A DNA stretch of 64,000 nt from Mycetocola manganoxydans (GTDB lineage Bacteria; Actinomycetota; Actinomycetes; Actinomycetales; Microbacteriaceae), in NCBI RefSeq assembly GCF_003667545.1, contig NZ_RCUV01000006.1:124001-188000 (forward strand), given 5' to 3'. Position 1 is the stretch's first letter; each line of letters begins with the position of its first letter. Positions 1 through 64,000 of this stretch are shown here, piece after piece. The notes below the pieces were generated by a model. That model was not told the DNA's origin. It saw only the letters and a program-made list of their open reading frames with translations, and did no database searches. The position numbers were made by a program, and so were the translations under genes.

Positions 1-1
1 G

Positions 2-850
2 GCGGACTTCTCCGCGGCCGTGAGGGAGGGAATCGACCTCGGCGCGTCCTCGGCCGCCCAGCTGGATGCCGTCGCTCGCGCGGCAGGCACGTCGCGCGCT
101 GCCGTGCACCTCAAGCTCGACACGGGACTCAGCAGGAACGGTGTCGCGGAGGCCGACTGGGCTGCCGTCTTCGACCATGCCCGGCGCCTCGAAGAGGCAG
201 GCTCGCTCTCGATCCGCGGAATCTTCTCGCACCTGTCGAACGCGTCGGCCGAGGACGACCGGGCGGCAGTCGCCGTCTTCCGCCGGGGGCTTGCCCTCGC
301 CGAGAACGCCGGACTCCGGCCGGACCTCGTCCATCTCGCCGCGACAGCGGCGGCGATCGACCTCCCAGACGCCCGGTTCAACACGGTCCGGATCGGCATC
401 GGCATGTACGGTCTCTCGCCGTTCGACGACCGGAGCTCCGCGGATCTCGGCCTCGTGCCCGCGATGACCCTGATGGGACGGATCGCGGCGGTCCGCCGAC
501 TGCCTGCCGGCAGTGGCGTCTCGTACAGTTACACCTACCGGACCCAGCGGGAATCCACCCTCGCGCTCGTTCCGCTCGGATACGCGGACGGGGTCCCACG
601 CCAGGCCTCCGGCGCCGGGCACGTCGTCATCGCCGGTTCCCGGTTTCCTGTCGCCGGTCGCATCGCCATGGACCAGTTCGTCGTCGACGTCGGGGACCTC
701 GACGTCGCCGTGGGAGACGATGTGATCCTCTTCGGCGACCCGGTCTCCGGTGTCCCGAGTGCCACCGAGTGGGCCGAAGCCGCAGGCACGATCAATTACG
801 AGATCGTCACCCGGATCGGCGCACGCGTCGAGAGGCGGTACGTCCGGTGA
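2..850 (+). CDS. alr: Alanine racemase, C-terminal part (5' end outside window)
   Basis: PLP-dependent interconversion of L- and D-alanine, supplying D-Ala for peptidoglycan. The reading frame is open from base 2, so the N-terminal barrel strand with the PLP lysine lies to the left. Counting from the first Met at base 20, visible family motifs are HLKLDTGLSRNG (30-41), RIGIGMYG (124-131), and GVSYSYTYR, whose first Tyr (about 169) matches the second catalytic base. GYADG (187-191) and the Met-Asp-Gln segment of the C-terminal beta domain follow. The stop overlaps the GTG of tsaE by 4 nt, so the two are probably cotranscribed. Identification is firm; only the start is missing. Confidence 0.95.
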   Translation, partial: ADFSAAVREGIDLGASSAAQLDAVARAAGTSRAAVHLKLDTGLSRNGVAEADWAAVFDHARRLEEAGSLSIRGIFSHLSNASAEDDRAAVAVFRRGLALAENAGLRPDLVHLAATAAAIDLPDARFNTVRIGIGMYGLSPFDDRSSADLGLVPAMTLMGRIAAVRRLPAGSGVSYSYTYRTQRESTLALVPLGYADGVPRQASGAGHVVIAGSRFPVAGRIAMDQFVVDVGDLDVAVGDDVILFGDPVSGVPSATEWAEAAGTINYEIVTRIGARVERRYVR

Positions 851-1329
851 TCGAGCTGCCGTTCGAGGCGATGGTCGACACGTCGGACGACATGCACGAA
901 CTCGGGATCCGGCTCGGCGCCTCCCTCCAGGCGGGAGACCTGCTCGTCCTCACCGGGCCGCTCGGGGCGGGCAAGACCACTCTGACGCGCGGTATCGGTG
1001 AGGGGCTCGGTGTTCGCGGGCCGGTGACGAGTCCCACCTTCGTCCTCGCCCGCACCCATCCCAACCTCGTCGGAGGTCCGCCACTCGTGCACGTCGACGC
1101 GTACCGGCTGAGCGAGGCCATCGAACTCGACGACCTCGACATCGATTACGCCAGGAGCGTCGTCATCGTCGAGTGGGGCAGGGGGCTCGTCGACGCGATC
1201 GCCCCGGGATGGGTCGATGTCGAAATCGAGCGGCCGACCGGCGCGTCCCAAAGCGAGGTGGATGGGGACGTGGCGGATGCCGGGGACGAGCCCCGTCGCA
1301 TCCGCATCACCCGGGCAACGGCCCGGTGA
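847..1329 (+). CDS. tsaE: tRNA t6A biosynthesis ATPase TsaE
   Basis: ATPase partner of TsaB-TsaD in N6-threonylcarbamoyladenosine synthesis at tRNA position 37. I take GTG 847, which overlaps the alr stop (GTGA), giving 160 aa; upstream sequence in this frame is antisense-like and unrelated. Walker A is GPLGAGKTTLTRG (about 37-49) and the family SPTFVLARTHPN segment follows. A C-terminal Arg/Gly/Asp-rich tail is slightly longer than in short TsaE proteins. It sits in alr-tsaE-tsaB-rimI-tsaD, the usual actinobacterial order. Confidence 0.95.
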   Translation: MIELPFEAMVDTSDDMHELGIRLGASLQAGDLLVLTGPLGAGKTTLTRGIGEGLGVRGPVTSPTFVLARTHPNLVGGPPLVHVDAYRLSEAIELDDLDIDYARSVVIVEWGRGLVDAIAPGWVDVEIERPTGASQSEVDGDVADAGDEPRRIRITRATAR

Positions 1330-1349
1330 TGCCGCACTTCCTGAGCGCG

Positions 1350-1355
1350 TAGGCT
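1350..1355 (+). promoter_or_regulatory. -10 box of leaderless tsaB promoter
   Basis: TAGGCT ends 7 nt before the tsaB GTG, so transcription would begin at or next to the start codon. No clear -35 hexamer is seen. One of about twelve such boxes in the window. Confidence 0.55.
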
Positions 1356-1362
1356 TGACCGC

Positions 1363-1980
1363 GTGCTTCTCGCCATAGATTCCTCCACCGGCACCTCCGT
1401 CGCCGTGGTCGACCTGGCTGGCGGCATCCTCGCCGAACAGGCGATCGATGACACCATGAGTCACGCCGAGGTCGTCGGCGCGCTCCTGGGCGACACCCTC
1501 CGCGAGGCCGGGGTCGTCCCCGCCGATCTCTCCGCGGTCGCCTGCGGCATGGGACCCGGTCCGTTCACCGGGTTGAGGATCGGCATCGCCGCCGCGCGCG
1601 CATTCGCGTTCGGCGCGGGGAAACCGGTCGTGCCACTCGTCAGCCATGATGCCGTCGCCTTCGCGTGGTACTCGGCAGGCAACGAAGGGGACCTTCTCGT
1701 CGAGACCGACGCGCGGCGCAAGGAACTGTACTGGTCGGCGTACGCGGGTCTGTCTGCTGCCGGCCTGCCGGTTCGCGTCGGGGGCCCAGGGCTCGCGAGG
1801 CCAGAGGATGTTCCCGAGTCCACCGGTACGCGGCTCGAGGCCGCAGCGGTGTCAGCGGGAGCCCTCGGCATGCTCGCCGAGCTGACCTGGGCTGCCGGCA
1901 ACGATTTCGCAGCAGACGAACCGCTGTATCTCCGGTCACCGGATGTCAGCATCTCGTCGCGGAAACGCGTGACCTCATGA
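1363..1980 (+). CDS. tsaB: tRNA t6A biosynthesis scaffold TsaB
   Basis: ASKHA-fold partner of TsaD in t6A37 formation. GTG 1363 start; 205 aa. The N-terminal phosphate-1-like strand [17 protein letters not shown] and the diagnostic [21 protein letters not shown] segment (about residues 62-82) are present. There is no Shine-Dalgarno sequence; a TAGGCT -10 box 7 nt upstream suggests leaderless translation and a promoter internal to the cluster. The stop overlaps the ATG of rimI (ATGA). Confidence 0.93.
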
Positions 1981-2465
1981 CGTGGCAGTTACGCCGCGCA
2001 GTGGTGGCCGACCTGTCCCGGATCCTCGAGATCGAGCGCTCCGTCTTCGCGACGGACGCCTGGTCCGAGTCGATGCTGCGCGACGAACTCGAGTCGACGA
2101 ACACCTCGTACGTTGTGGCGACGCCGATCGGTGCGCCGGAGATCGTGCAGGGCTACGCCGGGCTCATGCTCCTTCCCGGTGCAACGGAAGCCGACGTCCA
2201 GACCATCGCCGTCGCCCCAGAGGCCCGCCGGATGGGGCTTGGCCGTGTGCTGATGCATACGCTGATCCGGAAGGCTCGGGAGGCGGGTGTGCGCGACGTG
2301 TTCCTCGAAGTTCGCGCCGACAACGCCGCCGCGCAGGCGCTCTACGATTCCCTCGGCTTCGTCGGCATCGGCGTGCGCCCCGGCTACTACCAACCAGACG
2401 ACGTGGATGCCATCGTGATGAAACTCGTTCTCGCCCGACCCTCGACACCGATCGGAGCACCGTGA
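1977..2465 (+). CDS. rimI: Ribosomal-protein-S18-alanine N-acetyltransferase (GNAT)
   Basis: GNAT-fold acetyltransferase, in bacteria normally acetylating the N-terminal Ala of ribosomal protein S18. ATG 1977 overlaps the tsaB stop, giving 162 aa ([10 protein letters not shown]...). Motif A, the acetyl-CoA pyrophosphate loop, is seen as [15 protein letters not shown]. Motif B is [24 protein letters not shown], a typical RimI ending. Its place between tsaB and tsaD supports RimI rather than a generic GNAT. The next cistron starts within its stop codon. Confidence 0.92.
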
Positions 2466-3529
2466 ACGGGGTCGACCGAGCTGCCCCGCTCGTTCTCGGG
2501 ATCGAGACGTCATGCGACGAGACCGGGATCGGCATCGTCAGGGGGCGGTCGCTGCTCAGCAACACCATCGCGTCGTCGATGGACGAACACGCCAGGTACG
2601 GCGGCGTCGTCCCCGAGGTCGCTGCTCGAGCCCACCTCGAAGCCCTCGTGCCCGCACTCACCGCCGCTGTAGCCGAGGCGGGAATCACGCTCGACGAGCT
2701 CGACGCCATCGCCGTGACATCCGGTCCCGGCCTGTCCGGTGCGCTCATGGTCGGTGTCGGGGCGGCGAAGGCGCTCAGCGTGGCTCTCGACAAACCGATC
2801 TATGCCGTGAACCACCTCGTGGGCCACGTCGGTGCAGACATCCTCGACGAGTCAGGGACACCGTTCGAGTACCCGACCATCGCCCTTCTCGTGTCGGGAG
2901 GGCACACCTCGCTGCTCCTCGTCCGCGACCTCGTCAGCGATGTCGAACTGCTCGGCGAGACCATCGACGACGCGGCGGGGGAGGCTTTCGACAAGGTCGC
3001 ACGCCTCCTCGGGCTGCCGTACCCAGGCGGCCCGGAGATCGACCGGCTCGCCGCCGTCGGCAATCAGACGGCGATCCGGTTCCCCCGTGGGCTGACGCAC
3101 CCCAAGGACATGGCGAAGCACCGCTACGATTTCTCCTTCTCCGGGCTCAAGACATCGGTCGCGCGGTGGGTCGAGAAGCAGCAGGACCTCGGCAACGAGG
3201 TGCCGGTGGCGGATGTCGCGGCGAGCTTCCGCGAAGCGGTCGCGGACGTGCTCCTCACCAAAGCGATAGCGGCCTGTGCCGACCACGGCGTGCCACGCCT
3301 CCTCCTCGGCGGTGGCGTCGTGGCGAACGCCCGGGTGCGTGAACTGGCCGCCGAGCGGGCCGCGGCAGCCGGAGTCGCGCTGCGCATCCCGCCGCTGTCG
3401 CTGTGCACGGACAACGGAGCGATGATCGCCGAACTCGGCGCGCAGCTGATCATGGCGGGCCATGCGCCGTCGACGCTCGACTTTCCTGCCGACTCCACGC
3501 TCCCTGTCACCGAGATCCAGGTGCACTGA
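2462..3529 (+). CDS. tsaD: tRNA N6-adenosine threonylcarbamoyltransferase TsaD
   Basis: Catalytic subunit transferring threonylcarbamoyl from its AMP ester to A37 of ANN-decoding tRNAs. GTG 2462 overlaps the rimI stop (GTGA); 355 aa, normal length. It opens with [16 protein letters not shown]. The metal-binding HLVGH gives His118 and His122, and [11 protein letters not shown] supplies the third ligand. The nucleotide-binding [10 protein letters not shown] is present. Last gene of the alr-tsaEB-rimI-tsaD run; about 200 non-coding bases follow. Confidence 0.97.
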
Positions 3530-3652
3530 ACGTCCGACGGATCGGGCGTTGCTCGGTCGACACCGGTTGATGCCGCCGCCGGAAATCCGCCAATACCGAC
3601 GGAGCAATATACCGGATGCGGCGCGCATCCGGATTCACCCGAATCCTCGCGA

Positions 3653-3658
3653 TAGGGT
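3653..3658 (+). promoter_or_regulatory. Possible -10 box for the DUF4190-type gene
   Basis: TAGGGT lies in the 200-base gap after tsaD, about 70 nt before the next start codon; no convincing -35 is visible. The rest of 3530-3729 shows no ORF or strong hairpin. Confidence 0.3.
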
Positions 3659-3729
3659 GTCACTCTGGATGCCCGCTGACGCCGTCGGGGGTGCCACCGG
3701 CTCAGTGCTTCGGCGACAGGAGAACCTCA

Positions 3730-4407
3730 GTGACAGACCCCCAGCGCCCCGAGGATCTGCCGGAGCGCCCGCCGCTTCCGCCCCGGACCGCTCCTGGCGC
3801 GGGCGAGCAGCAGTCGCCGCCCGCACCGGCACCGTATCCCGCCCAGACACCTCCGCCGAACCCGTACGGCCAGGCTCCGACCGGACGGCACGCCCCCCAG
3901 GCGCCACCCGCCCACACCGAGTTCGCACCGCCCAGCTCGCCCGGTTTCGGGCCACAGGGCTCCCCGGTCGCGCCGACGCCACCAGCCCAGCAGGGACCGT
4001 ACGGACAGCCGCCACAGCACCAGCAATACCCCCAGCCACAGCCACAGCCTGAGTACGGGCAGCAGGCCAACGGCCAGCCCGCGTACCCGGCTGCCGGTGC
4101 CGCGCACCAGCAGCCCTACCCCGCTGCCGCCCCCGTCCCCGCGTCCACGCCGGCCCAGCCGGCATCCCGGCTGGGTACCACCGGGGTCGTCCTCGGCAGC
4201 ATCGGAGTGCTCGGCGGGATCATCTTCGGCTGGACCCTGCCGCTGTCGATCGTCGCCATCGTCCTCGGGTTCATCGCGCGGTCACGGGAACCACATGCCC
4301 GTGGTGTCGCCCTCGCCGCCATCGTCACCGGAATCATCGGACTCCTGCTGTCCGCGGGCTGGCTGGCGTACAGCATCATCACCTGGCTCGCCCTGACGAG
4401 CTCCTAG
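3730..4407 (+). CDS. DUF4190-type membrane protein with Pro/Gln-rich N-terminus
   Basis: Cytoplasmic-membrane protein of unknown function, 225 aa from GTG 3730. The start is set by AGGAG at 3718-3722, 7 nt upstream; the frame stays open further up but without a ribosome-binding site. Residues 1 to about 145 are a low-complexity Pro/Gln/Ala/Tyr tail, probably disordered. The last 80 residues hold two or three hydrophobic helices (LGTTGVVLGSIGVLGGIIFG; PLSIVAIVLGFIARSRE; GVALAAIVTGIIGLLLSAGW), the DUF4190 pattern. A hydrophilic Pro-rich tail joined to a small membrane domain is common in actinobacterial envelope proteins; no activity can be read from it. Confidence 0.8.
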   Translation: MTDPQRPEDLPERPPLPPRTAPGAGEQQSPPAPAPYPAQTPPPNPYGQAPTGRHAPQAPPAHTEFAPPSSPGFGPQGSPVAPTPPAQQGPYGQPPQHQQYPQPQPQPEYGQQANGQPAYPAAGAAHQQPYPAAAPVPASTPAQPASRLGTTGVVLGSIGVLGGIIFGWTLPLSIVAIVLGFIARSREPHARGVALAAIVTGIIGLLLSAGWLAYSIITWLALTSS

Positions 4408-4421
4408 GAAAGGAAGCGCAC

Positions 4422-4751
4422 GTGAGCGTGAACCCTGCCATCCTCTTCACCGCCGCAACGACGAGCTACGTCGCCAACTGCGCCCTCGGCGCTGCGGTCG
4501 CCACCGGCACACTGAGGACCGGTCGCGCCCATTGGATCCACCACGCGCTCTACATCTCGACGGCAAGCCTCGCGGGGATCGCAGCGAGCTCCCTCTTCTG
4601 GAGCCGCAACCGCGCTGGTCTCCTGCTCCTGCCTGCCGCCGTCCCGCTCGTCCTCATTCCCGCCATCAGTTCACGCTCACGCAGGCACATCGTCACCGCG
4701 CTGTCCGCAGCTCCGTTTTTCGTGGCGAGCCTCATCAAAGCCTGGAGATAA
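4422..4751 (+). CDS. Small hypothetical membrane protein
   Basis: 109 aa from GTG 4422, preceded by a purine-rich AGGAAAGGA. Three or four hydrophobic stretches: about 6-28, 44-58, 66-82 and 92-106. His/Arg-rich loops sit between them. I do not recognise a family. The gene lies 14 nt after the DUF4190-type gene and 3 nt before a nitroreductase, so all three probably share a transcript. Confidence 0.75.
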   Translation: MSVNPAILFTAATTSYVANCALGAAVATGTLRTGRAHWIHHALYISTASLAGIAASSLFWSRNRAGLLLLPAAVPLVLIPAISSRSRRHIVTALSAAPFFVASLIKAWR

Positions 4752-4754
4752 CCC

Positions 4755-5570
4755 ATGGATTTTCTCGACGTCGTCCGCCGCCGCAAGACCACCAACGGGC
4801 CGTTCCTGCCCGATCCGGTGAGTGAGGAGCACCAGCGGCTCCTGATGGAACTGGCCGGGCGGGCACCGTCCCAGCTCAACAGCCAGCCGTGGCGATTCGT
4901 GATCGTCGAGGAGAAGGACACGATCGAGAAGATCGCCGCGATCAGCGGCGAGAGCATGACGGAGGCGATGTCGAACGGCACGTTCTTCGAGCGCTACAAA
5001 CCATATTTCCGGTTCAGCGCAGAAGAGATGGCCACCAGGCGTGACGGGATGCTGTTCGACCGGCTCCCGGCCGCCCTGCGACCGTTCACGAGCCAGGTGT
5101 TCACCGCGCGCGGGCAGAAACTCATGAACACGATGCGTGTGCCGCAGAAGCTCGGTGAGGAGAACCGCAAGCTCGTCGCCGGGTCACCGCTGCTCCTCGG
5201 CGTCATGCTCGACCGGTCGGAATACCGGCCAGGGGAGCTCTCGTCGTTCTACTCGGTGTTCAGCATGGGTGCCGCGATGGAGAACGTCTGGCTGGCGACG
5301 GTCGAACTGGGCATGGGCATCCAGTTCGTGTCGTTCCCGATGGAGGTCCCCGGGAACTGGGCGAAGATCGAAGGCCTCCTGCAGGTGCCTGACAGCCTCG
5401 AACTCATGGCCGTATACCGTCTCGGTTACCTGCCGCCGGAACAACGCCGGCCCGCGATCGACTGGTCGAGCCACGAGCGCAAGCTGCCATCGCAATACGT
5501 CTTCCGCGGCACATGCGAAACGCCCCAGACCGGGTGGGACACCCCCGTCGAAACGGGGAACCCGGCCTGA
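4755..5570 (+). CDS. Nitroreductase family protein
   Basis: FMN-dependent NAD(P)H oxidoreductase of the nitroreductase fold, 271 aa. The N-terminal FMN-binding segment is [17 protein letters not shown] followed by [17 protein letters not shown] (about 35-51), the typical Arg...Ser-x-x-N-x-Q-P-W pattern. The family's C-terminal half ([27 protein letters not shown]) forms the dimer and flavin edge. A C-terminal extension of about 40 residues is unusual for small nitroreductases. The natural substrate cannot be told; quinones and nitroaromatics are the usual test substrates. Confidence 0.85.
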
Positions 5571-5585
5571 GGCGTTGCGTCGGTT

Positions 5586-6059
5586 CTAGCGTCCGGTCGC
5601 GTCCGGCGAGCGGTCGACGGACCCACGCCATGCGCCGGTCTCGAACCCGTTGGACTCGATCAGTTCCTTGAACTTCTTGAGGTCCTTCTTGATCTGCATG
5701 TCGTCGACCTGGAGCAGCGCGCCGGCGGATTCGACGACACCCTGAGGGGTCCAGTCCATCCGCAGGGAGATCCGCGTCTCGGAGTCGCTCAACCGGTGGA
5801 ACGTGACAACACCGGCGTGCTCTTCGCCGCTCGTGCTGTTCCAGGCAACCCGCTCATCCGGGATCTGCTCGGTGATTTCAGCGTCGAACTCGCGGGTGAC
5901 CCCTGCGATCGAAACCTTCCAGTGCGTCTGGGTGTCTGACTTCTGGACGACCTCATCCACGCCGCCGAGGAACTGCGGGAAGGATTCGAACTGGGTCCAC
6001 TGGTTGTAGACGCTGGAGATGGGAGCTGAAACGTCGATATCGGAGTTGACAGTTGCCAT
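5586..6059 (-). CDS. SRPBCC (START-like) family protein
   Basis: 157 aa, ATG 6059 with AGAAGGA upstream. It matches the polyketide cyclase/dehydrase-type SRPBCC fold: first strand VNSDIDVSAPISSVYNQWTQFESFPQFL, the helix-grip strands WKVSIAGVTREFDAEITEQ and RVAWNSTSGEEHAGVVTF, and a long C-terminal helix (DMQIKKDLKKFKELIES). These proteins bind hydrophobic ligands in a deep cavity; the ligand here is unknown. Convergent with the nitroreductase gene. Confidence 0.85.
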   Translation of the reverse strand: MATVNSDIDVSAPISSVYNQWTQFESFPQFLGGVDEVVQKSDTQTHWKVSIAGVTREFDAEITEQIPDERVAWNSTSGEEHAGVVTFHRLSDSETRISLRMDWTPQGVVESAGALLQVDDMQIKKDLKKFKELIESNGFETGAWRGSVDRSPDATGR

Positions 6060-6172
6060 GGGGCATCCTTCTCTCTGTTCGTGTGGTGAGTCTTCAGGAC
6101 ACCACGCGGCCGAGAGGGATGTCGAGGGGTTGCGACGCCGTGCCCCGACGTGCCACGCACCATCCGATGAGC

Positions 6173-7360
6173 TCAGACCCGTTCACAGAGAAGCGCAGCG
6201 TGCCTTCCTGCCACCCGGGTGAGGAAGAGCGTTGCACTGTTGGGGCCCTTGAGGCTCATCCGCGTGCGGAACGCCGCCGGGTCGATGTCAGCCCCGCGTT
6301 TCTTCACCTCGAGGGTGCCGATGCCACGACCGCGCAGCTCTTTTTTGAGGGTGCGTTCGTCGAGCGGGAAGCGCTCGATCACCCGGAACCCGGCCGCGAA
6401 CGGACTGGAGCCGGCATCGTTCCCGGTGAGATAGGCGATTCCGTCGCTGAGCATTCCGGCTCCGAGCGAACGGGCGACGTCGCCGATGAGACGGGCACGG
6501 ATGATCGCACCGTCCGGCTCCCAGAGGTACTCGCCGAGCTCGACCGTGTCGACATCGTCGCTGTCTGCCACCGCGTGCAGCTCGTGGCTCCCGTCGGCGT
6601 CGAGAACCAGGGCAGAGCGACGGATGCCGTCGCGAGCGACAGCGCCGAACCACAGGCCAAGCTCCACCACCTGGCCGTCGGCACTCACCCACTGCGCTTC
6701 CGCGTCGTCCGGGATCTGGGACCGATCAAACCCCGGCCCGAGCTTGACTCCGGTGGGGCGGGAGGCCGCCGACTCGAAGACGAAGTCGAGCGACGGGGTG
6801 TAATCCGACGGGTCCGTCAGTCGTGACGTGTTCCTGTGGCCGGCCGTTCGCCGCGCCGGGTCGAAGTAGAGGCCGTCGAACCCGTCCAGGTCGACGTCGG
6901 TCGCCGATGCATGCTCCACCCGCGCCGACTCGAACGGTGCCAGGTTGTAGCTCGCGACAGTGGCTGTCACCTCGTCGACGTCGACCGCGGTCACGTCGAG
7001 TCCGAGGGCGGCGAATGCCATGGCGTCCCCGCCGATTCCGCAACCGAGGTCCGCGACCCTGCCGATCCCTGCTGAGTGGAACCGTCCGGCGTGGAGGGCT
7101 GCGACCCGGAGGCGGGTGGCCTGCTCGAGTCCTGCCTCGGTGAAGAGCATCCGTGAGGCGAAGTCCCCGAATTTCGCTCGGGCTTTGATCCGCAGTCGCC
7201 CCTGGGTCAGGGCCGTCGCGACGAGGGTGGGGGAGTGGCCGGCCGCCCGTAGTCGCGACACCGTCGCGACGACGTCGCTCCCAGCATCCGTTTCGGCGAC
7301 CTCGTCGACGAGCCTCAGCCCCTCCGGCGTGAGCAATTCGACAAGTTCGGCTCTCTCCAT
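6173..7360 (-). CDS. Class I SAM-dependent methyltransferase with THUMP-like C-terminal domain
   Basis: 395 aa. A Rossmann methyltransferase core carries motif I VADLGCGIGGDAMAFAALGLDVTAVDVD (about 122-149) and a motif IV region FDGLYFDPARR. A helical N-terminal domain precedes it. The last 80 residues (RGIGTLEVKKRGADIDP...) match the THUMP-like domain of a poorly characterised actinobacterial family. An RNA substrate is plausible from the domain pairing but unproven. No Shine-Dalgarno; a -10 box 6 nt upstream suggests a leaderless mRNA. Confidence 0.85.
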   Translation of the reverse strand: MERAELVELLTPEGLRLVDEVAETDAGSDVVATVSRLRAAGHSPTLVATALTQGRLRIKARAKFGDFASRMLFTEAGLEQATRLRVAALHAGRFHSAGIGRVADLGCGIGGDAMAFAALGLDVTAVDVDEVTATVASYNLAPFESARVEHASATDVDLDGFDGLYFDPARRTAGHRNTSRLTDPSDYTPSLDFVFESAASRPTGVKLGPGFDRSQIPDDAEAQWVSADGQVVELGLWFGAVARDGIRRSALVLDADGSHELHAVADSDDVDTVELGEYLWEPDGAIIRARLIGDVARSLGAGMLSDGIAYLTGNDAGSSPFAAGFRVIERFPLDERTLKKELRGRGIGTLEVKKRGADIDPAAFRTRMSLKGPNSATLFLTRVAGRHAALLCERV

Positions 7361-7366
7361 CCCGCA

Positions 7367-7372
7367 AACCTA
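7367..7372 (-). promoter_or_regulatory. -10 box of leaderless THUMP-like methyltransferase promoter
   Basis: TAGGTT on the minus strand, 6 nt before the ATG at 7360. Confidence 0.55.
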
Positions 7373-7402
7373 CCAAGCGAAAGCACCGGAATCCGGCGCC
7401 AT

Positions 7403-7429
7403 TGGCACTCACGTTGCGAGAGTGCCAAC
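7403..7429. promoter_or_regulatory. CIRCE-type operator 1 (HrcA site) upstream of groES
   Basis: Perfect inverted repeat TTGGCACTC-N9-GAGTGCCAA. It differs from the CIRCE consensus (TTAGCACTC-N9-GAGTGCTAA) by one symmetric base per arm. It overlaps the probable groES -35 region. Confidence 0.85.
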
Positions 7430-7442
7430 GGATCCCTAGACT
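7415..7442 (+). promoter_or_regulatory. Probable groES promoter
   Basis: TTGCGA (7415-7420), 16-nt spacer, TAGACT (7437-7442). It sits between and within the two CIRCE operators, as expected for HrcA repression. Confidence 0.65.
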
Positions 7443-7446
7443 GGCG

Positions 7447-7473
7447 TTAGCACTCTCGATGTGAGGGTGCTAA
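7447..7473. promoter_or_regulatory. CIRCE operator 2 upstream of groES
   Basis: TTAGCACTC-N9-GGGTGCTAA; left arm is exact consensus and right arm has one mismatch. It lies just downstream of the probable -10 box, so it would also be present in the mRNA leader. Confidence 0.9.
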
Positions 7474-7504
7474 CTCAAGTCTTAGTTTCAGAAAGAGGTC
7501 AACC

Positions 7505-7801
7505 GTGTCGGTCTCCATCAAGCCGCTCGAAGATCGCATCGTCATCAAGCAGGTCGATGCGGAGCAGACAACTGCTTCCGGTCTTGTCATCCCTGACACC
7601 GCTAAGGAGAAGCCCCAGGAGGGCGTCGTCGAAGCAGTAGGCCCCGGCCGCATCGACGACAACGGCAACCGCGTTCCGCTCGACGTCGCCGTCGGCGACA
7701 AGGTCATCTACTCCAAGTACGGCGGAACCGAAGTGAAGTTCGACGGGCAGGACTACCTGGTTCTCTCGGCTCGCGACGTGCTCGCCGTGGTGGTTCGCTA
7801 A
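7505..7801 (+). CDS. groES: Co-chaperonin GroES
   Basis: 10-kDa co-chaperonin that caps GroEL, 98 aa, full length. GTG 7505 with GAAAGAGG 6-7 nt upstream. The N-terminal [13 protein letters not shown], the mobile GroEL-binding loop [17 protein letters not shown], and the C-terminal [31 protein letters not shown] are all clear. Two CIRCE operators imply HrcA control. groEL is not next to it: a strong hairpin and then rarD follow, so groES is monocistronic here. Confidence 0.98.
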
Positions 7802-7819
7802 CACCGCAACGCACTCGAA

Positions 7820-7855
7820 CGATATCCCGGATGGTGAAAACCGTCCGGGATATCG
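7820..7855 (+). terminator. Hairpin terminator after groES
   Basis: 12-bp perfect arms (CGATATCCCGGA / TCCGGGATATCG) extended inward by four pairs, one of them G-U, to a GAAA tetraloop. No T-run follows, as is common in high-GC actinobacteria. Confidence 0.8.
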
Positions 7856-7885
7856 TCCGTTAACGGCATCGTCGGTGGGCAGGAC

Positions 7886-7891
7886 TAGCAT
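7886..7891 (+). promoter_or_regulatory. -10 box of leaderless rarD promoter
   Basis: TAGCAT, 6 nt before the rarD GTG at 7898. Confidence 0.55.
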
Positions 7892-7897
7892 CAAGGG

Positions 7898-8896
7898 GTG
7901 CCAACAGCCTCGGACCCTCAAGACACCGGCGTCGTAACAGGCGGCATACTCTCACCGGGGGCTACCGACCCCTCGGATCGACTCAGCAGGCCGGGCCTCG
8001 CCTCCGCCGTCACCGCTTATGTGCTGTGGGGCACCCTGCCCCTGTATTTTCTGCTTGTCGCGCCGACGGGACCGTTCGAACTCGTCGCCGCCCGGGTGAT
8101 CTTCTCCCTCGTCTTCTGCGCCCTCCTCCTCACGGTCACGCGGGCGTGGAAGCCATTCATCACCCTGCTCCTGACCCCCAGGATCAGTTTCACGATGGCG
8201 CTCGCCGGCGCGCTGATCTTCGTCAACTGGCAGACCTATGTCTACGGCGTCCTCACCGGACACGTCGTCGAGGCGTCGCTCGGATACTTCATCAACCCCA
8301 TCGTCACCGTATTTCTTGGCGTCTTCTTCCTCCGGGAGAAGCTGCGACCCATCCAGTGGATCTCGGTCGGCATCAGTATCGTCGCGGTCCTCGTGCTCAC
8401 GTTCGCGGGCAGCGGGGTGCCCTGGATCGCGCTCGTGCTCGCCTTCTCGTTCGGTTTCTATGGCTACATCAAGAAGCGTGTCGGGCCACGCGTGGACGCC
8501 GTCGCCGGGCTCACGCTCGAGACCGCGTGGCTGATGCCGGTTGCGATCGTCCAGCTGGTCGTCGTCGGACTGACGACCGGGCTGACGATCGGGACGGTGA
8601 GCCTGATGCACACCGCCCTCCTCGCCGGGACCGGTGTGATCACCGCCGTGCCGCTCCTCTTCTTCGCCGCTGCGTCGAGGCGCCTTCCTCTCGTCTGGAT
8701 GGGCTTCATCCAGTTCTTCGCGCCGGTCATCCAGTTCCTCGTCGGCGTGCTCATCCTGCACGAGGAAATGCCCCCCGAACGGTGGGTGGGGTTCAGTCTG
8801 GTCTGGCTCGCTCTCGTCATTCTCACGGCCGATATGGCAATCACGGCGCGGCGATCGGTCGCGCGACGCAAGAAAATGGCTTCGACGGCTCCCTGA
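7898..8896 (+). CDS. rarD: EamA/RarD family transporter
   Basis: Inner-membrane permease of the drug/metabolite transporter superfamily, 332 aa with about ten membrane helices in two EamA repeats. RarD hallmarks are ALWGTLPLYF-like AYVLWGTLPLYFLL near the start, NWQTYVYGVLTGHVVEASLGYFINPIV in the middle and a VGVLILHEEMPPERWVGF loop near the end. RarD was named for chloramphenicol sensitivity; the substrate is unknown. About 30 hydrophilic residues precede the first helix. GTG 7898 lies 6 nt after a TAGCAT box, suggesting a leaderless mRNA. Confidence 0.88.
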   Translation: MPTASDPQDTGVVTGGILSPGATDPSDRLSRPGLASAVTAYVLWGTLPLYFLLVAPTGPFELVAARVIFSLVFCALLLTVTRAWKPFITLLLTPRISFTMALAGALIFVNWQTYVYGVLTGHVVEASLGYFINPIVTVFLGVFFLREKLRPIQWISVGISIVAVLVLTFAGSGVPWIALVLAFSFGFYGYIKKRVGPRVDAVAGLTLETAWLMPVAIVQLVVVGLTTGLTIGTVSLMHTALLAGTGVITAVPLLFFAAASRRLPLVWMGFIQFFAPVIQFLVGVLILHEEMPPERWVGFSLVWLALVILTADMAITARRSVARRKKMASTAP

Positions 8897-8936
8897 CCGC
8901 AGCGAATCATCACGAACTGTAACGATTGCATCCCTC

Positions 8937-8952
8937 GTTACACGGATGTAAC
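8937..8952. promoter_or_regulatory. GlnR-like operator upstream of the amino-acid binding protein gene
   Basis: GTTAC-N6-GTAAC inside a longer inverted repeat CGTTACA-N4-TGTAACG (8936-8953). A further TGTAACG half-site is at 8918-8924. The pattern matches the actinobacterial GlnR box (gTnAc-n6-GaAAc). It lies about 10 bp upstream of the likely -35, a position suited to activation. The regulator is an inference. Confidence 0.5.
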
Positions 8953-8961
8953 GCCGATGTA

Positions 8962-8990
8962 TTGTTCCCTGACGAATGCTCGAATAGGTT
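8962..8990 (+). promoter_or_regulatory. Probable promoter of livJ-type gene
   Basis: TTGTTC (8962-8967), 17-nt spacer, TAGGTT (8985-8990), about 56 nt before the ATG. Confidence 0.6.
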
Positions 8991-9046
8991 GGCACAACGA
9001 CAGTACAGAGCCTGTCGATCGGATACGACACACAGCAAGGAGCAAC

Positions 9047-10327
9047 ATGGGCGTTTTCACCCGGGCTACGGCCTCCCGCTCACGCACCCGCACAGCCACC
9101 CTCAGCGGGCTGGCATTCCTCGGAGCCAGCGCGCTGGTTCTCACGGGATGCTCGAGCCCTGGCGGAGGCGACGGCGGGGACAATGAAAGGCCGGAAGGCG
9201 ACCTGACGATGAAGATCGGGACGCTCCTGCCACAGACGGGCCAGCTGGCCTTCCTGGGCCCGCCAGAAGAGGCAGGTGTCGGCCTCGCCGTCAAGGAAGT
9301 CAACGACGCTGACCTTGGCATCGAAATCGACGTCACCTACGGCGACTCAGGAGACCCAGACAACAAGGCGTTCGCCACCACCGTTCCCAAGCTGCTCGGT
9401 GAAGGCGTTTCCGCCATCGTCGGCGCAGCGTCGAGTGGTGTGACAAAACTCGTCATCGATGAGGTCACGGGCGCTGGAGTCATCCAGTTCTCGCCCGCGA
9501 ACACCTCGGCTGACTTCACCACCTGGGACGACAACAACCTGTTCTGGCGAACAGCCCCCAGCGACGTCCTCCAGGGTGAAGTCCTCGGCAACCTGATCGC
9601 CGAAGACGGCAATGAGACCCTCGGAATCATGTACCTCAACGACTCCTACGGAACCGGCCTCACCAACTTCACCAAGGAGGCGTTCGAGAACGCCGGCGGT
9701 GAAGTCGTCGAAGAAGTGTCGTACAACGCTGGTGACACCACGTTCGACGCGCAGATCAGCTCGCTGAAGGCAGCCAACCCCGACGCGATCGCCCTGATCG
9801 CATTCGAGGAGACCAAGACGATCGTTCCTGGTCTGTCCGGCTACCCCGCAGAGAAGATGTACTTCGTCGACGGCAACCTCGCCGACTACTCGAAGGACTT
9901 CCCGGCAGGTACCCTCACCGGTGCCAAGGGAACACTGCCCGGTCTTGACACCGATGAACTCGGTGACTTCACCGACCGTCTGCAGTCGTTCTGGCAGGAC
10001 GAAGGCAACGACGAGCTGACCGACTACAGCTACGCCGCTGAGTCGTACGACGCCGTCGTGCTTCTGGCGCTCGCTGCGCTTCAGGCCGGTTCGGTCGAAG
10101 GCGCCGACATCGCCGCAGAGCTTCAGAGCGTTTCGGGTGGTGGAGACGAGAAGGGCGAGAAGTGCGAGACCTTCGAAGACTGCGCCAAGCTGATCAACGA
10201 TGGCACAGCCATCGACTTCGACGGCTACTCGGGACCGGTCACGTTCGATGAGAACGGCGACCCGACCGAAGCCACCATCGGCATCCACCAGTACAAGGAA
10301 GACAACACCTACGAGCGGATCAACTAG
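9047..10327 (+). CDS. Branched-chain amino acid-type ABC transporter substrate-binding lipoprotein
   Basis: Extracytoplasmic binding protein (periplasmic-binding-protein type 1 fold), 426 aa. ATG 9047 is chosen because AAGGAG (9037-9042) precedes it and the residues then form a lipoprotein signal: Arg-rich start, hydrophobic core and lipobox LTGC with Cys35. A Gly/Asp-rich linker follows, then MKIGTLLPQTGQLAFLGPPEEAGVGLAVKEVN, the Leu/Ile/Val-binding protein start, and VPKLLGEGVSAIVGAASSGV. The partner permease/ATPase genes livHMGF lie convergently downstream, so the subunits are on separate transcripts. Amino acids, amides or urea-like compounds are possible ligands. Confidence 0.88.
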   Translation: MGVFTRATASRSRTRTATLSGLAFLGASALVLTGCSSPGGGDGGDNERPEGDLTMKIGTLLPQTGQLAFLGPPEEAGVGLAVKEVNDADLGIEIDVTYGDSGDPDNKAFATTVPKLLGEGVSAIVGAASSGVTKLVIDEVTGAGVIQFSPANTSADFTTWDDNNLFWRTAPSDVLQGEVLGNLIAEDGNETLGIMYLNDSYGTGLTNFTKEAFENAGGEVVEEVSYNAGDTTFDAQISSLKAANPDAIALIAFEETKTIVPGLSGYPAEKMYFVDGNLADYSKDFPAGTLTGAKGTLPGLDTDELGDFTDRLQSFWQDEGNDELTDYSYAAESYDAVVLLALAALQAGSVEGADIAAELQSVSGGGDEKGEKCETFEDCAKLINDGTAIDFDGYSGPVTFDENGDPTEATIGIHQYKEDNTYERIN

Positions 10328-10363
10328 TCCAATCGCAGGATAAGAGTCCAATCGCAGGATAAG
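10326..10363. repeat. Exact 19-bp tandem duplication at the livJ 3' end
   Basis: AGTCCAATCGCAGGATAAG occurs twice head-to-tail (10326-10344, 10345-10363). The first copy contains the last two bases of the TAG stop and the second abuts a terminator hairpin. Confidence 0.95.
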
Positions 10364-10400
10364 AAAGGTGGCCACGGGATTCGTCCCGTGGCCACCTTTT
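10364..10400 (+). terminator. Rho-independent terminator after livJ-type gene
   Basis: Perfect 16-bp stem AAAGGTGGCCACGGGA with a TTCG loop, ending in TTTT. Textbook intrinsic terminator. Confidence 0.93.
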
Positions 10401-10434
10401 CTGTAACGGGGGCCCAGGAACCCCACCGGGCACG

Positions 10435-10469
10435 CGAAAGCCCCGCAGACGCCGTCTGCGGGGCTTTCG
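10435..10469. terminator. Bidirectional hairpin between livJ and livF
   Basis: Near-perfect inverted repeat CGAAAGCCCCGCAGACG / CGTCTGCGGGGCTTTCG. It lies 19 bases beyond the livF stop, so it probably ends the minus-strand liv operon. Confidence 0.85.
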
Positions 10470-10487
10470 TGTGAGCGGTGGGGTCGT

Positions 10488-11234
10488 CTAGTCCTCGTCC
10501 TGCCCCAGTGTTCCGAGGTACAGGCCGATGACCTTCTCATCGTTGAGCAGCTCGCGCCCGGTGCCGGTGTAGGCATCCGTCCCCTGGTCGAGGACGTACC
10601 CGCGGTCGCAGATCTGCAGACACCTGCGGGCGTTCTGCTCGACCATGATGGTCGTCACGCCCGCCTTGTTGATGTCGGAGACGCGGATGAAAGCGTCGTC
10701 CTGGCGGACGGGGGAGAGGCCGGCGCTGGGCTCGTCGAGCAGGAGCACGTGCGGGTCCATCATGAGGGCGCGCGACATCGCCACCATCTGGCGTTCACCG
10801 CCGGACAGGGACCCGGCGCGCTGCTTGAGCCGCTTACCGAGCTCCGCGAAGATCCCGGTGACGAACTCCAGCCGCTCCGAATAGATCTTCGGGTTCTGGA
10901 AGAGACCCATCTGCAAGTTTTCTTCGATCGTCAGGCTCGGGAAGACGTTGTTCGTCTGCGGAACGAAACCGACGCCGCGGGAGACGAGTTTGTCCGCCTT
11001 GAGGCCGGTGATGTCCTCACCGTTCAGCCGGATCTCGCCGCCGCGGACCTTGACCTGACCGAAGATCGCCTTGAGCAGCGTCGACTTGCCCGCACCGTTC
11101 GGACCGATGATGCCGATGAGTTCGCCCTTGGCGGCGACGAGGTTCGCCTCGTTGAGGATGTTGACGCCGGGAAGGTAGCCCGCCGTCAGGTTCTTCACTT
11201 CGACGACAGTCTCTGGGGCGAGTGTTGCGGTCAC
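10488..11234 (-). CDS. livF: Branched-chain amino acid ABC transporter ATP-binding protein LivF
   Basis: Cytoplasmic ATPase subunit of the importer, 248 aa. Walker A is GPNGAGKSTLLKAIFG, the signature is LSGGERQMVAMSRALM and Walker B is VLLLDEPSAGLSP. The pattern and length are those of LivF rather than LivG. Its GTG start overlaps the livG stop by 4 nt (GTGA). Last gene of livHMGF; a hairpin at 10435-10469 follows. Confidence 0.93.
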   Translation of the reverse strand: MTATLAPETVVEVKNLTAGYLPGVNILNEANLVAAKGELIGIIGPNGAGKSTLLKAIFGQVKVRGGEIRLNGEDITGLKADKLVSRGVGFVPQTNNVFPSLTIEENLQMGLFQNPKIYSERLEFVTGIFAELGKRLKQRAGSLSGGERQMVAMSRALMMDPHVLLLDEPSAGLSPVRQDDAFIRVSDINKAGVTTIMVEQNARRCLQICDRGYVLDQGTDAYTGTGRELLNDEKVIGLYLGTLGQDED

Positions 11235-12220
11235 TTGGTGTCCTCGTTCTTCTCGGGGTCGGCACTGTACGCCGCTGAGTCCGTCAAGCCGACTTCGGCG
11301 TCGATCTCCGCGAGGAGTTCTTCGGCTTCAGCGGTCTTCTCGCCGGAGATCCGGCCGGTCACCACCCCGAGGTCCACGTCCTGGTGGCTGCCGAGGTAAG
11401 CGTCGATGACGGCGGGGTCCTCCATCACGGTGTGAGGATCACCCTCGGCGACGACTCGGCCCTCGGCCATGACGATGACCCAGTCGGCGATGTGGCGCAC
11501 CATGTGCATGTCGTGCTCGACGAAGAGTACGCTCATGCCCTCCTGTTTGAGGTTGAGGATGTGATCGAGGAGTGACTGCGTGAGGGCCGGGTTCACACCC
11601 GCCATCGGCTCGTCGAGCATGACGAGCTTGGGGGAGCTCATCAGGGCGCGCGCCATTTCGAGAAGCTTGCGCTGGCCACCGGACAGGCTCGCCGCAAAGT
11701 CATCCTTCTTGGTGTCGAGCTTGAACCGGGCGAGGATCTCCATCGCCCGTTCCTCGATTTCGCTCTCCTGCTTGGTCCAGAGCGGCTTGATGAGGCTCGA
11801 GAACATGTTTTCGCCGGTCTGTTTCTGCGCGCCGAGCTTCATGTTCTCGAGCACGGTGAGCAGACCGAGTGCCTTCGTCAGCTGGAAGGTCCGAACCTGA
11901 CCCATCCGTGCCACCCGGAAGGCCGGAACGCCGTTGAGGCGCTTGCCGTCGAAGGTCCAGGTCCCGGTGTCTGGCTTGTCGAAGCCGGTGAGCAGGTTGA
12001 AGAGGGTCGTCTTGCCTGCACCGTTCGGTCCGATGAGCGCGGTGATGGCTCCGCGCGGAACCTCGAGGTGGTCGACGTCGACGGCTTTGAGACCGCCGAA
12101 GGTCCGAGTGACGTTGTCGGCGATGATGATCGGGTCGACCTTCGCGACGCCTGGCGCGGCATCCCCGATGTGCAGCCCGGTGCTCTTGACCGGGGATTGC
12201 GCTGAGCTATTGCTTGACAA
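11231..12220 (-). CDS. livG: Branched-chain amino acid ABC transporter ATP-binding protein LivG
   Basis: Second ATPase of the importer, 329 aa. Walker A is GPNGAGKTTLFNLLTGF and the core signature is LSGGQRKLLEMARALMSSP with Walker B VMLDEPMAGVNP. Two features exceed the usual LivG of about 255 aa: a 30-residue N-terminal lead and an acidic C-terminal tail of about 55 residues (Glu/Asp/Ala-rich, after AYLGSHQD). The start overlaps livM by 14 nt. Confidence 0.92.
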   Translation of the reverse strand: MSSNSSAQSPVKSTGLHIGDAAPGVAKVDPIIIADNVTRTFGGLKAVDVDHLEVPRGAITALIGPNGAGKTTLFNLLTGFDKPDTGTWTFDGKRLNGVPAFRVARMGQVRTFQLTKALGLLTVLENMKLGAQKQTGENMFSSLIKPLWTKQESEIEERAMEILARFKLDTKKDDFAASLSGGQRKLLEMARALMSSPKLVMLDEPMAGVNPALTQSLLDHILNLKQEGMSVLFVEHDMHMVRHIADWVIVMAEGRVVAEGDPHTVMEDPAVIDAYLGSHQDVDLGVVTGRISGEKTAEAEELLAEIDAEVGLTDSAAYSADPEKNEDTK

Positions 12221-13190
12221 AGGTCAGCTCCTTCTTGTTTCCGAGGATGCCCTGGGGCCTGAATATGACGATGAGCATCAGCGCCGCTCCGACGAGGATG
12301 AACCGCAGCGTCGCCGCCTGGGTCGTCGACATGAACGGAAGCAGCCCGCTGGAGGCCATCGCCGGAAGCACGTTGGACAGGAAGCCCATGATCACCCAGA
12401 AGATCACCGCGCCGAGGATCGGCCCGAACACGGTGGCCGCGCCTCCGAGTAACAGGATCGTCCAGATGAAGAAGGTGAGACTCGTCACGTAGACGCTCGG
12501 CACCACCGCCGACGGCAAGGCGAACACCACCCCGCCGAGGGCGCCGAAGAGGCCACCGACGATGAGAGCCTGCATCTTATAGGCGAAGACGTTCTTGCCG
12601 AGCGCGCGCACGGCATCCTCATCCTCACGGATTCCCTTGAGCACGCGGCCCCACGGGCTGCGCATGAGGAGGAAGACGAGAAGCGCCGCGATGATCAGCA
12701 GGCCGATTCCGAAGACGCGGACCCACCATCCGTTGGCGTTGTACGTCCACGGGCCGAACCCGTACGTGCCCTCCGGGAACGGGTTGGCCGCACGGAAACC
12801 GGCGTGATAGTTGCCGAGGCCGTCGGCCGAGTTCGTGACAGAGTCGAAGACCTGCGTTGTGAAGAGCAGACGCACGATCTCCGCCGCCGCGATCGTCACG
12901 ATTGCCAGATAGTCGGCTCGAAGTCTCAGCGTCGGTATACCGAGAATGAACGCGAAGACGACGGATGCCAGCATCCCGACGAGAATTCCGGCCCACCACG
13001 GCAGGCCGAACGTCAGGATCGAGATCGCGTACCCGTAGGCGCCGAGCGCCATGAATCCTGCCATACCGAAGTTGAGCAGGCCTCCGTATCCGAAGTGCAC
13101 GGCGAGGCCGAGCGCCGCGAGGGCGTAGGCGATGGTCTCCGGGCTGATCAGCCAGGAGGCGGTGTTCGAGAGAATTGATTCCCAGTCCAT
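12207..13190 (-). CDS. livM: Branched-chain amino acid ABC transporter permease LivM
   Basis: Membrane permease subunit, 327 aa, with eight to ten hydrophobic helices. The conserved LivM loop FGYGGLLNFGMAGFMALGAYGYAISILTFGLPWW is near the start, and GRVLKGIREDEDAVRALGKNVFAYKMQALIVGG is the cytoplasmic ATPase-coupling loop. ATG 13190 has GGAGG a few bases upstream. A positively charged C-terminus (GNKKELTFVKQ) ends the protein. Nine bases separate it from the livH stop. Confidence 0.92.
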   Translation of the reverse strand: MDWESILSNTASWLISPETIAYALAALGLAVHFGYGGLLNFGMAGFMALGAYGYAISILTFGLPWWAGILVGMLASVVFAFILGIPTLRLRADYLAIVTIAAAEIVRLLFTTQVFDSVTNSADGLGNYHAGFRAANPFPEGTYGFGPWTYNANGWWVRVFGIGLLIIAALLVFLLMRSPWGRVLKGIREDEDAVRALGKNVFAYKMQALIVGGLFGALGGVVFALPSAVVPSVYVTSLTFFIWTILLLGGAATVFGPILGAVIFWVIMGFLSNVLPAMASSGLLPFMSTTQAATLRFILVGAALMLIVIFRPQGILGNKKELTFVKQ

Positions 13191-13199
13191 GGCGTCCTC

Positions 13200-14507
13200 C
13201 TAACCGATTCGTTCTTTACGGCCGAGAAGGCCCTGGGGTTTGACGAGCAGGACGGCGATGAGCACGACGAGTGCCCCCACGTATTTGATGTCCGACGGGA
13301 TCCACAGAGTCGAGACCTCGACGAGGAGCCCGACGATGATGGCACCGAGGAGAGCGCCGAACGCCGTCCCCAGTCCGCCGAGGACGATCGCGCCGAAGAC
13401 GAGCAGCAGGATCTGCGTTCCCATGTCCCATTTGATTCCCGGGCGGAAGTAGGCCCAGAGGATGCCGGCGAGACCCGCGAGTGCCGCGGCGAGGATCCAC
13501 ACGATGCGGATGACCTTGTCGACGTCGATGCCGCTGGCTGCTGCGAGCGACGGGTTGTCGGAGATCGCTCGGGTCGCCTTGCCGGTCCGGGTGTTGACGA
13601 GCCACCACGCGACTCCGAGGAGGACGATGATCGACGTCGCCATGCTCACGATGTCGGTGACGGAGAGCGTGACCGAACCGAACAGCGCGATCTGTGCTCC
13701 GCCGGCGCCCGGCAGCTGGAAAGTGCCTCCGCCGATGAAGTAGAGGAAGACGTAGCGGACGAGGAGGGACAGGCCGATCGAGACGATCATCACCTGGACG
13801 ATGCCGACGCCCTTCTTCCTCAGCGGGCGCCAGAGCCCGGTATCGAGGACGTACCCGAACACTCCGCTCATCACCACCGCTGCCGGGAGTGCGACCCAGA
13901 TGGGCAACTGGAGGTTGGTGAATACGAGCGCCATCACGGCGCCGAACGTCACCATCTCACCGTGGGCGAAGTTCGACAGGCCGGTCGTTCCGAAGACGAG
14001 GGAGGCACCGATCGCCGCGAGGGCGAGGAGCAGCCCGAAGTTGAGGCCGTTCACGGTCCGCTCGACCAGCTGGTCGAAGAAACTCGTCGTGACACGCACT
14101 CCCTCACCGAGGAAGTAGTTCACGATCTTCGAGTTGGTGAGGGCGATTTCGGACTCGACCGATGCCGATCCCTCCGCGACGATGACCCCCTCGGGGAGTG
14201 TCTCCTCGTCGAGGGTGACGGTGTACGTGCCCTTCTCGGGGACGCCGATCTTCCACTTGCCCTCGGCGTCCGTCTCGACCTCGGCGTTGTAACCGTTGCC
14301 GTCGACGGTGATCGTGACGTCTTCGAGAGCTTTGCTCTCGTACTTCACGTTGCCGGCGAAGTAGAAGTCGTATTCCTCACCGACCTCATCAGCCTGAGCG
14401 GGTGCCGCTGTCGCTGTCTGCAGTATCAGCGCGCCGAACAGCAGTGCGATGAACAGCAGGATCGAGCGCGCGCGGCGCGGGGCTTGGACTGAATGAGGGG
14501 AACTCAC
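13200..14507 (-). CDS. livH: LivH permease with an N-terminal exported Ig-like domain
   Basis: 435 aa from GTG 14507, which has GGAGGT 3 nt upstream (close, but the best site). Residues 1-39 look like a signal peptide (RRARSILLF, hydrophobic core, AAPAQA). Residues about 45-125 are a beta-rich module (LEDVTITVDGNGY..., GKWKIGVPEKGTYTVTLDEETLP) resembling carboxypeptidase-regulatory or CNA-B-like domains. The LivH permease follows from about 150 (GLSNFAHGEMVTFGA loop; GKATRAISDNPSLAAASGID ATPase loop). Ordinary LivH is about 290-310 aa. Start and fusion are clear in the sequence; the domain's role is unknown. Confidence 0.9.
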   Translation of the reverse strand: MSSPHSVQAPRRARSILLFIALLFGALILQTATAAPAQADEVGEEYDFYFAGNVKYESKALEDVTITVDGNGYNAEVETDAEGKWKIGVPEKGTYTVTLDEETLPEGVIVAEGSASVESEIALTNSKIVNYFLGEGVRVTTSFFDQLVERTVNGLNFGLLLALAAIGASLVFGTTGLSNFAHGEMVTFGAVMALVFTNLQLPIWVALPAAVVMSGVFGYVLDTGLWRPLRKKGVGIVQVMIVSIGLSLLVRYVFLYFIGGGTFQLPGAGGAQIALFGSVTLSVTDIVSMATSIIVLLGVAWWLVNTRTGKATRAISDNPSLAAASGIDVDKVIRIVWILAAALAGLAGILWAYFRPGIKWDMGTQILLLVFGAIVLGGLGTAFGALLGAIIVGLLVEVSTLWIPSDIKYVGALVVLIAVLLVKPQGLLGRKERIG

Positions 14508-14616
14508 TGCACCTCCAGTGCGGGACCGCCAGGTCCCTCGGGCAGGAAACCGGAAGGTCCCCTGAGCATCTTTCGCCAAACGGCTCTGTTAGACGATACG
14601 ACCCGATTATGACCTA

Positions 14617-14631
14617 CATGTTTCGAACATG
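14617..14631. promoter_or_regulatory. Inverted repeat in the livH-guaB intergenic region
   Basis: CATGTT-TCG-AACATG, 6-bp perfect arms. It lies between the divergent livH and guaB genes, so it could serve either as an operator. A TAGCAT at 14689-14694 is a possible guaB -10 box without a clear -35. Confidence 0.4.
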
Positions 14632-14697
14632 GGTATTCCTCACCTCAAAGTGCCCAGCTTGGGGGCATAATCGTTACCTTTCTGCGGTTAGCATTAA

Positions 14698-16275
<1,578 letters not shown>

Positions 16276-16289
16276 GTCGCTTCGTCCTC

Positions 16290-16356
16290 ACGAACTCACC
16301 CGTTCCGGACCGCTTCACCCGTTACACCGGGTGAGTTCGTCCGGGACGGGTGTTTT
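16290..16356 (+). terminator. Overlapping alternative hairpins between guaB and guaB3
   Basis: Three competing inverted repeats. ACGAACTCACCCG (16290-16302) pairs perfectly with CGGGTGAGTTCGT (16328-16340). CACCCGTTCCGGAC (16297-16310) pairs with 16339-16352 (one mismatch) followed by TTTT. CACCCG (16316-16321) pairs with CGGGTG (16327-16332). They share bases, so they exclude one another; at least one works as a terminator. Confidence 0.7.
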
Positions 16357-16375
16357 CGCGGAGCTTCGCTCCGCG
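16357..16375. other. 8-bp hairpin just upstream of the guaB3 promoter
   Basis: CGCGGAGC-TTC-GCTCCGCG, ending 4 nt before the TAGGCT box of guaB3. Confidence 0.6.
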
Positions 16376-16379
16376 CGGG

Positions 16380-16385
16380 TAGGCT
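16380..16385 (+). promoter_or_regulatory. -10 box of leaderless guaB3 promoter
   Basis: TAGGCT, 6 nt before GTG 16392. If it is used, the GGGGGAG at 16386-16392 would be mostly outside the mRNA, so it would not act as a ribosome-binding site for ATG 16398. Confidence 0.5.
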
Positions 16386-16391
16386 GGGGGA

Positions 16392-17516
16392 GTGAGTATG
16401 GAAACTGAAATCGGTGCATCCAAGCGTGCACGTCGCGCGTACGCCTTCGACGACATCGCTGTGGTGCCCTCCCGCCGGACCCGTGACCCCGAGGATGTCT
16501 CGGTCACCTGGGGGATCGACGCGTACCAGTTCGACATCCCCTTCCTCGCCGCTCCCATGGACTCGGTGGTCTCCCCGACGACCGCGATCATGATGGGCAA
16601 ACTCGGCGGCGTCGGCGTGCTCGACCTCGAGGGACTCTGGACCAGGTACGACGACCCGGAACCGCTGCTCGCCGAAATCCGCTCCCTGCCCGACGCTCAG
16701 TCCACGGCCCGGATGCAGGAAATCTACTCCGAGCCGATCAAACCCGAGCTTGTGACCCAGCGCCTCGCCGAGATCCGAGCCGCTGGAGTCACCGTCGCCG
16801 GTGCTCTGTCACCGCAGCGCACGCAGGAGCTTCACGAGACGGTGCTCGCCGCCGGGGTCGACCTCTTCGTCATCCGCGGAACCACCGTCTCCGCCGAGCA
16901 CGTCTCCAAGAACCAGGAACCGCTCAACCTCAAGGAGTTCATCTACGAACTCGACGTCCCCGTGATCGTTGGCGGTGCAGCCACCTACACGGCGGCACTG
17001 CACCTCATGCGCACGGGCGCTGCCGGCGTTCTCGTCGGATTCGGCGGGGGAGCAGCGTCGACCACGCGCGCGACCCTCGGCATCCACGCTCCGATGGCCA
17101 CCGCCGTCGCAGACATCGCCGGCGCTCGCCGCGACTACATGGACGAGTCAGGCGGACGGTACGTCCACGTCATCGCCGACGGTGGTCTCGGCACGGCGGG
17201 TGACATCGTCAAGGCTGTCGCCTGTGGAGCAGACGCCGTCATGCTCGGAACCACACTCGCACGGGCGACGGATGCTCCAGGAGGCGGTTTCCACTGGGGC
17301 ACGGAGGCCTACCACTCCCAGCTGCCGCGCGGCCGCCGGGTCGAGGTCGGCCAGGTCGGCTCGCTCGAGGAGATCCTTTACGGCCCCGCAAGCGTCGCGG
17401 ACGGCAAAGCGAACCTCGTCGGCGCCCTCCGCCGATCGATGGCGACCACCGGGTACTCGGACCTCAAGGAATTCCAGCGGGTCGAGGTCGTCCTCGCTCC
17501 GTACCACTCCCGCTGA
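16392..17516 (+). CDS. GuaB3 family IMP dehydrogenase-related protein
   Basis: 374 aa from GTG 16392 (leaderless reading); ATG 16398, two codons later, is the alternative with GGGGGAG 5 nt upstream. TIM barrel of the IMPDH/GMP reductase superfamily without CBS domains. The start RRAYAFDDIAVVPSRRTRDPEDVSVTW is typical of the actinobacterial GuaB3 family. The active-site loop reads GFGGGAASTTRATLGIHAPM: the position equal to the catalytic Cys of GuaB (ICTTR) is Ser. IMPDH activity is therefore doubtful; the true reaction is unknown. Confidence 0.88.
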   Translation: MSMETEIGASKRARRAYAFDDIAVVPSRRTRDPEDVSVTWGIDAYQFDIPFLAAPMDSVVSPTTAIMMGKLGGVGVLDLEGLWTRYDDPEPLLAEIRSLPDAQSTARMQEIYSEPIKPELVTQRLAEIRAAGVTVAGALSPQRTQELHETVLAAGVDLFVIRGTTVSAEHVSKNQEPLNLKEFIYELDVPVIVGGAATYTAALHLMRTGAAGVLVGFGGGAASTTRATLGIHAPMATAVADIAGARRDYMDESGGRYVHVIADGGLGTAGDIVKAVACGADAVMLGTTLARATDAPGGGFHWGTEAYHSQLPRGRRVEVGQVGSLEEILYGPASVADGKANLVGALRRSMATTGYSDLKEFQRVEVVLAPYHSR

Positions 17517-17528
17517 TCGCGGGCGTCC

Positions 17529-19253
17529 TCAGTCGAAGATCCGGCGGAGGACGTTCGTGTTCGCGAGGTCGATGAGTTCCTCGCCGCGTCCGGACAGGAC
17601 GGTGCGGATGGCGTAGAGGGTGAAGCCCTTTGCCTGCTCTGCCGTGATCGCCGGCGGGATCGACAGTTCCTGTCGCGCGGTGACCACGTCGATGAGCGCG
17701 GGTCCGTCATGGGCGAACGCGTCGGCGAGTGCTGAGGGAAGGTCGTCCGGGCGTTCCACCCTGACGCCGTGGAGTCCCATCGCCCTCGCCATGTCGGCGA
17801 AGTTCGGGTTGACCAGTTCCGTGCCGGAGTTCACGAGGCCGGCCGCCTTCATCTCGAGCTCCACGAAATTGAGCGATGAGTTGTTGAAGACGACGACCTT
17901 CACCGGCAGCTGATTCTGCACGAGGGTGAGCAGTTCGCCGAGCATCATCGTGAGCCCGCCGTCTCCGGCGAGCGCGATCACCTGACGGGACGGGTGGGAT
18001 GCCTGCGCTCCGATTCCTTGCGAGACCGCGTTCGCCATCGTGCCGTGGCTGAAGGACCCGATCAGCCGTCTGCGGCCGTTCATGGTCAGGTACCTGCTCG
18101 CCCAGACAACGGGCGAACCCACGTCCGGGAGGAAGACCGCGTCGTCGTCGGCCAGTTCGTCGATCAGGCGGGTCAGGTACTGCGGGTGGATGGGTGCCCG
18201 GTTGCGGTCGTTGGTGGCGAGGTCGTCGAGTCCTTTCCTGCTCTTTTTGTAGTGCTTGACCGACCGCTCCAGGTGCCCGCGGTCCTGCTTGCGCTCGACG
18301 AGGGGGAGCAGCACCTGTGCCGTGTCGCGCACGGTGCCGACGAGACCCAGGTCGAGCGGCGTTCGTCGGCCGAGCTGTTCGCCTCGCACGTCGACCTGGA
18401 TGACTTTCGCATTCTCCGGGAAGAACTGCGGGTACGGAAAATCGGTGCCGAGCATGAGCAGCGTGTCGCACGACAGCATGGCGGAATAGCCCGACGCGAA
18501 ACCCAGCAACCCGGTCATGCCGACGTCGAACGGGTTGTCGTATTCGATGTGTTCCTTGCCGCGCATGGCGTGGACGATCGGGGCGCCGAGCGCGTCCGCG
18601 AGTGCGAGGACCTCGGAATGAGCCCCGGCCACACCGGCGCCGGCCAGGATCGTCACCTTGTCAGCGTCGTTCAGGAGCCGGGCCGCCTCCGCGAGTCCTT
18701 CGGCCGAGGGGAGGACGGAGCTCGACGTCGGACGAATGGCGACCGTGCGCGCGCTCTCCGCCGACTTCTGCAGAATGTCTCCGGGAATCACGACGACGGC
18801 GACACCCCTGCGCTCGATCGCGGTGCGCATGGCGATCTCGAGGATGCGCGGCATCTGCTCGGGCGAACCGACCATCTCGCAATACACGCTGCACTCGCGG
18901 AACAACTCCTGCGGGTGCGTCTCCTGGAAGTAGTTGGAACCGATCTCCGAGCTCGGGATGTGGCTCGCGATCGCGAGCACGGGCACGCGCGATCGGTTGG
19001 CGTCGAAGAGACCGTTGATGAGGTGCAGGTTCCCAGGTCCGCAACTGGCCGCACACACCGCGAGCTCACCGGTGAGGGCTGCTTCTGCGGATGCAGCGAG
19101 GGCTGCCGCTTCCTCGTGCCGGACGTGCACCCAGTCAAGCTCTCCCCGAAGCGCATCGGTGAGCCCGTTGAGGGAGTCACCGGCGAGCCCGTAGATGCGT
19201 GACACCCCGCTCGCTTTCAGTGTGTCGACCATGTTTTCGGCGATCGTGCCCAT
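17529..19253 (-). CDS. poxB: Thiamine-diphosphate-dependent pyruvate dehydrogenase/oxidase (PoxB type)
   Basis: 574 aa; decarboxylates pyruvate to acetate with electrons passed to quinone, in the usual PoxB reaction. N-terminal GVSRIYGLAGDSLNGLTDAL and HVRHEEAAALAASAEA supply the Glu that activates ThDP. A central FAD-type domain follows, then the ThDP/Mg motif GDGGLTMMLGELLTLVQNQLPVKVVVFNNSSLNF (GDG...NN). ATG 19253 has GAGGAGC upstream. The last about 20 residues would include the membrane-binding region in E. coli PoxB; here the tail is Asn/Arg-rich and short. Convergent with guaB3. Confidence 0.9.
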   Translation of the reverse strand: MGTIAENMVDTLKASGVSRIYGLAGDSLNGLTDALRGELDWVHVRHEEAAALAASAEAALTGELAVCAASCGPGNLHLINGLFDANRSRVPVLAIASHIPSSEIGSNYFQETHPQELFRECSVYCEMVGSPEQMPRILEIAMRTAIERRGVAVVVIPGDILQKSAESARTVAIRPTSSSVLPSAEGLAEAARLLNDADKVTILAGAGVAGAHSEVLALADALGAPIVHAMRGKEHIEYDNPFDVGMTGLLGFASGYSAMLSCDTLLMLGTDFPYPQFFPENAKVIQVDVRGEQLGRRTPLDLGLVGTVRDTAQVLLPLVERKQDRGHLERSVKHYKKSRKGLDDLATNDRNRAPIHPQYLTRLIDELADDDAVFLPDVGSPVVWASRYLTMNGRRRLIGSFSHGTMANAVSQGIGAQASHPSRQVIALAGDGGLTMMLGELLTLVQNQLPVKVVVFNNSSLNFVELEMKAAGLVNSGTELVNPNFADMARAMGLHGVRVERPDDLPSALADAFAHDGPALIDVVTARQELSIPPAITAEQAKGFTLYAIRTVLSGRGEELIDLANTNVLRRIFD

Positions 19254-19423
19254 AGTTGCTCCTCACGAGGCGGGGTGGATGTGCATCTCGAGTCCAGCAC
19301 AGTGCGCGCGGATATGTAAGAGCGCCGTGCGTCGGCGCAAGGCCGTTGTCCTGCCAGACCCGGTGCGTTAGCGTCGAAAAGACATGTGGTGGCGTAGCCT
19401 GTCGGTGCCATCTCAGCGGCAGT

Positions 19424-19451
19424 CCGGGAATCGTGACAGGTTCGATCCCGG
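19424..19451 (+). other. Leader hairpin adjoining the glpD ribosome-binding site
   Basis: CCGGGA(A)TCG...CGATCCCGG forms nine pairs with one bulged A, ending one base before GGAGG (19453-19457). It could affect translation. A possible -10 box, TAGCCT, is at 19395-19400. The remaining 19254-19394 shows nothing I can name. Confidence 0.5.
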
Positions 19452-19462
19452 TGGAGGCAAGA

Positions 19463-21193
19463 ATGGCCAATAAAAACACCGTTTCCCGCTCAACCAAGCT
19501 CGGTATGGAGGAACGCTCGGCGGCGATCGAGGCCCTCAAGACCAAGGAACTCGACATCCTCGTCGTCGGAGGCGGCATCGTCGGCGCCGGCAGTGCACTG
19601 GATGCCGTCACTCGCGGACTCTCCACAGGCATCCTCGAGGCGCGCGACTGGTCGAGCGGCACGTCGAGCCGCTCGTCGAAACTGGTGCACGGTGGCATCC
19701 GTTACCTGGAGCAACTGGACTTCCGGCTCGTGCGCGAAGCGCTCATCGAACGTGGACTGCTGCTCCAGCGGATCGCCCCTCACCTCGTCAAGCCGGTGAA
19801 GTTCCTCTACCCGCTCAACCGCCCGGTGTTCGAGCGCTTCTACATCGGCGCAGGCATGCTGCTGTACGACCTCTTCAGCTACACCGGCGGCCGGCCCCCC
19901 GGTGTGCCCCACCACCGTCACCTGTCGAAGCGACAGGTTCAGAAGTCGATCCCGTCTCTGCGCAACAACGCCTTCGTCGGCGGGCTCACCTACTACGACG
20001 CACAGGTCGACGACGCCCGCTATGTGGCATCCCTCGTGCGTACCGCCTCGTCCTACGGCGCACACGCCGCGAGCAGGGTGCGCGTCGAAGGATTCCTCAA
20101 GGTCGGCCAGCGCGTTGTCGGCGTGAAAGCGCACGACCTGCAGACCGGGGAGCGATTCGACGTCCGCGCACGACAGGTGGTCAACGCCACCGGTGTCTGG
20201 ACCGACGACACCCAGGCGATGGTCGGCGAACGCGGCCAGTTCAAGGTGCGGGCATCCAAGGGCATCCATCTCCTCGTTCCCCGCGACCGATTCCAGTCGA
20301 CGATGGGCCTCCTGCTCCGCACGGAGAAGAGCGTGCTCTTCGTCATCCCGTGGGGGCGCCACTGGATCATCGGGACGACGGACACCGACTGGGATCTCGA
20401 CAAGGCGCACCCGGCGGCGACCGCGGCCGACATCGACTACCTGCTCGAGCAGGTGAACAAGGTGCTCGCCATACCGCTCACGCGGGACGACGTCGAAGGG
20501 GTGTACGCGGGACTGCGGCCGCTGCTCGCCGGCGAGTCGGACCAGACCTCGAAGCTCTCACGCGAACACCTCGTCGCTCACTCGGTGCCGGGGCTCGTCG
20601 TCATCGCCGGTGGCAAGTGGACCACGTATCGGGTCATGGCGAAGGATGCCATCGACGCGGCCGCCGATGCCCTCGACGGTAAGGTCCCTCAGTCCACAAC
20701 AGACAACATCGCCCTTCTCGGGGCGGAGGGCTACCAGGCGGCGTGGAACAAGCGAGGCAAGATCGCCCGCGCCTTCGGTGTGCACAAGGCACGGATCGAG
20801 CACCTGCTCAACCGCTACGGTGTGCTGACCGACGAACTGCTCGACCTGTTGAGGGAACGCCCGGAACTCGGCGAACCGCTCCCCGGTGCCGACGATTACA
20901 TCGGTGCGGAGGTCGTGTACGCGGCGACGCACGAGGGGGCACTCCACCTCGAAGACGTGCTCGCCCGCCGAACCCGCATCTCGATCGAGTCGTGGGACCG
21001 CGGAGTCTCTGCGGCGCCCGTTGCCGCCCGCCTCATGGCCGACGTGCTCGGCTGGGACGAGGAACGCGTCGATCACGAGGTCGCGACCTACCTCAAGCGC
21101 GTCGCGGCTGAACGCGCATCGCAAGAGCAGCCGGACGACGAATCAGCCGACCGGGTCCGCCTCGAAGCACCCGAGGTCGTTCCCGCGAAGTGA
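19463..21193 (+). CDS. glpD: Aerobic glycerol-3-phosphate dehydrogenase
   Basis: FAD-dependent oxidation of glycerol 3-phosphate to dihydroxyacetone phosphate, passing electrons to membrane quinone. 576 aa from ATG 19463, with GGAGG 5 nt upstream; the frame is open further but without a site. FAD-binding Rossmann motif DILVVGGGIVGAGSALDAVTRGL, followed by RDWSSGTSSRSSKLVHGGIRYLEQ, the GlpD signature. VIPWGRHWIIGTTDTDW and SVPGLVVIAGGKWTTYRVMAKDA are further family blocks. The C-terminal alpha-helical domain is complete. A 13-bp hairpin follows. Confidence 0.97.
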   Translation: MANKNTVSRSTKLGMEERSAAIEALKTKELDILVVGGGIVGAGSALDAVTRGLSTGILEARDWSSGTSSRSSKLVHGGIRYLEQLDFRLVREALIERGLLLQRIAPHLVKPVKFLYPLNRPVFERFYIGAGMLLYDLFSYTGGRPPGVPHHRHLSKRQVQKSIPSLRNNAFVGGLTYYDAQVDDARYVASLVRTASSYGAHAASRVRVEGFLKVGQRVVGVKAHDLQTGERFDVRARQVVNATGVWTDDTQAMVGERGQFKVRASKGIHLLVPRDRFQSTMGLLLRTEKSVLFVIPWGRHWIIGTTDTDWDLDKAHPAATAADIDYLLEQVNKVLAIPLTRDDVEGVYAGLRPLLAGESDQTSKLSREHLVAHSVPGLVVIAGGKWTTYRVMAKDAIDAAADALDGKVPQSTTDNIALLGAEGYQAAWNKRGKIARAFGVHKARIEHLLNRYGVLTDELLDLLRERPELGEPLPGADDYIGAEVVYAATHEGALHLEDVLARRTRISIESWDRGVSAAPVAARLMADVLGWDEERVDHEVATYLKRVAAERASQEQPDDESADRVRLEAPEVVPAK

Positions 21194-21199
21194 CGTCTG

Positions 21200-21230
21200 C
21201 CCGCCTCCCGCCATCACGGCGGGAGGCGGG
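21200..21230 (+). terminator. Hairpin terminator after glpD
   Basis: Perfect 13-bp GC-rich stem CCCGCCTCCCGCC / GGCGGGAGGCGGG with a 5-nt loop. No T-run. Confidence 0.8.
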
Positions 21231-21241
21231 ATGCCCTCCGG

Positions 21242-21247
21242 TAGACT
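21242..21247 (+). promoter_or_regulatory. Possible -10 box for the SURF1-DUF3817-guaA run
   Basis: TAGACT follows the glpD terminator by 11 nt, about 90 nt before the SURF1 start. Confidence 0.4.
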
Positions 21248-21334
21248 CGGGGATACCTGCCGTACGTCCGTGACACGCCCCGGTATTGGTTCGCGCCCGG
21301 AACGCCCGCGTCGAACGCCGGAGCGCGGGCGCCG

Positions 21335-22219
21335 GTGATGCGGCGAACACAGCGAAGCGAGACCACCATTTCCAGCAGTCCCCAGGCATCCGACCCGGCA
21401 CAGCTCTCGCACCCCACCCTCGGGCAGACGATGGCCCAGCCCCGCTGGATCGCGATGCTCCTGCTCGCTCTGATCGTCTCAGGTGCATTCGCCTGGCTCG
21501 GGCAGTGGCAGCTCGAACGGGCCGTGGTGTCGACGGAAAACGCCGAGCGGCCGACGGAGTCCGTCGTTCCCCTCGACAGCGTCGCGACAGCCGGAAAGCC
21601 GCTTCGCGACGACGTCATCGGCCAGCTCGTCGAGGTGGAAGGCTCCTGGGTTCCCGGCGACTTCCTCGTCATCACGGAACGCGTGAACCTCGACGTGGTC
21701 GGGTATTGGGTGGCTGGGCACCTGTCGACCGGGGCAGATGCCGACTCGGCCTCGATTGCGATCGCCCTCGGCTGGACCGAAGAACGCTCCGTCGCCGAGG
21801 ACGTGGCGGAGGAACTCAACACGGATGCCCCGGCATCCGTCGTCGAGATCACCGGTCGTCTCAACGCGTCCCAGGGGGCAGAGCTGCCCGCCGACGGGGA
21901 GGACCCGTTCGACCTGAACCGGATGTCGGTCGCCGCTCTGGTGAACATCTGGCCGGGCATGGCCGAGTGGCCGGTATACAACGCATACGTCGTCGCGGAC
22001 GAGGCGCCCGAAGCGCTCGTCACGATCGACGCGCCCGCGGTGGAAGGCGAGACCACGGTCAACTGGCTCAACATCTTCTACGCGATCGAGTGGGTCGTCT
22101 TCGCCGGGTTCGCGATCTTCCTCTGGTTCCGCCTGGTGAAGGACTCCTGGGAGCGCGACCAGGAGGAGCGCGAGCTGCTCGCCGCCGGGATCGACCCCGA
22201 AACCGGACGCGTAGAATAG
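21335..22219 (+). CDS. SURF1 family cytochrome oxidase biogenesis protein
   Basis: Membrane protein linked to assembly of haem-copper oxidase. 294 aa from GTG 21335; ATG 21338 or ATG 21431 (residue 33) are alternatives, none with a good ribosome-binding site. Helix 1 (about 37-53, RWIAMLLLALIVSGAFAW) is followed by the SURF1 motif LGQWQLERA. A long extracytoplasmic domain contains GYWVAGHL. Helix 2 (LNIFYAIEWVVFAGFAIFLWFRLV) is near the end, followed by a charged tail. The two-helix hairpin layout is the family's. DUF3817 begins 4 nt later. Confidence 0.85.
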   Translation: MMRRTQRSETTISSSPQASDPAQLSHPTLGQTMAQPRWIAMLLLALIVSGAFAWLGQWQLERAVVSTENAERPTESVVPLDSVATAGKPLRDDVIGQLVEVEGSWVPGDFLVITERVNLDVVGYWVAGHLSTGADADSASIAIALGWTEERSVAEDVAEELNTDAPASVVEITGRLNASQGAELPADGEDPFDLNRMSVAALVNIWPGMAEWPVYNAYVVADEAPEALVTIDAPAVEGETTVNWLNIFYAIEWVVFAGFAIFLWFRLVKDSWERDQEERELLAAGIDPETGRVE

Positions 22220-22223
22220 AGCC

Positions 22224-22668
22224 ATGCCCCTTCCCCCTCGTGAAAGAGACCTGCCGCGAATCCCCGGCGCTCTGAGGTTCTACAAAATCTCGTCGATCGT
22301 CACCGGTGTCCTGCTTCTCCTGTTGTGCGCCGAGATGATCATGAAGTACTTCTTCGGTCTCGAACTCGAGCTCGGCGGGGCCTACGGGTTCCTCGCCTTC
22401 GTGCCGAGCGACAGCCTGCAGGCGATCAACCTCTCGCTCGGGATCCTCATGGTCCACGGTTGGGGCTACGTGGTCTACCTTTTCGCCGACTTCCGGATCT
22501 GGAGCCTCATGCGCTGGTCCTTCCCGAAGTTCCTGCTCATCGCCCTCGGTGGCGTGATTCCTTTCCTCTCGTTCTTCCTCGAAGTCCGCATCGTCCGCGA
22601 AGTGAAGGCGTATCTCGCGTCTCGCACGGCATCCGCAAGCATCACCCCAGAATCAGTGGAGGCATCCC

Positions 22669-22673
<5 letters not shown>
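22224..22673 (+). CDS. DUF3817 membrane protein
   Basis: 149 aa with three predicted helices: [49 protein letters not shown] and [28 protein letters not shown]. This is the DUF3817 pattern of small integral membrane proteins (YdzA-like). The family is often next to guaA in actinobacteria. Its TAG stop overlaps the proposed ATT start codon of guaA, which implies tight translational coupling. Function unknown. Confidence 0.88.
22658..22662 (+). promoter_or_regulatory. guaA ribosome-binding site that decides the start
   Basis: GGAGG, 6 nt before ATT 22669. There is no ATG, GTG, TTG or CTG in frame between the upstream in-frame stop (near 22603) and GTG 22750, which would remove the first conserved strand. 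Confidence 0.8.
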
Positions 22674-24252
<1,579 letters not shown>

Positions 24253-24259
24253 GAGTTGA

Positions 24260-24387
24260 GGTGAGGGTCGAGGGTTTTGCTCCTCAGCTCAGACAATGAG
24301 TAGGTCGCCGGCCCTCCGGCCGTGGGCGGCCTCCGGACCATCGACCCACTCATAACTCGACACCCCGCAAAACCCTCGACCCTCACC
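24260..24387. repeat. 21-bp inverted repeat flanking repeat copy 1
   Basis: 24260-24280 (GGTGAGGGTCGAGGGTTTTG plus C) and 24367-24387 are perfect reverse complements, 86 nt apart. The right arm overlaps the end of the 69-bp direct repeat copy 1. Confidence 0.9.
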
Positions 24388-24465
24388 GCCGGGGGTGGTC
24401 GCTGGCCCTCCGGCCGTGGGCGGCCTCCGGACCATCGACCCACTCATAACTCGACACCCCGCAAA
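24303..24465. repeat. Direct repeat of 69 bp, two copies, in the guaA-tetR gap
   Basis: 24303-24371 and 24397-24465 match at 68 of 69 positions (C24309 versus T24403), period 94. Each holds GGCCCTCCGGCCGTGGGCGG and a CACTCATAACTCGACACC segment. The whole 320-base gap 24253-24572 has no credible gene; this repeat and a shorter pair fill it. Confidence 0.93.
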
Positions 24466-24499
24466 GCACCTCCCCCTCGCCCGCCGCTGTCTCGTTGCT

Positions 24500-24531
24500 C
24501 GATTTACAGGAGATTGCACGATTTGCAGGAG
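24500..24531. repeat. Short direct repeat, 13 bp twice
   Basis: CGATTTACAGGAG (24500-24512) and CGATTTGCAGGAG (24519-24531), one mismatch, period 19. It lies beyond the 3' end of the tetR gene, so it is not an obvious operator. Confidence 0.8.
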
Positions 24532-24572
24532 GGTTTCGCGGATTCTGTCCTGTTATGCGTGCGATTACCTGA

Positions 24573-25178
24573 TTACCGTTCGAGCGTTCGCGGTTGGGGG
24601 AGCGCGGCGGCGAGGACGGTTTCGGCCATCTCACGCGCAAGGGCGAACGGGTCCGGGAAGGTGCCCATCCCGAGGGTGACGATCGCTCCCTCATAGAGGA
24701 GCATGAGCATCCGAGCGGTGCCTTCAGGGTCGTTCGTACCCGCCCCGCGGCTCAGGTCAGCGAAGAGTCCCAGGAGCCATGCTTTCTGGCGCGAGACCTC
24801 CGGCAACAGGGAACCGCCGTTGTCGACTCCGATCTCGGCGCGGGCGTTGATCGCACTGCACCCCTTCGGGCTATTGTCGGACGACCAGGCGATCGCGGCG
24901 TCAAAAATCGCCAGGATGCGCGCTGCGCCGGGATCGGGAACCCGCGCGAGGTGCGTGTCGAGGTGCGCCCGCCAGTTGTCGTCCCTCGACTTCAGATAGG
25001 CGACGACCAGCGCCTCCTTTGAACCGAAACGGTCGTAGAGCGTCTTCTTCGTGACACCGGCTGCCTCGGCGATGGTATCCACGCCGACCGCGTGAATGCC
25101 CCGTTCGTAGAACAGGCGAGATGCAGCCTCGAGCACCCGCAGGGCGGCCGGGGTCAGGGGAGGGTCCACGACGGTCAT
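24573..25178 (-). CDS. TetR/AcrR family transcriptional regulator
   Basis: 201 aa from ATG 25178. The N-terminal DNA-binding domain is LRVLEAASRLFYERGIHAVGVDTIAEAAGVTKKTLYDRFGSKEALVVAYL (about 12-61), with the helix-turn-helix at TIAEAAGVTKKTLYDRF. The C-terminal domain suggests a small-ligand sensor (PKGCSAINARAEI motif, common in YxaF/LmrA-like TetR proteins). No ribosome-binding site; a TATACT box 7 nt upstream implies a leaderless mRNA. Divergent from an EamA transporter, its likely target. Confidence 0.9.
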   Translation of the reverse strand: MTVVDPPLTPAALRVLEAASRLFYERGIHAVGVDTIAEAAGVTKKTLYDRFGSKEALVVAYLKSRDDNWRAHLDTHLARVPDPGAARILAIFDAAIAWSSDNSPKGCSAINARAEIGVDNGGSLLPEVSRQKAWLLGLFADLSRGAGTNDPEGTARMLMLLYEGAIVTLGMGTFPDPFALAREMAETVLAAALPQPRTLER

Positions 25179-25185
25179 GACTCTG

Positions 25186-25235
25186 AGTATACCAACCTGT
25201 ATAGTCGATGCCATTAGTAAACAGATCGGTATACT
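25186..25235. promoter_or_regulatory. Divergent tetR/eamA promoter-operator region
   Basis: AGTATACC (25186-25193) and its exact complement GGTATACT (25228-25235), with a related CTGTATAG (25198-25205, approximately) between. TATACT (25191-25186, minus) serves tetR and TATAGT (25200-25205, plus) could serve the transporter. The repeated TATAC elements are likely TetR half-sites. Confidence 0.55.
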
Positions 25236-25251
25236 TCACGCGGTCGTCACG

Positions 25252-26172
25252 GTGCTGGCGGCAGCAGCCTTCGTGGCGTCGTGGAGCTCGGGGTTTCTCA
25301 TCGCCGCGGTCGTGACGGTCGATACTCCCGCCACCACGCTGCTCGTGTGGCGCTTCGTGCCCGTCGCCATCGTGCTCGTCGTGATCGTGCTCGCGACGGG
25401 TGCTATCGGGGACGTCCGGCGGTCGGACCTTCGGCATCAGGCGATCGTCGGGCTCTTCGCCCAGTTCGGCTACTGCGTGTTCGTCTACGCGGCGATCGCG
25501 AGCGGCATCGCATCCGGCACGACGGCGCTCGTCGATGCCGTGCAGCCACTCGTCGTCGCGACGCTCGTCGGGCCGTTGCTCGGGCTGCGGGTGCGCGCTG
25601 CCCAGTGGGCCGGCCTCGTCCTCGGCGCCATGGGGGTCGTCCTCGTGGTTCGTTCGCAGCTCGGTGATGAGGGTGCGCATCCGTTCGCATACGCCCTCCC
25701 GGCCCTCGCCATGGTCTCTCTCATCATCGCCACGTTCCTCGACCGTCGTTCGACGACCCGGCTGCCGGTTCTCGTGACCCTGATGATCCACGTGGTCGTC
25801 ACATCCATCGCCCTTCTCGTTCTTGCCGGGGCGCTGGGCACGCTCATTCCCCCCGCGTCGCCGATGTTCTGGCTGCAGGCGGCACTCGCGGCGGTCTTCC
25901 CGACCGTCGCCGCGTACGGTCTCTACTGGTGGCTGCTGCGCCGGGTCGGGATCACCGCACTCAACGCCCTGCTCTTCCTCGTCGCACCGGTGACCGCAGC
26001 GGAGGGGGCGCTGCTCCTGGGTGAGCCGCTGACCGGCCTGACCCTCGTCGGGTTCGCGCTCGCGGGTGGCGGAGTCGCTCTCGTGCTGGTCAGCGAAGCG
26101 CGAGCGAGCCGGGATCAGGCGATGCCTGCGGTATCCGCGACGCGAGAAACGGATGCCGCCGCCTCTTCATGA
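25252..26172 (+). CDS. EamA/DMT family transporter
   Basis: Ten-helix permease of the drug/metabolite transporter superfamily, probably an exporter, two EamA repeats. I list GTG 25252 (306 aa) as a conservative start; it has no ribosome-binding site. An ATG at 25177 would precede the -10 box. A third option is ATT 25213, giving (M)SKQIGILHAVVTVL, 7 nt after TATAGT. Core helices: FVASWSSGFLIAAVVTV, LWRFVPVAIVLVVIVLA, GLVLGAMGVVLVV, and the C-terminal ALNALLFLVAPVTAAEGALLLGEPLT. Probably controlled by the divergent TetR protein. Confidence 0.82.
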   Translation: MLAAAAFVASWSSGFLIAAVVTVDTPATTLLVWRFVPVAIVLVVIVLATGAIGDVRRSDLRHQAIVGLFAQFGYCVFVYAAIASGIASGTTALVDAVQPLVVATLVGPLLGLRVRAAQWAGLVLGAMGVVLVVRSQLGDEGAHPFAYALPALAMVSLIIATFLDRRSTTRLPVLVTLMIHVVVTSIALLVLAGALGTLIPPASPMFWLQAALAAVFPTVAAYGLYWWLLRRVGITALNALLFLVAPVTAAEGALLLGEPLTGLTLVGFALAGGGVALVLVSEARASRDQAMPAVSATRETDAAASS

Positions 26173-26190
26173 CGGCGTCGGCGGCATCCG
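26150..26190. terminator. Hairpin overlapping the eamA stop
   Basis: CGGATGCCGCCG (26150-26161) and CGGCGGCATCCG (26179-26190) are perfect complements; the loop contains the TGA stop. Confidence 0.65.
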
Positions 26191-26300
26191 ATCGGGCGTT
26201 GAGGTCGAACGGTTGACAGGGAATCCTAGGGTTCACAGGCGGGTTTCGCCCGAAATCTCCTGCGAATCGTGCGATCTCCGGTAATGGTTCGACGTTCGGG

Positions 26301-27254
26301 TCAGGAACCGGGCGCGTAGCGATCGGCGCGCACGAGGATGACGCCGGCGAGGATGCCGACTCCTCCGACGAGCTGGAGCGGCCCGGGAAGTTCGGCGAGC
26401 AGGAGCCACGACGCGAGCACCGCGAAGACGACCTCCGAGAGTCCGACGAACGACGCGATGCGAGTGCCGAGGCGAGCGGTCGCGACGATGCCGGTGACGT
26501 ACGCGGCGACCGTCGAGATGAGCGCGAGGGCGAGGATGGGAACGAGCCAGGACGTCCGGATGCCGATCATCGTGACATCCGCCGTCGAGAACTGCATCGG
26601 GAGCAGGCCGATCACTCCGCAGATCGCGACGACGATCGTGCCGATCACGAGGCCGCCGCCGGCGAGGACAAGCGGGGGGAGGTCGTCGCTGATCCGGGTG
26701 CCGAGCACGAAGTAGGTCGCGAGCGACAGCGCGGCGAGAAGCGCCCACGCCACTCCGAGCGGGTGCACGGTCTGTGCGCCGGTGAGATCCAGCACGAACA
26801 CCATGCCGACCACCGCGAGAATCGTGCCGAGAATCGTACGGATGCCGGGGCGGCGTCTCGTTTGCGCCCAGACCAGGAGGACGAGAAGAACCGGTGCCAG
26901 GTATTCGATGAGGAGGGCGACGCCGACGGACATGTACGACACCGCGTTGAAGAAGCCGACCTGCGCACCGGCGATGGCGACGGCGCCGTACAGGGCGATC
27001 GTGGATCCGCTCGTGCGGAGGGTACGCCAGCGCCCGCGCATCATCCACAGGGTCGGGATGAGCAGGACGAGCGCTGCTCCGCCGACCCGGGCCAGAACAG
27101 CGGCGCCGGGGGACCAGCCAGCATCCATGAGCGCTTTCGCGAACGGGCCACTGAGGGCGAAGGTGAACGCCGAGACGAGGGCGACGACGATTCCCGCCGC
27201 TTGCGTGCGTGAGGCGGGCCGGACGGCATCCGTGTCGGTCAGTGCTGTGGTCAT
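26301..27254 (-). CDS. EamA/DMT family transporter (second)
   Basis: 317 aa, about ten helices in two EamA repeats after a 20-residue cytoplasmic tail. Conserved pieces: ALSGPFAKALMDAGWSPGAAVLARVGGAAL and VGFFNAVSYMSVGVALLIEYLAPVLLVLL in repeat one; GLSEVVFAVLASWLLLAELPGPLQLVGGVGILAGV in repeat two. Substrate unknown. Divergent from a CGNR zinc-finger protein, with repeated motifs in the shared promoter region. Convergent with the first EamA gene. Confidence 0.87.
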   Translation of the reverse strand: MTTALTDTDAVRPASRTQAAGIVVALVSAFTFALSGPFAKALMDAGWSPGAAVLARVGGAALVLLIPTLWMMRGRWRTLRTSGSTIALYGAVAIAGAQVGFFNAVSYMSVGVALLIEYLAPVLLVLLVWAQTRRRPGIRTILGTILAVVGMVFVLDLTGAQTVHPLGVAWALLAALSLATYFVLGTRISDDLPPLVLAGGGLVIGTIVVAICGVIGLLPMQFSTADVTMIGIRTSWLVPILALALISTVAAYVTGIVATARLGTRIASFVGLSEVVFAVLASWLLLAELPGPLQLVGGVGILAGVILVRADRYAPGS

Positions 27255-27275
27255 GCTGGGATCCGCCCGGAACGC

Positions 27276-27341
27276 TGACAGTGCATGTCAGGAGTGAAAA
27301 AGGTTATGCTCATGACAGTAAACCCGAATCGCGTCAGGAGT
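27276..27341. promoter_or_regulatory. Repeated operator-like motifs between eamA and the CGNR gene
   Basis: TGACA-N5-TGTCA (27276-27290) is an inverted repeat. The pair TGACAGT...GTCAGGAGT occurs twice: 27276/27287-27295 and 27313/27333-27341. The second GTCAGGAGT contains the CGNR gene's ribosome-binding site. Confidence 0.45.
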
Positions 27342-27345
27342 CAAC

Positions 27346-27900
27346 ATGCTCTTTGCACATGACACCGAAGTGTCGCTCGCCACGGCGGCCGCGCTCATCA
27401 ATACCGAGCCACACGCCTCGCACAGCGGAGAAGACGAACTATCAACGCCCGAGCAGGTGGTGGCCTTCCTCGACAGGTTCGGCTTCACCGGTTCCCGGGC
27501 CGGCGATGAGCAGGAACTCGGCGAGATGCGTGCACTGCGACCACGCCTGCGTCAATTGTGGAGCCGTGACAGGGACGGTGTCGTCGAGCTGATCAACGAG
27601 CTCCTGCGGGAAGCGGATGCGCTGCCGCAACTCGTGCGCCACGGCGACTGGGATTGGCACCTGCATGCGACGCCTCCCAGCGCCCCGGTCGCTCAGCGAA
27701 CCCAGGTGGAGACGGCGATGGCGGTCATCGACCTTGTGCGAGCCGATGAGCTCTCACGATTGCGGCTGTGTGCCGCTGATGATTGCGACGCCGTCGTCGT
27801 CGACCTGTCGCGCAACCGGTCACGCCGGTATTGCGACGTCGGCAATTGCGGCAACCGGATGAACGTCGCGGCGTATCGGCAGCGGTTGCGCGGCGCGTGA
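27346..27900 (+). CDS. ABATE-domain CGNR zinc-finger protein
   Basis: 184 aa, ATG 27346 with AGGAG 5 nt upstream. The N-terminal part is the helical ABATE domain (stress-induced transcription regulator family). The C-terminal part has four cysteines, Cys142, Cys147, Cys163 and Cys168, with the final CGNR (168-171) that names the family, and basic residues around it (NRSRRYCDVGNCGNRMN). The family is assumed to bind DNA. It could regulate itself or the divergent EamA transporter. Confidence 0.9.
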   Translation: MLFAHDTEVSLATAAALINTEPHASHSGEDELSTPEQVVAFLDRFGFTGSRAGDEQELGEMRALRPRLRQLWSRDRDGVVELINELLREADALPQLVRHGDWDWHLHATPPSAPVAQRTQVETAMAVIDLVRADELSRLRLCAADDCDAVVVDLSRNRSRRYCDVGNCGNRMNVAAYRQRLRGA

Positions 27901-27906
27901 GTCCGC

Positions 27907-28563
27907 TCAGCCCTCGACGATGATGCCGAGCTGGGCGGCGAAGAGCTGTGCCAACTCCGTGACCTGCACGTCGTTGACCGTCGCGCCCGCGAGACCCTCG
28001 AGCCCGTGAACGGCCCGGAAGTCGAGACCGCGCAGGTCGACATGCTTGAGCGAGGCCCTGGTGACATCCAGAGTCTTGACGGTGGTGGCTGGGAAAGCCA
28101 CGCGGGTCAGGGTCGCACCACCGAGATCGAGCTCGTCGATCGTGCAGTCCTCGAAGATCACGTCGGCGAGCGACGAACCGCGCAGGTTCACGTAGCCGAG
28201 CTTGCACCCGCGGACCCGGACGGAGTTCCAGGTCGTATCGAAGAGTTCGGCTGAGCCGAGGCGTGACCGTTCGAGCACGACATCGCGCAGGCTCGAGCGG
28301 GACATCCGGAGCACGGGGGCGTTCACGCCCGTCAGCGTCGTCTCGATGAACCGGGCGCCGCGCAGGTTTGCGTCGTCGAAGTCGACGCCGTCGAGCGCAC
28401 ACTCCCTGAGGGTCAGGCCGGTGAGGTCACGGCCGCTGAAGTCGACGCCGGTGAACGATTCCAGTTCCAGGTCTCCGTCTGCGTCGACGGATGCCGCGTC
28501 GCCTTCCTCGCGCACAACGCTGCGCAGCGCATCGATCCGTGGTGGCTGGGTGCGGGATTTCAT
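27907..28563 (-). CDS. Pentapeptide-repeat protein
   Basis: 218 aa, ATG 28563 with AGGA about 8 nt upstream. From about residue 38 it is a run of A(D/N)LxX-type pentapeptides (VDFSG RDLTG LTLRE CALDG VDFDD ANLRG ARFIE), which would fold as a right-handed square beta-helix. The run continues to about residue 200 with some irregular coils. The role is unknown; some family members mimic DNA and protect gyrase from quinolones, but nothing here shows that. Confidence 0.9.
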   Translation of the reverse strand: MKSRTQPPRIDALRSVVREEGDAASVDADGDLELESFTGVDFSGRDLTGLTLRECALDGVDFDDANLRGARFIETTLTGVNAPVLRMSRSSLRDVVLERSRLGSAELFDTTWNSVRVRGCKLGYVNLRGSSLADVIFEDCTIDELDLGGATLTRVAFPATTVKTLDVTRASLKHVDLRGLDFRAVHGLEGLAGATVNDVQVTELAQLFAAQLGIIVEG

Positions 28564-28597
28564 TCGTGCGTCCTGACGTGCGTGGCTGGCGAAGAAA

Positions 28598-28635
28598 AAC
28601 CCCCGCCGTGCCGGCTGGGCCGGTCGGCGGGGGTT
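28598..28635 (-). terminator. Rho-independent terminator of the Bax-inhibitor-1 gene
   Basis: 11-bp perfect outer stem AACCCCCGCCG / CGGCGGGGGTT plus an inner CCGGC/GCCGG stem. On the minus strand it is followed by a T-run. Confidence 0.92.
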
Positions 28636-28650
28636 GGATATTCAGGGGAA

Positions 28651-29451
28651 CTACTCGCGCGTGATGGCGAGCATCCGGAGGATCTCGAGGTACAGCCAGA
28701 TGACCGTGACCATGATGCCGAACGCTCCGGTCCAGCCGAACTTGCGCGGTGCCCGGTTCTGCACGCCCTTCTGGATGAAGTCGAAGTCGAGCACGAGGGA
28801 ATAAGCACCGAGGATGACGCACAGCACACCGAGGATGAGGCCGATCGGGATGCCCGCGATGTCTTCGCCACGGAGACCGAACGGGTTGTCGGTCAGGCCG
28901 AACATCTGCATGCCCACGTTGATGAGCGAGAAGATGAGGTACCCGACCATCGCGATCATGAAGACCTTGGTGGCCTTCTTCGACGCGCGGATCTTGCCGC
29001 TCGCAAACAGCGCCAGGGTCACACCGACGACGGTGAGGGTGGCGAGAACAGCCTGGATGACGATGCCGGGAGCGATGCTCTCGAAGATGTACGAGATGCC
29101 ACCGACGAACACGCCCTGGGCCGCAGCGTAGGCGAGGATCAGCGGAGCGGACGGCTCCTTCTTGAAGATGTTGACCATCGCGAGGATGAAACCGATGATC
29201 GCCGCACCGAAGACGAGGGCGGGCATGACCGCTCCGAGCGCCCAGCCGGCAACAGCGCCGACGACGAGAACGCCGAAGGCGATCCCGCTCTTCATGACGG
29301 TGTCTTCGACGGTCATCCGGTCGGCCTGAACGGGTCCGGCTGCCGGGCGGTTGTACATGTCCTGCAGCTCGGTCGCGCTCGCGGTCTGAACGGCGAGTGC
29401 GTTTGGCTGCGTGAATGCCGGGTTTCTGAACGCCGGGTTGTTCGATGCCAT
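28651..29451 (-). CDS. Bax inhibitor-1/YccA family protein
   Basis: 266 aa integral membrane protein with a cytoplasmic N-terminus and seven hydrophobic helices. The Asn-Pro-rich start (NNPAFRNPAFTQPNA) is usual in actinobacterial members. The family block GGISYIFESIAPGIVIQAVLATLTVVGVTLALF is in the middle, and LGAYSLVLDFDFIQKGVQNRAPRKFGWTGAFGIMVTVIWLYLEILRML closes it with the paired Asp residues of the pH sensor. Some bacterial homologues leak calcium. ATG 29451 has GAAGGA upstream. Confidence 0.92.
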   Translation of the reverse strand: MASNNPAFRNPAFTQPNALAVQTASATELQDMYNRPAAGPVQADRMTVEDTVMKSGIAFGVLVVGAVAGWALGAVMPALVFGAAIIGFILAMVNIFKKEPSAPLILAYAAAQGVFVGGISYIFESIAPGIVIQAVLATLTVVGVTLALFASGKIRASKKATKVFMIAMVGYLIFSLINVGMQMFGLTDNPFGLRGEDIAGIPIGLILGVLCVILGAYSLVLDFDFIQKGVQNRAPRKFGWTGAFGIMVTVIWLYLEILRMLAITRE

Positions 29452-29578
29452 GTGTACGTTGTTTCCTTCTCAGTCGTAACGGCTGGAATGTGGTCGGACC
29501 GCGAAGCGGTACCTTCGTCCAATCTAGCGGTCTTTACTGGAAAACGCTGTGGACATCAGGGGTATTCCAAGCGCATCG

Positions 29579-29607
29579 TTATGATCCGGATCCCCGCGAA
29601 CTAGGCT
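29579..29607 (+). promoter_or_regulatory. Promoter of leaderless GDPD gene
   Basis: TTATGA, 17-nt spacer, TAGGCT (29602-29607), then 6 nt to ATG 29614. Confidence 0.55.
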
Positions 29608-29613
29608 CGGGTC

Positions 29614-30630
29614 ATGACAGCTCCCGGCCAGGCTTCGCCGCTCATCATCGGCCACAGGGGCGCCCCCGGATACCGTCCGGAGCACTCACGGTCGTCCTAC
29701 GATCTCGCCCTCGCGCTCGGGGCGGATGCCGTCGAGCCGGATATCGTCGCGACGAAAGACGGGGTTCTCGTTCTCCGCCACGAAAACGAGATCTCCGGCA
29801 CCACCGATGTCGCCGACCGGCCGGAGTTCAGCTCGCTCCGCGCAACCAAAATCGTCGACGGCGCCGAGATGACCGGTTGGTTCACCGAGGACTTCACCTG
29901 GGACGAACTCGCAACGCTGCGGGTAAAAGAGCGGATCCCTGCGGTTCGCCCGTCGAGCGCGAGTTTCGACGGGTCGTCCGGCATCCTGCGGCTGCGGGAC
30001 CTGGTCGACATTCTCGACAGGGCATCGGCGGAGTCGGGCCGCGACATCGGGATGGTGGCCGAGATCAAACACGCGACCTATTTCGAGAACGCCGGCCTTC
30101 CGCTCGACGAGTTGCTGGCATCCGACCTGGCCGGAACCCGGTACGCCGACGGAAGCGGTCTGATCGTCGAAGCGTTCGAACGGACGGTGCTGCACCAGCT
30201 CGCCGCCCGGGGAATGCGAGCGACATACATCTACCTTCTCGAGAAGAAGGGGCGGCCGTTCGACGCCGTCGCCGCGCTCGGCAAGGACGCTCCGAAATAC
30301 GCTGAATCGCTGACCGATCCCGGCCTCGACGGGCTCGCCGCCGACCAGGTCATCGACGGGATCAGTGTGGACAAGTCGCTGTTGTTCTCCTCCGACGGCT
30401 CGACCAACGACCTCGTGGAGCGCGCACATGCTCGCGGCCTCACCGTCTTCACCTGGACCCTCCGGCCGGAAAACAGGTTTCTCCGCAAGCCGTTTCGGTC
30501 CGATGGACCACCGGAGTCGTTCGGGAACTGGGAGGAGGAGTTCGACGCGATCCTCCGAACCGGTGTCGATGGTGTGTTCTGCGACCACCCGGATCTCGGC
30601 GTGGCGGCGAGGGACGCGCTCGATCGGTGA
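29614..30630 (+). CDS. Glycerophosphodiester phosphodiesterase
   Basis: Hydrolyses glycerophosphodiesters to glycerol 3-phosphate and an alcohol; the product could feed GlpD encoded at 19.5 kb. 338 aa. GDPD TIM barrel: IIGHRGAPGYRPEHSRSSYDLALALGADAVEPDIVATKDGVLVLRHENEI has the His-Arg, Glu/Asp metal ligands and catalytic His. EIKHATYF is the third metal-ligand strand. No signal peptide, so cytoplasmic. A TAGGCT box 6 nt before the ATG suggests leaderless translation. Confidence 0.92.
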   Translation: MTAPGQASPLIIGHRGAPGYRPEHSRSSYDLALALGADAVEPDIVATKDGVLVLRHENEISGTTDVADRPEFSSLRATKIVDGAEMTGWFTEDFTWDELATLRVKERIPAVRPSSASFDGSSGILRLRDLVDILDRASAESGRDIGMVAEIKHATYFENAGLPLDELLASDLAGTRYADGSGLIVEAFERTVLHQLAARGMRATYIYLLEKKGRPFDAVAALGKDAPKYAESLTDPGLDGLAADQVIDGISVDKSLLFSSDGSTNDLVERAHARGLTVFTWTLRPENRFLRKPFRSDGPPESFGNWEEEFDAILRTGVDGVFCDHPDLGVAARDALDR

Positions 30631-30665
30631 GGGATGTCGGATGCCCGGCCTAAACTGGAAGCGAT

Positions 30666-33062
30666 ATGGCGAGCACTCCTACCCCAGACACGCACTCAGC
30701 GACCCCGGTCATCATGGACGGGTGGAAGACCGCCGCCATCCCTGGGGCTGGTGACCAGAAGCAGCACGCTGGGAGCCGGCTTCTCGACGGACTCAATCCG
30801 CAACAGCGAGAGGCCGTCGAGTACCGCGGGCAGGCGCTCCTCATCGTTGCCGGTGCCGGCTCAGGCAAGACGAGTGTCCTGACCCGCCGCATCGCGGGAC
30901 TGCTCGAGAACCGCGAGGCCTGGCCGAGCCAGATCCTCGCCATCACCTTCACCAACAAGGCCGCTGCAGAGATGCGGGAGCGTGTTCGTGCCCTCGTCGG
31001 CGGAGCAGCGGAGGGCATGTGGATCTCGACGTTCCACTCCGCGTGTGTGCGGATCCTGCGTCGCGAAGCCGAGAACTTCGGCTTCACGCGGAACTTCACC
31101 ATCTACGACTCGTCCGATTCGCGCGTGCTCATCAAACGGATCATCAAGGAACAGGGTGCAGACGTTCTCGGGTTCACCCCGGCGAACGTGTCGGCGAAGA
31201 TCTCGAAACTCAAGAACGAACTCGCCGATGTCGACAGTTACGCCCGAAACGCCAACATGGACGACCCCAACGAGGTGGCGTTCCTCCAGATCTTCCGGGC
31301 ATACACGCGGGCGCTGACGGCAGCGAACGCGTTCGACTTCGACGACCTCATCGGCCAGACCGTCTACCTGTTCCGGGCATTCCCGCAGGTTGCGGCTGCG
31401 TACCGCAAGCGGTTCACTCACGTGCTCGTCGACGAGTACCAGGACACCAACCACGCGCAGTACGCGCTCATCCGCGAACTCACCCGGCCGCCCACCGTCG
31501 AAGACGACGCCCTCGTCGCGTCCGGCAACGGAGCATCCCTCACCGTCGTCGGTGACTCGGACCAGTCGATCTACGCCTTCCGTGGTGCTGACATCCGCAA
31601 CATCGTCGAATTCGAGCGGGACTTCCCCGGCGCGAAGGTCATCCTGCTCGAGCAGAACTACCGTTCCACCCAGAACATCCTCACCGCCGCGAACTCGGTG
31701 ATCGCCAACAACTTCGACCGCAAAGACAAAAAACTGTGGACCGCCGTCGGTGACGGGGAGAAGATCGTCGGGTACACCGGGTACTCCGGGCACGACGAAG
31801 CCCAGTTCGTCGCGGACGAGATCGAGAAACTCCACCTCGCGGGAACCGCGTACAGCGACATCGCGGTGTTCTACCGCACCAACTCCCAGACCCGTGCCCT
31901 GGAAGAAATCTTCATCCGGTCCGCTCTGCCGTACCGGATCATGGGTGGCACCAAGTTCTACGAACGCGCCGAGGTGAAGGATGCCATGGCGTACCTCATC
32001 TCGGTCGCGAACCCCGCAGACATGCTCGCGCTCCGCCGCGTCCTCAACACCCCGAAGCGCGGCATCGGTCCGGCCACCGAGACCGCACTGTTCAGCTTCG
32101 CCGAGGACAACGGCCTGAGCTTCCGTGAAGCGATGCGGGAGGCAACGGGACTCGGACTCGGGCCCAAAGTGACGAACGCCATCCTGTCTCTCTCGGCACT
32201 GCTCGACGAAGGCGAGAAGCTCGTCGCGGAAGGCAAGGTCTCTGACGTCCTCACCCTGCTCGTGACCAAGAGCGGCCTGATCGAGGCTCTCCGCGCATCC
32301 CGCGATCCTCAGGACGAGGCTCGCGCAGAGAACATCGAAGAGCTCATCGCCGTGGCGAAGGACTTCGAGCGGAACAACCCCGATGGCGAACTCGTCGACT
32401 TCCTCACCGAGGTGTCACTCGTCGCCGCTGCCGATGACCTCGACGACTCCAGCGGAACCGTGTCGCTCATGACTCTGCACACGGCGAAGGGCCTCGAATA
32501 CGACGCAGTCTTCCTGACCGGAATCGAAGAAGACCTCCTGCCGCACCGGATGTCTGCGTCCGAACCGGGCGGACCCGCTGAAGAACGACGACTGTTCTAT
32601 GTCGGCATCACCCGCGCGCGCAAGCGACTCTTCCTCTCGCTCGCGATGACGCGAGCCCAGTACGGCGAGACCGCCGTCGCAATGCCCAGCAGGTACCTGC
32701 AGGAGATCCCCGCCGAACTCATCGAATGGCGACAGTCACCGGGGATGGCGAACTCTCGCGGCGGCAGCCAGCCGCGCGCGCTCAACGCCAACCGGTCCAA
32801 GTGGACCGGCGGTACCGGTGACGCACTGTCGAACCGCCCGCTCACCGAGAAGCGCGACTGGCCCAACCGGATCACGAACCAGGTCCGCAACAACGGAGAC
32901 CTCGAGCTCGCGTCCGGCGACCGCATCCGCCACACCGACTTCGGTGAAGGGCGGGTCCAGTCGGTCACCGGTGAAGGGGCGAAGCGCATCGCCCATGTCG
33001 CCTTCGACGCCGCCGGGTTCAAGAAACTCCTCATCAAAATCGCACCGATCGAGAAAATCTGA
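30666..33062 (+). CDS. pcrA: ATP-dependent DNA helicase PcrA/UvrD
   Basis: Superfamily 1A 3'-5' helicase for repair and replication-fork maintenance. 798 aa. Q-motif/[15 protein letters not shown], Walker [16 protein letters not shown], motif [20 protein letters not shown], motif [21 protein letters not shown], motif [28 protein letters not shown] and [15 protein letters not shown]. The C-terminal Tudor-like domain ([17 protein letters not shown]) is the RNA-polymerase-binding region in PcrA. A TAAACT at 30651-30656 ends 9 nt before the ATG. panD starts inside its stop. Confidence 0.97.
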
Positions 33063-33478
33063 TGCTCCGCACCATGTTCACGGCCAAGATCCACCGGGCC
33101 ACCGTCACCCACGCCGACCTGCACTACGTCGGCTCGATCACTGTCGACCTCGACCTGCTCGACGAGGCAGACATCCTGCCGGGTGAACTGGTGTCGATCG
33201 TCGACGTGACGAACGGAAGCCGACTCGAGACGTACACGATCGCGGGGGAGCGCGGCAGCGGCGTCATCGGCATCAACGGGGCAGCCGCGCGACTCGTCGC
33301 CGTCGGAGACACCGTCATCCTCATCGCCTACGGGCAGATGAGCACTGACGAAGCCCGCGACCTCGTTCCCCGGGTCGTCCACGTCGACGGGAACAACCGC
33401 ATCATCGCCGTCGGCAGCGACCCGGCCGAAGCCGTCGTCGGCGGGCTTGAGTCTCCGCCGCACGCTCTCCGGGCATAG
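33062..33478 (+). CDS. panD: Aspartate 1-decarboxylase proenzyme
   Basis: Makes beta-alanine for pantothenate. 138 aa. It opens [28 protein letters not shown]: Gly24-Ser25 is the self-cleavage site giving the pyruvoyl group, and Lys9 is the usual active-site lysine. [26 protein letters not shown] contains the Tyr/Arg region and Asn. Its ATG lies within the pcrA stop (TGATG), an unusual pairing of a helicase and a vitamin gene. Other pan genes are not in the window. Confidence 0.97.
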
Positions 33479-33494
33479 AGCAGGATTCGACACG

Positions 33495-34715
33495 ATGAGC
33501 GGTTCGACGAAATCACGCGGCGGACTGCTCCGGCCAGAGAAAGGCGACGCCGCCCATCGGGTCACCTTCGTCGAGTTGTTCTTCGACCTCGTCTTCGTCT
33601 TCGCGGTCACCCAGATCTCACACTCCCTGATCGAACACCAGGACGCACTCACCCTCGCGCAGACACTCATCCTGATCGGCGCCGTCTGGCGGGTCTGGGT
33701 CGACACCACCTGGGTGACCAACTGGCTCGACCCCGAGCACAGCCGGGTCCGGGGAATGCTGTTCGTCCTCATGCTCCTCGGAGTGCTGATGTCGAGCGCG
33801 ATCCCCGAAGCCTTCGGGGATCGCGCACTTCTCTTCGCCGGCACCATGGTGACCCTCCAACTCGGCCGGAGTGTCTTCACCGCCCTCGCTTTCCGGCGTG
33901 CCCGGCCGGACAATTACCGCAACTACCTGCGGATCATCGTCTGGAATCTGGGCACGAGTGTGCTGTGGATCAGCGGCGCGTTCGTGCCGGACGAGACGCG
34001 ACTCTGGGTCTGGCTGGCGGCCGTGATCATCGACATGGCGGGGCCCCGGCTCCGTTTCGCGGTTCCGGGACTCGGGCGATCGGATGTCGACTCGTGGAAC
34101 GTCTCCGGTGAACACATGGCTGAACGCGTCAGCCTCTTCCTCATCATCGTCCTCGGCGAGTCCATCCTCATCACCGGCGGCTCCTTCGCCGACGGCAACC
34201 TCGGGCCGCTCGATGCGCTCGCCTTTCTCGCTGCGTTCACGAGCACCGTCCTCATGTGGCTGCTCTACTTCAACCACGGCCAGGAACACGGAAGCGACTA
34301 CATCAGCGAATCGTCGCGGCCCGGTGTCGTCGCCCGCGCCGCGTACACCTACATCCCGATCCTCCTGGTCGTCGGCATCCTCCTGACGGCCGTCGCGGAC
34401 GAGATCGTGCTCGTCCATCCGCTCGGCGGTGACGAGGGCCCTGGCCTCGAACGCTGGACCGCCGGACTCATCTGCGGGTCGAGCATCGTCTACCTTCTCG
34501 GCAACCTGTTGTTCAAGCACGCCGTCGGCCTCCGGTGGCTGAAGTCCCACCTCGCGGGTGCCGCCGCGCTTCTCGTACTCGCGCTCACGTTCTCGTCGAT
34601 CGCTCCTCTGCTCCTGAGCTGGCTCGCCAACCTGATCCTCGTGGCCGTCGTCGTCTCCGACCACGTCAGCCACCGCAGACGTACGCGTGAGAGCGTCAGC
34701 CCCGGAGCCGCCTGA
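33495..34715 (+). CDS. Low-temperature-requirement A (LtrA) family membrane protein
   Basis: 406 aa from ATG 33495; the upstream extension is discarded because this Met begins the family sequence. The family signature [23 protein letters not shown] is at about 24-46. About ten to twelve helices follow, including [20 protein letters not shown] and [11 protein letters not shown]. LtrA was named from Listeria cold growth; its function is not known. Its 3' end overlaps the DUF2236 gene on the other strand by 20 bases. Confidence 0.9.
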
Positions 34716-35463
34716 GGTAATAACGCACGGGCAGAAAGCGGATGCCGCGGGGAACCGCCGGCCAGATCACGCGCACGACACGGAGCATCCGGGCGAAGCG
34801 GCGCTGCTGCCGGGGGGTCCAGCGGAAACCGAACGGCTCCCGGAGGCGCGGAGGAAGCAGCCCCGCCGTCACCAGCCGCACCACGGGCAGCGACGCCCGG
34901 AGCCACAGCGGAGCCTGGCCGAGGGTGAGCAGCTGTGCGGCCACGCGGGCGGCGTCCGGTGTGACATCGAGCCGGTCGACCTCTGCGTCGAACCAGGCCC
35001 GGAAGTCCGAGCGGGTCTCCGGCCAGAGCTCGGCGGGCATCTGCAGGCCGGTGCCGAGCGCCGCGTATTCGCGGTAGAGCTCATCTGCTGCCGGGGCGGG
35101 AAGCGGGCCGAAGACGAGATCGTGGATCTGCACCGCTGTGTCATAGAGCGTCGCCGCGACCCAGAGCTGGAGTGCGGGGTCGAAAGCGGAATAAGCGGGG
35201 GAGGCAGCGCCTGCGGCATCCGACACGGGGCCGTGTGCTGTGTTGACACGCCTGGCGACGGCCGCGCGGTCCGCGTCTGTGCCGTAGGCCTGCGCGTAGC
35301 AGTACATCAGGGTGCCGTGCAGCCGGTCCAGGGGCCGCGCCGAGAAGTCGCTGTGGGCGGCGACGCCGGCGCCGACGGCGGGGTTGGCTATCTGAAGCAG
35401 GATGGCGCGAGCGCCGCCGGCGACAAGGATGGCGTCGCCTCCGGTCTCGCGCAGGGTACTCAC
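34696..35463 (-). CDS. DUF2236 (MpaB-type oxygenase) family protein
   Basis: 255 aa from GTG 35463. The domain begins [33 protein letters not shown] and continues with [51 protein letters not shown], and [21 protein letters not shown], all DUF2236 blocks. The family includes latex-clearing-protein-like and MpaB haem oxygenases; conserved His residues in TAHGPV and IHDLVFG could be haem ligands. A TACAGT box 7 nt upstream supports this GTG as a leaderless start; upstream codons in the same frame are antisense to the sucC leader. Confidence 0.85.
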
Positions 35464-35470
35464 GCGGGCC

Positions 35471-35476
35471 ACTGTA
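35471..35476 (-). promoter_or_regulatory. -10 box of leaderless DUF2236 promoter
   Basis: TACAGT on the minus strand, 7 nt before GTG 35463. A divergent TAGAGT at 35520-35525 may serve sucC. Confidence 0.5.
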
Positions 35477-35619
35477 GTCGAGCTCGACAGAGGCGTGCCT
35501 GCGCTTCGCCGCAACGAAGTAGAGTGGAAGCGGCCCATATTTCTCTCGGCGTCGAGATACCTCACGCCGGGATCGCCAACGCGAACACCAGCATCACACC
35601 CAGCGGAACGGAAACCCAC

Positions 35620-36783
35620 GTGGATCTTTACGAGTACCAGGCACGAGACCTGTTCGAAAAATACGAGGTCCCGGTGCTCCCGGGCATCGTCGCGGAAACG
35701 GCGGAGGAGGTGCGCGCTGCCGCTGAGAAGCTCGGCGGCGTCGTCGTCGTCAAAGCCCAGGTGAAGGTCGGAGGCCGCGGCAAGGCCGGCGGAGTCAAGG
35801 TCGCCAAGACCCCAGACGAGGCATTCGAAGCAGCCCAGGCCATCCTTGGCCTCGACATCAAGGGTCACGTCGTCAAGCGCGTCATGGTCGCCGGCGGCGC
35901 CCGGATCGCCCAGGAGTTCTACTTCTCGGTCCTGCTCGACCGGGCCAACCGGTCCTACCTGTCGCTCACGAGCGTCGAGGGTGGAGTCGAGATCGAGGTC
36001 CTCGCCGTCGAGCGGCCCGAAGCGCTCGCTCGCATCGAGATCGACCCGCTCGAGGGCATCGACGCCGCGAAGGCGCGCGAGATCGCCGTTGCAGCGAACT
36101 TCCCGGCCGAACTCGTCGACAAGGTCGCCGACGTCTTCGTCAAGCTCTACAACGTCTACAAGGGTGAGGACGCGACGCTCGTCGAGGTCAACCCGCTCGT
36201 CCTCACCGAGGAGGGCGACATCATCGCCCTCGACGGCAAGGTCACGCTCGATGAGAACGCCGACTTCCGTCACGCCTCGCACGCGAAGCTCGAGGACAAG
36301 GACGCTGCGGACCCGCTCGAGGCGAAGGCAAAGGCCGCTGACCTCAACTACGTCAAGCTCGACGGCGAAGTGGGCGTCATCGGCAACGGCGCCGGCCTCG
36401 TCATGTCGACCCTCGACGTCGTCGCATACGCCGGAGAGAACCACGGCGGCGTGAAGCCGGCGAACTTCCTCGACATCGGCGGCGGAGCATCCGCAGAGGT
36501 CATGGCGGCCGGACTCGACGTCATCCTCGGTGACCCCCAGGTCAAGAGTGTCTTCGTCAACGTGTTCGGCGGAATCACCGCGTGCGACGCGGTCGCGAAG
36601 GGCATCGTCGGCGCGCTCGCCGAACTCGGCTCAGCGGCCAACAAGCCCCTCGTCGTTCGCCTCGACGGCAACAACGTCGAAGAAGGCCGACGCATCCTCA
36701 ACGAGGCAAACCACCCGCTGGTGACCCTCGCCGCAACCATGGACGAAGGCGCCGACAAGGCCGCCGAGCTGGCTTCGAAGTAA
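35620..36783 (+). CDS. sucC: Succinyl-CoA synthetase beta subunit
   Basis: ADP-forming subunit of succinate-CoA ligase in the TCA cycle. GTG 35620; 387 aa, standard length. The start [22 protein letters not shown] and the ATP-grasp glycine loop [15 protein letters not shown] are typical. The C-terminal flavodoxin-like domain has [15 protein letters not shown] and [20 protein letters not shown] long upstream extension of the frame is not coding. A weak GGAACGG precedes the GTG. sucD follows after 15 nt. Confidence 0.97.
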
Positions 36784-36798
36784 AAGGACGAACGAAAC

Positions 36799-37686
36799 AT
36801 GTCAATTTTCCTCAATAAGGACTCCAAGGTCATCGTCCAGGGCATCACCGGCGGCGAAGGAACCAAGCACACCGCCCTCATGCTCAAGGCGGGCACCAAC
36901 GTCGTCGGCGGCGTGAACGCACGCAAGGCAGGCACCACCGTTCTCCACGGTGACGTCGAACTGCCCGTCTTCGGCACAGTGGCTGAGGCGATCGAGAAGA
37001 CCGGCGCCGACGTGTCGATCGCTTTCGTGCCGCCCGCCTTCACCAAGGACGCCGTCATCGAAGCGATCGATTCCGAGATCCCGCTGCTCGTCATCATCAC
37101 CGAGGGCGTACCCGTCGGAGACTCGGCCGAATTCTGGGCTTACGCGCAGAAGAAGGGCAACAAGACCCGGATCATCGGCCCCAACTGCCCCGGCATCATC
37201 ACACCGGGCGAAGCCCTCGTCGGGATCACCCCGGCGAACATCACCGGCAAGGGCCCGATCGGCCTCGTCTCGAAGTCGGGAACACTGACCTACCAGATGA
37301 TATACGAGCTGCGCGAGATCGGCTTCTCGACCGCCATCGGCATCGGCGGAGACCCGATCATCGGGACCACCCACATCGACGCGCTCGCCGCGTTCGAGGC
37401 GGACCCTGAGACCAAGGCCATCGTCATGATCGGTGAGATCGGCGGTGACGCTGAAGAGCGCGCGGCCGACTACATCAAGGCACACGTGACCAAGCCCGTC
37501 GTCGGCTACGTCGCAGGCTTCACCGCTCCTGAGGGCAAGACCATGGGCCACGCAGGCGCCATCGTCTCGGGCTCCGCCGGGACAGCAGCCGCCAAGCAGG
37601 AGGCTCTCGAAGCAGCAGGCGTCAAGGTCGGCAAGACGCCGTCCGAAACCGCACGACTGATGCGCGAGATCATCGCCGGACTGTAA
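36799..37686 (+). CDS. sucD: Succinyl-CoA synthetase alpha subunit
   Basis: CoA-binding, autophosphorylated subunit. 295 aa, ATG 36799 with AAAGGACG upstream. CoA-binding Rossmann start [44 protein letters not shown], and the phosphohistidine loop [17 protein letters not shown]. Cotranscribed with sucC; a strong hairpin follows. Confidence 0.97.
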
Positions 37687-37706
37687 CCGGCTCGAACGAA
37701 AATCAC

Positions 37707-37736
37707 CGAAGGGCGGCAGGAAACTGCCGCCCTTCG
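37707..37736 (+). terminator. Hairpin terminator after sucD
   Basis: Perfect 13-bp stem CGAAGGGCGGCAG / CTGCCGCCCTTCG with a GAAA tetraloop. No T-run. Confidence 0.85.
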
Positions 37737-37785
37737 TCGTGTTCAACCCGGCTGCGACAGGGACGCCAGCTAAACTTCGAGTCGA

Positions 37786-39063
37786 ATGAACCGCACAACA
37801 GTCGCCATGCTCGCCGCGCTCGAGGCGCTCATCACCGTCGCCATCGGCATCGGTATCTCCCTCGTGCCCCTCACCATCCTCTGGGCTGTCGAAGCGGGGT
37901 TCTCGCTCGACTGGACGCTGTTCTGGCAAGGCGCCGTCGACATCTGGCTCCTCAGCAACGGCGTCGACCTCTCGGTGACTCTGCCTGCCGAGGTCGTCGC
38001 GGCCACCGGTCTCGCTGCGGCGAGTGATCCGTTTCCCGTGACGATCGCGCCGCTCGTCCTCACCGGGTTCACCGTGATCATGGGAGCCCGCGCCGGCATC
38101 CGCGCGGCCGCGACGCGCTACTGGCAGACCGCCGTTCTCTCCGGACTCGTCACCGTGCTCGTCCTCAACGCGCTCGCGGCATTCAGTGCACAGGGCGAAC
38201 TTCTCCGGCCATCGCTCCCGCAGGCGCTTCTCCTGCCGCTGCTCGTCTACGGATTCGGCCTCGCCATCGGTGTCGTCCGAGGAATGCACCGGATCCCGGT
38301 TGGCCGCGAAGGAGCGGCCGGGCGGTTCCTGGCCGGGATACAGGATCGCCTCGACGAACGCTTCGACCGCACCGACCGGGCCGTGGCCGCCGCCGCACTC
38401 CGGGGTGGCGTCGCCGCTGTCACGGGAATCGTCGGCGTCTCTGCGGTGCTCTTCGCCGTTCTGATCCTCGCGAATTTCGGTGTGGTGACGAGCCTGTACC
38501 AGGGGTCTCAGCTCGGAGGGATCGGTGGAGCGGCGACGACGCTCGCGCAACTGGCGTTCATCCCCAACCTCGTACTCTGGGCCGCCTCCTGGCTCGTCGG
38601 CCCCGGATTCGCGCTCGGAGCAGGCAGCGCGATCTCACCGGTGAACACGGTCGTCGGGCCTGTGCCGGGGCTGCCGATCCTCGGTGCGATCCCCAGCGGG
38701 GACTTCGCATTCGGATTCGTGGGTCTGCTGGTCCCGGTCCTGATCGGTTTCTTCGCGGCATCTCTCGTTCGCCCCCGCCTTGTCGCGGCTCTCGCGGGGC
38801 GGCCGCTCGTCGCCCGGCTTCTCATCGCTGCAGCGGGGATCGGCCTGGTCGCCGGGGTGATTCTCGGACTCCTGGCCTGGTTCTCCGGTGGTGCGATCGG
38901 CCCCGGACGGCTCGCCGTCGTCGGCCCGAACCCGGTCCTGGTCGGCGCCTTCTGCGCCATCGAGGTAGCGATCGCGGCCGCGATCGGCATGGCATCCGGA
39001 AACACCCGGCGCGAAGCGGCCCCCGCGGCCTCCCCGTTGAGGACCGCGGAACGAGTGCGGTAG
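37786..39063 (+). CDS. DUF6350 (PerM-like) membrane protein
   Basis: 425 aa polytopic membrane protein with about ten hydrophobic segments and an alternating Gly/Ala-rich character. The actinobacterial family lies just upstream of purN, as here; its mycobacterial relative PerM is connected with cell division and persistence. A TAAACT box ends 9 nt before the ATG, so the leader is very short. No catalytic motif is seen. Confidence 0.85.
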   Translation: MNRTTVAMLAALEALITVAIGIGISLVPLTILWAVEAGFSLDWTLFWQGAVDIWLLSNGVDLSVTLPAEVVAATGLAAASDPFPVTIAPLVLTGFTVIMGARAGIRAAATRYWQTAVLSGLVTVLVLNALAAFSAQGELLRPSLPQALLLPLLVYGFGLAIGVVRGMHRIPVGREGAAGRFLAGIQDRLDERFDRTDRAVAAAALRGGVAAVTGIVGVSAVLFAVLILANFGVVTSLYQGSQLGGIGGAATTLAQLAFIPNLVLWAASWLVGPGFALGAGSAISPVNTVVGPVPGLPILGAIPSGDFAFGFVGLLVPVLIGFFAASLVRPRLVAALAGRPLVARLLIAAAGIGLVAGVILGLLAWFSGGAIGPGRLAVVGPNPVLVGAFCAIEVAIAAAIGMASGNTRREAAPAASPLRTAERVR

Positions 39064-39102
39064 CGCTCCGACATCTGGCCGGTGCCTGGCCCGCGCCACC
39101 GG

Positions 39103-39108
39103 TAGAAT
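39103..39108 (+). promoter_or_regulatory. -10 box of leaderless purN promoter
   Basis: TAGAAT, 6 nt before GTG 39115. Confidence 0.55.
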
Positions 39109-39114
39109 CGGCAC

Positions 39115-39729
39115 GTGCTCTCAATCGTCGTGCTGATCTCGGGCACGGGGTCCAACCTCCGTGCGCTCCTCGAAGCCTCTGCAGACGCTGAGTACCCGGC
39201 GCGCGTGATCGCCGTTGGCGCTGACCGTGAAGCGCCGGGACTGTCACACGCCGAAGGGTTCGGGGTTCCGACCTTCCTCGTGCCGTACAGCTCTTACGAA
39301 TCGCGGGAAGCGTGGGGCGAGGCGCTTCTCGAGCAGGTCCGGGTCTGGAATCCCGACCTCGTCGTCCTCAGCGGGCTCATGCGGCTCCTGCCACCGGGGG
39401 TCGTCGACGCGCTTTCTCCGCACCTGATCAACACCCACCCGGCGTACCTCCCAGAGTTCCCGGGAGCACACGGCGTCCGGGATGCGATTCGCGCAGGGGT
39501 CGATCAATCCGGGGCATCCATCATCGTCGTCGACAACGGAGTCGACCAGGGCCCGATCATCGTCCAGGAACGGGTCGCCGTCCTCCCGGGCGACACCGAA
39601 CACGACCTCCACGAACGCATCAAACCCGTCGAACGTCGGCTGCTCGTGCAGACGGTCCTCGACATCGCCAACGGACTCGACCTCGGCGCACTGTCGACGA
39701 GACCTCTTCCCGCATCAATCAAGGAGTAG
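39115..39729 (+). CDS. purN: Phosphoribosylglycinamide formyltransferase
   Basis: 10-formyl-THF-dependent third step of purine synthesis. 204 aa. The phosphate loop [11 protein letters not shown] is at the start. The catalytic Asn-His come from [22 protein letters not shown], and the Asp from [14 protein letters not shown] 39115 has a TAGAAT box 6 nt upstream and no ribosome-binding site, so it is probably leaderless. purH follows after 3 nt. Confidence 0.97.
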
Positions 39730-39732
39730 ACC

Positions 39733-41322
39733 ATGGCAGGCCCCAGCCACGACAGAAGCCTCTACCGCGAACGTGACATCGTTCCCATTGAGCGAGCACT
39801 CATCTCGGTCAGCGACAAGACCGGACTCATCGATCTGGCACGCGCGCTCGCGGGCGCTGGCGTCGAGATCGTGTCGACGGGGTCGACAGCACAGACCATC
39901 CGGGATGCCGGTTTCGACGTCACCGACGTCGCATCCGTCACCGGGTTCCCCGAGTCGCTCGACGGCCGGGTGAAGACGCTTCACCCCTCCGTGCACGCTG
40001 GTCTTCTGGCCGACCTGCGCCTCGAGTCACACGAACAGCAGCTCGACGACCTCGGGGTCGAGCCGTTCCAGCTGGTTGTCGTCAACCTGTACCCCTTCGT
40101 CGAAACGGTGGCGAGCGGGGCAGAGAACGACGATGTCGTCGAACAGATCGACATCGGCGGCCCGGCGATGGTGCGCGCTGCCGCGAAGAATCACCCCAAC
40201 GTGGCGATCGTCGTCTCCCCTGAGAGCTACGGAGAAGTCATCGAAGCGGTCAAGGCGGGCGGCACCAGCCTCGCCCAGCGCAGGGAGCTCGCCGCCAGGG
40301 CGTTCTCGCACACGGCCGCGTACGACACCGCGGTCGCCGGATGGTTCACGGACACGGCCGAGGGATTCGGCGCATCGCTCACCATCCAGGCCGAGATCGC
40401 CCACGTGCTCCGTTACGGCGAGAACTCGCACCAGGAAGCGGCGCTGTACCTGCGTGCGGGCGGGCAGGGCATCGCCCAGGCGACGCAACTCGGTGGCAAG
40501 GAGATGAGCTACAACAACTTCGTCGACGCAGACGCTGCCGTGCGAGCGGCATACGACTTCAGTGAGCCGGCCGTCGCGATCATCAAGCACGCGAACCCCT
40601 GCGGCATCGCCGTTGCGGCACCCAAGGCACCGGATGCGATCGCCTCGGCGCACAGCCGCGCCCACGCCTGCGACCCGGTCTCGGCCTTCGGTGGAGTGAT
40701 CGCGGCGAACCGCATGGTCACCCTCAAGATGGCCGAAACCATCCGTGAGATCTTCACCGAGGTCCTTGTCGCCCCCGGGTTCGACGAAGACGCGCTCGAC
40801 GTGCTTCGCACCAAGAAGAACCTGCGTCTTCTCCAGCTGCCTGACGGTTTCGCTCCCGAACCGCTCGAGGCCAAGCAGGTCTCCGGCGGCATCCTCGTGC
40901 AGCAGGCTGACCGCTTCCCCCGCGAATCGGTCAGCTCGACCTGGACGCTCGCATCCGGTGAACCGGCCGACGCCGAGACACTCGCCGACCTCGCTTTCGC
41001 CTGGAAGGCGTGCCGGTCCGTGAAGTCGAACGCGATCCTGCTCGCTCACGCCGGGGCATCCGTCGGTGTGGGAATGGGACAGGTCAACCGGGTCGACTCC
41101 TGCCACCTCGCGGTCACCCGGGCCGGTGACCGGGCTGCCGGTTCGGTCGCGGCCTCCGACGCGTTCTTCCCCTTCGCCGACGGATTGCAGGTGCTTCTCG
41201 ACGCCGGAGTGCGCGCCGTCGTGCAGCCGGGTGGATCCGTGCGCGACCCCGAGGTCATCGCTGCGGCGCAGGCCGCAGGGGTGACGATGTATTTCACCGG
41301 GGAGCGCCACTTCTTCCACTGA
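39733..41322 (+). CDS. purH: Bifunctional AICAR formyltransferase/IMP cyclohydrolase
   Basis: Last two steps to IMP. 529 aa, ATG 39733 with AAGGAG upstream. Residues about 15-150 are the methylglyoxal-synthase-like IMP cyclohydrolase domain ([53 protein letters not shown]). The transformylase domain has [24 protein letters not shown] and [13 protein letters not shown], and ends [16 protein letters not shown]. Coupled to purN; the IMP product is used by the guaB and guaA enzymes encoded earlier. Confidence 0.98.
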
Positions 41323-41352
41323 GGCTGGTGAAGGGCTTCAGTCACTGGCCGC

Positions 41353-41358
41353 TAGGCT
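41353..41358 (+). promoter_or_regulatory. -10 box of leaderless dimethylargininase promoter
   Basis: TAGGCT, 7 nt before ATG 41366. Confidence 0.55.
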
Positions 41359-41365
41359 GAAGCCC

Positions 41366-42580
41366 ATGACACTTTCGTGGGGCCGCCGGCTCGTTTCCTC
41401 GTTCCTGGCCGCCCTGAGCGTTGCCGTCCTCACCCACGCCGCGAGCGTCTTTCTGTTCTTCGTCTCGCAGCAGTATCAGCCGACGACGCTGCCCCAGGTC
41501 AGCGACTTCTACTTCCTCGCCACGCTGTTCTCGATCGTCCTGCTCGTCGTCTTCGCTCTGATCGGCGGCTTCACTCGCTGGTACACGGCGCTCGCCTCCG
41601 GGTTCTTCACAGGCATCGTCGCGTGCCTCGTCGGCACCGGGATCTCCACCGTTGCCCAGGGGTTCGCGATCGACGCTGACACCATCTCCTACCTGTGGGG
41701 CACGTTCCTGACCCTCAATGGCGTCTACGTCGTCGTCGCATCGATCCTCGCGGCGACCGTCGGCCGCGCCGTCTACAACCGGGTGATCGGCTTCCGGCGC
41801 GGAACCGAGAAGAGCGCCGAGCGTCGCATCGCTCTCGTCCGGATGCCGGCCGGGAACCTCGCCGAAGGACAGCTCACCCACCTCGAACGCACCGCCGTCG
41901 ACACCGAGCTCGCTGACAAGCAGTGGGACGGCTATGTCGCCGCCCTCGAGAACAACGGCTGGACGACACGCGAAGTACCGTTCGCTGACACTCTGCCGGA
42001 CTCCGTTTTCGTCGAAGACACCCTCGTGCTGCTCGGGAACACCGCCGTCGTGACGCGCCCGGGAGCCAAGAGCCGCCGGGAAGAAAACGACGCCGCAGAG
42101 CAGACCGCCCAGGACCTCGGGCTCTCGATCGAACGCATCATGAGCCCAGGCACCCTCGAGGGCGGCGATGTGCTCAAGGTCGGTTCGACCCTGTACGTCG
42201 GCCGGTCAAGCAGGACAAACGCAGACGGCATCCGTCAACTGCGCGCCATCGCCACCGGGCTGGGATACACGGTCGTCGTCGTTCCGGTCACCCGTGCCCT
42301 GCATCTCAAGACAACGGTCACCGCTCTGCCGGACGGCACCATCCTCGGGCACCGGGATCTGGTCGACGACCCAGCATTCTTCCCGCACTTCGTCGAGGTC
42401 CCTGAGCGGGAAGGCGTCGCCGTCGTCGTGCTCAGCGAGGACACGCTCCTCGTCTCAGCTTCAGCGCCGGGAACGGTCGCCCTTCTCGAGGATCGCGGCT
42501 ACACCGTTGTTCCCGTCGACATCAGCGAGTTCGAAAAGCTCGAGGGATGCGTGACCTGCCTCTCCGTACGGGTGCGATAG
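41366..42580 (+). CDS. Membrane-anchored dimethylargininase (DDAH) fusion
   Basis: 404 aa in two parts. Residues 1-140 have four hydrophobic helices (about 8-33, 48-69, 71-99, 108-136). Residues about 150-404 are an amidinotransferase-fold DDAH: FVEDTLVLLGNTAVVTRPG (215-233), LEGGDVLKVG with Glu265, ALHLKTTVTALPDG with His313, and the C-terminal GCVTCLSVR with Cys398. These give the Cys-His-Glu set for hydrolysing methylarginines to citrulline. Bacterial DDAH is normally a soluble enzyme of about 255 aa, so the anchor is the odd part. Activity is likely, substrate preference inferred. Confidence 0.88.
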   Translation: MTLSWGRRLVSSFLAALSVAVLTHAASVFLFFVSQQYQPTTLPQVSDFYFLATLFSIVLLVVFALIGGFTRWYTALASGFFTGIVACLVGTGISTVAQGFAIDADTISYLWGTFLTLNGVYVVVASILAATVGRAVYNRVIGFRRGTEKSAERRIALVRMPAGNLAEGQLTHLERTAVDTELADKQWDGYVAALENNGWTTREVPFADTLPDSVFVEDTLVLLGNTAVVTRPGAKSRREENDAAEQTAQDLGLSIERIMSPGTLEGGDVLKVGSTLYVGRSSRTNADGIRQLRAIATGLGYTVVVVPVTRALHLKTTVTALPDGTILGHRDLVDDPAFFPHFVEVPEREGVAVVVLSEDTLLVSASAPGTVALLEDRGYTVVPVDISEFEKLEGCVTCLSVRVR

Positions 42581-42594
42581 CTCCCGAAAAGTTC

Positions 42595-42624
42595 TTGCCT
42601 CCCACACGCCCTCGGTAATAGGCT
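42595..42624 (+). promoter_or_regulatory. Probable promoter of the leader-ORF/ABC exporter operon
   Basis: TTGCCT (42595-42600), 18-nt spacer, TAGGCT (42619-42624). An AT-rich GAAAAG lies just before the -35, a pattern also seen at WhiB7-dependent promoters. Confidence 0.5.
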
Positions 42625-42703
42625 TGAGGGCTGTCGCGGTCCGGTTCCTGCCGAGTCGCGGACGCAGTTGAGGACACGCTCAACGGGCTCGAGGAGGATT
42701 GTC

Positions 42704-42796
42704 ATGACGTATTCCAGCACGCCGACACCAGTAGCGGCGAGAACCGGCGTCACAATCCAGAGCGCCTTTTCCGGGCGCCGACCGGCCGGATCCTAG
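42704..42796 (+). CDS. Possible 30-aa leader peptide upstream of ABC exporter
   Basis: ATG 42704 has GAGGAGGA 5 nt upstream, one of the best ribosome-binding sites in the window. The 30-residue product (starts MTYSSTPTPVAARTG, ends RRPAGS) has no known motif and is rich in Thr, Ser and Arg. The stop codon lies inside a 7-bp hairpin. Its place before a heterodimeric exporter resembles the attenuation leader BmrB. Translation is not proven. Confidence 0.5.
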   Translation: MTYSSTPTPVAARTGVTIQSAFSGRRPAGS

Positions 42797-42888
42797 GCCG
42801 GTAAACCCCCGCGCTGTGGCACGCCCCGTGTTCGATTCCTGAAAGTCGGAATCCTCTCTCTTCGTTTCGCGTTCCCCCGGGGAAACGC
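42781..42888 (+). promoter_or_regulatory. Hairpin cluster between the leader ORF and ABC exporter
   Basis: Three stems: ACCGGCC/GGCCGGT (42781-42802) over the leader-ORF stop; GATTCC-N8-GGAATC (42834-42853) followed by a pyrimidine run; and GCGTTCCCC/GGGGAAACGC (42869-42888, one bulge). An alternative CGTTTC/GAAACG pairing (42863-42887) competes with the last. The rest of 42581-42949 has no other gene. Confidence 0.5.
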
Positions 42889-42949
42889 ATCCCATTCCGG
42901 GTATCTGCAGCGCTGTCAACTGTGACCGCGCAGGAAGACCAGTTTTCTC

Positions 42950-44827
42950 ATGTCTCGTCACCCTGACGACAAGAAGTCCCACCAGTCCGAGCTGTCGACC
43001 GCTCGAGCGCTCTGGCGGATCCTGCCGTACGCCCGCAAGGCACTGCCGCGCATCTCGCTCGGCATGGCCGCTGCCCTTGCGGCCGGTCTCGTGGCTCTCG
43101 GTATCCCGCTGATCCTCGAGAGCCTCGTCGACGGGCCGCTCTCGACGGGAGACACCTCCCAGATCTGGTGGGCGGTCCTCGCTGTGCTCGGTCTCGGTGT
43201 GCTCGAGGCGGCGATGATCGCGTTACGCCGGTGGTTCGTGCTCAAGCCGGGCACCTACGTCGAAGCCGGAATGCGCAACGCTCTCTACGCCAGGCTGCAG
43301 GACCTGCCGGTGTCGTTCCACGACCGGTGGCAGTCCGGCCAGCTGCTGTCGCGTGCCGTCAGCGACCTCAACCTGATCCGGCGCTGGCTGTCTTTCGGTC
43401 TCGTGCTCCTCGTCGTGAATGCGGTGACCGTCGTCATCGGAGCCGTCGTGCTGTTCTACTGGCACTGGCTGCTCGGACTGATCTTCCTCGTCCTCGCCGT
43501 GCCGATCTGGATCTACGGCTTCGTGTTCGAGAAGAAGTACTCGATCATCGCCCGTCGCAGTCAGGACCAGGCGGGCGACCTCGCGACCGCCGTCGAGGAA
43601 TCGGTTCACGGCATCCGGGTGCTCAAGGCATTCGGACGCGGCACGTACGCCCTGCGCAATTTCGAATCCCAGGCGGAGAGCCTGCGCGGAACGGAGATCG
43701 AGAAAGCCAAGGCGATCGCCGGGATCTGGCTCTGGCTGCTGTTGCTGCCCGACGTTGCCTTCGCGCTGTGTCTGCTGACCGGCGTCTGGCTCGCCTCGAC
43801 CGGTGAGATCACCGTCGGGCAATTGTTCGCGTTCTTCGCGACGGCGACGGTGCTGCGCTTCCCGATCGAGTCGATCGGTTTCCTCCTTTCGATGACATTC
43901 GACACGCGCTCAGCCACCGACCGTTTCTTCGAGGTCCTCGACACCCCGAACACGATCACCGATCCCGAGAACCCCACGACGATCGCCGACGTCCGCGGGC
44001 GTCTCAGTTTCGAGAACACCCACTTCCGGTACCAGGACTCTCCCGCGGATGTCCCCGACCTCCTGAACGGCGTGACACTGACGCTCGAGCCGGGGGAGAC
44101 CATGGCGCTTGTCGGGCTCACCGGATCGGGCAAGTCCACGCTGACCGCGCTCACCACCCGCTTGTACGACGTCACCGGTGGCGCTGTGACGCTCGACGGT
44201 GTCGACGTCCGCGATCTCACACGGGATGAACTCCGCAGGCACATCGCGATGGCGTTCGAGGACGCGACGCTGTTCTCGGCATCCGTTCGCGAGAACATCC
44301 TTCTCGGTCGAGGCGACCTCGACCCGAACAGTGCAGAAGCGAACGCCGTGCTCGACGAAGCACTCGACATCGCGCAGGCGAACTTCGTGCGCGATCTACC
44401 CGACGGCGTCGAGACGACGGTCGGTGAAGAAGGGCTGAGCCTCTCCGGCGGCCAGCGCCAGCGACTCGCCCTCGCCCGTGCTGTCGCGGCGAAACCTGCC
44501 GTGCTCGTGCTCGACGACCCGCTCTCAGCCCTCGACGTCGACACCGAAGCGCTCGTCGAGGCCGCGCTGCGGCGTGTTCTCGCCTCGACGACAGCGCTCA
44601 TCGTCGCACACAGGCCATCGACGGTGATGCTCGCCGACCGGGTGGCGCTCCTCGAGAACGGCAGGGTGACGGCTGTCGGACGGCACAGTGAGCTTCTCCT
44701 GAGCAGCGAGCACTACAAATTCGTGATCTCGAGTCTCGAAGACGAAGAACGGCGCGAGGCCGCGGAGAAGATCGACAAGACTCTCGACGAGGCCGCGAAC
44801 ACAGACACCGTGGAGGCGGGAGCATGA
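42950..44827 (+). CDS. ABC exporter half-transporter, degenerate-site subunit
   Basis: 625 aa: six-helix type IV (exporter type I) membrane domain (about 30-320) and a C-terminal ATPase. Walker A is GLTGSGKST (389-397) and the signature LSGGQ is intact (498-502). Walker B is [11 protein letters not shown], with Asp523 where the catalytic Glu is expected, and the Q-loop has Glu437 in place of Gln (AFEDATLF). So its own ATP site should be non-hydrolytic, as in BmrC/TM287-type subunits. ATG 42950 has AGGAAG upstream. Overlaps the next gene by 4 nt. Confidence 0.93.
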
Positions 44828-46641
44828 GCACCAGCACAGTTTCTGGAGTCGAGGGCGAGGAACGCGACGACTTCACCAAGCAGGAAAGCGCACAGATCCG
44901 TTCCCGGTCGCTCCGGCTTCTCGGGTCCCTTCTGCTCCCGCTGCGGCTGCGTGTCGTTCTGACGATGCTCGTCGTCGTGGTGTCCACGGCATCGCAAGTG
45001 GCAGGCCCCGCGCTCATCGCGTTCGGCATCGACCGCGGCCTGCCCGCGGTGCTCGAGCGGAATGACTGGATGCCAGCGTCCCTGATCGTCGGCCTCTACC
45101 TGATCACGGGTGTCATCGGTGCCGGGCTCATGGCCTGGTACACGGTCCTCAGCGCGAGGATCAGCCAGGCCATCCTCATCGATCTCCGCAAGCGAGTGTT
45201 CCTGCACACCCAGCGCCTGAGCCTCGAGTTCCACGAGAGCTACACCTCCGGCCGGATCATCTCGCGCCAGACGAGCGACCTCGACGCCATCAAGGAACTC
45301 CTCGATTCTGGCATCAACCAGCTCGTGTCCGGGTTCCTCTTCATGCTCTTCACGGGGATCGCGCTGTTCCTCATCGACGGCACAAGCGGGCTCGTCCTGC
45401 TCGGAGCGCTCGTCCCGCTGTACTTCCTCACCCGCTGGTTCCAGAAACGATCCCAGACGCTGTTCCGGCAGTCGCGCGTGGCATCCGCCAAGGTGATCGT
45501 GCAGTTCGTGGAGACGATGACCGGCATCCGTGCCGTGAAGGCGTTCCGCAAGGAGAAGCGCAACGAGAAGCAGTTCGGGCAGCTCGTCGAGAACTACCGC
45601 GACGTCAACGCCCGGGTGATCCAGCTCTTCGGCGTCTTCGACCCCGGACTCGTCCTCATCGGCAACGTCGCTGTCGCCACTGTTCTGCTCGTCGGCGCCT
45701 TCCGGATCGTCGACGGCTCGCTCGCGATCGGCGCGCTCCTCGCGGTCGTGCTGTACACCCGCCGGTTCTTCGACCCGATGGAGGAGATGGCGATGTTCTA
45801 CAACTCCTACCAGTCGGCTGCCGCCGCGCTCGAGAAGATCTCGGGTGTGCTGGAGGAGAAGCCGACGGTGCCTGACCCGGCCGAACCCGTCGACCTGTGG
45901 AAGGCACGCGGTCACGTCAACTTCGACAACGTGACGTTCGCATACAAGGGAGACCAGGTCGTGCTCCCGAATTTCACCCTCGACATGCCGGCCGGGCAGA
46001 CCATCGCCCTTGTCGGGTCGACAGGAGCGGGCAAGTCCACGCTCGCGAAGCTCATCTCGCGGTTCTACGATCCGACGGAAGGCTCCGTCACCCTCGACGG
46101 CGTCGACCTGCGCAAGCTGCACCCCAAGGATCTTCGGCGCGCGATCGTCATGGTGACACAGGAGGCCTACCTGTTCTCCGGTTCGGTGGCAGACAACATC
46201 GCGATCGGCAAACCGGATGCCACGGCGGACGAGATCACGGCGGCCGCGAAGGCGGTCGGTGCCGACGAGTTCATCCGTTCGCTTCCGAACGGGTACGACA
46301 CCGACGTCAACAAGCGCGGAGGGAGGGTGTCGGCCGGCCAGCGCCAGCTCATCTCGTTCGCCCGTGCGTTCCTCGCTGACCCGGCTGTGCTCATCCTCGA
46401 CGAGGCGACGGCGTCGCTCGACATCCCGAGCGAGCGGCTCGTGCAGGAAGCGTTGCAAACCCTCCTCGCCGATCGCACCGCCGTGATCATCGCGCACCGG
46501 CTGTCCACCGTTGCCATCGCCGATCGGGTGCTCGTGATGGAACACGGCCGGATCGTGGAGGACGGGACGCCGCGTGACCTCATCGCGGGAACGGGACGGT
46601 TCGCACAGTTGCACGCCGCCTGGCGGGATTCACTGGTCTAG
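44824..46641 (+). CDS. ABC exporter half-transporter, catalytic-site subunit
   Basis: 605 aa, ATG 44824 overlapping the previous stop (ATGA). Membrane domain about 40-335, then an ATPase with Walker [12 protein letters not shown]-loop VTQEAYLF, Walker [12 protein letters not shown] with the catalytic Glu527. Its signature is changed to VSAGQ (502-506). Together with the partner's intact LSGGQ it completes one active site, while the other site is degenerate. This is the typical asymmetric heterodimer of drug- or lipid-type exporters. The substrate cannot be read from sequence. Confidence 0.93.
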
Positions 46642-46670
46642 CGTTCGCGCTCAAGCGCCCTCACGTGCGG

Positions 46671-48341
46671 TCACGGGGAGGCGACGATCCCTCTCGCGTG
46701 CGCGATGGCATCCGGGGTGTCTTCGAAGATCCTGCCTCGCTCACGCAGGTGAGGGGCGGTCCCGAGCCTACGCAGGATTTCGCCGTGACCCGGCCGGACC
46801 CCGGAGACGAGCACGACGATGCCGCGGCGCTCGAGCCGCGCGATCGCGTCATCAAGCATGAGGCCGCCCGTCGCGTCGAGGGTCGTCACGCGACTCATCC
46901 GGAGGATGACGACGGAGACGTCACTCACGTCCGCGAGTTCGAGCAGGAAGCGGTGCGCGGCACCGAAGAAGAGCGGGCCGTCGAACCGGTACGCCACGAT
47001 GTTCTCGTCGGCTAGGGCTCGCTCTTCGTCGAAGTGGTCGGTGGTATCGAGGGGGACCTGTTCGAGCTGGGCCGATTGGGCGACGGCCCGCAGTGCGAGA
47101 ATCGCAGCGGCGGCGAGGCCGACAACGACGGCGGTGACGAGGTCGACGAGGACAGTGACCAAAAAGGTCAGCACGAGAACAACGGCATCCGAGCGGGTCG
47201 ATGCGAGGAGTGCCCGAACCGCTCCCACCTGGACCATCTGGATGGTTGTCGCCAGGAGAACGCCGGCGAGGGCGGCGAGCGGAATCAGTCCGACGAGCGG
47301 GCTGATCGCCAGCACGACGATGAGCAGGATGGCCGAGTGGCTGATGGCAGACAGCCGCGACGCGGCCCCCGCGCGTGCGTTCACGGCGGTTCGGGCGATC
47401 GCCGCCGTCGCAGGCACGCCACCGAAGAATGGGACGACCATGTTCGCGAGGCCCTGACCGAGTAACTCCCGGTCCGGATCGTGTTCCTCGCCGACGCGCA
47501 TGCCATCCGCAACCGTGGCGCAGAGGAGGCTCTCCAGCGCACCGAGCGCTGCGACGGCGATCGCGCTGGGCAGCAGGGATGCCGCATTGCCCCAATCGAG
47601 GAACGCAGCGGATGGACTGCCGATGGGTGCGGGGAGCTCGCCGATCGATGGCAGGGCGAAACCGGCACCGACCGCGGTCGCCGTCACAGCGATCACGGCG
47701 ATCAGCGACACGGGAAGCGACGGTTTCAGCCGCGCGACGATCAGGATCATCGCCGCGACAACGACGGTGATGACGGGCGGGATCCAGTTGGGGTCTTCGA
47801 GAAACCGAGCGACGGCGTCCGCAGCGAGGGGGAGGACCTGTTCCTGGTCACCGGGTGCAACGCCAAGCATGTTGGGTACCTGCTGGAGAGCGATCACCAC
47901 GGCGATTCCCACGGTGAAGCCCTCGATGAGCGAAGCAGGGAGGTAGCGAACGAACTTTCCGACCCCGCTCACCGCGAGGATGATCAGCAGGACACCCGCC
48001 ATCAGGCCGACCTGCAGAACACCGCCGACGCCGAAGTTGTGCACGACGGGAACGAGGACAACAGTCATCGCACCGGTCGGACCGGAGATCTGCAGGTTGC
48101 TGCCTCCGAAGATCGCGGCGATGATTCCAGCGAGGATGGCCGTCGTGAGTCCGGCGCCCGCTCCAAGCCCGGATGCCACCCCGAAGGCGAGCGCGAGCGG
48201 GAGAGCGACGATCGCGACGGTCGCGCCGGCGAGCAGATCACGGAGCGGACTCCGCGCCATGGCGGTGTAGTCGGAGACCCGGGGCAGAAGGCGTCCGAAT
48301 CGGCCCGCCCCGCGCCGGGCATCTGTCGGCCCGGTCGTCAC
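46671..48341 (-). CDS. SulP family anion transporter with STAS domain
   Basis: 556 aa, about 10-14 membrane helices from LRDLLAGATVAIVALPLALAFGVASGLGAGAGLTTAILAGIIAAIFGGSNLQISGPTGAM, the SulP start. A C-terminal STAS domain (about 430-545) contains VVILRMSRVTTLDATGGLMLDDAIARLERRGIVVLV with a Thr-Leu-Asp-Ala-Thr loop. Substrates in the family are sulfate, bicarbonate and other anions. Its GTG overlaps the stop of the upstream arsR-type gene, so both are on one transcript and the regulator probably controls it. Confidence 0.92.
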   Translation of the reverse strand: MTTGPTDARRGAGRFGRLLPRVSDYTAMARSPLRDLLAGATVAIVALPLALAFGVASGLGAGAGLTTAILAGIIAAIFGGSNLQISGPTGAMTVVLVPVVHNFGVGGVLQVGLMAGVLLIILAVSGVGKFVRYLPASLIEGFTVGIAVVIALQQVPNMLGVAPGDQEQVLPLAADAVARFLEDPNWIPPVITVVVAAMILIVARLKPSLPVSLIAVIAVTATAVGAGFALPSIGELPAPIGSPSAAFLDWGNAASLLPSAIAVAALGALESLLCATVADGMRVGEEHDPDRELLGQGLANMVVPFFGGVPATAAIARTAVNARAGAASRLSAISHSAILLIVVLAISPLVGLIPLAALAGVLLATTIQMVQVGAVRALLASTRSDAVVLVLTFLVTVLVDLVTAVVVGLAAAAILALRAVAQSAQLEQVPLDTTDHFDEERALADENIVAYRFDGPLFFGAAHRFLLELADVSDVSVVILRMSRVTTLDATGGLMLDDAIARLERRGIVVLVSGVRPGHGEILRRLGTAPHLRERGRIFEDTPDAIAHARGIVASP

Positions 48342-48688
48342 GCTCGCCGGCTCGCTGAGTCGTCCAGGCCGGCGAGGAGGTCTGCCCGGTCACGGAGTCC
48401 ATCGAGGATCATCTGCCTCGCGGTTGTCAGGATGGAGGACATCGCGGGGTGTCGAAGTGCGTAGAAGATGGTGTTCCCCTCGCGTCTGGTGCTCACGACA
48501 CCGGCGCGACGCAGCACCGCGAGCTGCTGGGAGAGATTCGACACCTCGGAATTGAGCGCTTCGGCGATCGATCCGACCGAACGCTCGCCGGAGACAAGTT
48601 GCTCAAGAACCTGGATGCGCACCGGGTGGCCGAGCGCTTTGAAGAGCTCTGCCTTGAGTTCAGCGACGGGCAGCTGACTTTGTTCCAT
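48338..48688 (-). CDS. ArsR/SmtB family transcriptional regulator
   Basis: 116 aa winged-helix repressor: AELFKALGHPVRIQVLEQLVSGERSVGSIAEALNSEVSNLSQQLAVLRRAGVVSTRREGNTIFYALRHP. The recognition helix is NSEVSNLSQQLAVL. No ELCVCD-type metal Cys motif is present in helix 3, so metal sensing is not indicated. ATG 48688 lies 1 nt from a perfect operator and 7 nt from a -10 box: leaderless and autoregulated. First gene of an operon with the SulP transporter. Confidence 0.93.
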   Translation of the reverse strand: MEQSQLPVAELKAELFKALGHPVRIQVLEQLVSGERSVGSIAEALNSEVSNLSQQLAVLRRAGVVSTRREGNTIFYALRHPAMSSILTTARQMILDGLRDRADLLAGLDDSASRRA

Positions 48689-48689
48689 G

Positions 48690-48724
48690 TATCTAGCTAT
48701 ATCGCTAGATAGCTAGATATGCAA
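48690..48724 (-). promoter_or_regulatory. arsR-sulP promoter with embedded operator
   Basis: Minus strand: TTGCAT (48724-48719), 17-nt spacer, TATAGC (48701-48696), 7 nt to ATG 48688. The inverted repeat TATCTAGCTAT/ATAGCTAGATA (48690-48700 and 48709-48719, 8-nt spacer) covers the spacer and the -10 box, as expected for repression by the ArsR protein. Confidence 0.8.
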
Positions 48725-48742
48725 CTAATGAACGTCGCGCGA

Positions 48743-49081
48743 TCAGAGAAAAGCGGATGCCGCGACGCGGTAACCCCCGTCGGCACGCGTCACGAGCGGG
48801 GTCCCCTCAGCGCGGTAGTGCTGCAGGGCTTCGTCGTCATGGCAGGACGGCGGCAGCCCGCCGGCGCGAACGACGCGCCACCACGGCACCTCGCCGCCGT
48901 ACCGGGACATGACCCGCCCGACGCCGCGGGCTGACCGCGAGCCGAGCGTTGCGGCGACCTGGCCGTAAGCCATGACGCGCCCAGGGGGGATACCAGCGAC
49001 AACATCGAGGACGGCGTCGACGAATTCGTCCGGCCCGAGCCGGTCGGGGTCAGAGCTTGCGGACGGCGATGGTCTCGCCAT
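48743..49081 (-). CDS. Alkyltransferase-like (ATL) protein
   Basis: 112 aa from ATG 49081, overlapping the GNAT gene by 32 bases. It has the DNA-binding fold of O6-methylguanine methyltransferase: FVDAVLDVVAGIPPGRVMAYGQVAATLGSRSARGVGRVMS. The active-site motif PCHRV is replaced by PWWRV, so the acceptor Cys is gone. ATL proteins bind O6-alkylguanine and flag it for nucleotide excision repair. The alternative starts upstream fall deep inside the GNAT gene. Forms an operon with it. Confidence 0.87.
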   Translation of the reverse strand: MARPSPSASSDPDRLGPDEFVDAVLDVVAGIPPGRVMAYGQVAATLGSRSARGVGRVMSRYGGEVPWWRVVRAGGLPPSCHDDEALQHYRAEGTPLVTRADGGYRVAASAFL

Positions 49082-49499
49082 ACTGCGTCTCGCCGACGGG
49101 CTCGAATCCGACGTGGAGGAAGAACTGCTCCGGTCCGGATTCGCCGGGCTCGAAGATGACATTGACATGGTCGAAGCCGCGCTTGGCGGCTTCCTCGCTT
49201 AGCGCCTTGACGGCGTAGGTGCCGACGCCGCGACCCTGGTCGTCTGCATCGACGTTGATCCGCCACAGGATGCTCGCGAACTCGTCGTCACTGTCCTGGT
49301 CGAAGTTCGCCTGGACAAAGCCGACGACCTCGTCACCGTCGAGAACGACCCGCTGCCAGCTCGTTTCGGGGTTCACGACCGCTGCGGCCACCGAATACGA
49401 CACCGGGGCGACGAACTGTTCCTGGCCGGGCTTCAGGGTCAGTGCATTGACCGCGACGATGGTTGAGGCGGACAGTTCTTCAAGTCTGAGCTCAGGCAT
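49050..49499 (-). CDS. GNAT family acetyltransferase
   Basis: 149 aa from ATG 49499, chosen because a TACCCT box lies 7 nt upstream and the fold starts here (MPELRLEELSASTIVAVNAL). The acetyl-CoA loop is INVDADDQGRGVGTYAVKALSEEA, and VIFEPGESGPEQFFLHVGFEPVGE is motif B. The EPGES/EPVGET pattern is like spermidine-acetyltransferase relatives, but the substrate is unknown. Runs into the ATL gene. Confidence 0.87.
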   Translation of the reverse strand: MPELRLEELSASTIVAVNALTLKPGQEQFVAPVSYSVAAAVVNPETSWQRVVLDGDEVVGFVQANFDQDSDDEFASILWRINVDADDQGRGVGTYAVKALSEEAAKRGFDHVNVIFEPGESGPEQFFLHVGFEPVGETQYGETIAVRKL

Positions 49500-49506
49500 G
49501 CAGCCA

Positions 49507-49512
49507 AGGGTA
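49507..49512 (-). promoter_or_regulatory. -10 box of leaderless GNAT promoter
   Basis: TACCCT on the minus strand, 7 nt before ATG 49499. Confidence 0.45.
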
Positions 49513-49691
49513 TCGCCAAGTAGAGCCGGACGGGTAGCTCGGTTACCGGGCGTGACACAATTCACGCGCTGTTCACGCCCGCGATCGCAGGCAGGATGTG
49601 GCACGGCAAGATGTCTCGATATCAAGATAGTTGCGAGCCTCGGGTAAGCTGGACCGCGGCCGGTAAGGCCCCACAGACTAGGAGCTCTTCA

Positions 49692-50906
49692 TTGTCAAAA
49701 ATTAAGGTTGAAGGCACCGTCGTCGAACTCGACGGCGACGAGATGACCCGCATCATCTGGCAGTCCATCAAAGACACCCTGATCCACCCGTACCTCGACG
49801 TGAACCTCGAGTACTACGACCTCGGCATCCAGAAGCGTGACGAGACCGACGATCAGATCACGATCGACGCCGCTCACGCCATCCAGAAGCACGGCGTCGG
49901 CGTCAAGTGCGCGACCATCACCCCCGACGAAGCACGCGTTGAGGAATTCGGCCTCAAGAAGATGTGGCGGAGCCCGAACGGGACCATCCGCAACATCCTC
50001 GGCGGCGTCATCTTCCGCGAGCCGATCATCATCTCGAACATCCCGCGCCTCGTGCCGGGCTGGAACAAGCCGATCATCATCGGCCGCCACGCGTTCGGCG
50101 ACCAGTACCGCGCGACCGACTTCCTGTTCAAGGGCAAGGGAACCCTCACCGTCGAGTTCACCCCCGAGGACGGCTCCGAGCCCCAGAAGTTCGAGGTCTA
50201 CCAGTCCCCGGGCGACGGCATCGCACAGGTGCAGTACAACCTCGACGAGTCCATCCGTGACTTCGCGCGTGCGAGCCTCAACTACGGCCTGACCCGCAAC
50301 TACCCGGTGTACCTCTCGACCAAGAACACCATCCTCAAGGCATACGACGGCCGGTTCAAGGACATCTTCCAGGAGATCTTCGACGCCGAGTTCAAGGAGC
50401 AGTTCGACGCTGCCGGTCTGACCTACGAGCACCGCCTCATCGACGACATGGTGGCATCCGCCATGAAGTGGGAGGGCGGCTACGTCTGGGCCTGCAAGAA
50501 CTACGACGGAGACGTCCAGTCAGACACCGTCGCGCAGGGCTTCGGCTCGCTCGGCCTGATGACGAGCGTTCTGGCCACGCCGGACGGCAAGATCGTCGAG
50601 GCTGAGGCGGCGCACGGCACCGTGACCCGCCACTACCGCCAGCACCAGCAGGGCAAGCCGACGTCGACCAACCCGATCGCGTCGATCTTCGCCTGGACGC
50701 GGGGGCTCGCCCACCGCGGGAAGCTGGACAACAACGACGCGCTCATCGAGTTCGCCGCGACGCTCGAGGACGTCGTCATCAAGACGGTCGAGTCCGGCAA
50801 GATGACGAAGGACCTCGCGCTCCTCGTCGGACCTGACCAGGCATTCCAGACGACCGAGGAATTCCTCGCCGAGATCACGGCGAACCTCAAGACCCGCCTG
50901 GGCTAA
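49692..50906 (+). CDS. icd: NADP-dependent isocitrate dehydrogenase
   Basis: Oxidative decarboxylation of isocitrate in the TCA cycle. 404 aa, homodimeric eukaryote-like (type II) class. TTG 49692 is the start: AGGAG is 7 nt upstream and the family N-terminus [21 protein letters not shown] follows at once. Substrate-binding residues lie in [54 protein letters not shown] contains the metal-binding Asp. [11 protein letters not shown] is the NADP-binding region. A bidirectional hairpin follows. Confidence 0.97.
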
Positions 50907-50920
50907 GCCCGGAAAAACGG

Positions 50921-50948
50921 ATGCCCCCGATCACGAGATCGGGGGCAT
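50921..50948. terminator. Bidirectional terminator between icd and the lipoprotein gene
   Basis: Perfect 12-bp stem ATGCCCCCGATC / GATCGGGGGCAT with an ACGA loop, between convergent genes. Confidence 0.88.
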
Positions 50949-50968
50949 TCGTCGTTGACGGGGCGGGG

Positions 50969-51388
50969 TCAGGGCTTGCAGACCGTCTGGACGTCGGCGA
51001 ACGTGGTCTGGATGTCGCCGAGAGCGTCGGTCAGTGCCGTCGTCTCGATGTTCTCGGGGTCGTCTGCGGCCGCACGCATCTCGACCGCGAAGGCATCGAG
51101 CGCCTTCTCGGCTGCGTTCGTCGTCTTCTTCACCTCTTCGTTGCTGATCTTCTCGTTCGCGCCGGAGAAGGATGCGGCGAGGTCGTCGACGGCGTCTGCG
51201 CCGGCGGCGGGATCGCTGCCGAACGACGTCACGCTCTCCGAGAGGTCTTCCTGGGCCTTCTCCATGGTGGTCTGCACGATGGTGCAGGCGTCGGCCGTCG
51301 ACTGGCCGCCGGCGCAACCCGTCAGCAGCAGTCCGGCGACAGCAAGGATGCCGAGAGCGGATACTCGGGCGGAACGGAGTGTGGGCAC
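50969..51388 (-). CDS. Small hypothetical lipoprotein
   Basis: 139 aa from GTG 51388, with AGAGGA upstream. A lipoprotein signal ends in LLLTGC with Cys25. The mature part is acidic and helical (DLSESVTSFGSDPAAGADAVDDLAASFSGANEKISNEEVKK...), with Cys near residue 33 and another near the C-terminus (QTVCKP) that may form a disulfide. It resembles the many short helical secreted proteins of actinobacteria; no family is recognised. Confidence 0.8.
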   Translation of the reverse strand: MPTLRSARVSALGILAVAGLLLTGCAGGQSTADACTIVQTTMEKAQEDLSESVTSFGSDPAAGADAVDDLAASFSGANEKISNEEVKKTTNAAEKALDAFAVEMRAAADDPENIETTALTDALGDIQTTFADVQTVCKP

Positions 51389-51508
51389 AGGAGATCCTCT
51401 GGTTTTCTCGGCGGGGGATTTGGCACACACACTATCAGCAGCTCTCTGGAAAACGCCGGGGGAGAGGTTCTGCCAAACTGGGAGTTCGGAGCAAAGAAAG
51501 CGGGCGCA

Positions 51509-52288
51509 ATGGCAGAGATCGTAATCGTCGAGAACGCACAGGCGGCTGGTGAGCTCGTCGCGGATGCGATCGCCTCACTGATTGCGTCGAAGCCGGATGC
51601 CGTGCTCGGCCTCGCGACCGGATCCACACCGCTGCCGGTCTACCAGGCGCTCGCGGCGAGGGCAGCGCAGCTCGACCTCGGCCGGGTCTCCGGCTTCGCG
51701 CTCGACGAATATGTCGGGCTGCCGGTCTCGCACCCGGAGAGTTACCGCTCGGTCATCACCCGTGAGGTCGTCGAGCCGATCGGGCTGGATCCGAAGCTCA
51801 TCCACGTGCCCGACGGAGCGGTCGACACCATCCAGTCGGCGGGCAGCGAGTACGAACGCGCGATCATGTCCGCCGGTGGCGTCGACCTCCAGATCCTCGG
51901 TGTCGGCACCGACGGTCACATCGGATTCAACGAACCCGGCTCGTCCTTCGCCTCGCTCACCCGAGTGAAGACTCTGACGGAGCAGACCCGCCGCGACAAC
52001 GCGCGCTTCTTCGACTCCCCGGACCAGGTTCCCATGCACTGCATCACGCAGGGACTCGGAACGATTCTGCGCGCCCGCCATCTCGTACTGCTCGCGTTCG
52101 GGGAGAAGAAGGCGGCGGCCGTCGCGGCATCCGTCGAGGGACCGCTGACGGCAATGGTTCCCGGGTCAGCGATCCAGTTGCACCCGCACGCCACCGTGGT
52201 TCTCGACGAGGCAGCCGCATCTCAGCTGCAGCTCGCGGACTATTACCGGTACACCTGGGCGAACAAGCCCGAGTGGCAGGGCATCTGA
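51509..52288 (+). CDS. nagB: Glucosamine-6-phosphate deaminase
   Basis: Converts glucosamine 6-phosphate to fructose 6-phosphate and ammonia. 259 aa, ATG 51509. LGLATGSTPLPVYQAL binds phosphate, FALDEYVGLP holds the catalytic Asp, and ILGVGTDGHIGFNEPGSSFASLTR holds the His and Glu. The frame extends upstream over the lipoprotein gene antisense, which I reject. Pairs functionally with nagA at the right end of the window, though they are 11 kb apart. Confidence 0.95.
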   Translation: MAEIVIVENAQAAGELVADAIASLIASKPDAVLGLATGSTPLPVYQALAARAAQLDLGRVSGFALDEYVGLPVSHPESYRSVITREVVEPIGLDPKLIHVPDGAVDTIQSAGSEYERAIMSAGGVDLQILGVGTDGHIGFNEPGSSFASLTRVKTLTEQTRRDNARFFDSPDQVPMHCITQGLGTILRARHLVLLAFGEKKAAAVAASVEGPLTAMVPGSAIQLHPHATVVLDEAAASQLQLADYYRYTWANKPEWQGI

Positions 52289-52291
52289 GCT

Positions 52292-52349
52292 CGAGTTGCC
52301 CGGTTTCGCGGGTGCCAGGCGGGCGCAACCCGTGTAGGTGGGCAACTCG
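52292..52349. terminator. Hairpin between nagB and glcD
   Basis: Perfect 10-bp arms CGAGTTGCCC / GGGCAACTCG separated by 38 nt that hold smaller GC stems. It lies between convergent genes. Confidence 0.65.
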
Positions 52350-52355
52350 CGTTCT

Positions 52356-53711
52356 CTAGAACACCTTGCCGGGGTTGAGGATGCCCTGCGGGTCGAAGAC
52401 TCGCTTGATCTGACGCTGAAGGTCGAGCTGGTCATCGCCGAGCTCCAGGCCGAGCCAGCGCTTCTTGAGGATTCCGATCCCGTGCTCACCGGTGAGGGTT
52501 CCGCCGAGCCGGAGCGCCGTCGCAAACAATTCGTCTGCCGCCTGCCAGATCATGTCGGGGACTTCGGTGCCCTCGAAGATGAAGTTCGGGTGAAGGTTGC
52601 CGTCTCCGGCGTGAGCGACGGTGGGGATGCGGATGCCGTACCGCTGCTCGATCCGGACGATCTCCGCGAACATCGCTGGCAGCGCTGTGCGCGGCACGGA
52701 CACGTCCTCGATCAGCGTCGTCCCCAGGCGTTCCATCGCCGGGTGCATCGACCGGCGGACGGCGAGGAGGCGCTCGCCCTCGACGGGATCGGTCGACAGG
52801 GACGCCCGGCCGCCGAGGGAGTGCAGGATCGCGAGTGCTGCATCCGCTTCCTGCTGCGCGGCCGGCCCATCGGTCTGGACGACGAGGTGGGCTTCGCCCG
52901 TCGTGATCCCAGGCAGGGACAGCAGGGTCGAGACCGCCTCGAGCGAGGCGGAGTCCATCAGTTCCATGACGGAGGGCTGGATCCCCGCCGCTGTGATCGC
53001 GGCGGCCGCTGCCGCGGCATCCGTCACGCTGGGGAAATAAGAGGCGATCGTCGCGACGACGCCGGGGACGGCCCTGCGGATGCGCACCGTCGCTTCGACG
53101 ATGACACCGAGAAGCCCCTCCGAACCGACCATGAGCGCGGTCAGGTCGAGCCCGGTGACGCCTTTGACGCTGCGGTGGCCGAGGTCGAGCAGACGGCCGT
53201 CTGCGAGCACGACCTTGAGGCCGAGCACAGCGTCGCGGGTGACGCCGTACTTGGCGCACAACAGTCCGCCCGCGTTGGTGGCGATGTTGCCTCCGACCGT
53301 CGAGATCGCCTTCGAAGCGGGGTCAGGCGCGAACCAGAAGCCGCGCTCGCCGAGGATCTCATTGAACCGGCCGTTGAGGATGCCGGGTTCGACGACGGCC
53401 AGCTGGTCGGCTTCGTTGATCTCGAGGACGCGGTTCATCGCCATGGTGGAAAGCACGATCTCACCGCCGGACGCGATCGCGCCGCCGGCGAGCCCGGTGC
53501 CCGCCCCGCGGGTGACAACAGGAGTGCCGGTTTCCGTCGCGATACGCAGGACGGTCTGCACATCGGCGATCGACCGCGCGGAGACAAGGGCGAGGGGAGC
53601 GGATGCCGACCGGTGGCCGGACTTGTCTGCCTGCGCGATCGAGAGCGCCACGGCATCCGTCACGACGGCATCGCCGAGTTCGGCGACGAGCCTCGCGAGG
53701 ACGTCGGTCAC
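52356..53711 (-). CDS. FAD-linked 2-hydroxy acid oxidase/dehydrogenase (GlcD type)
   Basis: 451 aa from GTG 53711, which overlaps the yrdB-like stop (GTGA). The vanillyl-alcohol-oxidase FAD domain is VSARSIADVQTVLRIATETGTPVVTRGAGTGLAGGA and STVGGNIATNAGG. The C-terminal substrate domain has AHAGDGNLHPNFIF and TLTGEHGIGILKK, as in glycolate oxidase GlcD and D-lactate dehydrogenases. The exact hydroxy acid is unclear. Last of the purU-yrdB-glcD operon. Confidence 0.92.
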   Translation of the reverse strand: MTDVLARLVAELGDAVVTDAVALSIAQADKSGHRSASAPLALVSARSIADVQTVLRIATETGTPVVTRGAGTGLAGGAIASGGEIVLSTMAMNRVLEINEADQLAVVEPGILNGRFNEILGERGFWFAPDPASKAISTVGGNIATNAGGLLCAKYGVTRDAVLGLKVVLADGRLLDLGHRSVKGVTGLDLTALMVGSEGLLGVIVEATVRIRRAVPGVVATIASYFPSVTDAAAAAAAITAAGIQPSVMELMDSASLEAVSTLLSLPGITTGEAHLVVQTDGPAAQQEADAALAILHSLGGRASLSTDPVEGERLLAVRRSMHPAMERLGTTLIEDVSVPRTALPAMFAEIVRIEQRYGIRIPTVAHAGDGNLHPNFIFEGTEVPDMIWQAADELFATALRLGGTLTGEHGIGILKKRWLGLELGDDQLDLQRQIKRVFDPQGILNPGKVF

Positions 53712-54085
53712 GCCAGTTCCCGCCTGCCGTTCACCACTCCGCTGATGGTCGCGAGGAGACCGAACGCGACGGCGACGACCGGCACGCCGAGGTCCCACCA
53801 GGCGAGGGCTGCGGCACCCATGACGGCGATCTCGACGATCGCCTTTCCGTAGACGTCGACGGAGAACACGGCCTTGGGGGAGCGGAAGAGCCCCCAGAGC
53901 AGAATCGCGACGACGGGCAGCAGGAGGCCGATGACGATGTTCCAGGGCATCGGCCAGGACAGGAACCCCCAAATGCCGAGGCTGATCGCCGCGAAGATTT
54001 CGAGGAAGAAACGGAGGATGTCATTGGGGGTGACACTGACTTTGTCGCTGGATTCCGGCACCGGTCCAGTGTAGACGTTCGTCAT
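53708..54085 (-). CDS. YrdB/DUF2568 family membrane protein
   Basis: 125 aa from ATG 54085, which overlaps the purU stop (ATGA). Four helices: LRFFLEIFAAISLGIWGFL, WNIVIGLLLPVVAILLWGLF, IVEIAVMGAAALAWWDLG and PVVAVAFGLLATISGVVNG. The FRSPKAVFSVD loop matches the DUF2568 family. Function unknown. Confidence 0.87.
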   Translation of the reverse strand: MTNVYTGPVPESSDKVSVTPNDILRFFLEIFAAISLGIWGFLSWPMPWNIVIGLLLPVVAILLWGLFRSPKAVFSVDVYGKAIVEIAVMGAAALAWWDLGVPVVAVAFGLLATISGVVNGRRELA

Positions 54086-54957
54086 TTGAAGATGATCGTG
54101 CGGGCGCCGTCGAGAAGCACGCGATCCTCCGCGAACCACTTGACGGCCTGGGTCAGGGTGCGGCTCTCTTCGTCCTGGCCGATGGCGACGAGTTCTGAAG
54201 CGCTTCGGGAATGGTCGACGCGGACGACGTTCTGCTCGATGATCGGCCCCTCATCGAGGTCGCTCGTGACGAAGTGCGCCGTCGCCCCGATGAGCTTCAC
54301 GCCGCGAGCGTGTGCCTGACGGTACGGGTTTGCGCCCTTGAAACCGGGGAGGAAGGAATGGTGGATGTTGATGGCCCGGCCGGCGAGGCGTTCACACAGC
54401 TCGGGGGAGAGGATCTGCATGTACCGGGCGAGCACGACCAGTTCGATGTCGAACTCGTCGACGACTTCGAGAATGCGGCGCTCGAATGCGGCCTTCGACG
54501 CGGCATCCGTCACCGGCCGGGACTCGAACGGAACCCCGTAGAACGCGGCAATGTCACGGAGCGTTCCGTGGTTCGAGAGCACGAGCGGGATCTCGACGCT
54601 CAACTGCCCCGCACGCTGCCGGAACAGCAGGTCGTTGACGCAGTGCGCCGCCGTCGATGCGAGCACGAGCGTACGCAGCGGGCGGCCCACGTCGTCGAGC
54701 CGCCAGGTCATCTCGTACTCCTCCGCGATCGGAACGAGGACCGCCTCGAACTCGGCTCGATCGCCGGGGGATTCGACCTGCAGTCGCATGAAGAACCGGC
54801 CGGTGTCAGCGCTGGAGAACTGCTGGCTCTCGGTGATGTTGCCTCGAGCAGAGACGATCGCCCCGCTGATCGCGTGAACGATGCCCGGGCGGTCGGCGCA
54901 GACGAAGGTCAAAACCCAGTGGTTGAGGGGCTCACGGGGGGCGTCGGGGATAGTCAC
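54082..54957 (-). CDS. purU: Formyltetrahydrofolate deformylase
   Basis: Hydrolyses 10-formyl-THF to formate and THF, balancing one-carbon units. 291 aa. N-terminal ACT domain (WVLTFVCADRPGIVHAISGAIVSARGNI). The formyltransferase-like domain has the Asn-His pair in AINIHHSFLPGFKGANPYRQAH and Asp in VTSDLDEGPIIEQ. GTG 54957 is preceded by AGGAGC directly and by a TAGCCT box 6 nt away, which favours leaderless initiation. First gene of a three-gene overlapping operon. Confidence 0.95.
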   Translation of the reverse strand: MTIPDAPREPLNHWVLTFVCADRPGIVHAISGAIVSARGNITESQQFSSADTGRFFMRLQVESPGDRAEFEAVLVPIAEEYEMTWRLDDVGRPLRTLVLASTAAHCVNDLLFRQRAGQLSVEIPLVLSNHGTLRDIAAFYGVPFESRPVTDAASKAAFERRILEVVDEFDIELVVLARYMQILSPELCERLAGRAINIHHSFLPGFKGANPYRQAHARGVKLIGATAHFVTSDLDEGPIIEQNVVRVDHSRSASELVAIGQDEESRTLTQAVKWFAEDRVLLDGARTIIFK

Positions 54958-54963
54958 GCTCCT

Positions 54964-54969
54964 AGGCTA
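54964..54969 (-). promoter_or_regulatory. -10 box of leaderless purU operon promoter
   Basis: TAGCCT on the minus strand, 6 nt before GTG 54957. Confidence 0.55.
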
Positions 54970-55126
54970 TTGCAGTCGGATGCTGCCGGACGCCCTGTTG
55001 GCGCTCGCTCCGTTAGACTGGTCGACGGTCAGCGCATTCCGCTCGGCCCTGGGCGCGCACATCGGCGCGTAGACGAACTCGGCTCTCGCTTCGGCGGCCG
55101 AGTGAACGCCGTCGTTGGACTTCCCG

Positions 55127-56347
55127 ATGACCACTTCCCCTCTTCCCGTCGTGCCGCTCGCCGTGCGGCCACCTGCTGGTCCGCTCCCGTTCCCGTGGAT
55201 CGGGCTCATCGCCCTGTCGGCGACCGTCTTTCTCTCTGTGTCGAGCGAGATGATTCCGACGGGCCTCCTCCCGGAGATGAGTTCATCGCTCGGAGTCTCA
55301 CCGTCACAGGTCGGGCTCCTCGTGACGGTGTTCGCGTTCACCGTCGTGATCTCGAGCGCACCGCTCACCGCGCTGACGGTCCGGATTCCGCGGCACGCCC
55401 TCATGCTCGGCATCCTCACCGTGCTCGGACTGAGTAATCTCCTCACCGCCCTCGCCCCCACCTACGAGTTGATCGTCGCGACGCGCGTGTTCGGCGGCCT
55501 CGCGCACGGCCTGTTCTGGGCGATGGTTCCCGCGTACGCCGCGCACCTCGTCGACCGGGAACACATCGCCAGGGCCGTCTCGATCACCCTCGCAGGCGGC
55601 ACGCTCGCCCTCGTGCTCGGAGTGCCGCTCGGCACCGCGCTCGGCCAGGCTGTCGGGTGGCGCTGGGCGTTCGCCGCGATCGCGGGGGCGCTTTTCCTCG
55701 GCGTCCTCGCCGTCCTCGTCTGGCTGCCGCCCGTTGAGCGCGACCGGTCCGTGGCCGCTGACGCCGGGTCGCGCCGCGACCCGACCGTCCTCGCCGTCGG
55801 CGTGCTCTGTGTCACCGTCGCGATCGTCATGATCGGTAATTACACGTTCTACACGTTCATCGCGCCGTTCCTCATCGATGGGATGGGAGTCGAACCCGAG
55901 TACCTCAGCGCTGTGCTCTTCTCGTACGGAGCCGCAGGCGCCGTCGGCCTCGTCCTCGCCGGGACGATCTTCGGCCGGCGGACCGGGCTCGGGCTGGTTC
56001 TCGGCCTTGTCGCCACCGCGGTCGGCGTCGGAGTTGCAGCAGTCGCGACGTCGACTCTCTGGCTGTCGCTCGGAGGGATCGTGTTGTGGGGACTCGCCTT
56101 CGGGCTCGTGCCGCCGCTCCTGCAGACCCGACTGTTGCACACCGCGAGCGCGAGGATTCGTGACACCGCCAGTGCGTTCTACACGACGGCGTTCAACATG
56201 GGCATCGGCGGAGGTGCCTTGGTCGGCGCGCTCCTGCTCGACTGGCGAGGGCTCAGCGCCTTGCCTGTCGCGACGATCGTGCTGGTGCTCGTCGGTCTCG
56301 CCGTTGTGGTCGCGACCCTCCTTGCCGGGCGTCGCCGGACCCGGTGA
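55127..56347 (+). CDS. MFS transporter (DHA family)
   Basis: 406 aa from ATG 55127, twelve predicted helices. TM1 LIALSATVFLSVSSEMIPTGLLPEMSSSLGVSPSQVGLLVTVFA is the pattern of the sugar/drug efflux DHA1 group (AraJ/Ydh-like). Motif C-like AGGTLALVLGVPLGTALGQAVGWRWAFA is in TM5. The central loop carries the PPVERDRS segment. No neighbour indicates the substrate. The start is supported mainly by position; no strong ribosome-binding site is seen. A TAGACT at 55014-55019 may be a distant -10 box. Confidence 0.88.
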   Translation: MTTSPLPVVPLAVRPPAGPLPFPWIGLIALSATVFLSVSSEMIPTGLLPEMSSSLGVSPSQVGLLVTVFAFTVVISSAPLTALTVRIPRHALMLGILTVLGLSNLLTALAPTYELIVATRVFGGLAHGLFWAMVPAYAAHLVDREHIARAVSITLAGGTLALVLGVPLGTALGQAVGWRWAFAAIAGALFLGVLAVLVWLPPVERDRSVAADAGSRRDPTVLAVGVLCVTVAIVMIGNYTFYTFIAPFLIDGMGVEPEYLSAVLFSYGAAGAVGLVLAGTIFGRRTGLGLVLGLVATAVGVGVAAVATSTLWLSLGGIVLWGLAFGLVPPLLQTRLLHTASARIRDTASAFYTTAFNMGIGGGALVGALLLDWRGLSALPVATIVLVLVGLAVVVATLLAGRRRTR

Positions 56348-56449
56348 CGGCCATTAGCCGCCCGCGGCTGGGAAACCCCTGTGGTCATTTCGGCGGTGAG
56401 AGCCGGTTAAACTGGGTAGCAACTCTCTGACGCAATCCGAAAGACCTCC

Positions 56450-59371
56450 ATGGTGCTCATCCTGCTGGCCTTCTTCGTCGTTTCGTGCGCCACGGGATAC
56501 CTCACCAAATGGCTGTCGACGCGGGTCTTCTACCTGTTCTCGCTCCTGCCGTTCGGCGCATTCGCCTACACGCTCTGGCAGACCCCGGTCGTTCTCTCCG
56601 GAGGGGCTGCGACGGAGAGCATCCCATGGATCCCTCAACTCGGTATCGCTCTCTCATTCAGGGTCGACACGCTTGCCTGGCTCCTCGCGCTCGTCGTGAC
56701 GGGTATCGGCGGTCTCGTCCTCGTCTACTGCGCCCGTTATTTCTCCCGCGATGAGCCCGGTCTCGGCCGATTCGCCGGATTGCTCCTCGCCTTCGCCGGC
56801 ACCATGTACGGCCTGGTGACGGCCGATGACATCCTCGTCATGTTCATGTTCTGGGAGATCACGAGTGTGCTCTCCTACCTGCTCATCGGGCACTACGTCG
56901 ACCGCAAGGAGAGCCGCGGAGCCGCGCTGCAGGCACTCCTGGTGACGACGTTCGGCGGCCTCGTCATGCTCGTCGGCGTGGTCATGATCTCGGTCCAGGC
57001 GGGGACCACGTCGATCGCATCGATCGTCGAGCAGGGGCTCGAAGGACCGATGGCCACTGTCGCCATCCTGCTCCTCCTCGTCGGCGCACTGTCGAAATCC
57101 GCCATCGTCCCGTTCCACTTCTGGCTGCCGGCCGCGATGGCCGCTCCGACCCCGGTCAGCGCGTACCTCCACGCCGCCGCCATGGTGAAGGCCGGCATCT
57201 ACCTCGTCGCGCGCTTCGCCCCCGGCTACGCAGAAACACCCGGCTGGACTCCCGTGCTCGTCGGCCTCGGCGTGTGGGCGATGCTCGTCGGCGCGTGGCG
57301 TTCCCTGCGGCAGTACGACCTCAAACTCGTCCTCGCATACGGGACGGTCAGCCAGCTGGGCTTCCTCATGGTCATCGTCGGGTTCGGCGGCCACGACGCG
57401 GGCCTCGCGGGCGCAGCGCTGCTGCTCGCGCACGCGATGTATAAGGCGGCGCTGTTCCTCATCGTCGGCATCATCGACCACCGGGCCGGCACGCGGGACT
57501 GGCGCAAGCTCTCGGGTGTCGGACGGCAGTCGAAGATGCTCGCCGCCATCGCCCTTGTCGCGGTGGCATCGATGGCGGGAATCCCGCCGCTGCTCGGCTT
57601 CGTCGCCAAGGAGGCCGTGTTCACCGCCTTCCTCGAGGCAGGCCTCGCCGGTGACCCGTGGGGCTGGGTCGCCCTCGTCGGAACGGCGCTCGGCTCGGTC
57701 CTCACCGTTGCGTACAGCGCCAGGTTCTTCTGGGGCGCTTTCGCCACGCTCAAGGGGGTGCCACCCACCAAGCTCCACTCCGACGGCTGGGGAATCCTCA
57801 TCGCCCCCGGAATCCTCGGGGTAGCAACGATCGTGCTCGGTTTCGGCGCAGGCTCGATCGTGGACCCCGCTCTCCGGCCATATGCGGAGACCATGCCTGG
57901 TCCGGGGGACTACCACCTGGCTCTCTGGCACGGGTTCGAGCCGGCGCTCGGACTGTCCGCACTCGTCGTCGCGCTCGGCCTGGTGATGTTCTGGCAGAAG
58001 ATGCGGATTGCGCGCTTCCAGGACGCGCTTCCGTCCACCATGGACGCCTCCCGTGGCTACTGGCTCAGTGTCCGTCTCGTCGACCGCCTGGCCGCCCGAA
58101 CGACCATCTTCGCCCAGCGCGGCGGCCTGCCGCAGTACCTGGGAACGATCCTCATCGTGTACGTGCTCGCCCTCGGCGTCGCGAGCGGGCTGAACCGCAC
58201 GTGGCCGGACAGTATCCGCCCGTGGGATTACCCGGAGCAGGTGCTCATCGCCGTCGCCATCGTCGTCGCGGCGATCATGGCCGGCCAGGCGCGCCAGCGA
58301 ATGAGCGCCGTGCTCCTCGTCGGGACCACCGGCTTCGGGATGGTCGCGTTGTTCGCCCTCCACGGCGCACCCGACCTCGCACTCACCCAGGCCCTCATCG
58401 AGATGGTCACGCTCGTGGTGTTCGTCCTCGTCCTCCGCCGCCTGCCGACGAAGATCGCCCAGCGCAACAAGCCCGTGAAACGTATCCTGCGGGCGTCTGT
58501 TGGCATCGCTGTCGGAGCGACAATGGCGGTCGTCGCCGTCATCGCCCTCGGCGCGCGCCAGGCGGAGAGCATCGGCACCGAGTGGCCGCGCCTCGCGTCC
58601 GAGGAAGCGCACGGTCTCAACATCGTCAACGCCGTCCTCGTGGACATTCGTGCCTGGGACACCATGGGCGAGATCTCGGTCCTTGTCGTCGTCGCCACCG
58701 GTATCGCGAGCCTGCTGTTCGTCACCGGCCGTGCAGGCCCCATCCCGAGGCTCAGCGGTTCCCGGCAGCAGCGGCGCGGCTCCAATCGCAGGCGTGTCCT
58801 CGTCGACCCGCTCGCGCCGGGTCCCGAGCCCAGCTCCAGCCGGATGAGCTGGCTGCTCGCCGGCCGGACGCTCGCGCCCGACCACCGCTCGATCCTGCTC
58901 GAAGTCCTCGTGCGGTTGCTCTTCCACCCCGCGATCCTCGTCTCGGTCTACTTCCTGTTCGTCGGCCACAACGCTCCCGGTGGCGGGTTCGCCGGCGGGC
59001 TGCTCGCCGGGCTCGCCCTCGTCGCGCGTTACCTCGCCGGCGGACGCTACGAACTCGCCGAAGCGATTCCCATCGACGCGGGCAAGATCCTGGGTGTCGG
59101 GATCGTGCTCGCCGCGGGAGCAGGCGTCGGGTCCCTCTTCGTCGGGGCCGAGGCGCTCACATCGGCCTACTTCGAGGCAGACGTTTTCCTGCTCGGTCAC
59201 CTGTCGTTCGGTACGTCAACCATCTTCGACCTCGGCGTCTACCTCGTCGTCGTCGGGCTCGTCCTCGACATCCTGCGCAGCCTCGGTGCCGAAATCGATC
59301 GCCAGCAGGAACAGGCAGACCTGTCAGACGAGTCACAGGATGATTTCTCCGAAAGCGAGGCAGCGCGATGA
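56450..59371 (+). CDS. mrpA: Na+/H+ antiporter subunit A with fused MnhB domain
   Basis: Largest subunit of the Mrp cation/proton antiporter, 973 aa. The NuoL-like core holds MFMFWEITSVLSYLLIGHYVDRKESRGAALQALLVTTFGGLVML and LSKSAIVPFHFWLPAAMAAPTPVSAYLHAAAMVKAGIYL, with the key Glu and Lys residues. After about residue 800 comes an MnhB domain (LLFHPAILVSVYFLFVGHNAPGGGFAGGLLAGLALVARYL). There is no separate mrpB gene, so A and B are fused. The C-terminus is hydrophilic and acidic. Overlaps mrpC by 4 nt. Confidence 0.95.
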   Translation: MVLILLAFFVVSCATGYLTKWLSTRVFYLFSLLPFGAFAYTLWQTPVVLSGGAATESIPWIPQLGIALSFRVDTLAWLLALVVTGIGGLVLVYCARYFSRDEPGLGRFAGLLLAFAGTMYGLVTADDILVMFMFWEITSVLSYLLIGHYVDRKESRGAALQALLVTTFGGLVMLVGVVMISVQAGTTSIASIVEQGLEGPMATVAILLLLVGALSKSAIVPFHFWLPAAMAAPTPVSAYLHAAAMVKAGIYLVARFAPGYAETPGWTPVLVGLGVWAMLVGAWRSLRQYDLKLVLAYGTVSQLGFLMVIVGFGGHDAGLAGAALLLAHAMYKAALFLIVGIIDHRAGTRDWRKLSGVGRQSKMLAAIALVAVASMAGIPPLLGFVAKEAVFTAFLEAGLAGDPWGWVALVGTALGSVLTVAYSARFFWGAFATLKGVPPTKLHSDGWGILIAPGILGVATIVLGFGAGSIVDPALRPYAETMPGPGDYHLALWHGFEPALGLSALVVALGLVMFWQKMRIARFQDALPSTMDASRGYWLSVRLVDRLAARTTIFAQRGGLPQYLGTILIVYVLALGVASGLNRTWPDSIRPWDYPEQVLIAVAIVVAAIMAGQARQRMSAVLLVGTTGFGMVALFALHGAPDLALTQALIEMVTLVVFVLVLRRLPTKIAQRNKPVKRILRASVGIAVGATMAVVAVIALGARQAESIGTEWPRLASEEAHGLNIVNAVLVDIRAWDTMGEISVLVVVATGIASLLFVTGRAGPIPRLSGSRQQRRGSNRRRVLVDPLAPGPEPSSSRMSWLLAGRTLAPDHRSILLEVLVRLLFHPAILVSVYFLFVGHNAPGGGFAGGLLAGLALVARYLAGGRYELAEAIPIDAGKILGVGIVLAAGAGVGSLFVGAEALTSAYFEADVFLLGHLSFGTSTIFDLGVYLVVVGLVLDILRSLGAEIDRQQEQADLSDESQDDFSESEAAR

Positions 59372-59844
59372 CCGCTTCGGCAACCCTCATCATCCTCATG
59401 GCCGTGCTCTACGCCGTCGGGATCACCGTGATGCTGGAGCGCAGCCTGACGCGCGTGCTCATCGGATTCATGCTCGTCGGCAACGCGACGAACCTCCTCA
59501 TCCTCATCGTCTCCGGACCGAGCGGCACAGCCCCCATCGTCACCGGCACGTCGGCCGACGACACCATGGCCGACCCGGTGCCGCAAGTGCTCATGCTCAC
59601 GGCGATCGTCATCAACTTCGGCATCACCGCCTTCGTCCTCGCGCTGATCTACCGCTCCTGGTGGCTCGCCCAACTCGGCGACCAGGGCGACTCCGTCCCT
59701 GACCAGCACACGGAAGACACGGAAGAATCGACGGATGCCACGTTCGATCCGGTCGACCTGGACGATGCAGCTCTCAAGAAGGTTCTCGCTGACAGCGACG
59801 AACACCCGGACGAACTCGAGCACGGCAGGGAGGAGACCCGATGA
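59368..59844 (+). CDS. mrpC: Na+/H+ antiporter subunit C
   Basis: NuoK-like subunit, 158 aa. Three helices (LIILMAVLYAVGITVMLERS, VLIGFMLVGNATNLLILIVSG, LMLTAIVINFGITAFVLALIY) with GNATNLL and DPVPQVLMLTAIVI motifs. It has an acidic, hydrophilic C-terminal tail of about 50 residues beyond the usual end. ATGA overlaps on both sides. Confidence 0.93.
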   Translation: MTASATLIILMAVLYAVGITVMLERSLTRVLIGFMLVGNATNLLILIVSGPSGTAPIVTGTSADDTMADPVPQVLMLTAIVINFGITAFVLALIYRSWWLAQLGDQGDSVPDQHTEDTEESTDATFDPVDLDDAALKKVLADSDEHPDELEHGREETR

Positions 59845-61403
59845 GCGCCATCGTTCCCCTCCTCGTTCTTCTGCCGCTACTCGGGGCAGCGGCGGCCCTC
59901 GTGCTCGGCGCCTACCGGCGCGCCCAGGTTCTCGTCAGCACGGTGACGCTGACCGCTGTCGTGATTCTGAGTTCGATCCTGCTGGTGCACGTCGACAGCG
60001 AGGGTCCGGTCGTCATCGATGTCGGCGGCTGGGACGCACCGTTCGGGATCGTCCTCGTCGCCGATCGCCTCGCCGTCATCATGGTGCTCATCGCAGCGCT
60101 CATGCTCCTCGGCGTGCTCGTCTTCGCCACCGGGCAGGGTATCGCGGACGGCGACCGGGAGACCCCGGTGTCGATCTTCCACCCCACGTACCTCGTGCTC
60201 GCCGCCGGCCTGTTCGACGCGTTCATCGCCGGCGATCTGTTCAACCTGTACGTCGGATTCGAGATGCTGCTCTCGGCGAGCTACGTGCTTCTCACCCTCG
60301 CGGGTACCGGAGCGCGGATTCGCGCCGGTGTCACCTACATCATCGTGAGCCTCACCTCATCGATCCTGTTCCTCGCGGCCATCGCGTTCATCTACGGCGC
60401 GACGGGAACCGTGACGATGGCACTCGTTGCGGAGCGTGTCCGCGACCTGCCAGCCGACGTGCAGCTCATCCTCTGCATCGCGCTCCTTGTCGCGTTCTGC
60501 ATCAAGGCAGCGGTGTTCCCGATGTCGTTCTGGCTTCCGGACTCGTACCCTACGGCGCCTGCACCGGTCACGGCCGTTTTCGCCGGTTTGCTGACGAAGG
60601 TGGGTGTCTACGCGATCATCCGCACAGACACCGTGTTGTTCACCGAGGTCGACATCGACATCCCGCTGATGGTGATCGCGTTGCTCACCCTCGTGATCGG
60701 TATTCTCGGTGCCCTGGCGCAGGCAGACATCAAGCGGCTGCTGTCGTTCACCCTCGTCAGCCACATCGGGTACATGATCTTCGGGATCGCCATCGGCAGC
60801 CAGGCAGCGCTTGCCGCAACGATTTACTACATCATTCACCACATCATCGTGCAGACGACCCTGTTCCTTGCGACAGGACTGGTGGAGCGCGTCGGCGGGA
60901 CGACGTCGATCAACCGCCTCGGCGGCATGCTGCGGGCGTCCCCGTTCGTCTCGGTCCTCTTCTTCATCGGAGCGATGAACCTCGGCGGCATCCCTCCGTT
61001 CTCGGGCTTCCTCGGCAAGGTGGGGCTCTTCGACGCGGGTGTCACGCTGGGTACACCGCTCTCCTACGTGCTCATCGCCGCGGGTGCAGCCACCTCGCTG
61101 CTCACCCTGTATGCCCTCGTGCGGGTCTGGAACATGGTGTTCTGGCGACCACGAAGCGACGTGGAAGGCTACTCATCACCCCTGCTCGATTCGCTGACCG
61201 AGGGGCCTGAAGACGAGGGCGGGACGGTCAAGACCAAGACGGTGCCGAAACTCATGCTCACTGCTACAGCCGGAATGGTGGCGCTCACGGTTGCCCTCAC
61301 GGTCTTCGCCGGACCGCTCTTCGACTTCGCGAGCAGGACGGCAGCGGACTTCGAATCGCCGACGACCTACGTCGACGCTGTCTTCCCAGGAGGTGTCGAA
61401 TGA
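59841..61403 (+). CDS. mrpD: Na+/H+ antiporter subunit D
   Basis: NuoN/NuoM-like proton-channel subunit, 520 aa, about 14 helices. GDLFNLYVGFEMLLSASYVLLTL contains the conserved Glu of TM5; CIKAAVFPMSFWLPDSYPTAPAPVTAVFAGLLTKVGVYAIIR carries the Lys motif. ALAQADIKRLLSFTLVSHIGYMIFG is the late helix block. Coupled by 4-nt overlaps to mrpC and mrpE. Confidence 0.95.
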   Translation: MSAIVPLLVLLPLLGAAAALVLGAYRRAQVLVSTVTLTAVVILSSILLVHVDSEGPVVIDVGGWDAPFGIVLVADRLAVIMVLIAALMLLGVLVFATGQGIADGDRETPVSIFHPTYLVLAAGLFDAFIAGDLFNLYVGFEMLLSASYVLLTLAGTGARIRAGVTYIIVSLTSSILFLAAIAFIYGATGTVTMALVAERVRDLPADVQLILCIALLVAFCIKAAVFPMSFWLPDSYPTAPAPVTAVFAGLLTKVGVYAIIRTDTVLFTEVDIDIPLMVIALLTLVIGILGALAQADIKRLLSFTLVSHIGYMIFGIAIGSQAALAATIYYIIHHIIVQTTLFLATGLVERVGGTTSINRLGGMLRASPFVSVLFFIGAMNLGGIPPFSGFLGKVGLFDAGVTLGTPLSYVLIAAGAATSLLTLYALVRVWNMVFWRPRSDVEGYSSPLLDSLTEGPEDEGGTVKTKTVPKLMLTATAGMVALTVALTVFAGPLFDFASRTAADFESPTTYVDAVFPGGVE

Positions 61404-61981
61404 GCCCCGAATCCGGCGCAAGCCGCATCACCGCGCGGAGCCAGATCGTCCTGCTGATCGGGCTGGTTTTGCTGTGGTGCCTCGTCTGGGGCCAGTTCTC
61501 CCTTCTCACCGTGGTGAGTGGGGTCGCTCTCGCCGTCATCATCTCCCTCGTCTTCTACCTGCCGGCTATCGACCTCAGCGGGCGCATCAACATCTGGCGA
61601 ACGATCGTCTTCTTCCTACGCCTGATCGTCGACATCATCGGAGCGTCGCTCAACGTCGCCTGGCTCGTCATCGATCCCCGTTACAAGCCGTCGAGTGCGA
61701 TCCTCGCGATCGCGCTCGACACCCGCTCCGATATCATCATGATGTTCACGGCCGAGGCGATCTCGCTCGTCCCCGGGTCCATCGTCGTCGACATCGACCG
61801 GGAAGAGTCGGTGCTCTACGTCCACGTGATCAACGTGAAAACCGATGAAGATCTCGAGAAGTTACGCTCGAGCGTGTTCGCCACCGAGAAGCGACTCGTC
61901 ATGGGTATCGGCTCGAAGGATGACGTCTGGCGCGTGCAGCAGCCGAACGAATTGACCAGATCCTCCGTGAGGAGAAAGTAA
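61400..61981 (+). CDS. mrpE: Na+/H+ antiporter subunit E
   Basis: 193 aa. Two N-terminal helices (IVLLIGLVLLWCLVWGQFSLLTVVSGVALAVIISLVFYL), then LIVDIIGASLNVAWLVIDPRYKPSSAILAI and a soluble domain IALDTRSDIIMMFTAEAISLVPGSIVVDIDREESVLYVHVIN, all typical of MrpE. Its TAA overlaps the mrpF ATG (TAATG). Confidence 0.93.
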   Translation: MSPESGASRITARSQIVLLIGLVLLWCLVWGQFSLLTVVSGVALAVIISLVFYLPAIDLSGRINIWRTIVFFLRLIVDIIGASLNVAWLVIDPRYKPSSAILAIALDTRSDIIMMFTAEAISLVPGSIVVDIDREESVLYVHVINVKTDEDLEKLRSSVFATEKRLVMGIGSKDDVWRVQQPNELTRSSVRRK

Positions 61982-62244
61982 TGCAAATCGCCCTCATCGT
62001 GGCCGGTGTGCTCTTCTGCGCCGGCGCCGTCGCCGCCCTGTATCGCGTGATCCAGGGGCCGAGCCTGCTCGATCGGGTGATCGCATCCGACGTCTTCGTT
62101 GTGACGATCATGTGTGTGCTCGCGACCGAGATGGCGTTGAACCACCACACCGAAACCCTCCCGGTGCTGCTCGTCCTCGCCGCATTCGCGTTCCTCGGCT
62201 CGGTCAGTTTTGCCCGCTTCATGGCGAAGCAGGACCAGACATGA
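61981..62244 (+). CDS. mrpF: Na+/H+ antiporter subunit F
   Basis: 87 aa, three helices with the family motif YRVIQGPSLLDRVIASDVFVVTIMCVLA. Complete. Overlaps mrpG by 4 nt. Confidence 0.93.
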   Translation: MQIALIVAGVLFCAGAVAALYRVIQGPSLLDRVIASDVFVVTIMCVLATEMALNHHTETLPVLLVLAAFAFLGSVSFARFMAKQDQT

Positions 62245-62630
62245 CCTGGGAAGCTGTGCGCGAGATCATCACGATGGGCCTGGTTCTGTTGTCGTCGCTC
62301 ATGTGTTTTGCCGCCGGGGTCGGGCTCATCCGGTTCCCGGACGTGCTGTCCCGGCTGCACGCAGCCACGAAACCGCAGATCCTCGGGCTGATGTCCATCG
62401 GCGCCGCCATCGCGGTCAACAACCCGCGGATCGGGATCTTCGCCCTGCTCACCGCCATCATCATCTTCCAGGGGCTGACCGCACCGATCACAGCCCACAT
62501 GGTGGCGAGGGCCGCGTATCGATCCGATCACCTGCGCCGTGACCTGCTGATCCGGGATGAGCTCTCGGTCAGCGTCGAGCAGGTGGAACAGGGCGCAGCG
62601 GTCGAGGACCCGGATGGCGACAAGCGCTGA
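62241..62630 (+). CDS. mrpG: Na+/H+ antiporter subunit G
   Basis: 129 aa from ATG 62241, overlapping the mrpF stop. Three helices; VGLIRFPDVLSRLHAATKPQILGLMSIGAAIA is the MrpG/PhaG signature. A charged C-terminal tail of about 35 residues. Last gene of mrpABCDEFG; it meets nagA tail to tail with 3 bases between the stops. Confidence 0.94.
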   Translation: MTWEAVREIITMGLVLLSSLMCFAAGVGLIRFPDVLSRLHAATKPQILGLMSIGAAIAVNNPRIGIFALLTAIIIFQGLTAPITAHMVARAAYRSDHLRRDLLIRDELSVSVEQVEQGAAVEDPDGDKR

Positions 62631-62633
62631 GCC

Positions 62634-63815
62634 CTACCGGATTCGGACGCCGGCTGCCCAGATCGCGGTCGGCGCGAATGAGTCGTCGAGGAGCACGGCA
62701 TCCGCAGCGTAACCACGGGCGAGAAGCCCCAGGTCGGCTGACCGGCCGATCGCGCGTGAAGGCGTCTCGGTGAGGGCGGAGATCGCCTCGGTGAGCGGGA
62801 TGCCCACCTCGGTGACAGCCCGGCGAAGCGCGGCGTCCTGCGTGAGCGTCGATCCCGCGATCGAGCCGCCACCGGCCAGCCGGGCGACGCCGTCCACCAC
62901 GTCGACGTCGAGCGATCCGAGCCGATAGCCGCCGTCAGACGCACCGGCCGCCGCCATGGCATCCGTGATGAGGGCGATGCGTCCCGGGGCAGCATCGAAG
63001 GCGATCCGCACCACGTCGGGGTGAACGTGAACGCCATCGTTGATGATCTCGAGGATGACGGACGTCGACGACGTCGCCGCCGTGATCGGGCCGGGGTTGC
63101 GGTGATGGATGCCGTTCATCGCGTTGAAGGCGTGGGTCAGGATGCTGGCGCCCGCCTCGAACGCTCGTCGAGCGCCTTCGAAATCGACATCGGTATGACC
63201 GACAGCAACGGCGACACCTGCTGAGGTGAACTGCCGGATGGCGTCCATGCCGCCCGGCAGCTCGGGCGCGAGGGTGACCTGGCGGATCGAGCCTCGCCCC
63301 GCGGTGATCAGCCGATCGATCGAGACCGGGTCGGGGGCGCGGAGCAGTGCTGGGTCGTGCGCGCCCTTGTGCCCGACGTCGAGGAACGGTCCTTCGAGGT
63401 GGGAGCCGAGGATCGTCGGGTCGGCGTCAGCCAGGTCCGCGACGAGAGCCACCCGGTGGACGAGTTCGTCGATCGTCCCGGTGACGAGCGACAGGACGGA
63501 GCGGGTGGTGCCGTGTGCGCGGTGGACGGCGAGAGCGGTGCGGATGCCATCGGCGTCGCTGTCGAAGGAACATCCGCCGCCGCCGTGGCCGTGGATGTCG
63601 ATGAACCCGGGAACGAGGACCGCGCCTGCAGCGTCGACGACCTCCGCCGCGTTGAAGGTTCGCCAGTCGTCTCCCGTGCCCGTGGCGGTGATGACACCGC
63701 CAGAGATAGCGACGAACCCGTCGGCGATCGCCGTGCCGCCGGAGACCACACGGGCCGAGTGGAGAACGAGGTCTGTGCTGTCCGTGCTGTTTGTGCTGCC
63801 TGGCGTCTGGGTCAC
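62634..63815 (-). CDS. nagA: N-acetylglucosamine-6-phosphate deacetylase
   Basis: Amidohydrolase removing acetate from GlcNAc-6-P, upstream of NagB. 393 aa from GTG 63815. PGFIDIHGHGGGGCSFD, the metal ligand Glu in GSHLEGPFLDVGHKGAHD, His in AVGHTDVDFE and AFNAMNGIHHRNPGPI, and the catalytic Asp in ALITDAMAAAGASDG. The GTG overlaps the stop of the DeoR-family gene (GTGA), so the regulator and enzyme share a transcript. Confidence 0.95.
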   Translation of the reverse strand: MTQTPGSTNSTDSTDLVLHSARVVSGGTAIADGFVAISGGVITATGTGDDWRTFNAAEVVDAAGAVLVPGFIDIHGHGGGGCSFDSDADGIRTALAVHRAHGTTRSVLSLVTGTIDELVHRVALVADLADADPTILGSHLEGPFLDVGHKGAHDPALLRAPDPVSIDRLITAGRGSIRQVTLAPELPGGMDAIRQFTSAGVAVAVGHTDVDFEGARRAFEAGASILTHAFNAMNGIHHRNPGPITAATSSTSVILEIINDGVHVHPDVVRIAFDAAPGRIALITDAMAAAGASDGGYRLGSLDVDVVDGVARLAGGGSIAGSTLTQDAALRRAVTEVGIPLTEAISALTETPSRAIGRSADLGLLARGYAADAVLLDDSFAPTAIWAAGVRIR

Positions 63816-64000
63816 GTCGCCACGATAACGTCGATGCCCGCTTCGGTGAAAGCTCGGGACTGTGTTGCGGTGATCCCTTCGTCGGTGATGAGCGTGCTGA
63901 ACGTGTCGGCGCCGCCGACGTTCGCGAACGCGCGATGGCCGATTTTCGACGATTCTGCGACGACGATGGCGCGATCGGAGCGAGCCGCCATGAGCCGGTT
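63812..64000 (-). CDS. DeoR/GlpR family regulator, C-terminal end (start outside window)
   Basis: 63 codons open to the right edge (5' part missing). The visible part, read from the minus strand, contains RAIVVAESSKIGHRAFANVG and TLITDEGITATQSRAFTEAGIDVIVAT, the sugar-phosphate-sensing C-terminal domain of DeoR regulators (V-A-D/E-S-S-K-x-G). Too short for the ORF list I was given. The stop overlaps nagA. It probably responds to an amino-sugar phosphate. Confidence 0.85.
   Translation of the reverse strand, partial: NRLMAARSDRAIVVAESSKIGHRAFANVGGADTFSTLITDEGITATQSRAFTEAGIDVIVAT

Follow-up and report, generated by a model that had tools for sequence, protein, structure and literature searches.

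Why should a dimethylargininase (DDAH) be joined to a set of membrane helices? The question is raised by one gene in the window analysed here, a stretch of 64,000 nucleotides from the genome of Mycetocola manganoxydans, in which a membrane domain and a catalytic domain share a single reading frame (Table 1). A first-pass annotation, made from the sequence alone, had placed the enzyme at the membrane and had suggested that it acts on arginine derivatives entering or leaving the cell.

Table 1. Positions in the window of the fused gene, its parts, its active-site residues and its neighbours.
Feature	Position	Strand or side	Basis or remark
Whole fused gene, 404 aa, membrane domain + dimethylargininase	41366..42580	+	ATG start, complete ORF
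TAGGCT, -10-like box, leaderless-type start	41353..41358	+	7 bases 5' of ATG
Membrane helix 1, residues 5-35	41378..41470	+	AlphaFold2 models
Membrane helix 2, residues 39-65	41480..41560	+	AlphaFold2 models
Membrane helix 3, residues 72-97	41579..41656	+	AlphaFold2 models
Membrane helix 4, residues 104-146, break at residue 116 beside Asn118	41675..41803	+	AlphaFold2 models
Linker, about residues 144-153	41795..41824	+	residues 144-150 with pLDDT <50 in the whole-protein model
Dimethylargininase catalytic domain, residues 154-404	41825..42577	+	NF045660 above cut-off; Foldseek 3rhy
E217 and D218 of FVED	42014..42019	+	align with E65 and D66 of Pseudomonas DDAH
E265, third triad member	42158..42160	+	aligns with E114 of Pseudomonas DDAH
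H313, catalytic His	42302..42304	+	aligns with H162 of Pseudomonas DDAH
C398, catalytic Cys	42557..42559	+	aligns with the C249S site of 1h70
Two ABC exporter half-genes sharing 4 bases at their junction	42950-46641	downstream	Pfam
DUF6350 membrane protein, 5' of purN-purH, in recurring gene order	37786-39063		Pfam E 2.7e-76

Taken by itself, the catalytic half belongs to a known family and is unremarkable within it. Residues 156-403 match the NCBIfam dimethylargininase model NF045660 over profile positions 2-249 of 249, with 378.2 bits against a cut-off of 340, and the enzyme domain matches the solved structure 3rhy with a Foldseek E of 1.0e-22 and a TM score of 0.91 by target. In the alignment to Pseudomonas DDAH, from which the residue numbers of 1h70 were read after a shift of one, all of the active-site positions are present (C398, H313, E265, E217, D218, D212, R237 and R283); C398, H313 and E265 take the places of the catalytic triad, and the other acids and the arginines those of the binding site. 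The full-length match above the cut-off and the aligned triad bear out the complete Cys/His/Glu enzyme that had been recognised downstream of the helices.

The four N-terminal helices were likewise recovered, both in the AlphaFold2 models and as hydrophobic segments (residues 15-33, 48-66, 75-93 and 110-128), with the correction that they end near residue 146 and not at 140, the enzyme domain starting at about residue 154. While the whole-protein model has a mean pLDDT of 93.3, its pTM is 0.64, so the relative placement of the two domains is unsure; the membrane domain modelled alone reaches a pLDDT of 94.9 and a pTM of 0.87. The position of Asn118, at the helix break, is near-invariant, 91 of the 103 distinct active fusions having this residue there. 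Attachment to the membrane is a prediction well supported by the model, the hydrophobicity, the family-wide conservation and the start-site evidence given below.

A known family, or a transporter or sensor fold, was sought for the membrane domain in Pfam, NCBIfam, Foldseek and VIA-align, and none was reached. The best Pfam match of the window protein's membrane domain scored 15 bits against a gathering score of 29.4, and the other 43 members, judged by E-value, matched 13 Pfam families in total, each with at most two members and a best E of 0.0018. NCBIfam gave no match of note for the domain, Foldseek none among solved folds at E 0.001, and the best VIA-align Z against solved folds was 6.0; no solved fold stood out as a significant match. 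This lack of a clear match is not proof of a new fold, because a simple four-helix bundle can hide relatives.

Searches of related genomes allowed us to assess how widely the fusion is kept. The whole protein found matches in 250 of the 398 genomes of a Microbacteriaceae sample at E 1e-15, and the membrane domain in 219, every one of which also had a DDAH match; among the matches listed, the frames carrying the domain were 398-1167 residues long, or 345 for G260. This recurrence confirms that the fusion is a real gene and not a chance frame. In 31 of the 250 genomes the membrane domain was not matched, in at least one case (G026) owing to a contig end. In a phylum sample the whole protein matched 70 of 396 genomes, only three of which, all Microbacteriaceae, spanned the whole membrane part, and a few others began at model positions 105-137. 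Searched for by itself, the membrane domain turned up in 3 of 296 genomes of the phylum, all in the family, and in 12 of 297 genomes of the order at E 0.001; eight of these twelve were strong, all in the family, and the other four, plus a second match in G000, were weak and partial. Both samples include the family, and the searches scored only the best first-look candidates; in neither of them (297 and 296 genomes) was there a convincing copy outside Microbacteriaceae. The membrane domain thus appears to be family-specific, found nowhere else in our samples and kept across much of the family. The suggestion of the first-pass annotation that the same helices might be found with other enzymes yielded no convincing example in the family, order or phylum samples.

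After seven duplicates had been dropped, 155 distinct sequences remained, comprising 104 fused, 41 standalone (one of them cut by a contig end) and 10 dead enzymes. The Cys, the His and the acids of FVED are kept in 103 of the 104 non-dead fusions and in all 41 standalone sequences. The exception, G260 (L143, L182), has its fused frame split in the middle of the enzyme domain, through a fault in the assembly or because the gene itself is disrupted. Among the best 80 of 528 named loci, the nearest relative is that of Mycetocola zhadangensis, with 64% identity. In loci of Streptomyces, Nocardioides, Nakamurella, Leucobacter and Cryobacterium the enzyme appears to stand alone, start codons being found immediately in front of its domain. 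Standalone DDAHs, among them those at the same locus in Cryobacterium, show that the enzyme can do without the anchor. As a tentative reading of the fusion tree, we prefer one gain of the anchor followed by several losses.

The most valuable part of the analysis, absent from the first-pass annotation, is that the membrane domain is also kept with a dead enzyme. The catalytic Cys is replaced in 10 of the 162 loci checked, namely in G012 (L018, genus g8) and in nine loci of genus g20 (L020, L137, L139, L141, L142 and L144-L147), by Arg in nine of the aligned sequences and by Ala in one. E217 is lost in all ten and the His in nine (L137 keeps it), and D218 is kept throughout. In an eleventh copy, G021 (L176, genus g17), the membrane domain is kept (E 1.4e-37), the enzyme domain has shrunk to about half and no such Cys is found at the C-terminal end. 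All eleven catalytically dead copies are of the fused form. The four of the ten loci that were scanned with NF045660 fall below its cut-off, at 237.7 (L018), 194.7 (L020), 152.9 (L144) and 135.8 bits (L147). When 15 chosen sequences were searched with a membrane profile from which the dead copies had been left out, it still matched L018 (E 4e-41), G021 (3e-40) and the g20 proteins (1.5e-24 to 1.6e-10).

All nine g20 loci are open frames. Synonymous sites are near saturation and dN/dS values therefore rough, being 0.09-0.58 for the dead enzyme domain and 0.12-0.93 for the membrane domain over 36 g20 pairs, and 0.08-0.27 for the enzyme and 0.15-0.50 for the membrane domain over 15 Mycetocola pairs; in g20, constraint looks stronger on the dead domain than on the membrane half. 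A single shared origin of the dead copies was considered and set aside: the first tree united them in one group (one change, support 68), with a warning that L018 and g20 may be joined by their long branches, and in a tree without g20, L018 stood next to its active congener G117, with a branch length of 1.21 and outside every starred set. The trees did not include G021. Catalytic residues have been lost in three genera, and three separate losses is our reading; that the fused form has three such events and the standalone form none is suggestive, not statistical proof. Replacement of the dead copies by an enzyme of the Mycobacterium tuberculosis (Mtb) type was ruled out for g20 (none of nine genomes) and for G021; G012 has such an enzyme. 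Two g94 genomes that we tested also lack the Mtb-type enzyme and carry an active fusion. In g20, G012 and G021, where the anchor and a remodelled domain stay together, catalysis is dispensable.

We favour, with moderate confidence, a membrane-tethered dimethylargininase on the inner face whose anchor is also a docking or scaffold module. The four-helix domain would tether an active, Streptomyces-type dimethylargininase to the inner surface of the cytoplasmic membrane, the Cys-His-Glu hydrolase would work in the cytoplasm, converting Nw-methylated arginines (or close relatives) to citrulline and a methylamine, and the membrane domain would place the enzyme, or its dead version, beside a membrane partner. 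Architecture, active-site residues, likely start site, distribution and catalytic-residue loss were computed; the topology, the substrate and the scaffold role are inferred. Family-wide retention, the near-invariant Asn at the helix break and persistence with a dead enzyme suggest that the membrane domain probably does more than ride along, and is engaged in docking to a partner or in sensing. Such an extra role is also suggested by the anchor being dispensable for the enzyme, and catalysis in g20, G012 and G021. Counting against this explanation are the weaker constraint on the membrane domain than on the enzyme, the g20 membrane values of up to 0.93, the standalone Cryobacterium enzymes, the soluble Mtb-type copy in the same genome (see below) and the pTM of the full model. 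Regarding the earlier interpretation, location at the membrane holds up, and a role on arginine derivatives entering or leaving the cell is neither supported nor excluded; such a role does not predict that catalytic residues would disappear from proteins that retain the anchor.

Possible, though not probable, is that the membrane domain itself works as a sensor, channel or carrier, to which the DDAH-fold domain serves as ligand binder or gate, catalysis being secondary and losable. Three genera that lost the Cys yet kept the membrane domain (nine g20 loci, G012 and G021) speak for this alternative, as do the constraint on the g20 dead domain with an Mtb-type replacement in none of nine genomes, and the well-kept membrane domain of G021 beside about half an enzyme. 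It fits poorly with active-site residues kept in every non-dead fusion except one broken frame, with the lack of any genome among 219 that has the membrane domain and no DDAH match, with the membrane domain being the less constrained half in g20, and with the failure to match a transporter or sensor fold. We would also call unlikely the idea that a dimethylargininase was domesticated by a membrane receptor or gate, in which the DDAH fold, attached to the four-helix functional core, would sense or buffer a guanidino ligand at the membrane and would have become a pure ligand-binding pseudoenzyme in several genera.

We consider it quite unlikely that the helices are a plain membrane anchor without functional weight and the dead copies decaying genes. 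The nine open g20 frames, with dead domains at dN/dS 0.09-0.58, and the retention of the membrane domain in 219 of 398 family genomes argue against it, in spite of the 31 DDAH-matching genomes without a membrane-domain match (at least one, G026, explained by a contig end), the lower conservation of the membrane domain than of the enzyme, its dN/dS of up to 0.93 in g20 and the missing half of the G021 enzyme. A further point in favour of decay is that the -10 box described below is present in only one of the ten dead loci, so their promoters differ or have decayed.

The inner-face placement in our preferred explanation comes from the distribution of charge. Counted over 109 active fused loci, which include some near-duplicate genomes and the frame-broken G260, the mean number of Lys and Arg residues is 2.01 in the N-terminus, 0.16 in loop 1, 1.33 in loop 2, 0.26 in loop 3 and 2.77 in the tail preceding the enzyme. 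Because this fits the positive-inside pattern, both ends of the membrane domain are predicted to be cytoplasmic (N-in/C-in), with the enzyme facing the cytoplasm, which gives a predicted answer on the orientation that the first-pass annotation had left undecided. A catalytic domain outside the cell, acting on arginine derivatives in the medium, would fit the earlier idea of traffic across the envelope; we found no support for it and the pattern places the C-terminal tail in the cytoplasm, making it very unlikely.

A -10 box about seven bases before an ATG has the spacing of a leaderless actinobacterial transcript. Of the 103 distinct active fusions, 89 (81 of them with ATG) have TANNNT at 3-9 bases from a candidate full-length start, and the motif stands at this spacing before 239 of 18,724 ATGs (1.3%) in the same loci, rates that are not strictly alike as several candidate starts were allowed per fused locus. 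Some start codon lies within residues 138-155 in 67 of the 103 fusions, and in none is it preceded by a -10 box. An internal start near residue 145 as the only one used had been named as the observation that would undo the fusion; from the boxes, 0 internally against 89 at the full-length start, a sole internal start is unlikely. Indeed, an internal start giving a soluble enzyme and an untranslated membrane frame is hardly credible in the face of these counts and of the Mycetocola membrane-part dN/dS of at most 0.50, even with the internal start codons, the standalone relatives and a Shine-Dalgarno-like word in 11 of 103 fusions before a start in residues 138-155 versus 2 of 103 at the full-length start.

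The neighbours scanned comprise a formyltransferase (purN), purH, DUF6350, a SulP-type permease and the two halves of an ABC exporter, with no evident arginine transporter among them. The best 80 of 528 named loci include 66 fused and 14 standalone ones: 47 of the fused have purH upstream and an ABC gene downstream, 10 only the ABC gene and 9 only purH, the first ABC exporter half-gene following 57 of the 66; three standalone loci have both neighbours, two only the ABC gene and nine neither, and the five with such a neighbour are all Cryobacterium. At the Cryobacterium psychrotolerans locus (L108), an ORF of Glu/Leu/Phe/Val dehydrogenase type (Pfam; 2734-3882) lies between purH and the standalone enzyme. 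The ABC pair is beside the dead gene of G012, one ABC gene is found about 3.5 kb on in G021, and the sequence retrieved around three g20 loci (G024, G374 and G235) contains no such pair, which is therefore not an obligatory partner. The genome from which the window comes also encodes a second, Mtb-type dimethylargininase without the membrane domain (L179; G000:C28:118023-118856, minus strand; 443.7 bits, cut-off 300), and the fused enzyme may therefore do something else.

Compared with known systems, the fusion has the same catalytic domain as the Streptomyces-type dimethylargininases of NF045660, a model without the membrane part. It shares its fold (TM 0.90-0.91 by target) and aligned active-site residues with Pseudomonas aeruginosa DDAH (1h70, 3rhy and 3bpb), whose solved chains of 254-255 residues are as long as the enzyme domain of the fusion alone. 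The Mtb-type dimethylargininases (NF045659) belong to the same superfamily and to a separate family, against which the fusion scores 63.4 bits for a cut-off of 300. In the literature searched, consisting of titles and the openings of abstracts with few subscription journals, we found no report of a membrane-bound DDAH. If our explanation is true, a membrane-bound form of dimethylargininase has been retained in a large part of one bacterial family, and the two halves are naturally separated in both directions, as an active enzyme without the anchor and as an anchor with a dead enzyme, so that the purpose of bacterial DDAHs could be tested by simple swaps.

There is precedent for a DDAH fold that has lost its catalysis. 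RESC5 of Trypanosoma brucei (8dpk), a component of the kinetoplastid RNA-editing complex, has this fold with the catalytic Cys and His changed to Ala and Pro (PMC9980740). It matches the fusion with a Foldseek E of 8.5e-12 at only 16-17% identity, and it is a precedent for the fused copies with a dead enzyme domain. Human DDAH2 is a DDAH homologue reported not to metabolise dimethylarginine and not to keep the catalytic Cys (PMC10256801). The fused proteins of Microbacteriaceae would, if our reading is true, add a bacterial case to the inactive DDAH-fold proteins RESC5 and DDAH2.
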